Of a stretch of 33,533 nucleotides of DNA, positions 1-33,533 are shown in pieces. The translations under genes were made by a program, and so were the position numbers. The notes under the pieces were generated by a model. The model saw only the letters and a list, made by a program, of their open reading frames with translations, was not told the origin of the DNA and did no database searches. The stretch comes from an uncultured Maricaulis sp. (GTDB lineage Bacteria > Pseudomonadota > Alphaproteobacteria > Caulobacterales > Maricaulaceae). The stretch's first letter is position 1. Each line of letters opens with the position of its first letter. The stretch is from NCBI RefSeq assembly GCF_905480005.1, contig NZ_CAJQOO010000123.1:1-33533 (forward strand), written 5' to 3'.

Positions 1-1
1 C

Positions 2-142
2 GATCCGCGCAAGCTGATCCCGCCCCTGCACGGTGCCCTGCTGAAAAACGAACAGGACGTCATGCTGTTCGAAAAGCTCGCCTTCATGGCGCGCCGCCCG
101 GGTGGCCCCGGAGAAGGGCCGCGCGGGCCGGGGGCGGCTTAA
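2..142 (+). CDS. 3' end of an unidentified protein gene
   Basis: Frame 2 is open from the window edge to a TAA at 140-142 and encodes the last 46 residues of a protein ending in a Gly/Pro/Arg-rich tail. Third codon positions are mostly G or C, as in the real genes further on. The stretch contains the residues KLIPPLHGALLKNEQDVMLF, which I do not recognise as a family signature. The stop codon lies inside the left arm of a terminator-like hairpin, which supports this being a true gene end. The product cannot be named from this fragment. Confidence 0.6.
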   Translation, partial: DPRKLIPPLHGALLKNEQDVMLFEKLAFMARRPGGPGEGPRGPGAA

Positions 143-170
143 CGGTTTCCTTAGGAGCCGGACCGTTTTT
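141..170 (+). terminator. Rho-independent terminator of the upstream partial gene
   Basis: AACGGT (141-146) pairs with ACCGTT (162-167), with CC/GG able to extend the stem inside, and the right arm runs straight into five T residues (166-170). It starts on the stop codon of the upstream gene, so termination would follow translation closely. Confidence 0.5.
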
Positions 171-393
171 AGCAGCCGAAGCCCCGCGGAGGCGTGGCGC
201 AGAGCCGGGACCGGCAAGCGATGAGGTCCTTGTTTTTCCCGGATCGCGCGGACGCGCGTCCGGGAGAAGTGTCGTTGGTTTCCAAGAACAGCGCTCCGCG
301 CTTACCTCGCCATAAACCGCTTGGAAGACGGAGAGAGCTCAAATGAACAATCGCGGCTAGCCCGCGCCGGACCGGGAGACCGGGGGCGCGTTT
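171..393 (+). other. Structured intergenic stretch, possible small RNA
   Basis: No convincing protein gene lies between the upstream terminator and the acetyltransferase start at 430. The stretch is dense in inverted repeats. TCCCGGA-T-CGCGC / GCGCG-TCCGGGA (237-265) makes a 12-bp hairpin with a GGAC loop and one bulged T. TTCCAAG (280-286) pairs with CTTGGAA (320-326) and encloses a second hairpin, AGCGC-TCC-GCGCT (290-302). A last hairpin, CGCGCC/GGCGCG (363-390), ends in TTT. I see no signature of 4.5S, tmRNA, RNase P or 6S RNA. The strand is uncertain; plus is chosen because of the terminal hairpin. Confidence 0.3.
363..393 (+). terminator. Possible terminator of the structured stretch
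   Basis: CGCGCC (363-368) and GGCGCG (385-390) form a 6-bp GC stem with a 16-nt loop followed by TTT (391-393). The short T run makes it a weak candidate. It could instead be a leader hairpin of the acetyltransferase that starts at 430. Confidence 0.25.
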
Positions 394-429
394 CGATAAA
401 CTGAAACCCCTCACGTCCGGAGTCTGTTC

Positions 430-1098
430 ATGACGGCCTCAAACGAAACGACCGCCTTTGATCACCCCGCCCTCGACCCGATGAACCCGGCCCCCATGCC
501 GGCAGCGCCGTCCATGGCCTATCTCAAGCCGCTGGTCGCCGGCCATCCCAAGATCACGGCCGGCGATTACAGCTATATCCATTCCTTTGATGATCCGGCG
601 CGTTTCGCCGAGACCCAGCTGAAATACGCTTTTGACTTCATCGAGGACCGTCTGGAGATCGGCAAATTCTGTTCGATCGCGGCAGATGCCAGCTTCGTGC
701 TCAATGGCGGCAATCACTTCGCCGACCGCCTGTCGAGCTATCCCTTCCCGATCTTCGGGTGCTGGGGTGAACCTGATCCGGGACCCTGGCCGAACAAGGG
801 CGGAATCACGATCGGCCATGATGTCTGGATTGGCTGGGATGCGGTGATCATGCCCGGTGTGACGATCGGCCATGGCGCCATCATCGCCGCCAAATCCGTC
901 GTCACGCGCGATGTCGATCCCTACACGATCGTCGGCGGCAATCCGGCCACACCCATTCGCAAACGCCTGCCTGAGGCCGATATCGAGCACCTGCTGACGC
1001 TCGCCTGGTGGGACTGGCCAATCGAGACGATCCGCGCGGCATCAGAGGCATTGATGACGGCGGATGTGGACGCGCTAAGGCGGTTTTCGCCCGACTGA
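430..1098 (+). CDS. Vat/CatB-type hexapeptide acyltransferase
   Basis: This is a 222-residue left-handed beta-helix acyltransferase of the xenobiotic/streptogramin acetyltransferase (XAT) type, which moves acetyl from acetyl-CoA to a hydroxyl group of a small molecule. Hexapeptide repeats are visible in two blocks: IGKFCSIAADASFVLNGGNH around residues 77-96 and ITIGHDVWIGWDAVIMPGVT around 125-144, followed by IGHGAIIAAKSVVTRDV. The conserved catalytic-type histidine is in the NGGNH motif, and the IVGGNPATPIRKR segment is the usual end of the helix in this family. The extra N-terminal 30 residues are Pro/Ala-rich, so a later start at Met-29 (position 514) is possible. Family members include antibiotic-inactivating enzymes, but most chromosomal copies have unknown substrates and no resistance role should be assumed. 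It stands alone, without an operon partner. Confidence 0.85.
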   Translation: MTASNETTAFDHPALDPMNPAPMPAAPSMAYLKPLVAGHPKITAGDYSYIHSFDDPARFAETQLKYAFDFIEDRLEIGKFCSIAADASFVLNGGNHFADRLSSYPFPIFGCWGEPDPGPWPNKGGITIGHDVWIGWDAVIMPGVTIGHGAIIAAKSVVTRDVDPYTIVGGNPATPIRKRLPEADIEHLLTLAWWDWPIETIRAASEALMTADVDALRRFSPD

Positions 1099-1176
1099 TC
1101 CGCACCACGCACACCCTTTTGTCCGCCCGGGCACGCCGTTCACAATGGCCTGCGCGGCGTCGGTCGGCTGCACAAA

Positions 1177-1195
1177 AACGGAAACTGTTTCTGTT
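1177..1195. promoter_or_regulatory. Operator-like inverted repeat, site A (predicted TetR site)
   Basis: AACGGAA-N5-TTCTGTT is an inverted repeat with one mismatch. It matches site B at 4429-4447 at 14 of 19 positions, and all but one of the differences fall in the spacer. It lies 123 bp before the start codon of the beta-helix lipoprotein gene (site B lies 124 bp before the receptor gene). The natural candidate binder is the TetR regulator encoded at 3672-4313. Confidence 0.6.
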
Positions 1196-1299
1196 TCTGA
1201 TTGTCTATCGCTTCCAGATATGGAAATTTGTGGCACAACAGATGGACAGGGCGCGGCAGTTAGATGACGCACGCGCGGGCGAAAGCCGGGGAGAAGGCA

Positions 1300-2538
1300 A
1301 TGAAAATGACGCGATATCTGATTGTGGGCGCCGCTGCGCTGATTCTGACCGCTTGCGGCAATGGCGGCCAGGACGGACGCGATGTCTCTGGTGCGGACGG
1401 GGATTATCAGTCGGTTCTGCTGGAGCAGTTGATCGACGCCCAACCCGGTGACGTCATCGAGATCCCGGCCGGCGTCTACAGCTTCAACCGCTCACTGAGC
1501 CTCAATGTCGATGGCGTGACCATTCGCGGCGCCGGCATGGACCAGACCATCCTCAACTTCCAGGGACAGATCGCCGGGGCGGAAGGCCTGATCGTCACCG
1601 CCAATGACTTCACCCTGGAAGACCTCGCCATCGAGGACACGTCCGGCGACGGGCTGAAAGTGAATGGCGGCGAGAACATCATCATTCGCGGCGTTCGCGT
1701 CGAATGGACGAATGGCTATTCAACCGAGAATGGCGCCTACGGAATCTATCCGGTCCAGACGACCAATGTCCTCGTCGAGAATACGGTTGCGATCGGCGCG
1801 TCCGATGCCGGCATCTATGTCGGCCAGTCGCGCAATGTCGTCGTGCGCAACAACCGTGCCGAATACAATGTCGCCGGTATCGAGATCGAGAATTGCATCG
1901 GTGCCGATGTCTACGGCAATACCGCGACCAACAATACGGGCGGCATCCTGGTCTTCAACATGCCGAACCTGCCGCAGCCGGGCTATCACACCCGCGTCTA
2001 TGACAATGATATCTTCGAGAACAATACCGAGAATTTCGGCCATGCCGGCACACCGGTCGCCAGTGTCCCGGCCGGCTCGGGCATTGTCATCAATTCCAAC
2101 GACCAGGTCGAGATTTTCAACAATCGCATCTCGGACAATGACACTGCCAATATCATTATCTCCAGCCTGCACTCGACCGGCTATTCCGATTACTCGGTAC
2201 AGAGCGATTTCGATCCCTATCCCGAAACGATCTGGATCCATGACAACACCTATTCCGGTGGCGGCACGTCGCCGGACGGGCTCGACCTGACGGCGCTGAA
2301 AATCGCCATGTTCGGCCTCAATGGTGCCCTGCCCGACGTCCTGTTCGACGGCTTTGTCGATGACGCGAAACTCGTCGAGGGTGTCCTGCCGGACGCGTTG
2401 CGTATCTGTGTGGCCGATGATGTCGACGTTCTCAATGCCGACGGCCCCAATGGCTATGGCTCGCCGCGGATCGAGACCGAAGCCTTCCGGTGCACGCTGG
2501 ACGGGCTCGCGCCGGTCGAGCTGGCCCTCGCTGACTGA
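1300..2538 (+). CDS. Parallel beta-helix repeat lipoprotein (partner of SO2930-type cytochrome)
   Basis: The ATG at 1300 is preferred over 1264 because GGGGAGAAGG precedes it and it gives a clean lipoprotein signal: a basic start, a hydrophobic core and the lipobox LILTAC with the lipidated Cys near residue 19. The mature part is built of parallel beta-helix repeats rich in Asn and Val/Ile (for example VRNNRAEYNVAGIEIENCIG and VYGNTATNNTGGILVFNMPN), the fold of pectate lyase-like and mannuronan epimerase-like proteins. It resembles the family modelled as TIGR03805, which co-occurs with the SO2930/HNE_0200 cytochrome family (TIGR03806), and that partner follows here after 14 bp. The biochemical role of the pair is not known to me. 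Polysaccharide binding or processing at the outer membrane is an inference from the fold. Operator-like site A lies upstream. Confidence 0.85.
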   Translation: MKMTRYLIVGAAALILTACGNGGQDGRDVSGADGDYQSVLLEQLIDAQPGDVIEIPAGVYSFNRSLSLNVDGVTIRGAGMDQTILNFQGQIAGAEGLIVTANDFTLEDLAIEDTSGDGLKVNGGENIIIRGVRVEWTNGYSTENGAYGIYPVQTTNVLVENTVAIGASDAGIYVGQSRNVVVRNNRAEYNVAGIEIENCIGADVYGNTATNNTGGILVFNMPNLPQPGYHTRVYDNDIFENNTENFGHAGTPVASVPAGSGIVINSNDQVEIFNNRISDNDTANIIISSLHSTGYSDYSVQSDFDPYPETIWIHDNTYSGGGTSPDGLDLTALKIAMFGLNGALPDVLFDGFVDDAKLVEGVLPDALRICVADDVDVLNADGPNGYGSPRIETEAFRCTLDGLAPVELALAD

Positions 2539-2552
2539 TCGGGACCACCGCA

Positions 2553-3671
2553 ATGTTTCGCCGACTGATCCTCGTGCTCGCGCTGGGCATGGCCGCCTGC
2601 TCACCCAGCGAACCGACGCCGCAATTTCATGCGGTCGACACGCCCCGCCTCCTGTCTGAATGGGGCCAGGTCGGGATTAGCGGCGAAACCTTGCGACTGG
2701 GCGAGGGTGTTGTGGCCTATGACCTCAACACCCCGCTCTTCACCGACTACGCGCTGAAACTGCGCACGATCTGGATGCCGGAGGGTATGCAGGCCGGTTA
2801 TCGCGAACATGAAACGCTCGATTTCCCGGTCGGAACGGTCATCACCAAGACCTTCTACTACCCGCTGGCCGAACAGGCGGGCGCCGTCATGCGCGGCGAC
2901 GGTCATGCCCTGATCGACGCCGAGGGCGATCTGGACCTGTCCCGGGTCCGGCTGATCGAGACCCGCATCCTCGTTCACCGCGAAGACGGCTGGGCCGCCC
3001 TTCCCTATCGCTGGAATGAAGATCAAAGCGAAGCCGTGCTGCATCGCTATGGCGATATCGTGCCCCTGACCCTGGTCGGGACTGACGGCGAGGCGCAGGA
3101 CTTCAATTATGTGATGCCGGATGTGAACCAGTGCGCCAGTTGCCATGCGCCGGATTCCAATACCCGGATCATCTCACCCATCGGCCCCAAACCGCGTCAT
3201 CTCAACCGCGATTTTGCCTATCCCGGCGGCCCGATGAACCAGCTCGACTATCTCACCGAGGTCGGTTTCCTGACCGGCGCGCCCGCGCCGGCAGACACGC
3301 CGCGCAACGCCGATTGGACAGATCTCAACGCGACGCTTGAAGACCGCGCCCGCGCCTATCTCGATGCCAATTGCTCACATTGCCACAGCCCGGTCGGACC
3401 GGCCGACACATCAGGCCTCGACCTTGAACCGGGTATTGCCCACGGTCCCGCTCTCGGCATCTGCAAACTGCCCATCGCGGCCGGCTCGGGGACGGGCGAT
3501 CGCCGGCATGACATCGTTCCCGGCCAGCCGGACGAGTCCATTCTTCTCTTCCGTCTCGACAATATCGAGCCGGACCAGATGATGCCGGAAGTGGGACGCT
3601 CGACCATACACACCGAAGGCGTCGCGCTGATCCGGGCCTGGATTGAAAGCCTGCCCGGCGATTGTGACTGA
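2553..3671 (+). CDS. SO2930/HNE_0200-family diheme c-type cytochrome lipoprotein
   Basis: The 372-residue product has a lipoprotein signal (MFRRLILVLALGMAAC, lipid Cys-16) and two heme c attachment motifs, CASCH at 194-198 and CSHCH at 274-278. The N-terminal half is not cytochrome-like. It carries the YDLNTPLFTDYALKLR segment and the FPVGTVITKTFYYP segment that I associate with this family. The gene follows the beta-helix gene at 14 bp, so the two should be cotranscribed. The protein is expected to be periplasm-facing and membrane-anchored, acting in electron transfer or as a redox enzyme whose substrate is unknown. Its stop codon directly abuts that of the convergent TetR gene, with no intervening terminator. 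Confidence 0.88.
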   Translation: MFRRLILVLALGMAACSPSEPTPQFHAVDTPRLLSEWGQVGISGETLRLGEGVVAYDLNTPLFTDYALKLRTIWMPEGMQAGYREHETLDFPVGTVITKTFYYPLAEQAGAVMRGDGHALIDAEGDLDLSRVRLIETRILVHREDGWAALPYRWNEDQSEAVLHRYGDIVPLTLVGTDGEAQDFNYVMPDVNQCASCHAPDSNTRIISPIGPKPRHLNRDFAYPGGPMNQLDYLTEVGFLTGAPAPADTPRNADWTDLNATLEDRARAYLDANCSHCHSPVGPADTSGLDLEPGIAHGPALGICKLPIAAGSGTGDRRHDIVPGQPDESILLFRLDNIEPDQMMPEVGRSTIHTEGVALIRAWIESLPGDCD

Positions 3672-4313
3672 TCAGTCCAGATAGGGAGCGAGATAGCGCT
3701 GCAGCGCTGCCAGGGTCTCGATAAAATAGATCTCGGCATCGGCCGGCCGGTCGCGCGTCTCGAAGATCAACACTTCCGCGGCACAATAGATTTCCACCGT
3801 CATCCGCGCGACCACGTCGGGATCGCCGCCGTGAAACCCGTCCAGTCCCTGGCGCCAGCGATCTGCGAGGAAGCCGGCAAGGCGCAGATTCCACGCCTCG
3901 CGAACCGCGCGCAATTCATGTGTGGTGAGCGTCAGGCGGAAGACGGCCCCGTAAGACGGGTTACTGGCCACCAATTGGCGCAGGCCGAAGATCATGCCTG
4001 ACAGGCTGACCGTCCAGTCCTGCTCGTCCGGATCCTCCATGATCGTGGTGACGATCCGGTCGGTCTCGGCCTTGAACTCTTCCAATATGGTGCGGTGGAT
4101 CGAGTAGATATTCGGGAAATAGCGATAGACGGAACTCACCGGCACGCCAGCCTCGGCAGCCACGGTCGAGGTCGTGATCGCGTCGACATCACCACGCTCC
4201 AGAAGAACCTTGGTCGCAGCAACGATTTTCAGGATTCGATCCTGCGACCGTTTCTGCCGCGGGGCGGCTCGCCTTTCCAGGTCGACCCCTTCTGTCGGTG
4301 CACGTTCGTTCAC
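3672..4313 (-). CDS. TetR/AcrR-family transcriptional regulator
   Basis: A TetR N-terminal helix-turn-helix is clear: QDRILKIVAATKVLLERG then TVAAEAGVPVSSVYRYFPN at about residues 50-68. The all-alpha ligand-binding half follows to the C-terminus. The start is placed at the GTG at 4313 because AGG lies 6 nt upstream. A TTG at 4367 would add 18 residues and is the alternative. The gene sits between the cytochrome gene (convergent) and the TonB receptor gene (divergent). Both flanking promoters contain a near-identical inverted repeat (sites A and B), so this protein is the predicted local repressor of the pair, the receptor and, through site B, possibly itself. Its effector is unknown. A substrate taken up by the receptor, or a breakdown product of it, would be the simplest guess. 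Confidence 0.88.
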   Translation of the reverse strand: MNERAPTEGVDLERRAAPRQKRSQDRILKIVAATKVLLERGDVDAITTSTVAAEAGVPVSSVYRYFPNIYSIHRTILEEFKAETDRIVTTIMEDPDEQDWTVSLSGMIFGLRQLVASNPSYGAVFRLTLTTHELRAVREAWNLRLAGFLADRWRQGLDGFHGGDPDVVARMTVEIYCAAEVLIFETRDRPADAEIYFIETLAALQRYLAPYLD

Positions 4314-4428
4314 AAGCTGCCTCGTTGAATTCGTTTTGTAATCTGGCACAACATTCCGGCGAGGCAAGTGTGACCCTTTTGCGCCTCCTGCCCGGTTTCA
4401 GCCGATCCGGCCACACCCCCGCTTGAAT

Positions 4429-4447
4429 AACAGAAAAAAATTCTGTT
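4429..4447. promoter_or_regulatory. Operator-like inverted repeat, site B (predicted TetR site)
   Basis: AACAGAA-N5-TTCTGTT is a perfect 7-5-7 inverted repeat. It sits between the divergent TetR gene (GTG at 4313) and receptor gene (ATG at 4553), 124 bp before the latter. A second, looser inverted repeat, TTGGAT-N13-ATCCAA, lies at 4456-4480. Site A at 1177-1195 is its counterpart. Confidence 0.65.
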
Positions 4448-4552
4448 TCGTTTATTTGGATATTCGAATGGGGAATCCAAGGGGAATCGGCAGGTCTCGC
4501 GACATCAATGCGCGACTGACCGAAAATGGGCCCCGCGCCCAGCGGAGGAAAA

Positions 4553-6982
4553 ATGACACGCATTCAATCGGCTCGCCGGCTCGGCCTGCGCGCACTGCTC
4601 GCCACGACGGCTGCCTGCATCGCGGTTGCGCCTGCCCTGGCACAGGACGAAGCCATGGACGAGGACGTCATCGTGGTGACTGCCCAGCAGCGCGCCCAGT
4701 CCTCGCAGGACGTACCGATCTCCCTGCAGGTGATGGACAGCGAGTTTATCAGCTCCGTCGCCGCCGATGATATGGGTGATCTGGAAGCCTTCGTTCCGGG
4801 ACTGGATGTCTCCAATGGCAGCCCGACCCAGCCGCGCTATTCCATCCGCGGTATCACAACGAGCGATTTTGGCGTCGGCACCGACCCGGCGGTCGGCATC
4901 TATGTCGATGGCATCTATGCGGCGCGCTCGGGCGCCTCACTGCTGGCCTTCAATGATATCGAACGAATCGAGGTGCTGAAGGGGCCGCAAGGGACGCTTT
5001 TCGGACGCAACTCGGCCGCCGGTGCCGTCTCCATCATCACGCGCGAACCCAGTGACGAGCTGGAAGGCCGCGTTGCCGTTCGTCTGGGCAGCCATAACCG
5101 TGTCCGCACCGAGGCGATGATCAATATCCCGATCACCGACACGCTCGCCGTGCGCGCAAACTTCCTCGACAACAGCGCCGACGGCTGGTTGACCGATGCC
5201 GTTACCGGCGAGGATTATCGTCGCGAGGACGCGTCGGCCGACCGCATCACCGTGCGTTGGGATGCGACCCCGTCGACACAGATTCTGCTGCGCCACAGCC
5301 GTGACAGCATTGACCAGGACGCCCGCCCTGCGATCGGCATCGTCGATCTGCCAGCCGCGCCCGGCACACCGCCGCTTCCGGTGGATACAAACGCCTATCT
5401 CAATCCATTCAACGCACCCTTGCGCAATGATGTCGTTTTCAATCGCGAGGCCCGCGACCTGGCCGAGACCACGCTGACAATCCGCCAGGATATCGGCGAG
5501 ATGACGCTGACCTCGCTGACCTCTTTCCGCGAATTCGACACGATGAATCGCGAGGACGAGGACGGCACCAACCGGATCGACACCTATTTCGACACGTCGA
5601 ATGTCGAGAGCAATGAAGCTTTCTACCAGGAGTTCCGCCTGGCCGGGACCAACGGGCCGGTCGATTGGCTGATCGGTGCCAGCTATTATGACGAGACCGC
5701 GATCCAGGCCTCCGAAACCTTCACCTTCACGGACACGGTGAATACGGTGTTGGGCAATATCGGCGCCGGCACACCTTTCACTGATCTGGAATACGGCCTG
5801 CTCGTCCCCTTCGGCCTGCCCTTCTCCATGCTTGGACATTCCTGGTCCGAGAACATGAATAACGAAGGCGAGTTCACCGCCCGCGCGGTCTATGCCGACA
5901 TGATCTGGTCTGCGACGGACCGCCTGAACATCTCGCTCGGCCTGCGCTATACCGAGGATGAGAAATCCTTCCAGTGGCTCAATGGGCCGCGGGTCGCCAA
6001 CGGTCTCGACCAGACCCTGGCTGCGCTTGACGGCGCCGGCATTCTCGCACTCGCCGGAGCCTCTCCGAACGACTTCCTGTTCGACTTTGTCTTCGACCTC
6101 TCGCCGCTGGCGGGCGTCGCCTGCGATAATGGCGTCAATGTCGCCGAGGGCGTGCCCTGCGTGATGGAAGACAGCTGGAACAATCTCAGCCCGCGCGTCG
6201 TTGTCGACTATCAGCTGACCGAGAATGTCATGGTCTATGGCTCCTTCTCTGAAGGCTACAAGGCCGGTGGCTACAACTCGGTCGAGGTCGGCTCGCGCTT
6301 CGAGAACGAAACGGTGACCAGCTGGGAAGTCGGCTTCAAGTCGGATTTCCTGGACCCGGATCTGATCTTCAACATGTCGGCCTTCTCCTATGTCTATGAG
6401 GGCAAGCAATCCATCCGCCTGGTCGTGCCGACCGGTGGCGGCGTACCGCAATACCTGGTCCAGACCTCTGATGACCAAGCCGTCGGTGTCGACATGGAGC
6501 TGGACTGGCAGGCCTCCGACGCGCTGCGCCTGTACGGCAATGCGCAATGGATCGATTCCACGCACAAGCGCCGGGTGGACAGCAATGGCACCGATCTGTC
6601 GGGCGAGCCGACCGGTGAGCCGTTCTGGAATGTCGCCTTTGGCGGTGAGTATGTGATGGATCTGGACAATGGCAGCGATCTGACCCTGCAGGCCAATCAC
6701 GCCTGGCGTGGCGAGGGCCGGTGCAACAGCCAGTCGACGCTCCAGGGCACATGCGGCGGTTACCCCGCTTTCGCACTGGGCGAGTCCCGCAATCGCACCG
6801 ATCTGCGCGCCCGCTGGACCGCTCCCAATGGCGATCTCACGGTCAGCGCCTTCGTCAATAATGTCTTCGACAACCAGTATGTCGAAGGCGTCAACAACAT
6901 CACGGCGAGCACGTTGGGTACAGCCTTCTCCTCCATCTCGACGCCGCGTGTTTGGGGCGTGGAGTTCGGCTACGACTTCTAG
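4553..6982 (+). CDS. TonB-dependent outer-membrane receptor
   Basis: The start at 4553 is supported by GCGGAGGAA upstream and by a clean signal peptide ending APALAQ. The 809-residue product then has a short acidic stretch with a TonB-box-like IVVTAQQ, a plug domain (about residues 45-165: DVPISLQVM, YSIRGITT, IERIEVLKGPQGTLFGRNSA, GAVSIITREP) and a long 22-strand barrel ending in a terminal Phe (EFGYDF). It belongs to the large receptor type abundant in marine alphaproteobacteria and sphingomonads that import carbohydrates, lipids or other organics as well as iron chelates. The sequence does not reveal the ligand. Its genetic linkage to the TetR regulator and, through the shared operator, to the beta-helix/cytochrome pair is the best clue to function. 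Confidence 0.93.
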   Translation: MTRIQSARRLGLRALLATTAACIAVAPALAQDEAMDEDVIVVTAQQRAQSSQDVPISLQVMDSEFISSVAADDMGDLEAFVPGLDVSNGSPTQPRYSIRGITTSDFGVGTDPAVGIYVDGIYAARSGASLLAFNDIERIEVLKGPQGTLFGRNSAAGAVSIITREPSDELEGRVAVRLGSHNRVRTEAMINIPITDTLAVRANFLDNSADGWLTDAVTGEDYRREDASADRITVRWDATPSTQILLRHSRDSIDQDARPAIGIVDLPAAPGTPPLPVDTNAYLNPFNAPLRNDVVFNREARDLAETTLTIRQDIGEMTLTSLTSFREFDTMNREDEDGTNRIDTYFDTSNVESNEAFYQEFRLAGTNGPVDWLIGASYYDETAIQASETFTFTDTVNTVLGNIGAGTPFTDLEYGLLVPFGLPFSMLGHSWSENMNNEGEFTARAVYADMIWSATDRLNISLGLRYTEDEKSFQWLNGPRVANGLDQTLAALDGAGILALAGASPNDFLFDFVFDLSPLAGVACDNGVNVAEGVPCVMEDSWNNLSPRVVVDYQLTENVMVYGSFSEGYKAGGYNSVEVGSRFENETVTSWEVGFKSDFLDPDLIFNMSAFSYVYEGKQSIRLVVPTGGGVPQYLVQTSDDQAVGVDMELDWQASDALRLYGNAQWIDSTHKRRVDSNGTDLSGEPTGEPFWNVAFGGEYVMDLDNGSDLTLQANHAWRGEGRCNSQSTLQGTCGGYPAFALGESRNRTDLRARWTAPNGDLTVSAFVNNVFDNQYVEGVNNITASTLGTAFSSISTPRVWGVEFGYDF

Positions 6983-7003
6983 TCACGAACTCCATTGCGG
7001 CGG

Positions 7004-7033
7004 AACGGCCTCGCCTCCGGGCGGGGCCGTTTT
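7004..7033 (+). terminator. Rho-independent terminator after the TonB receptor gene
   Basis: AACGGCC-T-CGCC / GGCG-G-GGCCGTT forms a stem of about 12 bp with a TCCG loop and ends in TTTT. It starts 21 bp after the receptor stop codon. Confidence 0.75.
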
Positions 7034-7100
7034 CCGTTTGGGCGGCAGATTGCACGCACCCCGCCCTTCCCTGCCACGCGAACCCCGCTAGATTGACCGC

Positions 7101-8276
7101 ATGCTGCATCATTTCTTCACCGAACTCCGCGCCGCCAAGATCCCCGTCACCACGCGGGAATACCTGACCCTGCTGGAAGCGCTCGACAAGGGCGTGATCG
7201 AGCCGGAGATCAAGCATTTCTACTCGGTCAGCCGCGCCGCCCTCGTCAAGGACGAGAAGGATTTCGACAAGTTCGACATGGTGTTCGGCCACGTCTTCAA
7301 GGGCGTGGAAATGCTCTCCCAGATGTTCGAGGACAAGGAAATCCCGGACGAATGGCTGCAGGCGATGATGAAGCGCATGCTGACCGAAGAGGAAATGGCC
7401 GAACTCAAGGCCCTGCCCTTTGACGAGCTGATGGAAACCCTCAAGAAACGCCTTGAGGAGCAGGAAAAGCGCCATGAAGGCGGCAATAAGTGGATCGGCA
7501 CCGGCGGCACCTCGCCCTTCGGTCATTCCGGCTATAACCCGTCCGGCGTGCGCATTGGTGGCGAAAGCCAGAACAAGCGCGCGGCCAAGGTCTGGGAGCA
7601 GCGCCGCTACAAGGATCTCGATGGCGAGCGCGAGCTGGGCACGCGCAATCTGAAAGTCGCCCTGCGCCGCCTTCGCAAATTTGCCCGCGATGGTGCCCGC
7701 GAGGAACTCGACCTTGGCGAAACGATCGATGCCACAGCCAAGCAGGGCTGGCTCGATGTGATCATGCGACCGGAGCGCCGCAATGCGATCAAGGTGCTGG
7801 CCCTGTTTGATGTCGGCGGCTCGATGGATCCGCATATCCGGCTGTGCGAGGAGCTCTTCTCGGCCGCCCGCACGACCTTCAAGAATCTCGAATATTTCTA
7901 CTTCCACAACTGCCCCTATGAGGGCGTGTGGCGGTCAAACCTGCGCCGTCGCACCGAGACCGTGCCGACCCTGGATGTGATGCACAAATACCCGGCCGAC
8001 TGGAAGGTCATCCTGGTCGGTGACGCCGCCATGGCGCCTTATGAGATCACCCATGATGGCGGCTCGGTCGAAAACTGGAATGAAGAGGCCGGCGCAGTCT
8101 GGCTGCAGCGTATCGCCGACACCTGGCCACACCTGATCTGGATCAATCCGACGCCGGAGAAATGGTGGGAGCACTCCTACTCCACCCGCCTCGTCCAGGA
8201 CATTATCGGCGCCGACCGCATGTTCCCGCTGACCCTGGAAGGCGTCGATGCGGCGATGAAGGAGCTGGCGCGCTAA
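7101..8276 (+). CDS. CoxE-like VWA domain protein
   Basis: This 391-residue protein resembles the CoxE/YehP-like VWA proteins that partner with MoxR-type AAA ATPases in metal-centre insertion or complex remodelling. The N-terminal 190 residues are helical and highly charged, with a Lys/Glu-rich segment near 110-130. The C-terminal half is a von Willebrand A domain whose metal site appears as DVGGSMD (about residues 236-242), then a Thr/Asp-bearing core and VILVGDAAMAP. The second position of the classic DxSxS motif is Gly, a variant I associate with this family. The usual MoxR ATPase gene is not adjacent, so any partner must be encoded elsewhere. The stop codon overlaps that of the convergent GST gene. 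There is no clear Shine-Dalgarno before the ATG. Confidence 0.8.
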   Translation: MLHHFFTELRAAKIPVTTREYLTLLEALDKGVIEPEIKHFYSVSRAALVKDEKDFDKFDMVFGHVFKGVEMLSQMFEDKEIPDEWLQAMMKRMLTEEEMAELKALPFDELMETLKKRLEEQEKRHEGGNKWIGTGGTSPFGHSGYNPSGVRIGGESQNKRAAKVWEQRRYKDLDGERELGTRNLKVALRRLRKFARDGAREELDLGETIDATAKQGWLDVIMRPERRNAIKVLALFDVGGSMDPHIRLCEELFSAARTTFKNLEYFYFHNCPYEGVWRSNLRRRTETVPTLDVMHKYPADWKVILVGDAAMAPYEITHDGGSVENWNEEAGAVWLQRIADTWPHLIWINPTPEKWWEHSYSTRLVQDIIGADRMFPLTLEGVDAAMKELAR

Positions 8277-8896
8277 GCCAGCGCGGTCACCCGGCCTTCA
8301 TCATAATCCAGCTCCAGCTCGTTCTCGACCCGGGCGATCCAGCTTCGCACGCCGAGGAATTCGTCCAGATCGAACCCGCCCTCATCGGCGACGCGCGTAT
8401 AAGCGACGAGCGCGATATCGGCGAGGGTAAGCGTGTCGCGGACGATGAAGTCGCGCGACAGGAGGCGCATTTCCATCACCCCCAGCGCGCGGCGCCCCTT
8501 GGCCATGAGCTGTGGATCGATCGTGTCATCGCTCATGTTCTGGAAGGCTTTCTGGAAGCGCCGCACAGCGATGAAGGGCTCGTGGCTGTATTGTTCCCAG
8601 AACATCCATTCCAGCATCTTGGCCTGGTCGAAGGCGTCGTCCGGTATCAGGTCCGAGCCGCCAGCCAGATGGAAAATGATGGCATTGGACTGGGCCAGGA
8701 TGCGGCCATCCTCGCGCTCGAGACACGGCACTTGTCCGGCCGGATTGATGGCCAGGAAGTCCTCGGTGCGGGTCTCCCCCTTGGCGACATCGACCTCATG
8801 CCAATCATAGCTGAGGCCGAGCCGGTCGGCCGTCCACTTGACCTTCAGGCAATTGCCACTGCGCTGATCACCATAGATGCGAACGGGCTGGTTCAT
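8273..8896 (-). CDS. Glutathione S-transferase family protein
   Basis: The 207-residue product has an N-terminal thioredoxin fold (RIYGDQRSGNCLKVKW with the likely catalytic Ser near residue 13, the cis-Pro motif GQVPCLE and the glutathione-contacting QSNAI) and an all-helical C-terminal domain with the conserved LTLADIALVAYTRV. The start at 8896 is chosen because homologous fold elements begin right there. The open frame extends to 9118, but the extra part is not GST-like. It would act in the cytoplasm on electrophilic substrates. The sequence gives no specific substrate. It is transcribed alone and faces the VWA gene tail to tail. Confidence 0.88.
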   Translation of the reverse strand: MNQPVRIYGDQRSGNCLKVKWTADRLGLSYDWHEVDVAKGETRTEDFLAINPAGQVPCLEREDGRILAQSNAIIFHLAGGSDLIPDDAFDQAKMLEWMFWEQYSHEPFIAVRRFQKAFQNMSDDTIDPQLMAKGRRALGVMEMRLLSRDFIVRDTLTLADIALVAYTRVADEGGFDLDEFLGVRSWIARVENELELDYDEGRVTALA

Positions 8897-9065
8897 GGAC
8901 GACTCCCTTGTCTGGTCCCGCAGCATAACGCCACCGGGCGCGCGGTCATATGATGAATGCGTGTCAGTGCCGGCAAGGCTGTTTGACCGGCTGTGACAGT
9001 CCGCCGCTTGGGCCTCGCCGCGAGCCCGCCTATAAGAGGCGAAACGAGCACAGGTATCCGCCAGA

Positions 9066-9392
9066 ATGACCACGTCTACCCGCCCCGGCATCACCGAACC
9101 CGAAGCCTGCCAGACCATGCAGGATGTGCGTGCGGGCGTGGACGCGCTCGACCGCGAACTGGTCGCCCTGATCGCCGAGCGGGCGCGCTATATGGAAGCC
9201 GCCGCCCGGATCAAGCCGAGCCGCGAGGTGGTCCGCGATGAATGGCGGATCAATGATGTGATCGCCAAGGTCACTGCCGAAGCGGAAAAGCGCGGCCTGG
9301 CCGTCGAGATCGCCGAACCGGTCTGGCGCGAACTGGTCGAACGCTCGATCGCTTATGAATTCAGTGTCTGGGACAAGACGCGCGGGGACTGA
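9066..9392 (+). CDS. Small AroQ-type chorismate mutase (or PchB-like lyase)
   Basis: A 108-residue single-domain, three-helix AroQ protein. The helix-1 pattern VRAGVDALDRELVALIAERARYMEAAARIK carries the expected Arg-22, Arg-39 and Lys-50, followed by Arg-57/Asp-58 and the C-terminal helix around residues 85-100. It is predicted to convert chorismate to prephenate for Phe/Tyr synthesis. The same fold serves in isochorismate pyruvate lyases (PchB), and sequence inspection does not fully separate the two. No prephenate dehydratase domain is fused to it and no aromatic or siderophore genes are adjacent. It converges with the Hpt gene 5 bp further on. Confidence 0.85.
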   Translation: MTTSTRPGITEPEACQTMQDVRAGVDALDRELVALIAERARYMEAAARIKPSREVVRDEWRINDVIAKVTAEAEKRGLAVEIAEPVWRELVERSIAYEFSVWDKTRGD

Positions 9393-9397
9393 AGCGG

Positions 9398-9736
9398 TCA
9401 GTCGGCTTGCGCGAAGGCGAGCTCGGTTTCCCGGACACAGCGCTCCACTTGCAGCCGGGCACCAGGCCAGGCCGGCTCCGCAGCCGGCTCGATCGCATCG
9501 CACAAATCAGCCAGCGCAAAGGCGCCGACACCGCGCGCGGCCCCCTTCAGCGTATGGCAGGCAGCACGCCAGGCGGACGCATCGACAGGGGAGTCCATGA
9601 TCGCCAGGCAGCGTTGGGCCTGATCGCACATCAACCCCAGGAGCTCATCGCGCAAGGCCACATCCCCGCCCGTATAACGGGCGAGATGTGCGGCATCAAA
9701 CAGCGGTGAGGCTGGGTTTTCCATGGCGGCTATCAT
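9398..9736 (-). CDS. Orphan Hpt (histidine phosphotransfer) domain protein
   Basis: This 112-residue protein is a lone four-helix Hpt module. The phosphorylatable His is His-61 in HTLKGAARGVGA, the standard H-x-LKG-x5-GA motif, flanked by the expected helices (LRDELLGLMCDQAQRCLAIM before, LADLCDAIE after). It would pass phosphate between a hybrid histidine kinase and a response regulator. No kinase or receiver gene is nearby, so the partners are encoded elsewhere. The first ATG (9736) is used because a purine-rich GAGATGGG precedes it. A TTAA-N8-TTAA element lies 24 bp upstream (9760-9775), which is close to but not the CtrA-type spacing. Confidence 0.82.
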   Translation of the reverse strand: MIAAMENPASPLFDAAHLARYTGGDVALRDELLGLMCDQAQRCLAIMDSPVDASAWRAACHTLKGAARGVGAFALADLCDAIEPAAEPAWPGARLQVERCVRETELAFAQAD

Positions 9737-9826
9737 AACCCATCTCTAGCCCGGCGCCCTTAACAGCCTCCTTAATTTCCCGCCCGCACAGGGCCGATCG
9801 CTCAGCTTGGTGAATGAAGCGTTCAG

Positions 9827-9845
9827 TTTCGCGTCAGGCGCGAAA
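9827..9845. promoter_or_regulatory. 7-5-7 inverted repeat before a small secreted-protein gene
   Basis: TTTCGCG (9827-9833) and CGCGAAA (9839-9845) are perfect reverse complements around TCAGG. The element lies 34 bp before the start codon at 9880. It could be an operator or a 5'-UTR hairpin. No T run follows, so it is not a terminator. Confidence 0.35.
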
Positions 9846-9879
9846 TGTGAGGCTGGCCGCAGAAATAGGGAGGGACACC

Positions 9880-10278
9880 ATGATCAGAACCGTCAAGACA
9901 CTCACCGTCTGTCTGGCTCTCGCACTGGGGGCCGGCGGGCTGGCCGCGGCGGACAGTGGCGTCACCCGCACAACCGAGACCGCACCGCGCCTGGCCGCCG
10001 AAACTGGCGAGAAGCGTCTGCAGCGCCGTCATCATCGCCCGCGCCACGACTATCGCCCGCGCCGCGGATCGCATCATGATCACGGCTATCGGCGCGGCCA
10101 GCCAACACGCTATCGTTATGCGTCACAATGCTGGGATTCACGCCAGCAGGCCCATTTTCACGGACGACCCGCCCTTGTTTCCGTCCGCCTCTGCCGCGAC
10201 CGCTACGGGCGGACCTATACCGTGCGTGGCTCGACCCGGCTGATCCATTACATTCGCTCACCCTATCGTCGCTGGTAG
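9880..10278 (+). CDS. Small His/Arg-rich exported protein, unknown function
   Basis: The ATG at 9880 follows the good ribosome site AGGGAGGG and starts a standard signal peptide (MIRTVKTLTVCLALALGAGG, ending near AAADSG). The mature protein of about 107 residues is very basic. Residues 47-78 are packed with Arg and His (RRHHRPRHDY, HHDHGYRRG), and the C-terminal half has Cys residues (QCWDS, RLCRDRYG) that could form a disulfide in the periplasm. I do not recognise a family. The His-rich stretch suggests possible metal or polyanion binding, which is inference only. It appears to be a single-gene unit. Confidence 0.75.
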   Translation: MIRTVKTLTVCLALALGAGGLAAADSGVTRTTETAPRLAAETGEKRLQRRHHRPRHDYRPRRGSHHDHGYRRGQPTRYRYASQCWDSRQQAHFHGRPALVSVRLCRDRYGRTYTVRGSTRLIHYIRSPYRRW

Positions 10279-10345
10279 GGGCCGGGGGCCTTTCGCTTGA
10301 AGACGGGGCGGCGGCGCGATACCTCTCATTGCGAGGGAGACTGCC

Positions 10346-11446
10346 ATGCGTGACCGACTGACCCGCCTGCTTGCCGTTTCGGTGTCCATCACCAGCCTGC
10401 TCGCCGCCTGCTCGCAGCCGGCACCGGTCGATGAGGAAACCCCGCCCGCTGCCGATGAAACCATGGCCGCGCCGGACGAGACGCGTCCGGCCGATGGTGT
10501 CACCCCGCCCGAAAACAGCCCTGAGATCGCTGCCATCGACATCCAGGAATGGGCTGTGCCGTGGGAGGGTCGCCCGCGCGATCCCTACACGCTGGATGGG
10601 CAAACAGTCTGGTTTGCCGGTCAGGCCAATTCCTACATTGCCCGCCTTGATGTCGCGACCGGCGAGATGATCCGGATCGATCTGCGCGACGGCGCCGGAC
10701 CGCACAATCTCATCGTCCAGGATGATCACCGCGTCTGGTATGCCGGCAATCGCGACGCGCATATCGGCATCTATGATCCGGCGACGGAAAGCTTCGACTA
10801 TATCGAGACACCGCGCGACACGACCGCCGACCCGCACACCCAGATCTTCGATGGCCAGGGCCATATCTGGTTTACAAGCCAGCGCAGCAATTCGGTCAGC
10901 CGCCTGAACATGGAAACCCGCGAGCTGGAAACCGTCATGGTGCCGACCGAGGGCGCGCGCGCCTATGGCATCAAGCAGGCCCCCGACGGAACGATCTGGG
11001 TTGCCCTGTTCGGGACCAACAAGCTGGCCTCCGTCGATCCGGAAACCCTTGAGCTGACCGAGCATGATCTGCCGCGCGAGACGACGCGCCCCCGCCGCAT
11101 CGCCGTGACCTCCGACGGGCGCGTCTGGTATGGCGATTATGCCGACGGCTATCTCGGTGTCTTCGATCCGGCCGACCAATCCGTCACCGAATGGGAGATG
11201 CCCTCCGGCGCCAATGCCCGCCCCTATGCCTTCGCCGTGGATGGCCAGGACCGGATCTGGTTCGTCGAGACCGGTGTGGATCCGAACTGGTTCGTCGGCT
11301 TTGACCCGGAGGGCGAGGCGTTTTTCTCCATCACCGCCATCCCCTCGGGCGGCGGCGTGGTCCGCCATATGCAGTATCTGCCATCGACCGGCGAGATCTG
11401 GTTTGGCAGCGATATGGGCACGATCGGCCGGGCCCAGGTGGAATAG
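10346..11446 (+). CDS. Vgb-like (streptogramin lyase-type) beta-propeller lipoprotein
   Basis: The 366-residue product begins with a lipoprotein signal (lipobox LLAAC, lipid Cys near residue 22), a Pro/Glu-rich linker to about residue 60, and then six or seven blades with the Vgb pattern: VWFAGQANSYIARLD, VWYAGNRDAHIGIYD, IWFTSQRSNSVSRLN, IWVALFGTNKLASVD, VWYGDYADGYLGVFD, IWFVETGVDPNWFVGFD and IWFGSDMGTIGRAQ. The family contains virginiamycin B lyase, but many surface or periplasmic relatives have unrelated and unknown roles. The lipid anchor and the lack of any resistance context argue against calling it an antibiotic lyase. GCGAGGGAG precedes the start. No cotranscribed partner is visible. 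Confidence 0.85.
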   Translation: MRDRLTRLLAVSVSITSLLAACSQPAPVDEETPPAADETMAAPDETRPADGVTPPENSPEIAAIDIQEWAVPWEGRPRDPYTLDGQTVWFAGQANSYIARLDVATGEMIRIDLRDGAGPHNLIVQDDHRVWYAGNRDAHIGIYDPATESFDYIETPRDTTADPHTQIFDGQGHIWFTSQRSNSVSRLNMETRELETVMVPTEGARAYGIKQAPDGTIWVALFGTNKLASVDPETLELTEHDLPRETTRPRRIAVTSDGRVWYGDYADGYLGVFDPADQSVTEWEMPSGANARPYAFAVDGQDRIWFVETGVDPNWFVGFDPEGEAFFSITAIPSGGGVVRHMQYLPSTGEIWFGSDMGTIGRAQVE

Positions 11447-11514
11447 GCCGTCACGCCGCCTGGAAGCCCACCGATCACGCATGGGAGATATGTGTGACAG
11501 GGCAGAGGAATGGC

Positions 11515-11542
11515 TTGATTTTACACGCCGCAAGCGTATTTT
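11515..11542 (+). promoter_or_regulatory. Possible promoter of the tRNA-Lys gene
   Basis: TTGATT (11515-11520) and TATTTT (11537-11542) have a 16-bp spacing and end 19 bp before the mature tRNA. The match to a housekeeping promoter is only fair. Confidence 0.3.
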
Positions 11543-11561
11543 CCGCCGCTTCCCAACCGGC

Positions 11562-11637
<76 letters not shown>

Positions 11638-11780
11638 ATTCTCCGACTTTTGCGGCACCCCCCATATCCCCGAATTCTTTACCGGCGGTCTTTGCATGCC
11701 CGCCGGCCCATTGACGGGCGGGACCGGCTGCGTTGATCTTTGCGACCGCCTGTCCAAAGCCTCCGAAAGTCATCGCTGCG

Positions 11781-12905
11781 ATGCGTCCACACACCGTCAA
11801 TCCATGCTTTGTCCTCGCCCTGGCACTGTTCGCGCTCTCAGCCTGCACCACCGCGCCGGCTCATTTGCCGATTGTGTCGCCCCATGTGGCGGCGGGTGTG
11901 AGCGAGCCGATCCTGATTGCGACGACGCGGGCGACGAGTGAGGATCCCGATATCCGCCTAACGCCGGGGCGCGGCGCCCTGTCCTTTGCCCGGGCCGATG
12001 TCTGGGTTCCGGCCAACCGGCTCGCAGGCGACATCACCCATCCCACACTGCCGGCCGATCCGGCGCGTGAGTTCGCGCTCACCGGCTATCAGGCCGACCT
12101 GGCGCCCGAGGCGTGGTCGGCCATGCTCGACCAGCATCTGTCATCCATGCCACTGGCGGAGCGGCAGGTCTTGGTCTTTGTCCACGGCTTCAACACGCCC
12201 TTCTCGGACGGGCTGTATCTGAATGCCCAGATCCTCAATGATTACGGCGTGCGGACGGCGGCGGTGCATTACGCCTGGCCCTCGGCGGGCCATTGGCCGG
12301 CCTATCTCTACGACAGGGACAGCGCACAATTTGCCCGCGATGGTCTGGTCGAGACCCTCGAGCGCGTTTCCGACAGTCCAGCCACCTCCATCATCCTCCT
12401 CGCCCATTCGATGGGGTCACTGGTGACGATGGAGGCGCTGCGCCAGCTCAGCCTGGAAGGCCGGACAGATGTCCTGGCCCGGCTCGACCCGGTCATCCTG
12501 GCCTCGCCTGACATTGATTTCGACGTCTTTCTGAACCAGCTCGACGCGATCGACCCTCCGCCGGCGCATCTTGCCGTCCTGGTTTCGGACCGCGATCGCG
12601 TCCTCGCCCTGTCCGACTCGCTGCGCGGTGGCCACCAATCCTGCCTGGGCATCGGCCGTCAGCGCGACGCGCTGGTCGAACGGGGTATTGCGGTGATTGA
12701 TCTGAGCGAGTTGCGGGACGGATCGCTGCTGGGTCATGTCGACTTCGCGACGTCTGAAACCCTGATGCAATTAGCCGCGAGCGGCGCGCTGTCGGAGGCC
12801 CTGAACGGCGAGCCGGGACAATCGCGGGAGAGCGGGCTGGGTGCCCTGGCCGACATGGCTGCGCGGATCATCTATCTGCCGGCGCGGGCGCTGGGCGAAC
12901 GCTAG
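11781..12905 (+). CDS. Alpha/beta-hydrolase lipoprotein (DUF900/COG4782 type)
   Basis: The ATG at 11781 starts a lipoprotein signal (lipobox ALSAC, lipid Cys-22) for a 374-residue protein. After a beta-rich region with LIATTRATSEDPDIRL and GALSFARADVWVP, the hydrolase core carries the oxyanion segment VLVFVHGFNTPF, the nucleophile elbow AHSMGS (Ser-210) and a late LLGHVDF that may supply the catalytic His. This layout matches the esterase/lipase-like DUF900 family, whose substrates are generally unknown. The lipobox places it in the cell envelope. It is preceded by tRNA-Lys and followed by a terminator shared with the chemoreceptor gene. The frame is open from 11733, but the earlier start would spoil the signal peptide. 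Confidence 0.85.
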   Translation: MRPHTVNPCFVLALALFALSACTTAPAHLPIVSPHVAAGVSEPILIATTRATSEDPDIRLTPGRGALSFARADVWVPANRLAGDITHPTLPADPAREFALTGYQADLAPEAWSAMLDQHLSSMPLAERQVLVFVHGFNTPFSDGLYLNAQILNDYGVRTAAVHYAWPSAGHWPAYLYDRDSAQFARDGLVETLERVSDSPATSIILLAHSMGSLVTMEALRQLSLEGRTDVLARLDPVILASPDIDFDVFLNQLDAIDPPPAHLAVLVSDRDRVLALSDSLRGGHQSCLGIGRQRDALVERGIAVIDLSELRDGSLLGHVDFATSETLMQLAASGALSEALNGEPGQSRESGLGALADMAARIIYLPARALGER

Positions 12906-12927
12906 CGCCGCACCGCTATCCAGACAG

Positions 12928-12963
12928 AAAAACGCCCGGACCGAGGGGGGAGAGGTCCGGGCG
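12928..12963 (-). terminator. Rho-independent terminator of the chemoreceptor gene
   Basis: CGCCCGGACC (12933-12942) and GGTCCGGGCG (12954-12963) form a perfect 10-bp stem. Read on the minus strand, it is followed by TTTTT (12928-12932). The stem may also slow transcription coming from the hydrolase gene on the plus strand, but there the T run is poor. Confidence 0.75.
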
Positions 12964-12996
12964 CTTGTGTTGCAAGGCGACATCAGGGGGGAGAGA

Positions 12997-14700
12997 TCAG
13001 CCGGCCTCGCGAACCTCGGTGAGGAAAGTTTCCACCGTGGAATTCAGTTTTTCGGCGCGCTCGGAGACGGTCCTGACCGCGCGCAGCACGTCCTGGGATG
13101 CGTCACCGGTCTGGCGGGCCGAGCGGGACACCACATCGACATTGTCAGAAACAGCGCGCGCACTCGTCGCGGCATGGGATACCGAGCTCGAGATCTCGCG
13201 GGTCGACGCGCTCTGCTCTTCCGCGGCGGCGGCAATGGCCGACGCCGAGCGGGAGATTTCGCCAACCGCACGGGTCACATCCTCGATCGAGGAGGAGGAC
13301 GACGCGGCAGCATCCTGGATCGCCTGGATCTGGTCGCGGATATCATCCGTGGCCTTGGCGGTCTGGGCGGCGAGCGACTTGACCTCGGAGGCGACGACCG
13401 CGAAGCCCTTGCCGGCTTCACCGGCCCGTGCCGCTTCAATCGTGGCATTCAGCGCCAGCAGATTGGTCTGCTCGGAAATATCATTGATCAGCTGGACCAC
13501 ATTGCCGATTTCCTGCGCCGCGGCGCCGAGATTGTCGACAACGGTGCGAACCGACTTGGCGCGCTCATCAGCCTGGCTGGCCATATCCGAGGAGCCCTGG
13601 ATCTGGTGGGTCACTTCGGCGATGGAGGCCGTCAGCTCTTCAGACGCCGCCGCAACCGACTCGACATTGGCCGATGCCTGGGCTGCCGACGAGGCCATCT
13701 GGCCAGACTGCTCGGACCCTTCCGTCGCGGCTTGCGACAGCTGTTCGGCAATCGCCGACATGGAGGAGCAGGCCTCGTTCACTTCGCCCAGCATGGACAT
13801 GACTTCGGCGTCGAAAGTCTGGGCCAGGTCATTCAGCTTGGCCGCGCGGCGCTCATTGGCTTCAGCCTGGGCGCGCTGTTCTTTTTCAAGTTCCTCGGCC
13901 TGCAGGCCCTTCTCGCGGAAGCGGCTCAGGCTTTCGACGACAGCGCCCAGCTCGTCGGAGCGCTCAAGCGCCGCGATATTGAGCGAGTAATCGCCATCGG
14001 CCAGCGTTTCCGTCGCCGCGGCGATCTTGCGCACCGAGGCCGAGATCTGACGTCCGAAGATAACCGCCAGGGCAATGAGGGCGACACCGACACCAATGGT
14101 CAGACCAATGAAGAGAATGATGGAATTGCGGACGCCGTCCTGGGTGGCGGCGGCATCCATGCGTGCCAGGGATGCGCCTTCCATGGCGAGATCATCGAGG
14201 TCAGAGCTGATCTCGGCGAAGACGGCATCGAAGGGCTGCAGGAAGGCGACCGAGCTGGCGAAATCGAGTTCCAGCATCTGGCCGACGAAATCGAGCGCGT
14301 CCTTGTAGAGGGCGAGCTGCTCGACCAGGCTGTCAAACGTGTTGGTGCCGGCGGCAATGTCGGCGCCGGAAACCTGAAGGTCGGCGATGCGGGCGGAGAG
14401 CCCGTCAACGCGTGTGCCCACGGCGTCGAACTCAGCCATCACATCGATCGGATTGCCGGCAGCCTGGGCGGTGACCACAGCAAGCACGTCACTATTGATG
14501 GTCTGCAATTCGGATTTCAGATCAGTGAGTTCGAGGGCAGCGTTCATTTCGCCCATCGCACGTTGCTGGCTGTCGGACCCGTTCTGCAGGGACCAGGCCC
14601 CGAGACCGGCAACCGCGATCAGCGCGATGATCGCCGCAATCGGTGCAACCGCGAAGGATTGCGCGATCGTCAGCTTGAATAGTGAAGTTAACTTGCCCAT
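12997..14700 (-). CDS. Methyl-accepting chemotaxis protein
   Basis: The 567-residue chemoreceptor has a transmembrane segment at about 11-38, a periplasmic helical sensor region of about 150 residues, a second transmembrane segment at about 193-216, a HAMP domain (about 217-270) and a long coiled-coil signalling domain. The conserved hairpin tip that binds CheW/CheA is intact at about residues 409-443 ([20 protein letters not shown] then [11 protein letters not shown]). There is no C-terminal pentapeptide for CheR tethering. The periplasmic domain looks like a plain four-helix bundle, so the ligand cannot be named. CTGGGAGAG precedes the ATG. It lies downstream of the YfiR-like/TonB receptor pair on the same strand, with a terminator in between. 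Confidence 0.95.
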
Positions 14701-14780
14701 TGAACTCTCCCAGGTGACATCACCGATTGGCGGTTTTGTCGATGCTCAGACAATCCGCCCGAATCGCTAAAGTCAGGGTT

Positions 14781-14812
14781 AACGCCCCGGCACCATTCAG
14801 TGCCGGGGCGTT
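14781..14812 (-). terminator. Strong hairpin terminator after the second TonB receptor gene
   Basis: AACGCCCCGGCAC (14781-14793) and GTGCCGGGGCGTT (14800-14812) form a perfect 13-bp stem with a 6-nt loop, 9 bp beyond the receptor stop codon. The T run on the minus side is short, but the stem is very stable. Confidence 0.65.
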
Positions 14813-14821
14813 CATTTCATA

Positions 14822-16831
14822 TTAGAAGCTGCTGGTCAGCGAGGCCCAGACCCGGCTTTCATTGAGGTGATTGGTATTCGTCACCTCGCCGTCGCCAAAG
14901 TTCACATTCTGGGCGTTCAAGGCCACCGAGAGCCAATCCGTGAGGTCATACTGACCACGCAGGGACAGAGCGACCTGGCTGTCGATTGCTTCGCTGGTGA
15001 CGGCGCCGAAGGCAGGCTGCATCGGCATATCGACCGACGAGACATAATTGACGTAGCCATCAACCGTGAAGCGACCACCGGTCCAGCCCAGATGGGCGTT
15101 GACCAGATGCGTCGGGGTTGCTCCCTCATAGTCCTGGGGCGTGAAGACGCCAAAGGTCAGGAGGTCATCTTCAACCGACTGGTAGGTGTAGGAAACATCC
15201 CAGTTCCAGCCATGCTCCATGTCGCCAGCCAGAGCAAATTCTGCGCCGGAAACCTGGGTGTCACCATGATTGCCGAACAGGTAAACCGGAACCGGCGAGG
15301 TCGGCGGGAACACCACAGGAATGACGCTCGTACCACCTTTGACGTCCGTGGTTTCCTGATGGAAGACCGCGGCACGAAGGGTGATGTCAGCCGTCAGGTC
15401 ACGGTCGTACGCGATCTCGTAATTGGTGACGACTGAAGGCTCGATGCTCGGGTCACCGCTGACCGAGGCTGTTCCGAAGAAGAGCGTGAAGCCCACATCG
15501 AACATGGTCGGGGCTTGCACACCACGCGCAGCCGAGAAACGCACCGTTCCGCCAGCCTCTGGGCGCCAAACCATGGCAGCATTATAGCTCAGCTCTTCAA
15601 TGGAGCGGTCATAATCTGCTTGCACAAACGGATAACCGCCGGGGTTCGGGGACGCATCGCGGCTCCACTCGACGCTGTCATAGCGCAGCGCCAACGTCAT
15701 CCCCAGCTCATTGCTGAACTTGTGGCTCCACATGGCGGAGAGAGCGCTGGACGTGTAGCCAAAATCGCCGTCCGTCGCGTCCGGGAAGGAGCCGGCTTCG
15801 GCGTCACGATACTCGACAGAGAAGCGGATCGTGTCGTTGGGAGACAGATTGATGAGGTCCTGGACCCGGAACACCGTGATCGAGCTCTCCATCGAGCCGA
15901 AATTGTAGGCGATTTCGGATTCATTGCGGGAGGCGAAGAATGTCAGGAACCCGAAGTCAGTATCGGCTTCCAGACCTGCCTGGTAGGAGTTCAGGTCATA
16001 TTCCGTACCACCGGCAAGGTAGATCGAGCCCGTTTCTGCCAGCGTCACGTCGGAAGTCGTGACTTCCGCATTCATGCTGACCTTGTCGTTGAAACGGAAG
16101 GTGGCTGCGATCGCGGCATTTTCACGGCTGAACTGGTTGCCGGCTGCGGCGATACCGACCGCCTGAGCGTTCGGGGCATACGGGGCAAACTCGTTACCCT
16201 CTTGCGTGCCGTAGCTGAAACGCGCGGAGAAATTCTCGGTGAACTGACGCCCGCCAGACAGCGACACGTTGGAATACTCATCGGTACCGATTTCGGCCCG
16301 GGCCGTCGCATAGTCACCATGAGCGGGGTTGCGGGTGATGATATTGACCACGCCAGCGACCGCGTTGAAGCCGTAAAGGGCGGATTGCGGCCCCTTGACC
16401 ACTTCGATCTGCTGGATGTCGGCCATTTCAACCGGCAGGCTCGACCAGGCCGTATAGCCATAGCTGTCGAGATAGACTTCGCGGCCATTCACCAGCACCA
16501 GGAGGCGCGGCGTGTAAGGCGTTGCGGCACCGCGGATCGAGACCTGACCGTCGCCGAAGGCATAACGGTTGAAATTGACACCTGCGAAGTGACGAAGGAC
16601 GCCCGGAATGTCGTACTCCGGGAAGCGCTCGATATCGTCCTGGGTGATGATGATCATCGTGGCCGGGACGTCGGATGCGCGCTGCGGAGCGCCGGTTGCG
16701 CCGGCGGTGACAGGCTCACCAAACAGATCGCTCATGGCGGTGTAATCAAGGGTCTGCGCGGCGGACGTGGCAGAAAACGCGACGCTCAGCGCAAGCACCG
16801 AAATCGACGTTGTGAGGAATTGGGTCTTCAT
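14822..16831 (-). CDS. TonB-dependent receptor (YfiR-associated type)
   Basis: A 669-residue receptor with signal peptide (MKTQFLTTSISVLALSVAFS, cleavage near SAAQT), a plug domain at about residues 45-165 (ATMIIITQDDIERFPEYDIP, VSIRGAATPYTPRLLVLVNG, VEMADIQQIEVVKGPQSALY, GVVNIITRNP) and a barrel ending in a terminal Phe. The RLLVLVNGREVYLDSYG segment and direct placement after a YfiR-like gene match receptors found beside YfiR/DUF4154 genes in other proteobacteria. These have no assigned transport substrate that I know of, and some may act in signalling. The barrel is shorter than that of the receptor at 4553-6982. The gap to the YfiR-like gene is 30 bp, so the two are one operon. Confidence 0.93.
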   Translation of the reverse strand: MKTQFLTTSISVLALSVAFSATSAAQTLDYTAMSDLFGEPVTAGATGAPQRASDVPATMIIITQDDIERFPEYDIPGVLRHFAGVNFNRYAFGDGQVSIRGAATPYTPRLLVLVNGREVYLDSYGYTAWSSLPVEMADIQQIEVVKGPQSALYGFNAVAGVVNIITRNPAHGDYATARAEIGTDEYSNVSLSGGRQFTENFSARFSYGTQEGNEFAPYAPNAQAVGIAAAGNQFSRENAAIAATFRFNDKVSMNAEVTTSDVTLAETGSIYLAGGTEYDLNSYQAGLEADTDFGFLTFFASRNESEIAYNFGSMESSITVFRVQDLINLSPNDTIRFSVEYRDAEAGSFPDATDGDFGYTSSALSAMWSHKFSNELGMTLALRYDSVEWSRDASPNPGGYPFVQADYDRSIEELSYNAAMVWRPEAGGTVRFSAARGVQAPTMFDVGFTLFFGTASVSGDPSIEPSVVTNYEIAYDRDLTADITLRAAVFHQETTDVKGGTSVIPVVFPPTSPVPVYLFGNHGDTQVSGAEFALAGDMEHGWNWDVSYTYQSVEDDLLTFGVFTPQDYEGATPTHLVNAHLGWTGGRFTVDGYVNYVSSVDMPMQPAFGAVTSEAIDSQVALSLRGQYDLTDWLSVALNAQNVNFGDGEVTNTNHLNESRVWASLTSSF

Positions 16832-16861
16832 GGCTAGTACTCTCTCAAACTCTGTTTGCGC

Positions 16862-17371
16862 TTAGATTTCTTCGATCATCATGGCGAAGGCGGCGGCGAA
16901 GGAGACCGACGAGCTGTCGGCTGCACCGCGATTAACGACGATCCGCACGGACGGGGCGCTCTGCACACCCATCACGCACTGAGCGCTTTCAACGCAGCTC
17001 ATATCCGTGGAAACGGTCATCACGCCGGCCGAGCTGGCGGCCGAGAAAACGCCGCCATCGCCGGCAGCAGCGCCGAGCAGCACCGCAGCATCGGCTCCGC
17101 CGAGTGACCCGCTGTCAGCCATCGGCACCAGCCGGGCATTGAGCGTGACGCGACCGGCGGAAAGACCGCCCGCCATGGCCGAGGCCAGGGCCTGGGCTTC
17201 GGCTTCGCTTGCCGCGTCGTATACGATTGCGACCGTGCGATCGGAGCCGCTGGCGCCTTCGACGAAGCTCAGCGCGCGGCCGATCACTTCGAGATCGCGC
17301 TGGGTCGTCTCGGCCATTGCCGGCGTTGTGAAGAGAAGACCGGCCAGAGCCGGCAGAATGAATTTACGCAT
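16862..17371 (-). CDS. YfiR-like small periplasmic protein
   Basis: The start at 17371 gives a good signal peptide (MRKFILPALAGLLFTTPAMA). A start at 17395 would add eight residues and is less likely. The mature protein of about 150 residues has the alternating alpha/beta look of YfiR/DUF4154 proteins: a TVAIVYD strand, a long Ala-rich helix, an AAVLLG strand, GVMTVSTD, and a C-terminal VRIVVNRGAADSSSVSFAAA segment reminiscent of the family's final conserved block. Two Cys in MSCVESAQCV could form a disulfide. The overall similarity is weak and the assignment depends partly on its position just before the TonB receptor, a typical YfiR arrangement. YfiR in Pseudomonas restrains the diguanylate cyclase YfiN, but no GGDEF gene is present here. 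Confidence 0.5.
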   Translation of the reverse strand: MRKFILPALAGLLFTTPAMAETTQRDLEVIGRALSFVEGASGSDRTVAIVYDAASEAEAQALASAMAGGLSAGRVTLNARLVPMADSGSLGGADAAVLLGAAAGDGGVFSAASSAGVMTVSTDMSCVESAQCVMGVQSAPSVRIVVNRGAADSSSVSFAAAFAMMIEEI

Positions 17372-17602
17372 TGGGGACACCCCGTCCTGTTCCATATGTC
17401 ACCGCATGGCGGCGTATGGGGTCGAAGTACAGGAGGGTTATTAACCACGACTTTCGGTTGAGTAATTGGATATTACCAATGCTTGCAGGGCGGCGTGACC
17501 AGATCACGTCACTCAATTTGATGTTGCATCGACAACTTTAATAAAGACTAGGTTTCACCGCGCTCAAGTATAGCGAATCGCCAAAGGGCGGTAGCGGGTG
17601 CC

Positions 17603-17632
17603 GCAGAAAAGCATCTCACCGCCGCTTTTCTG
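17603..17632. promoter_or_regulatory. 10-10-10 inverted repeat before the PqiA-like gene
   Basis: GCAGAAAAGC (17603-17612) and GCTTTTCTGC (17623-17632) are perfect reverse complements separated by 10 nt, ending 8 bp before the ATG at 17641. It may be an operator or a translation-control hairpin. The rest of the 17372-17640 intergenic region is relatively AT-rich and holds a smaller repeat, ATTGG-N6-CCAAT (17465-17480), and GTGAC-N8-GTCAC near 17496-17513. Promoters for the two divergent genes must lie here. Confidence 0.45.
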
Positions 17633-17640
17633 CCGCCTTC

Positions 17641-18153
17641 ATGAGTTGGGATGGTGTCATGCGGCAGGGCGAATTAATCAGGAATGATGCGGTAGCGACC
17701 GGCTTGCTGTTGCTCGCCAGCGTTCTGCTGATACCCGGCCTGATACTCCCGGCGCTGGAAACGAGGCATCTTGGGCTGTGGGACGAGCACCACTCCATCC
17801 TCTCATTGGGCCGCTCGCTGCTAGTCGACGAAGAATGGTTTCTCGCCCTTGTTGTCCTGACCTTCTCGATTGCCGTGCCGCTCGCCAAGCTGAGTTGGAT
17901 GTGGAGGCTGCAGTTTGCGCCACCGCCATCGGGCGTGAACCATCACGAGAGCGCGATAGGCTGGCTCCAGAAACTGGGCAAATGGTCCATGGCGGACGTG
18001 CTGGTGATCGCGCTCGTCGTATTCAGCCTGCGCGATAGTCTCCTGCTGCAGGCACGCCCGCTGATCGGCGCCTATTGCTTTGCGGTCTCCACCATCCTGG
18101 CGATGCTCGCCGCCGGGCGGATTGCGTCGAACTACCGGCGCCAGGCGGCCTGA
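17641..18153 (+). CDS. PqiA-like four-TM membrane protein
   Basis: This 170-residue protein has four predicted membrane helices (about residues 20-43, 66-86, 115-135 and 140-160) and the PqiA/LetA signature segment LGKWSMADVLVIALVVFSL. Canonical PqiA has two such domains plus zinc-binding cysteines. This protein is a single domain without CxxC pairs. PqiA proteins work with MCE proteins (PqiB/LetB) in lipid transport between the membranes. The MCE operon here is 7 kb away at 24760-28267 and a link is only a guess. The ATG at 17641 has no clear ribosome site. The ATG at 17659, after GGGATGG, is the alternative. A 10-bp-arm inverted repeat lies immediately upstream. Confidence 0.75.
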   Translation: MSWDGVMRQGELIRNDAVATGLLLLASVLLIPGLILPALETRHLGLWDEHHSILSLGRSLLVDEEWFLALVVLTFSIAVPLAKLSWMWRLQFAPPPSGVNHHESAIGWLQKLGKWSMADVLVIALVVFSLRDSLLLQARPLIGAYCFAVSTILAMLAAGRIASNYRRQAA

Positions 18154-18156
18154 GCA

Positions 18157-18630
18157 TCAGTCGGACGTCGCGCCGGACAGCAATTCCCCGGCCCGGCGCC
18201 TCAGCTTGTCCAGCATGTCCGCCAGCAATGCTGCCTCCGCATCGTCGAGCCCGGTGAGCAGGGCGGCTTCCGCCTCGAGCGCAACGGGCGTGATCTCGCG
18301 ATAGACCTGCAGCCCGGTATCCGTCAGACGCAAATCCCGCGACCGCCTGTCGGTGACGCGTTCAGACCGGTTGACCAATCCGCGCTCGACCAGCGCCTTG
18401 ACAGCCCGGCTCACCGACACCTTGTCCATGGCGGCAATGTCGGACAGGGATTGCGCGGTCATCGGCGCGGCCTCGCCCAGAAGGGCAATCACCCGCCATT
18501 CCCAGATCGTCAGTCCGAAACGGTCCTGATAGGCACGCGCGACAAGGCGCGACACCTGGTTCGAGGTCACGGCCAGACGATAAGGCAGATAATCGCGCAG
18601 GCTGAGCGCAGGCGGGTTCGGATCAGTCAT
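18157..18630 (-). CDS. MarR-family transcriptional regulator
   Basis: A 157-residue winged-helix protein. The region LTIWEWRVIALLGEAAPMTA is followed by the recognition helix area (QSLSDIAAMDKVSVSRAVKA) and the wing with the typical DRRSRDLRLTDTG. Terminal helices for dimerisation flank it. The ATG at 18630 starts right where MarR proteins begin. The frame stays open to 19212 only as an antisense artefact of the hydrolase gene. It is divergent from the fumarylacetoacetase-family and isomerase genes. Local MarR proteins often control such aromatic-degradation genes, so it is the likely regulator of that pair, through the palindrome at 18700-18713 or the GGCTC/GAGCC repeat at 18676-18693. Confidence 0.9.
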   Translation of the reverse strand: MTDPNPPALSLRDYLPYRLAVTSNQVSRLVARAYQDRFGLTIWEWRVIALLGEAAPMTAQSLSDIAAMDKVSVSRAVKALVERGLVNRSERVTDRRSRDLRLTDTGLQVYREITPVALEAEAALLTGLDDAEAALLADMLDKLRRRAGELLSGATSD

Positions 18631-18699
18631 GACCCAGACGTGCCGGATGCGGGCAGCAGCTGCAAGACGTTTGTTGGCTCGACGGCGTGAGCCTTCCTC

Positions 18700-18713
18700 G
18701 GCTATCGATAGCC
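18700..18713. promoter_or_regulatory. Perfect 14-bp palindrome abutting a start codon
   Basis: GGCTATCGATAGCC is its own reverse complement and ends 1 bp before the ATG at 18715. It occupies the place of a ribosome-binding site, suggesting either a leaderless transcript or a MarR operator overlapping the transcription start. A looser repeat, GGCTC-N8-GAGCC, lies at 18676-18693. Confidence 0.5.
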
Positions 18714-18714
18714 C

Positions 18715-19359
18715 ATGAATGATCTCATAACCTGCCCCGCCCCGCCCCGCCTCTTCCTGGACGGCGACGACCGCCACTTCCCGGTCGGCCGCGTCTTCTG
18801 CGTCGGACGCAATTACGCCGACCATGCCAAGGAGATGGGCGAAGCCGCCGAAGCGATCTTCTTTACCAAACCGGCCAGCGCCATCACCACGGCGCCCACC
18901 CTGCCCTATCCCGACGAGACCGAGGATCTGCATCACGAGGTGGAACTGGTCCTGGCGCTTGGCGAGGGCGGGGAGATTGTCGCCTGCGGAACCGGCGTCG
19001 ATCTGACCAAGCGCGACCTCCAGGCGCGCCTCAAGGCGAAGGGCGCGCCCTGGGAAATTGCGAAGGGCTTTGATCGGTCGGCCCCCATGGCCGCGCTGCG
19101 GCTCGGCCCGCCGCCATCGACCGGGGCGATCACGTTGAGCGTCAATGGCGAGACGCGCCAGTCCGGCGATCTCGATCAGATGATCCTGCCGCCCACTGCC
19201 TTGCTCGCGCAATTGGCGCGCTATTTTGCGCTACAGCCGGGCGATCTGGTTTTCACCGGAACGCCGGCCGGCGTCAGCGCCCTTCTGCCCGGCGACGCGG
19301 TCTCTGCGCGGATTGACGGCTTGCCACCGCTTGACTTCACGCTAACGGAAAGAGGCTGA
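18715..19359 (+). CDS. Fumarylacetoacetate hydrolase-family protein (fumarylpyruvate hydrolase-like)
   Basis: A 214-residue FAH-fold hydrolase that cleaves C-C bonds in beta-diketo acids. Visible family marks are the opening FCVGRNYADHAKEMG, the metal-binding acidic cluster HHEVELVLALGEGG (ExE pattern), KGFDRSAPMA and the closing LQPGDLVFTGTPAGV. The short length matches fumarylpyruvate hydrolase (NagK) and FAHD1-type acylpyruvases, not full-length fumarylacetoacetase of over 400 residues. The next gene, 3 bp on, encodes a zeta-class isomerase, and the pair fits the last two steps of gentisate or homogentisate breakdown. No ring-cleaving dioxygenase gene is present in the window. No Shine-Dalgarno is seen; a palindrome directly precedes the ATG. 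Confidence 0.88.
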   Translation: MNDLITCPAPPRLFLDGDDRHFPVGRVFCVGRNYADHAKEMGEAAEAIFFTKPASAITTAPTLPYPDETEDLHHEVELVLALGEGGEIVACGTGVDLTKRDLQARLKAKGAPWEIAKGFDRSAPMAALRLGPPPSTGAITLSVNGETRQSGDLDQMILPPTALLAQLARYFALQPGDLVFTGTPAGVSALLPGDAVSARIDGLPPLDFTLTERG

Positions 19360-19362
19360 CCC

Positions 19363-20010
19363 ATGACCACCAGGCTTTATGGTTACTGGCGTTCCAGCGC
19401 CGCCTACCGGCTGCGGATCGCCCTCAATCTCAAGGGCGTTGCCTACGAGCAGATTCCGGTCAATCTCAAGGATGGCGAACAACGCAGCGATGCCTGGCTC
19501 GCCATCCAGCCGCAGGGACTGGTCCCGGTTCTCGAGCATGACGGAGTGCGCCTGCTGCAATCCCCGGCCATTCTGGAATGGATTGACGAAACCTGGCCTG
19601 ACCCGGCTTTCCTGCCGCGCGACGCAACAGCCCGCTGCCTGGCGAGAGGCTGGGCTTCCGTCATTGGCTGTGACATCCACCCGCTTCAGAATTTGCGCGT
19701 GCTGAAGACTGTGGCCGGCGATCTTGGTCAGGGGCCTGATGGCATGAAGGCCTGGGCGCAACGCTGGATGACGTCCGGCCTCGACGCGCTCGAGACGCTG
19801 GTGAAGGCCGCACCGCGGACCGGTGAATATCTGGGCGGCCAGACGCCTGGCCTGGCCGACATTTACCTGGTTCCACAGGCCTATAATGCCCGGCGCTGGG
19901 GTCTCGACATGGCAGACTGGCCAGCCCTGGAAGCCGCAGATGCTGCCTGCCGTGCCCGGCCGGCCTTCCGGGACGCTGCCCCGGAAAACCAGCCCGACGC
20001 AGACGGCTAG
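19363..20010 (+). CDS. maiA: Maleylacetoacetate/maleylpyruvate isomerase (zeta-class GST)
   Basis: A 215-residue zeta-class GST. The active-site segment is RSSAAYRLRIALNLKG (Ser residues near 11-12), with the cis-Pro motif GLVPVLEHDG, the glutathione-binding LLQSPAILEWIDETWPDPA, and the C-terminal GCDIHPLQNLRVL and LADIYLVPQAYNARRW segments. It isomerises maleylacetoacetate or maleylpyruvate to the fumaryl form using glutathione, providing the substrate for the hydrolase encoded 3 bp upstream. The partner's short length favours the gentisate (maleylpyruvate) route, but either remains possible. GGAAAGAGG precedes the start. The stop codon overlaps that of the convergent NTF2-like gene. Confidence 0.88.
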   Translation: MTTRLYGYWRSSAAYRLRIALNLKGVAYEQIPVNLKDGEQRSDAWLAIQPQGLVPVLEHDGVRLLQSPAILEWIDETWPDPAFLPRDATARCLARGWASVIGCDIHPLQNLRVLKTVAGDLGQGPDGMKAWAQRWMTSGLDALETLVKAAPRTGEYLGGQTPGLADIYLVPQAYNARRWGLDMADWPALEAADAACRARPAFRDAAPENQPDADG

Positions 20011-20831
20011 GCCCGGCGCACTTCCCAGAAGCTGTTCACGATCTCCCATTCTCCGGCCACCCGCAGGAGGAAGAGCCACTCTGTCCGGTCGGCCGCATCA
20101 ATGCGCGCCGCGCCGGTCGCCTGGGTCGCCTCGAACACCGTCACCTCGGACGGCGCTGCTGCAGCGCCCGCGCGGTCGAGATGGAGGGCAATCGTCTCCA
20201 GGGTTTCCGGTGCCAGGTATTCGCGGTCACCACTGCGGTCGACATGACGGCGGTCGAAATCCGGATAGACGGAGGCTGTCACCGCCTCGGCATCGCCGGC
20301 ATCCCAGGCCGCGGCATAGGTTTCGACCAGATCACCGATCGCGCGCATATCGTCGGCACGGCCTGGATTGTCGAGCCAGCCAAAACCACCATAGGCGCAA
20401 TTCACGAGGGTCCACTCGCCATTGATGCGGGTGCCGACGAAGAAGTCATACCAGTCCGTATCCGCGGTCAGCTGGAAGACGCCGGTATCGGCGGTGCTGT
20501 CAAAGAAGCGGACATCCACGGTTGAGGTGATCGGGTCCAGATGCCCATCGGCATTATACATCTCGCCCAGGACCTGCAGGTCGCCCGGGGTCAGGTTCTC
20601 GATCACCATGCGACCATGCCCCTGGAAATTGGGGCGCAGGCCGAGCTTCGACAACTCCGGATGCACCGTGGACAGGACCTGATCGGCATCGCGGGCATAA
20701 AAGCCGCGGGCAAAACGGTCGGCCAATGGCTCGAGCGCGGCTTCGGTAACCGGATCGTCAGCCAGGCTGACCGACGTCAGTCCCAGCGGGGCCAAGCTAA
20801 GCGTTGCGAGTGTGGCAAGTGTTCGGATCAT
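20007..20831 (-). CDS. Exported protein with two tandem NTF2/lumazine-binding-like domains
   Basis: The start at 20831 gives a typical signal peptide (MIRTLATLATLSLAPLGLTS, cleavage near SLAD). The mature protein of about 250 residues consists of two copies of a cone-shaped NTF2-like domain. The first (about residues 28-145) has ADRFARGFYARDADQVLSTV, HPELSKLGL and INGEWTLVNC. The second (about 160-274) has YAAAWDAGDAEAVTASVYPD, DFDRRHV and VAGEWEIVNSFWEV. The matching halves show an internal duplication. This resembles the putative lumazine-binding family (DUF4440/SnoaL neighbourhood). The fold can bind ligands or act as an enzyme, and no activity can be assigned. A separate DUF418 gene lies 100 bp upstream. 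Confidence 0.75.
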   Translation of the reverse strand: MIRTLATLATLSLAPLGLTSVSLADDPVTEAALEPLADRFARGFYARDADQVLSTVHPELSKLGLRPNFQGHGRMVIENLTPGDLQVLGEMYNADGHLDPITSTVDVRFFDSTADTGVFQLTADTDWYDFFVGTRINGEWTLVNCAYGGFGWLDNPGRADDMRAIGDLVETYAAAWDAGDAEAVTASVYPDFDRRHVDRSGDREYLAPETLETIALHLDRAGAAAAPSEVTVFEATQATGAARIDAADRTEWLFLLRVAGEWEIVNSFWEVRRA

Positions 20832-20931
20832 GGTCCTGTCCCCTGTGTGATTGCGACCACACATGTGCCATGCCCGCGACCGCAGGCACGTTTATTCGGG
20901 GCAATCTCAATCAACTGAATGTGATCCAGGC

Positions 20932-22101
20932 CTAGCGCCTCAGCCGCGCGAAACCCCGATTGGCCAAACCGTCCAGCAACCATTCCACCGGCCCGGACCG
21001 CAAATACCGATCCGTGAGCCAGACCGCGCCCGCCTGGACGCCGGTCAGAACCACGCCGAGCGCGAAGAGCGCGGCAGGGTCCAGTCGTCCGAACAGGGCC
21101 AGGCCGGGCACTCCGGAAAACAGGAGGGTCAGAACTATGATCTGGCCGACATGGACGCTCAGCCAGAGATGCCCGGCCCGGATGAAGAGGAGCTGGACCG
21201 GTTCGGCAATACGGAAGCGGATGGCTAGCACGACAAGAGCGGCATAGCCATAAGCCAGCAGCAAGGCTGCAAAGGCACGCGCCATCAACCCTTCCCAGGC
21301 CTGCGAAGGTGCGAAGGCGACACTCATGGCCTGCACCGCACTCCAGCCGCTCAGCGGCAGCCCAATCCCGAGCGCGATGGCTGCACTGGTCACCAGGGGC
21401 ATGACCGGCCAGCGTCCGCCCCAGAATCCCCGCTCCACAAGTTCCATGCCCAACAGGATCAGCCCCAGCACGCCGCCACCGAGAAAGAAGAACTCGACCA
21501 GATGGAATTGCAGCGCCGTCGCCATATTGTGCGGCAGATGGGACCAGAAGCCGGACTGGTGCGCCGCCTCGATCGCGGCAATTCGGGCGTCATCCAGACC
21601 CAGAAGATCGGGCAATCCCATCGTGTCAGGCAAGAGCGCGGTAATACCGATCCCCGCAAGAACGATCAGGACTGTGCCGCCAATCAGCGCCACCAGCGAT
21701 ACCCAGCGCGTTACCGGCGGCAAGGCCCTCATCGGCAGGGCAATCATCGCGGCAAGGGCCATCACTGTCAGCAGCTCGCCATGCCAGAAGAGATAGGCCA
21801 GGCCGAGCCCCAGCAGGCACAGCCAACCCAGGCCCGGCTTGTCCCCGCTGCCCTCGCGCAGGGCGAGCGCCGATCCGAACAGGACAATCAGGAGGATATT
21901 GAAAACCCAGGCGACAAAGGTCTGGCCGGCCCACCAGGCAAGGCTGTCCAACGGGCCGGGTATCTCGGTCTGCAGCGGCAGAAGATCGGCCGCCGCCCAG
22001 ACATGGGCAAAGCCCGGCAGGTTTGCGAAGAGCAGGCCAAACACCGTCACGCCCAGCATGATCAGGATGCCGGCCTCTTCCCCTTCATCGCCTGCGTCCA
22101 T
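20932..22101 (-). CDS. DUF418-type polytopic membrane protein
   Basis: The 389-residue protein has about ten hydrophobic segments. The C-terminal 150 residues form a DUF418 domain: LLAYGYAALVVLAIRF, AGHLWLSVHVGQIIVLTLLF and the closing RSGPVEWLLDGL, which matches the family's GP-x-EW signature. DUF418 proteins (YeiB-like) are inner-membrane proteins with distant similarity to acyltransferase-3 membrane domains, and their substrates are unknown. The N-terminus lacks the usual LDxLRG opening, so it is slightly divergent or the true start differs. A small hairpin repeat lies 34 bp before the start (22135-22150). Confidence 0.82.
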   Translation of the reverse strand: MDAGDEGEEAGILIMLGVTVFGLLFANLPGFAHVWAAADLLPLQTEIPGPLDSLAWWAGQTFVAWVFNILLIVLFGSALALREGSGDKPGLGWLCLLGLGLAYLFWHGELLTVMALAAMIALPMRALPPVTRWVSLVALIGGTVLIVLAGIGITALLPDTMGLPDLLGLDDARIAAIEAAHQSGFWSHLPHNMATALQFHLVEFFFLGGGVLGLILLGMELVERGFWGGRWPVMPLVTSAAIALGIGLPLSGWSAVQAMSVAFAPSQAWEGLMARAFAALLLAYGYAALVVLAIRFRIAEPVQLLFIRAGHLWLSVHVGQIIVLTLLFSGVPGLALFGRLDPAALFALGVVLTGVQAGAVWLTDRYLRSGPVEWLLDGLANRGFARLRR

Positions 22102-22134
22102 GCCTGCTCCTGCGGGCCCTGCCCCATTTCCGCC

Positions 22135-22150
22135 GTCTTCTTACGAAGAC
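22135..22150. promoter_or_regulatory. 6-4-6 inverted repeat upstream of the DUF418 gene
   Basis: GTCTTC-TTAC-GAAGAC is a perfect short inverted repeat between the divergent DUF418 gene (start 22101) and the small exported-protein gene (start 22244). It is an operator or leader hairpin candidate. Confidence 0.3.
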
Positions 22151-22243
22151 TTCATGAAACTCTCATCTTGCGTGCATTGCCCTCACCGTATGCAGGTCCC
22201 ACGCACATATTCAATCCTTTGGACGTTCGGGCGCACACCAGAC

Positions 22244-22510
22244 ATGGTCCAGTTTCTGATATCTCTCATCGAATGGTTCGCCATGGTGGCCCTGTCATCG
22301 GTCGGCCTGGACACGTCTGCCTCGACCGAATGCGGTTCGGCCCCGGCGCCTCAGCCCGCCGAGTATCGCGAAGCGGTCATGGTCCTGGGCGACCGCGAGC
22401 CGAGCAATTGGACCAAGATCAGCCTCGATCCGTGCGCACAATGGACCCCGATCCGCGACAGCCAGGAACTGCCGGAACTCCTGGCACCGCCACTGGTCTA
22501 TACCAGCTAG
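22244..22510 (+). CDS. Small exported or membrane protein, unknown function
   Basis: An 88-residue frame whose third codon positions are overwhelmingly G or C, like true genes in this window, while the codons before the ATG at 22244 lose that bias. The first 20 residues (MVQFLISLIEWFAMVALSSV) are hydrophobic and could be an uncleaved anchor or a weak signal peptide without N-terminal basic residues. The rest is polar with two Cys (TECGSA, LDPCAQW) that could form a disulfide if exported. The two Trp residues of the mature part are in SNWTK and QWTP. I recognise no family. No strong ribosome site is seen, and the same frame stays open far upstream in the shadow of the DUF418 gene. Confidence 0.5.
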   Translation: MVQFLISLIEWFAMVALSSVGLDTSASTECGSAPAPQPAEYREAVMVLGDREPSNWTKISLDPCAQWTPIRDSQELPELLAPPLVYTS

Positions 22511-22549
22511 CGTCCGGTCGCAGGCCAACACCCACACGACCTTTCCGCT

Positions 22550-22566
22550 GCAAATATTGAATTTGC
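22550..22566. promoter_or_regulatory. 6-5-6 inverted repeat upstream of the coiled-coil gene
   Basis: GCAAAT-N5-ATTTGC is perfect and lies in the locally AT-rich part of the 22511-22683 intergenic region, which should hold the promoter of the TipN-like gene. Its binder is unknown. Confidence 0.35.
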
Positions 22567-22731
22567 ATAGATTATCTGTGTGCCTCGCGCGCATCTCCCC
22601 CTATTCTCTGCCATATTGAGCCCAACCGGCACGCCCGCGCGCGCGGACGGGCCGTACACGGAATACAGCCAGCCAGGCCCGAAATGACCGAGACCAGACA
22701 AGACCACACGATCGAACTCGCGGAGATGACC

Positions 22732-24729
22732 ATGTCCGACGAGGACAACCCGTCACCGGTAGCGCCGACAGGCGGCCAGGCGCTGACAGCGCCCGCCAAT
22801 CAGGACGCACCGGGATCCGACGCCCCGCCGCGTGGCGGTAACTGGCTCGTCTGGCTGGGCAATAGCTTCGCGCTTTGCTGGGTCGGTGGAGCCAGTGCCT
22901 ATCTGTGGGCCTATCTGGGGATCCAGTCCTTCGAGGCTCTGGGTCGGTACAGCTTCGGCCAGCTGACGGGTCTGTCGGTCTTCGCGCTCCTGCCCGCCCT
23001 GATCTTCATCATCGCCGGCATGATGGCGCGCGAAATCGTCCGGAGCTCTGCCAATACGCGCCGGGTCGAACTGGCCATCCGCAAGCTGGCCGAGCCGGCG
23101 CAATATGCCCGGCACGAAGTGCAGACACTGTCCGCCGCCGTGTCCGGCGAGGTCGAGCGGATCAATTCGGCGCTGGAAAGCGCGCTCGCCCGCCTGGCGG
23201 CGATGGAAGAAGTGATCAGTCATCACGCCGAGTCCCTTGAACAGTCCGCCACTGATGCCCGCGACCGCACCGAAAGCCTGCTCAAGGGTTTGCGCTCGGA
23301 ACGCCTGCGTCTGGGTGAGGTTTCGGAATCGCTGGACGACAAGGCCGCACTGATCGCCGCCGCCATATCGGATCAGTCGAAAATGGTCGCGGCGGCCGCA
23401 GAACTGGCTGCCAGCCAGGCCTCCGACAGCGAGAAGCGGATACGCGCCAGTGTCGACGATCTCAATGAGGCCGGCAGCGCCGTCACCGAACGCAGCGACG
23501 CCGCGGCCCTCGTCATCTCCGAACGCAGCGGCCATTTGCGCGAATTGTCGGATGGCCTCAAGGAGCGCTCGGAAAATCTCGACGCCGCTTATGTGAAGCA
23601 TCGCCAGCGTCTGGCCGATGCCGGTGAGGCCCTGCGTCAGGAGCAGGAGAAGATCGCCGCCGCACTCGACTTCCACAAGGCCGAGCTGGAAGTCATGGCC
23701 TCGACCGCCCGGGATGGTGCCGACGCGCTGAATTCCGCTGCCTCCAACGGCGCTGTCGCTTTCCGCGAAGCCGTGGAAACCGCGATCGAGCGGGCTGACG
23801 GGATGGCGGGCCGGGTCCGCGCCGAGACCGAAAGCGCGGCGCAGGAACATGAATCCGCCCTCGCCCGCCTGATCGCCTCAGCCCAGGAGGCCAAATCCGT
23901 CTCCGAAGCCGCGATTGATGCGATCGAAGCCCAGGCCGACATCGTCGCCAGCAAGGTCGAACAGACCAATGAGGCGGCCTATGAAGCGGCACGCCGCTCC
24001 GACGAAGCCTTCGAGCTGCGCCTGGCGGAAGCCGACAAGCTGACCAAGCGCGCCTCCGTCGCGGCCGATGAGGCCGCTGATTCCGTGCGCAAGCGGCTCG
24101 AGAGCGTCCTTGCCGCGGCGCGCTCTGAAACCCAGACGGTCGAGCGTCATCTCGACGCCATGACCGAACGCCTGTCAGAAATGCCCGGCATGGCGCGCGA
24201 CCGGGCCCAGGAAGCGGCCGACACGCTGCGCCGTGGCCTGGAGGGTCTGAATGCTGCGGCGATGGCGGCGGCTGAAGAGGCCCAGGAGATTGATGCCGCC
24301 TTCCAGGCCCGCATCCGCCAGAATTACGAATTGCTCTCGGACTTCATGTTGCGCATGGGTTCGGTTGCCGGCGGTCGGCGCGCGCCGGAGCTGGCGAGCA
24401 ATGAACTGCCCGACCCGCTGGCCGGCCGCAAGCCGCGGCGCACGGCCACGCCAAGCGATGACGGGGCATCGGCTGAGTCGGAAACCGAAACAGGGTCGGA
24501 TGACGATATGACGCGACCGCTCGGACACTCCGAAGCGTCGACCCAGCCACGGGCGGAAAATGCTGTTGGCTTCCCGGAGCGAGGCGGACGACGTCCCGGC
24601 GGTTCCGGCAGCGAGCCGGGCTGGCGCTGGAAGGATCTGCTCTCATCCATGCCGGATGACGAGGACGCCCCCGCCCCCCGGCGCGGCAACCGCACCGGCA
24701 AGACGGACCCGGACTCGAACGACAGCTAG
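22732..24729 (+). CDS. Membrane-anchored long coiled-coil protein, TipN-like
   Basis: The ATG at 22732 is preferred (GCGGAG ending 6 nt before it). An ATG at 22684 is the alternative. The 665-residue protein has a Pro-rich cytoplasmic start, two membrane helices at about 38-63 and 78-98, then some 430 residues of Ala/Glu/Arg-rich coiled coil with repeated KxxxxSEAxxAAIDA-type heptads. It ends in an acidic/Pro-rich low-complexity tail and a conserved-looking WRWKDLLSSMPDDED motif. This matches the layout of TipN, the Caulobacter birth-scar protein that orients the polarity axis and flagellum placement. Caulobacter TipN is longer, and I identify it by architecture more than residue identity. 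Alternatives are a chemoreceptor-like or RmuC-like coiled coil, but it has neither a signalling hairpin nor a nuclease domain. Confidence 0.55.
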   Translation: MSDEDNPSPVAPTGGQALTAPANQDAPGSDAPPRGGNWLVWLGNSFALCWVGGASAYLWAYLGIQSFEALGRYSFGQLTGLSVFALLPALIFIIAGMMAREIVRSSANTRRVELAIRKLAEPAQYARHEVQTLSAAVSGEVERINSALESALARLAAMEEVISHHAESLEQSATDARDRTESLLKGLRSERLRLGEVSESLDDKAALIAAAISDQSKMVAAAAELAASQASDSEKRIRASVDDLNEAGSAVTERSDAAALVISERSGHLRELSDGLKERSENLDAAYVKHRQRLADAGEALRQEQEKIAAALDFHKAELEVMASTARDGADALNSAASNGAVAFREAVETAIERADGMAGRVRAETESAAQEHESALARLIASAQEAKSVSEAAIDAIEAQADIVASKVEQTNEAAYEAARRSDEAFELRLAEADKLTKRASVAADEAADSVRKRLESVLAAARSETQTVERHLDAMTERLSEMPGMARDRAQEAADTLRRGLEGLNAAAMAAAEEAQEIDAAFQARIRQNYELLSDFMLRMGSVAGGRRAPELASNELPDPLAGRKPRRTATPSDDGASAESETETGSDDDMTRPLGHSEASTQPRAENAVGFPERGGRRPGGSGSEPGWRWKDLLSSMPDDEDAPAPRRGNRTGKTDPDSNDS

Positions 24730-24759
24730 AAACAGCGCGCTGCGAACCGGGTTGGGCGG

Positions 24760-25389
24760 CTAGTTGTCCGCGGCATGCGTGCGACTGGCGGTCCAGTCAG
24801 CAATCTCGCGACTGGCCTCGCGCGAAGCCTGGTCGAAGGCCGCGACAATGGCCGTGGTCCGGTTGGCGCTGGCACGCACTTGCGAGGTCACCACACGGGC
24901 ACCGGCAAATCGGCGACCACTCTCCGCGACCAGGCGGGCGGAAAGCCGCACCCGAACGATCGGCGCCGCGTCTTCGCCGCGATCATAGACAGCCTCGAAT
25001 TCCTGCATATCAACACGCAGCTCGTAATCGGCCCGAACCCCGTCATCCGCGCGCGTCGGGGCCAGTCCGGACTGACGCGCATTGAAGGTGTCGATCACCA
25101 GGCTCTGAAGCAGCCGCGGTGCCGGAGAAATCCAGCGTGCGCCATGGATATAGGCGAGGCTCGACCCGTCCCGGATGATGGCGATCTGGTCGCCGGACAG
25201 CCCGCGCGGGGCGTTCGGTGTATCGATCTCGATTATGGTCCAGTTCTCACCGGCCAGCTCGGCCGGCTCCGGCGATGACAGGCGATAGACGGAGACCGGT
25301 TCGGCTTCCGGCAGCAAGGAAACGCAGGCGGAGACCGACAGGGCGCTCAGCCCGACAAGGGCGGCCCGGATGTAATGCGATCCGCTCAT
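24760..25389 (-). CDS. PqiC/ABC_trans_aux-family lipoprotein of the lipid transport operon
   Basis: A 209-residue lipoprotein (lipobox SVSAC, lipid Cys-22) of the ABC-type transport auxiliary family, related to PqiC. Family marks are VYRLSSPEP near residue 35, IEIDTPNAPRGLSGDQIAII, then SLAYIHGARWISPAPRLLQS, and RADYELRVDMQEFEAVYD. Its start overlaps the mlaD stop by 4 bp (ATGA), showing translational coupling. It is predicted to sit in the outer membrane facing the periplasm and to cap or dock the MCE channel. It occupies the place that the soluble shuttle MlaC has in the E. coli mla operon. It is the last gene of the operon. No terminator is visible in the 30 bp before the convergent coiled-coil gene. 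Confidence 0.88.
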   Translation of the reverse strand: MSGSHYIRAALVGLSALSVSACVSLLPEAEPVSVYRLSSPEPAELAGENWTIIEIDTPNAPRGLSGDQIAIIRDGSSLAYIHGARWISPAPRLLQSLVIDTFNARQSGLAPTRADDGVRADYELRVDMQEFEAVYDRGEDAAPIVRVRLSARLVAESGRRFAGARVVTSQVRASANRTTAIVAAFDQASREASREIADWTASRTHAADN

Positions 25390-26336
25390 TGCGGCACCTC
25401 CACGGTTTCACGGGGCGCTCCGGCGATGAAGCTCCCGGGATTGCTTTCAACCTCGGACGTGATCCGCTCGAGCGAGGCCACAACGCGCCGCAGGTCTGAG
25501 AGAGTCCGGTTGAGATCCTCGATCCCGCTATCGGCCAGGCTTTCCAGCGCCGGGTGCAGGGTGAGAACAATCTGGTTGGTATCGGCGGCGGCCTGGTTCA
25601 CGGCCATGGCCGCGAGGGTGGTCTCATTGGTCGCCAGCGTCATTTCATTATTGAGGAAGGCTTCCGCCGTCACGCCGAAGCGTTGCAGCGAGATCGCCGC
25701 TTCATTCATGCCCTGGGCCGCCGTGTCGATGCTGGCGAGCGTATTGCGCATGTCGGTGATCAGCGCCTCCTCCTCGGAGAGCCGGTCGGTGATCTCGCGC
25801 AGATTGGTCAGCGTCGCCGAGACCTCGTCCACATTCTGCTCCGACAGGAGGGCCGACAGGCGGAACAACGCCGTTTGCGCGGCGTCGAGCACATCCTCGG
25901 ACCCCTCGACCAGGCCTTCCAGCTGCGCCCGGCGGGCAAAGATGCGGGGCGGCGAACGATTGGCCGGGCTTTCCAGGCGCTGGGCTTCCGGCGTGCCGCC
26001 GGTAATCAGGACATAGGACAGGCCGGTCAGTCCCTGCGGCTCCAGCTGGGCTTCACTGTTCACGCGGACCGGCGTCTGCGCCAGCACGCGGATACGCGCG
26101 ATCACCCGGCTTTGATCATCGAGTTCCAGATCCGTGACTTCCCCCACCTGGATGCCGTTGAAGCGCACTTCGCCGCTTTCGCGCAGACCGCGTACGGGCC
26201 CGTCGAAAACGATGTCATAGAAGGCATACTCCTCGTCAAAGGAGACCTTGCCGAGCCAGAGGGCGAAGAAGCCACCGGCCGCCAGCAGGAGGACGGCGAA
26301 CAAGCCGACCAGGGCGTGATGGGCTTTGGTTTCCAT
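25386..26336 (-). CDS. mlaD: MlaD-family MCE protein of the lipid transporter
   Basis: A 316-residue MCE protein: short cytoplasmic start, one membrane helix (about residues 8-28), the MCE domain (about 38-118, with FDGPVRGLRESGEVRFNGIQ and GEVTDLELD, and GLTGLSYVLITGG at the pore-loop region) and a 190-residue helical/coiled-coil C-terminus rich in Leu, Asn and Glu. E. coli MlaD is about 183 residues, so this one has a long extension, as in MCE proteins thought to form a tube toward the outer membrane. It should form a hexameric ring bound to MlaE in the inner membrane. The gap to mlaF is 3 bp, and it overlaps the lipoprotein gene downstream. Confidence 0.92.
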   Translation of the reverse strand: METKAHHALVGLFAVLLLAAGGFFALWLGKVSFDEEYAFYDIVFDGPVRGLRESGEVRFNGIQVGEVTDLELDDQSRVIARIRVLAQTPVRVNSEAQLEPQGLTGLSYVLITGGTPEAQRLESPANRSPPRIFARRAQLEGLVEGSEDVLDAAQTALFRLSALLSEQNVDEVSATLTNLREITDRLSEEEALITDMRNTLASIDTAAQGMNEAAISLQRFGVTAEAFLNNEMTLATNETTLAAMAVNQAAADTNQIVLTLHPALESLADSGIEDLNRTLSDLRRVVASLERITSEVESNPGSFIAGAPRETVEVPQ

Positions 26337-26339
26337 GCT

Positions 26340-27113
26340 CTAGTTCTCCTTGGCGGCCAGCGCGGCGCGCCCGCGTGGTCCGTGGAAATATTCCTTGATC
26401 CAGGGATGGGGATTCCCCAACAACTCCCTGATTGGCGCGACGGCTTCAACCCGCTTGTCGGCCAAAACCGCGACGCGGTCACAAATCGCGTAAAGACTGT
26501 CGAGATCGTGTGTGATCATGACCACAGTCAGACCCAGGGCATCAGACAATTCCCGGATCAGACTGTCGAACGCCGCCGCGCCGATCGGATCAAGGCCGGC
26601 GGTCGGTTCGTCGAGAAAGAGAATTTCAGGATCCAGCGCCAGCGCCCGCGCCAGGGCTGCGCGCTTGCGCATGCCGCCGGACAATTCAGACGGGAAGCGA
26701 TCCGCCGCGCCCGGATCAAGACCGGCCAGGCCGATCTTCATGCCGGCGATCTCCTCCATGAGCGAGATGGGCATGTCGATATGCTCACGCAGCGGCGCCA
26801 TCACGTTTTCCAGCACGGAGAGCGAGGTAAACAGGGCCCCGTTCTGGAACAACACGCCCAGCCGACTGTCGATCTGGCGACGCTCACGTGCTGACATGTC
26901 GGCCAGGCGCTGGCCGTTCAGGCGTATGTCTCCGCCCTCGGGCTGTTTGAGCCCCAAAATGGTGTTCAGCAATACCGTCTTGCCGGTACCCGATCCGCCG
27001 ACAATGCCGAGAATCTCACCGCGATGGACGTCCAGGTCGAGATGCTCGTGGACGACATGGCGCCCGAAGGCGCTGCGCAGATTGCGGACCGAGATGAGGA
27101 TGTCGTCGGTCAA
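26340..27113 (-). CDS. mlaF: MlaF-family ABC transporter ATPase
   Basis: A 257-residue ATPase with Walker A GGSGTGKT (about 39-46), Q-loop LFQNGALF (about 88-95), signature LSGGMRKR (144-151), Walker B EILFLDEP (163-170) and the switch His in THDLDS (His-202). The Q-loop and signature variants are those of the MlaF/MkL family that energises MCE lipid transport. The start is placed at TTG 27113, whose last two bases overlap the mlaE stop codon (TTGA). No ATG or GTG in frame lies nearby, and family similarity begins right there with DDILISVRNL. It works in the cytoplasm on the MlaE dimer. Confidence 0.93.
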   Translation of the reverse strand: MTDDILISVRNLRSAFGRHVVHEHLDLDVHRGEILGIVGGSGTGKTVLLNTILGLKQPEGGDIRLNGQRLADMSARERRQIDSRLGVLFQNGALFTSLSVLENVMAPLREHIDMPISLMEEIAGMKIGLAGLDPGAADRFPSELSGGMRKRAALARALALDPEILFLDEPTAGLDPIGAAAFDSLIRELSDALGLTVVMITHDLDSLYAICDRVAVLADKRVEAVAPIRELLGNPHPWIKEYFHGPRGRAALAAKEN

Positions 27114-28267
27114 ATCCCCAACTCCAGATACATCATCGCAAACAGGGCCTCGAGCACGATGATGGCGAAAATCGACTGGACCACCGATGCTGTCACGCGC
27201 CGACCCAGCGACTCCACATCGCCCTGGACCTGCATGCCCTGGCGACAGCCGATAATGGCAACCACCATTCCGAATACCGGCGCCTTCGACATGCCGACCC
27301 AGAAATGGCTGATATCGATTTCGGAATGCAGGCGCGTGAAGAACAGCGCCGGCGAGATATCCTGCGCTGACCATGTCACCAGCATGCCGCCGAATATCCC
27401 GGCAACCATCGCGCCGAATGTCAGCAGCGGCGCCATGAGCACACAGGCCACAACCCGCGGCAGGACCAGCGCTTCATAGGGGTCAAGACCCAGCACACGC
27501 ATGGCATCGACTTCCTGCTGCATCTTCATCGCGCCGATCGAGGCGGTGAAGGCGCTGTCCGAGCGGGCAGCCAGCATGATCGCGGTGATCAGCACGCCGA
27601 ACTCGCGCAGGATGGAGAGGCCGACCAGGTCGACCGTAAACACCGACGCGCCGAAACTCTGCAACAAGGTTGCCCCCATGAACGCCACCACAGCGCCGAT
27701 GAAGAATGTCAGGGTCGCGACGATGGGCAATGCGTTGACGCCCACCTCTTCCATCGCCCAGACGGTCGGGGTCAGGCGAAAACGCCAGGGCTGAAGGAAG
27801 CAGGAAGCGCCGGTGGTCAGTGTCTTTCCGAAGAAGGCAAAGGTGTCGACCGCCTCGCGGTAGGCGGCTTCCAGCCCCGCGCCGATCCGGGCCAGGGCCT
27901 TGATGAAGCCGAAGGTCGGCACCTCTTCCGGTCCGCAAATCTGGGTACGCTGGCGGACTTCTTCGATCAGGCGCCGGACCGTGCGGTGCTCGCCGACAAA
28001 ATGGAAATCCGCATCCGGGGTCGGACAGCGCCGCGTTGCCCGGCCCAGCAGGTAGGCTCCCGACGTATCGACCCGGCCAAGATGCCTGACATCAACAATG
28101 ATATTGCAGGGGTCGGCCGCATTCTCGACCGCACGGATCGCACTGTCATGACGGCCGATCGTGTCTACGACCCAATCGCCATGCGGTTCCAGGATCGTGC
28201 GCTCGCCCTCCTCGCGCACAACCAGTTCCGCCCTCGGCGATGATTCGTCCCGCATTCCCCTCATCAT
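27110..28267 (-). CDS. mlaE: MlaE-family permease with N-terminal STAS domain
   Basis: The 385-residue protein fuses a STAS domain (about residues 15-115; ILEPHGDWVVDTIGRH and the strand-helix NIIVDVRHLGRVDTSGAYLL) to a MlaE permease (about 130-385; VGLSILREFGVLITAIMLAA, then RSDSAFTASIGAMKMQQEVD and LGLDPYEALVLPRVVA, which are signature segments). In E. coli the STAS part is the separate protein MlaB, which binds and stabilises MlaF. Here it is covalently attached. The ATG at 28267 has AGGA 6 nt upstream. It lies 7 bp after the MFS gene and overlaps mlaF. The permease forms the inner-membrane core that passes phospholipid to or from the MCE ring. Confidence 0.93.
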   Translation of the reverse strand: MMRGMRDESSPRAELVVREEGERTILEPHGDWVVDTIGRHDSAIRAVENAADPCNIIVDVRHLGRVDTSGAYLLGRATRRCPTPDADFHFVGEHRTVRRLIEEVRQRTQICGPEEVPTFGFIKALARIGAGLEAAYREAVDTFAFFGKTLTTGASCFLQPWRFRLTPTVWAMEEVGVNALPIVATLTFFIGAVVAFMGATLLQSFGASVFTVDLVGLSILREFGVLITAIMLAARSDSAFTASIGAMKMQQEVDAMRVLGLDPYEALVLPRVVACVLMAPLLTFGAMVAGIFGGMLVTWSAQDISPALFFTRLHSEIDISHFWVGMSKAPVFGMVVAIIGCRQGMQVQGDVESLGRRVTASVVQSIFAIIVLEALFAMMYLELGI

Positions 28268-28274
28268 GCAAATC

Positions 28275-29450
28275 CTAGTCGATATTTTCCCGGCGCGGGA
28301 GTGAAGAAACGCGATGCAATCCGAACGCCGCCACCAGGCCCAACAAGCCCGGCACCATCATGAAAGCAAATCCCCCCACTCCGAATGAAGCAAAGGCATA
28401 GCCTGACAGGGTCGACATCGCTGCCAGTATGATGCCACCGGACAAGGCTGAATTGAGGCCTTGTGACAGGGCCGTTTGATCGTCGGGCATATCGCGGGCG
28501 GTAAATCGCAGAAACCCGACATAGGTGGCGGCGAAGGTCAGCGCATGCAAGGCCTGCAGGGGAAACAGCGCCCAGACAGGCGGGGACAGCGCAGTCAGCC
28601 CCCAGCGAACCAGCGAGGCCAGCCCGCCCAACATCATCAGGTGAGCCGGGCTGAGACGCCCGAGCCAGCCCCGCCCGGACAGCCAGAGGAAGGCGATCTC
28701 GAACGCCACGGCGGAGGCCCAGAGCGTGCCGACCATGGCCCCGCTGATACCCTGCTGGGTCCAGGCATTGGCCGAGACGACATAGTAGAAGGCATGTCCC
28801 GACTGGATCAGGGCCGAGGCGGCCAGGGCGAGCCCCAGCGGGCCGGCCAGGCGACGACGCAATTCCTTCCACTCGTCGGGGCGCGGGACATGAGCGGTCG
28901 GCCGGTGCCCCGGCGGCAGCCAGGCCGCGGCCAGCGCCATCAGCCCGCCGGCAATGATCACCCAAGCCAGCACGCTCTCGGTGCCGGTGCGGTCAATCAG
29001 CGCGCCGGCGGTGAAATTGGCGACGATAAAGAGCGCCGAGCCGAAGGCGCGCACCGGGCCGAATTCGAAGGCATGGTCGCGGGCGGCGCGGATTGCGAAC
29101 GCGTCGGTCACCGGGATCTGGCCGAATACCAGCGCGCCGGCCGCGAAGGAGAGCACGACCAGGAGCCAGGGCGAGTCGACCGGGATATGCAGCGCGAAGA
29201 CGACCACGCTCCCGATGGCGAAAGCGAGAATGGGATCCCGATGACGCACGGCGCGGTCAGCCCAGCGCGCGCCGATCGGCGAGACCAGGGTCCGCCCGAT
29301 CATCCCCGCAGCGAGGATCCAGCCAATCCATTCCGGCGACAGGCCACGCCCGTCCAGCCAGCGCGGGAAATAGGGCAGGAAAGCCCCGAACATGAGGTAG
29401 AAGGCGCCATAATATGTGGCGAAGCGCAGGGCTGTGGGTTTGACCATCAT
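28275..29450 (-). CDS. MFS transporter (MFS_1-like, HcaT/PPP type)
   Basis: A 391-residue, 12-helix major facilitator. It resembles the 3-phenylpropionate transporter-like branch: an N-terminal YYGAFYLMFGAFLPYFPRWL, the loop-2/3 motif GARWADRAVRHRD, VRAFGSALFIVANFTAG and, in the second half, GLNSALSGGIILAAMSTLSG. The start at 29450 (or 29447) follows AGGAAG. Aromatic acids, sugars and nucleosides are transported by relatives, so the substrate is open. It ends 7 bp before mlaE and so may be the first gene of the lipid-transport operon, an unusual partner. Its promoter would have to lie in the divergent 29451-29596 stretch. Confidence 0.88.
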   Translation of the reverse strand: MMVKPTALRFATYYGAFYLMFGAFLPYFPRWLDGRGLSPEWIGWILAAGMIGRTLVSPIGARWADRAVRHRDPILAFAIGSVVVFALHIPVDSPWLLVVLSFAAGALVFGQIPVTDAFAIRAARDHAFEFGPVRAFGSALFIVANFTAGALIDRTGTESVLAWVIIAGGLMALAAAWLPPGHRPTAHVPRPDEWKELRRRLAGPLGLALAASALIQSGHAFYYVVSANAWTQQGISGAMVGTLWASAVAFEIAFLWLSGRGWLGRLSPAHLMMLGGLASLVRWGLTALSPPVWALFPLQALHALTFAATYVGFLRFTARDMPDDQTALSQGLNSALSGGIILAAMSTLSGYAFASFGVGGFAFMMVPGLLGLVAAFGLHRVSSLPRRENID

Positions 29451-29596
29451 GACTTCCTGATCGTGCGCTTCGCTGCAGCGCCGCATTTCCCGGCTAGAGC
29501 GGCTTGGCGAACAATGTTCACTTCTATAGGTTCGCGTTTCAATTGCCACCGCCGGAATCACGCCTCATGGACGGACATAACCTTGTTTCCGCAGGG

Positions 29597-30862
29597 ATGG
29601 AAAAGGAGAGTGAGGTCACGCCGGTCCGGCCGTTGCGCGTCCTTGTCACCGGATACCGATCCCATCCCCATGTTGGCGGACAGGGCGTCTATCTTCGCGA
29701 ATTGACCCGCGCCCTCCGCGCACTCGGCCATGACGTGTCCGTCGCCTCGGGCCCCCCCTATCCCGAGCTTGACCCGGGCATCACCCTGTACGAACTGCCG
29801 TCGCTCGACCTGTTCGCCGAAGACAATGCCTTTCTCGCCCTGCGCGCCCGGCACCTGAAGTCCTGGTCCGACCTGTCGGAATGGCTGGCACACAATTCCG
29901 GCGCTTTCGGCGAGCTCTACGCATTCGGCCGCCGCCTGGACCGGTTTCTCAAGGCGCATGAAGACCAGTTCGACGTGGTCCATGACAATCAGACCCTGTC
30001 GGCCCCCATGCTGCGCATCAATGCGCGCATCCCGGTCATCACCACCCTGCACCACCCGATTGCCATCGACCGCGATTATGCCATCGCGGCCGGTCGCAAA
30101 TGGTGGGAGCGCCTGCTGACCCGGCGCTGGTACCGCTTCATCGACATGCAGGCCAGAACCGCCCGCGCCCTGCCGCGCCATCTCGCCGTCTCCGGCGCCG
30201 CCCGTCAGACCCATGCCGAGCGCTATGGTGTTGATCCGGACCGCGTGAGGGTCGCCTTCAACGGGCTGGATCACGACACTTTCTGCCCCGATAGCGCCGT
30301 TGAGCGCGAGACCGGACTGATCGTGACCACAGCCAGCGCCGACGTCCCGATCAAGGGTCTGGACGTCCTGATCGAGGCCCTCGCCCGCGTCGCGGCCGCC
30401 CGCCCTGCGGCCCGGCTTCATATCATCGGCACGCTGCGCGACGGTCCCGCCAAGCGCATGCTGGCCGCACACGGCCTGTCCGAGCGCGTGACCACCTCGT
30501 CCGACCTGACCCGGGCCGAGGTCGCTGATCTCTACCGCCGCGCCCATATCGTTGCCTGTCCGGCCCGCTTTGAAGGTTTCGGCTTTCCCGCCGCCGAGGC
30601 CATGGCGTGCGGATCCGCCGTGGTCGCCAGTGATGGCGGCGCATTGCCGGAAGTGGTCGGCGATGCCGGTCTTGTCTCTCCGGCCGGGGAAGCGGGGCCG
30701 ATGGCCGACAATCTCGCCCGCCTGCTCGATGATCCGGCCCTCGCCGGTGAATTGGGCGCACGCGCCGCCGACCGGGCCCGCAGGGAATTCAACTGGTCGA
30801 GCCATGCGCTCGCCGCCTCGCATCTCTATGTCGAGGCCTTGTCAGAACAGGTCAGGGCCTGA
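29597..30862 (+). CDS. GT4-family glycosyltransferase
   Basis: A GT-B fold glycosyltransferase of about 421 residues. The N-terminal domain opens with LRVLVTGYRSHPHVGGQGVY (acceptor-side Gly-rich loop). The C-terminal domain carries the GT4 nucleotide-sugar signature ARFEGFGFPAAEAMACGSAV followed by ASDGGALPEVVGDAGL (E-x7-E pattern), with KGLDVLIEALARVAA before it. The start is uncertain: ATGs at 29567 and 29504 are possible, and 29597 is chosen because conserved sequence begins soon after and a GCAGG lies nearby. It is the first gene of a tight three-gene operon (gaps of 4 bp and -1 bp) with a methyltransferase and a toroid protein. The donor and acceptor are unknown. Confidence 0.88.
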   Translation: MEKESEVTPVRPLRVLVTGYRSHPHVGGQGVYLRELTRALRALGHDVSVASGPPYPELDPGITLYELPSLDLFAEDNAFLALRARHLKSWSDLSEWLAHNSGAFGELYAFGRRLDRFLKAHEDQFDVVHDNQTLSAPMLRINARIPVITTLHHPIAIDRDYAIAAGRKWWERLLTRRWYRFIDMQARTARALPRHLAVSGAARQTHAERYGVDPDRVRVAFNGLDHDTFCPDSAVERETGLIVTTASADVPIKGLDVLIEALARVAAARPAARLHIIGTLRDGPAKRMLAAHGLSERVTTSSDLTRAEVADLYRRAHIVACPARFEGFGFPAAEAMACGSAVVASDGGALPEVVGDAGLVSPAGEAGPMADNLARLLDDPALAGELGARAADRARREFNWSSHALAASHLYVEALSEQVRA

Positions 30863-30866
30863 ACCG

Positions 30867-31586
30867 ATGCAGACCATTCAGACAGAAAGCCTGGCGCTCG
30901 AGCCCGGCATGCGCGTTCTTGATCTGGGCTGCGGCCAGGGCCGGCACCTGCACGGCCTGTACTGGGACGAGACACCGGTCACCGCCGTCGGGCTGGACCT
31001 TTGCTATGAAGACGTGGTGATCGCGCTCGACAAATTCTTCGAGCTCCCGCCGCCTGAACCCGCTTCGCCATTGCGCCATGCCGTCCTCACGGCCGGGACC
31101 GGCGAGACGCTTCCCTTTCCTGACAATACATTCGATCGCGTCATCTGTTCCGAAGTGCTCGAACATGTGCCCGACCCCGAACTTTTCCTCGCCGAAATTC
31201 GCCGTGTCCTCAAGCCGGACGGGATATTCGCCGCCTCGGTGCCGCGCTATTGGCCGGAAGCGATCTGCTGGTGGCTGTCCTTTGGCTATCAGAATACGCC
31301 GGGCGGGCATGTCCGCATCTTCAAGCCGAAAGCCTTCCGACATGATGTCGAAAAGCATGGCTTCCGCCGTTTCCGCCGCCATTGGGCCCATGCCTTGCAC
31401 AGCCCGTATTGGTGGCTGCGGTGTGCTGTCTGGGACACCCAGGAAAGCAATGGTCTGGTCGCGCTCTACCGGCGCTTCCTGGAATGGGATCTGATCAAGC
31501 GTCCCTGGCTCACCCGGGCCATGGAATGGGGGCTTGATCCGGTCATGGGCAAGTCGGTGGTGATGTATTTCAGGAAGACGAATTGA
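30867..31586 (+). CDS. Class I SAM-dependent methyltransferase (UbiE/Methyltransf_11 type)
   Basis: A 239-residue methyltransferase. Motif I is MRVLDLGCGQGRHLHGLYW (about residues 15-33), motif II is VTAVGLDLCYEDV, the post-core segment FDRVICSEVLEHVPDPELFL is typical, then IRRVLKPDGIFAASVPRYWP. The C-terminal third is Trp- and Arg-rich (WHAHALHSPYWWLR-like region) and less usual, suggesting a specific acceptor. The ATG at 30867 comes 4 bp after the glycosyltransferase stop, and its own stop overlaps the start of the next gene (TGATG). The gene order suggests it methylates the glycosylated product of the operon, but the acceptor (sugar, lipid or small molecule) cannot be told from sequence. 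Confidence 0.9.
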   Translation: MQTIQTESLALEPGMRVLDLGCGQGRHLHGLYWDETPVTAVGLDLCYEDVVIALDKFFELPPPEPASPLRHAVLTAGTGETLPFPDNTFDRVICSEVLEHVPDPELFLAEIRRVLKPDGIFAASVPRYWPEAICWWLSFGYQNTPGGHVRIFKPKAFRHDVEKHGFRRFRRHWAHALHSPYWWLRCAVWDTQESNGLVALYRRFLEWDLIKRPWLTRAMEWGLDPVMGKSVVMYFRKTN

Positions 31587-32683
31587 TGAGCGATCTGGTC
31601 GACATCAAGGCCTGTGCCGATCACATCGCGGCCCTGCAGCGCAGCGACGGAACAATCCCCTGGATCGAGGCCGGTGTCTGGGATGCCTGGAATCACGGTG
31701 AAGCAACGATGGGGCTCGCCATCGCCGGCCGGGAGGCCGAAGCCCTGCGCGCCCTCACCGCACTGATGGACCGCCAGGAGGCCGATGGCGGCTGGACCGG
31801 CGATCTCGGCGCCTCGGTACCGCTCGATGACGCCAATCGCCATCTGGTGCCGGGCAAGCCGAAAACCGCGCGGGACACCAATTTCTCCGGCTATGTCGCG
31901 GTCACCGTTCTGCGCAGCCTGCTCGCCCTGAAGGCGATGGACCAGCTGCCGCGCTACTGGCCGATGATCGACGCTGCGATGGACTTCGTCCTCGCCCACC
32001 AGACCGAGCATGGCGATATCGTCTGGCGCGCCCGGGGCGACGAACAGACATTGACTGAGATCGACAGCCTGCGTGCCGGTAATGCCAGCCTTTACAAGGC
32101 GCTGGAATGCGCGAGTCTGATGGGGCGCCGGCTCGGCAAGACGGTCGAGCCCTGGCTTGAGGCCCGCCGCCGGATCGGCGCCGCGCTCCGTGAGAATGAT
32201 GCCCGCTTTGACCGCAAGGGTACGGACCGGCGCGGCTTCGCCATGGACTGGTACTACCCCGCCCTCGCGGGTGTCCTGTCGACCGATATTGGTCGCGCCA
32301 GGCTCTATGCCCGGTGGACCGAATTCGTCGAACCGGGCCTGGGCTGCCGCTGTGTCTCCGACCAGCCCTGGGTCACCGCGGCGGAAACCGCCGAGCTTGC
32401 GCTTGCCTGCCAGACTGTCGGCAAGCACGAGCAGGCGCGCGCACTGATCGCCAATCTCGCCCCCTTGATCGCTCGCGATGGCGGCTATTGGATGGGCTGG
32501 CAGTTCGAGGAATCGATCATCTGGCCACGCGAGCGCCCCTCCTGGACGTCCGGTGCCCTGATCCTTGCCGCTGATGCGATTGAGGGGCTGAGCCCCGGCC
32601 ATACCCTGTTGGTGGCCAATCACCTGCCGGAATATCCGGCGACTAGAGCCGCCGCAAAACTTCCAGCGTTCCTGTACGCCTGA
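31586..32683 (+). CDS. Alpha/alpha-toroid (prenyltransferase/squalene oxidase-repeat-like) protein
   Basis: A 365-residue, Trp- and Ala-rich protein made of helix pairs, often annotated as a prenyltransferase. Repeats include LQRSDGTIPWIEAGVWDAWN, LMDRQEADGGWTGDLG, VLAHQTEHGDIVWRARGDEQ and the late GYWMGWQFEESIIWPRERPS. The GGW/GDIVW pieces resemble the QW-type repeats of terpene cyclases, but I find neither the DxDD acid motif nor the zinc ligands of protein prenyltransferases. A glycoside hydrolase-like or ligand-binding toroid is equally possible. The segment CVSDQPWVTAAETAELALA looks like a conserved core. The ATG at 31586 overlaps the methyltransferase stop by 1 nt. The 3' end overlaps the convergent methyltransferase gene by 41 bp. 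Confidence 0.75.
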   Translation: MSDLVDIKACADHIAALQRSDGTIPWIEAGVWDAWNHGEATMGLAIAGREAEALRALTALMDRQEADGGWTGDLGASVPLDDANRHLVPGKPKTARDTNFSGYVAVTVLRSLLALKAMDQLPRYWPMIDAAMDFVLAHQTEHGDIVWRARGDEQTLTEIDSLRAGNASLYKALECASLMGRRLGKTVEPWLEARRRIGAALRENDARFDRKGTDRRGFAMDWYYPALAGVLSTDIGRARLYARWTEFVEPGLGCRCVSDQPWVTAAETAELALACQTVGKHEQARALIANLAPLIARDGGYWMGWQFEESIIWPRERPSWTSGALILAADAIEGLSPGHTLLVANHLPEYPATRAAAKLPAFLYA

Positions 32684-33245
32684 CCGGCTCGAACAGACCC
32701 GACGCACACGCCAGCTTCCAGATCTCGTAAGGCGGGCGTCCGCCATCTTCCGGATTGGGGAAGACGTCGTGAATGGCGAGGATGCCGCCCGCCACGACAC
32801 GACCCGCCCAGCCGCGATAATCCGCCAGCGCCGCCGCCATGGAATGCCCGCCATCGATAAAGACCATGCCCAGCGGCGTGGTCCAGTTGGCGGCAATCAC
32901 GGCGGATCGTCCGACCAGCGGAATAACGCAGTCTTCCAGCTCGCCGCGGAACAGGGTTTCGCGCAGGGCCGGCAGGGTCTCGACCGCGCCAAGCCTGGCG
33001 TTGAACAGCTCGGGGTCGTGATATTCCTCACCCGGCTGATGCTCTTCGGAGCCGCGATGGTGATCCAGCGTGTAGAGCACGGTCCCCGCCTGGCGCGCCG
33101 CCGGGCCAAGATAGAGGGCCGACTTGCCGCAATAGGAGCCGATCTCCAGGACGGGGCCCAGACGTCCGGCCTCGGCAGCCAGGCTCGCCAGATCGCGACC
33201 TTCCTCGGGATCGAGGAAGCCTTTGACTTCGTCGGGATGGATCAT
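32643..33245 (-). CDS. Class I SAM-dependent methyltransferase (Methyltransf_24 type)
   Basis: A 200-residue methyltransferase of the kind found in glycan and secondary-metabolite clusters. The SAM-binding motif I is GPVLEIGSYCGKSALYLGPA (about residues 30-49), TLDHHRGSEEHQ follows at motif II, and the acidic motif appears as LGMVFIDGGHSMAAALADYR with a later GGILAIHDVFP. The IDGGHS and AIHDVFP pair, including Asp/His, is typical of this family and may bind a metal. Its ATG overlaps the stop of the coiled-coil gene upstream (ATGA), so the two are translationally coupled, and its end overlaps the toroid gene on the other strand. Confidence 0.9.
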   Translation of the reverse strand: MIHPDEVKGFLDPEEGRDLASLAAEAGRLGPVLEIGSYCGKSALYLGPAARQAGTVLYTLDHHRGSEEHQPGEEYHDPELFNARLGAVETLPALRETLFRGELEDCVIPLVGRSAVIAANWTTPLGMVFIDGGHSMAAALADYRGWAGRVVAGGILAIHDVFPNPEDGGRPPYEIWKLACASGLFEPVRRTGTLEVLRRL

Positions 33246-33533
33246 CAGGAAATGGCGGGGTTGCGCATCTGGCGGCGCAGGGCGGCCAGTTCATCGGCGC
33301 GATCACGCAGATCATTGACCCGCAGGGCCAGCAGGTCGCGCTCGATCCGCAAACTGGAGAGCGCCTCGGCATCATGATGCGTCGTCAATTCGAGCATGGC
33401 GGCCTCGAAGACCGACTGCGCCGTCTGGGCATTGGCCATGGCCGTTTCCACGGCGCCCAGTGCATCGGTCACGTCAGAGCGCGACAGGCCGGCGCCTTCA
33501 CTCATGAGCACACGCGAGGCGGCATCAATGCTC
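33245..33533 (-). CDS. Coiled-coil protein, 5' end beyond the window
   Basis: The frame is open from the window edge to the stop at 33245-33247. Internal starts exist (GTG 33511, ATG 33505), but no ribosome site precedes them and the coding pattern continues to the edge (residues SIDAASRV before the ATG), so the gene probably begins outside. The visible 96 residues are helical: AVETAMANAQTAQSVFEAAM, then a Leu/Arg/Asp heptad region (SLRIERDLLALRVNDLRDRA) ending in RRQMRNPAIS. I do not recognise a family. It is coupled to the downstream methyltransferase by a 4-base overlap (ATGA) and so belongs to the same cluster. Confidence 0.6.
   Translation of the reverse strand, partial: SIDAASRVLMSEGAGLSRSDVTDALGAVETAMANAQTAQSVFEAAMLELTTHHDAEALSSLRIERDLLALRVNDLRDRADELAALRRQMRNPAIS

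Follow-up and report, generated by a model that had tools for sequence, protein, structure and literature searches.

The window, a 33,533-nucleotide stretch of DNA from an uncultured Maricaulis sp. that was analysed at its full length, carries a tipN-like gene on its forward strand (22684..24729), an open reading frame of 681 amino acids. The initial annotation had placed this frame at 22732–24729. Its end is retained, but its start is an internal ATG; we prefer the ATG at 22684, 16 codons upstream, because the 16 intervening residues are conserved in close relatives (identical in L002 and similar in L003 and L006). Residue numbers of the window protein count from this ATG.

Residues 54–185 (22843..23238), identified by matches to class-wide profiles, form an N-terminal membrane module comprising two transmembrane helices and the start of a coil. 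Both of the N-terminal helices proposed initially were recovered: helix 2 (residues 97–115) has a mean hydropathy of 2.46, and helix 1 (residues 62–80) is weak, its value of 1.38 falling below the transmembrane cut-off of 1.6 in the window species and above it in some relatives. The long Ala/Glu-rich helical region, also part of the initial annotation, spans residues 139–563 (23098..24372), as judged from composition and a low-confidence AF2 model. Residues 125–560 include 97 Ala and 55 Glu, residues 139–500 are free of proline, and the model (mean pLDDT 56) predicts helices at residues 54–80, 91–264, 271–385, 389–497, and 502–563. A predicted helical coil makes up most of the protein, helicity being assigned from the sequence and the low-confidence model and not from a coiled-coil score. 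At the end of the coil lies a conserved stretch, QARIRQNYELLS (residues 541–552; 24304..24339), found by alignment, for which a strict pattern is present in 19 of the 24 members of the clade discussed below. The tail (residues 564–681), with pLDDT mostly below 50 in the AF2 model, had been described as acidic and ending in WRWKDLL; it contains acidic as well as basic patches, and alignment and pattern search place the motif at residues 647–653 (24622..24642), 28 residues ahead of the C-terminus. The domain that comes next in Caulobacter is absent. Pfam assigned no family to the window protein at E 0.1, and NCBIfam returned a single match, attributed to chance, at 0.055. A search for CtrA-like sites showed none close to the tipN-like gene; the one in the window, at 14768, is at chance level.

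Convergent to the tipN-like gene, on the reverse strand, lie genes for an MCE/Mla-type lipid ABC transporter (24760..28267; auxiliary lipoprotein, MlaD-like protein, ATPase, and MlaE permease), and beyond them an MFS transporter gene (28275..29561, reverse strand), both assigned by Pfam, NCBIfam, and locus comparison. The MCE/Mla-type set looks complete, and a PqiA-like gene is located nearby at 17641–18153. Upstream of tipN, on the opposite strand, is a gene for a DUF418 membrane protein (20932–22101), and locus comparison identified a chorismate mutase type II gene on the forward strand (9066..9392). The four MCE genes are also convergent to tipN in L129, a locus from another family; an MFS homologue lies upstream of tipN in all five Caulobacteraceae loci compared (L127, L128, L130, L134, and L154), and a chorismate mutase homologue adjoins the tipN-like gene in all five Hyphomonas-type loci compared. 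Synteny, which had been suggested as a check on the initial annotation, is partial: single neighbours are held in common with other tipN loci, their order and distance differ, and they form islands and no conserved block.

Reciprocal searches and conservation

When C. vibrioides TipN was searched against the genome of the window (3.07 Mb in 189 contigs, 94% complete), a single match at E up to 1 was obtained, which is the window locus (E 4.8e-37). The window protein in turn found one match at E up to 1 in the C. vibrioides genome, namely TipN (E 7.9e-35). The proposal of a TipN-like protein is borne out by this reciprocal best hit, and the assembly, as far as its 94% completeness reaches, yielded no other protein that could be the true TipN orthologue. 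Our Caulobacter reference (locus L130) comes from a record that bears the name C. vibrioides DSM 9893, and its protein has 882 amino acids counted from its ATG. Its species, length, and build, and its presence as a single copy, are the grounds for taking it as TipN; a locus tag is not among them. The tags of Caulobacter tipN are, we presume, CC1485 and CCNA_01552, neither of which was found mentioned in the literature searched for tipN. A length of 882 amino acids has also been published for TipN (PMC13170164), and a review describes a large coiled coil after two transmembrane segments at the N-terminus (PMC9178275). Transmembrane segments and a long coil are likewise present in the window protein, with a weak first segment and a low-confidence model.

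Sequence identity between the window protein and Caulobacter TipN is only 26–28%, and an alignment of 19 diverse rows has twelve invariant columns, the start methionine among them. Outside the coil, the two proteins share the transmembrane region, Q-x-R-x-R-x-N-Y at the coil end, and the W-x-W motif. Comparison of the membrane-module profiles of the Maricaulis family and the Caulobacteraceae gave 97.8% over 132 columns. Against the Caulobacteraceae profile, the window N-terminus scored 30.9 bits, and the best of 1,956 scored shuffles reached 9.4 bits.

Within the genus of the window, 18 of 19 genomes contain a match, the exception (G007) being 69% complete, and the window protein is 87% identical to that of G015. 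Matches were found in 57 of 61 relatives, mostly at one place per genome; three of the four relatives without a match to the window protein belong to genus g27 of family f5 (G048, G056, and G060) and are 99% complete. Retention at this frequency indicates that the motif and the protein are more than chance. A TipN profile matches 130 of the 137 genomes in the window's family. Matches are present in 99 of 105 genomes of family f2, which is taken as the Hyphomonas family. With a Caulobacteraceae protein as the query, the figures are 132 of 149 for family f3 and 73 of 75 for genus g28, whose protein a scan of named genomes located in C. vibrioides DSM 9893. In g48, a Caulobacteraceae-like genus of family f3, 14 of 16 genomes, several of them more than 95% complete, have no TipN match at E 0.001, reflecting either a real loss or strong divergence. 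The W-x-W pattern is absent from 3 of 25 Caulobacteraceae rows and from all 32 Hyphomonas-type rows.

Taken at the level of sequence, these results support the window gene as the single-copy TipN orthologue of its genome. The same genome carries PopZ. It also encodes an EAL protein that pairs, as best match in both directions, with a transmembrane EAL protein of C. vibrioides (46–48% over 321–345 amino acids); we take this pair to be TipF.

The C-terminal domain and its distribution

In Caulobacter TipN, a helical domain of about 115 residues directly follows the W motif. The initial annotation had seen the TipN layout reproduced in the window protein, down to a terminal motif. Membrane module, coil, and W motif are indeed all in place, but one C-terminal domain is missing, and the motif is not terminal in Caulobacter TipN, where a folded domain comes after it. 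The AF2 model of this domain has a mean pLDDT of 87, with block means of 90 to 98 from residue 31 on. Pfam and NCBIfam assign no family to C. vibrioides TipN, and the best match in a sequence search of the PDB was Syntaxin-1A, at E 0.73. With the domain model as the query, Foldseek against the PDB gave a best E of 2.4, and VIA-align gave Z values of at most 3.4 over 114 chains, which does not establish a new fold.

The distribution of the domain was mapped with a profile, A3, whose rows come from Caulobacterales only; matches with E at most 2.9e-8 were counted as strong. Strong matches are present in 76 of the 137 genomes of the window's family, and weak ones (E 0.002 to 0.095), several of which cover the W motif alone, in 21 more. 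None of the 52 genomes of genera g1 (that of the window), g5, g8, g10, g13, g14, and g15 has a strong match. The remaining genera of the family account for 76 strong matches in 85 genomes, and six of the nine exceptions are also without a TipN match. A frameshifted or separately encoded C-terminal domain was rejected: A3 matched nothing in the genome assembly, and translation of the window in all six frames yielded the motif only.

A tree built from the remainder of the protein (35 rows) places 24 domain-less proteins covering the seven genera on one side of a branch with support of 100/99; it includes only three same-family rows with the domain, two of which are long branches that join each other. 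Sister genera of the domain-less clade possess the domain, and the C-terminal profiles of Caulobacteraceae and Hyphomonas-type proteins agree at 98.4% over 138 columns. Because the proteins of both these groups have the domain, a single loss is the simplest reading: the window lineage probably lost its C-terminal domain once, while all 24 clade proteins kept W-x-W-[KR]-D-L-L. These proteins provide natural variants in which the role of the domain could be tested by swapping.

RgsE/GPR and the wider Alphaproteobacteria

The domain extends past Caulobacterales. In a sample of 289 Alphaproteobacteria, A3 matches 66 genomes, in most cases close to where a long open frame ends, and the membrane-module profile matches 107 of the 289. 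Both ends lie in one open frame in 56 of the 66 domain genomes, the frames ranging from 564 to 2,752 amino acids, and in the other 10 the membrane module is not in the same frame; for this count, one membrane-module row was taken from each of 99 genomes, either the longest or the one listed first, and weak rows were left out. Without three Caulobacterales and the genomes from which the membrane-module profile drew rows, the same-frame count is 46 of 56. Among the 107 membrane-module genomes, 62 show an A3 match and 45 show none; many lineages may thus have lost the domain or carry a version too divergent for the profile. The longest open frame listed with both family ends, of 2,743 amino acids (L333), comes from a genome of another order (G734).

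RgsE of Sinorhizobium meliloti, a homologue of Agrobacterium GPR, is reported to have 2,089 amino acids (PMC7327166). A tblastn search led to a CDS of exactly this length, annotated as a kinesin, in a record named for this species. The record (L337, CP090106.1; 3.72 Mb) is titled plasmid pSymB but, with its cytochrome bc1 genes, resembles a chromosome whose title was exchanged. With the target number set to 20,000, RgsE scored E 4.7e-5 against the Caulobacteraceae TipN C-terminal profile, 1.8e-4 against the TipN membrane-module profile, and 2.6e-6 against that of the Maricaulis family. Only true family genes among 844 control ORFs, and no reversed sequences, reached E 0.01, and shuffled copies in the RgsE test stayed at or below 13.2 bits versus 29.4 to 35.2 bits for the real sequences. 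Ahead of its C-terminal domain, RgsE carries GWMRDLL. In view of profile scores, controls, shuffles, and this motif, RgsE appears to be homologous to TipN at its N-terminal and C-terminal ends alike.

The Hyphomonas-type C-terminal profile did not find RgsE at E 0.01, and its comparison with the class set, which held one wrong frame (L328, 127 amino acids), gave no more than 88% over 79 columns. For the membrane-module comparison, five class rows were dropped, four with a cut or wrong N-terminus (L317, L319, L323, and L328) in addition to L329. Four class members form a subset to which we gave the label GPR-like; three of them (L331, L332, and L335) were tested by Pfam, and the first two match PF01442, the 2,099-residue L331 at 2.6e-41. 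The window protein, with 681 amino acids and no Pfam match, has neither the size of the RgsE/GPR type (about 2,100 amino acids) nor its PF01442 repeats, nor its C-terminal domain.

A similarity of GPR, described as an apolipoprotein, to TipN is already in print (PMC8546619, citing a 2019 paper), and the two proteins have been termed analogous (PMC13170164). Homologues of RgsE were reported from Rhizobiales, Emcibacterales, and Rhodospirillales (PMC7327166), and the word Caulobacterales does not occur in the text of that article. What appears to be new here, as not met in the portions of the literature searched, is the common domain and motif, along with the domain-less clade. This undescribed domain ties TipN to RgsE and would link new-pole marking to the growth of Rhizobiales at the new pole.

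Proposed role, alternatives, and known systems

Caulobacter TipN is found at the division plane and then stays at the new pole (PMC9178275); it acts on ParA, on flagellum placement via TipF, and on envelope stability, and it contacts Tol-Pal (PMC9178275, PMC7403779). Direct contact with PopZ was not seen in one study (PMC10127582). Cells without TipN have envelope defects (PMC7403779), and its overproduction is reported to lead to ectopic poles (PMC5347347). GPR/RgsE is located at the growing new pole and, when overproduced, causes extra poles or branches (PMC8262873, PMC7327166), and RgsE contacts the Tol-Pal system (PMC7327166). In Agrobacterium, loss of the last 10, 221, or 332 residues of GPR impairs complementation, none of these deletions removing just the C-terminal domain, and foci still form after the 10- and 332-residue deletions (PMC8262873); GPR enters our analysis from the literature alone. 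No account of the Maricaulis gene was found in the literature searched for Maricaulis together with TipN.

We read the window gene, with a probability of about 0.84, as the Maricaulis orthologue of TipN, a membrane-anchored new-pole scaffold in a lineage that lost the C-terminal domain. Its two N-terminal helices would anchor the protein in the inner membrane. By orthology, it would gather at the division site and remain at the new pole after division, where it may hold the partners of Caulobacter TipN, namely ParA, Tol-Pal, and the TipF flagellar pathway. Marking of the new pole is expected of the window protein from the behaviour of Caulobacter TipN and GPR/RgsE and from the presence of PopZ and the EAL protein in its genome. 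The domain found in Caulobacter TipN and RgsE was probably lost once, with W-x-W-K-D-L-L just ahead of it retained. As W motif, coil, and membrane module are kept despite this loss, pole marking probably needs those three, and the lost domain may have worked with a partner, or in an activity, for which this lineage has no need or has found a substitute. Counting against the main reading, identity to Caulobacter TipN is low, gene order is shared in part, the first helix is weakly hydrophobic, the Caulobacter reference was identified without a locus tag, and the search for CtrA-like sites gave none near the gene. A function of TipN could also reside in the missing domain, given the effect of C-terminal deletions on complementation by GPR, and if the domain works alike in GPR and TipN, the Maricaulis clade would have replaced or abandoned that work.

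The existence of a clade without the domain also invites a reading in which the orthologue has changed its job and, after the loss, serves mainly as a general envelope scaffold that no longer marks the new pole. The impairment of GPR by C-terminal deletions (PMC8262873), the envelope defects of Caulobacter without TipN (PMC7403779), and the lipid-transport genes adjoining the tipN-like gene would all fit; however, the gene persists in 18 of 19 genus genomes, the W motif is intact throughout the 24 clade members, and the identity to the G015 protein is 87%, which makes such a change of job unlikely. Still less probable is that the protein works more like RgsE/GPR and chiefly organizes the growth of the wall at the new pole, which it would mark only incidentally. 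The score of the Maricaulis-family membrane-module profile against RgsE (E 2.6e-6), the contact of both TipN and RgsE/GPR with Tol-Pal, and the ectopic poles reported for overproduced TipN (PMC5347347), which resemble the extra poles or branches caused by GPR/RgsE, point in this direction. The window protein, however, is a third of the size of RgsE/GPR and is without the PF01442 repeats and the domain that RgsE has. We also know of no polar growth in Maricaulis, which counts against an RgsE/GPR-like role.

Coiled coils readily match one another and the overall identity is low, so the window protein might be imagined as an unrelated two-helix coiled-coil protein whose likeness to TipN is convergent and compositional. 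Yet the membrane module, which is not coil, matches by itself, shuffles score far lower (9.4 versus 30.9 bits), the 844 control ORFs and the reversed sequences give no match at E 0.01 beyond true family genes, and both search directions return single matches; on these grounds chance coiled-coil resemblance was rejected, and convergence seems to us barely credible.

With the window gene read as a TipN orthologue, we lean slightly toward a wider interpretation, in which TipN and RgsE/GPR descend from a single ancestral family of alphaproteobacterial new-pole organizers. Its members would combine a membrane module, a coil that varies greatly in length, a motif of the W-[KR]-[DE]-[LI]-[LI] type, and a C-terminal helical domain. 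Lineages would adjust this polar machinery through the modules that they trim, with the C-terminal domain dropped in the Maricaulis clade, much of the coil dropped in Hyphomonas, and the coil lengthened in Rhizobiales. If this is true, the Maricaulis protein is a naturally truncated version from which one can learn what works without the C-terminal domain, and the Hyphomonas member is one missing pole marker of the budding bacterium. In the genome that we take to be Hyphomonas neptunium ATCC 15444 (G293), there is one strong match, L120, a protein of 664 amino acids that has the C-terminal domain as well as two transmembrane helices, and whose coil is shorter. A study of chromosome segregation in H. 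neptunium describes two known landmarks, including bactofilin and PopZ, as conserved and holds that unknown factors should mark the poles (PMC6650430). L120 is, on its sequence, a candidate for the missing marker. Together with the window protein, it would widen the range of TipN to include Hyphomonas-type bacteria and the Maricaulis family.

Compared with these known systems, the window protein is closest in build to TipN of C. vibrioides DSM 9893, with which it shares two N-terminal transmembrane segments, a long coil, Q-x-R-x-R-x-N-Y, W-x-W, and a reciprocal best hit. It is shorter, as the initial annotation had noted (681 versus 882 amino acids), mainly because the C-terminal helical domain present in Caulobacter has been lost, in our reading, and because its N-terminal extension is less long. 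The H. neptunium protein, as we take L120 to be, resembles it in the membrane module (99.7% between the profiles of the Maricaulis family and this group) and in being the single strong match of its genome, but it is trimmed differently: the C-terminal domain is kept, the coil is short, a linker is rich in Pro and Gln, and PWREII stands in place of the motif. RgsE of S. meliloti has a membrane module that is homologous by profile and the motif GWMRDLL, and it is likewise described as a new-pole scaffold in contact with Tol-Pal. In contrast to the window protein, it has 2,089 amino acids, keeps the C-terminal domain, and belongs to an order that grows at the pole; RgsE/GPR is, moreover, reported to be absent from the septum (PMC7327166), to which TipN goes.
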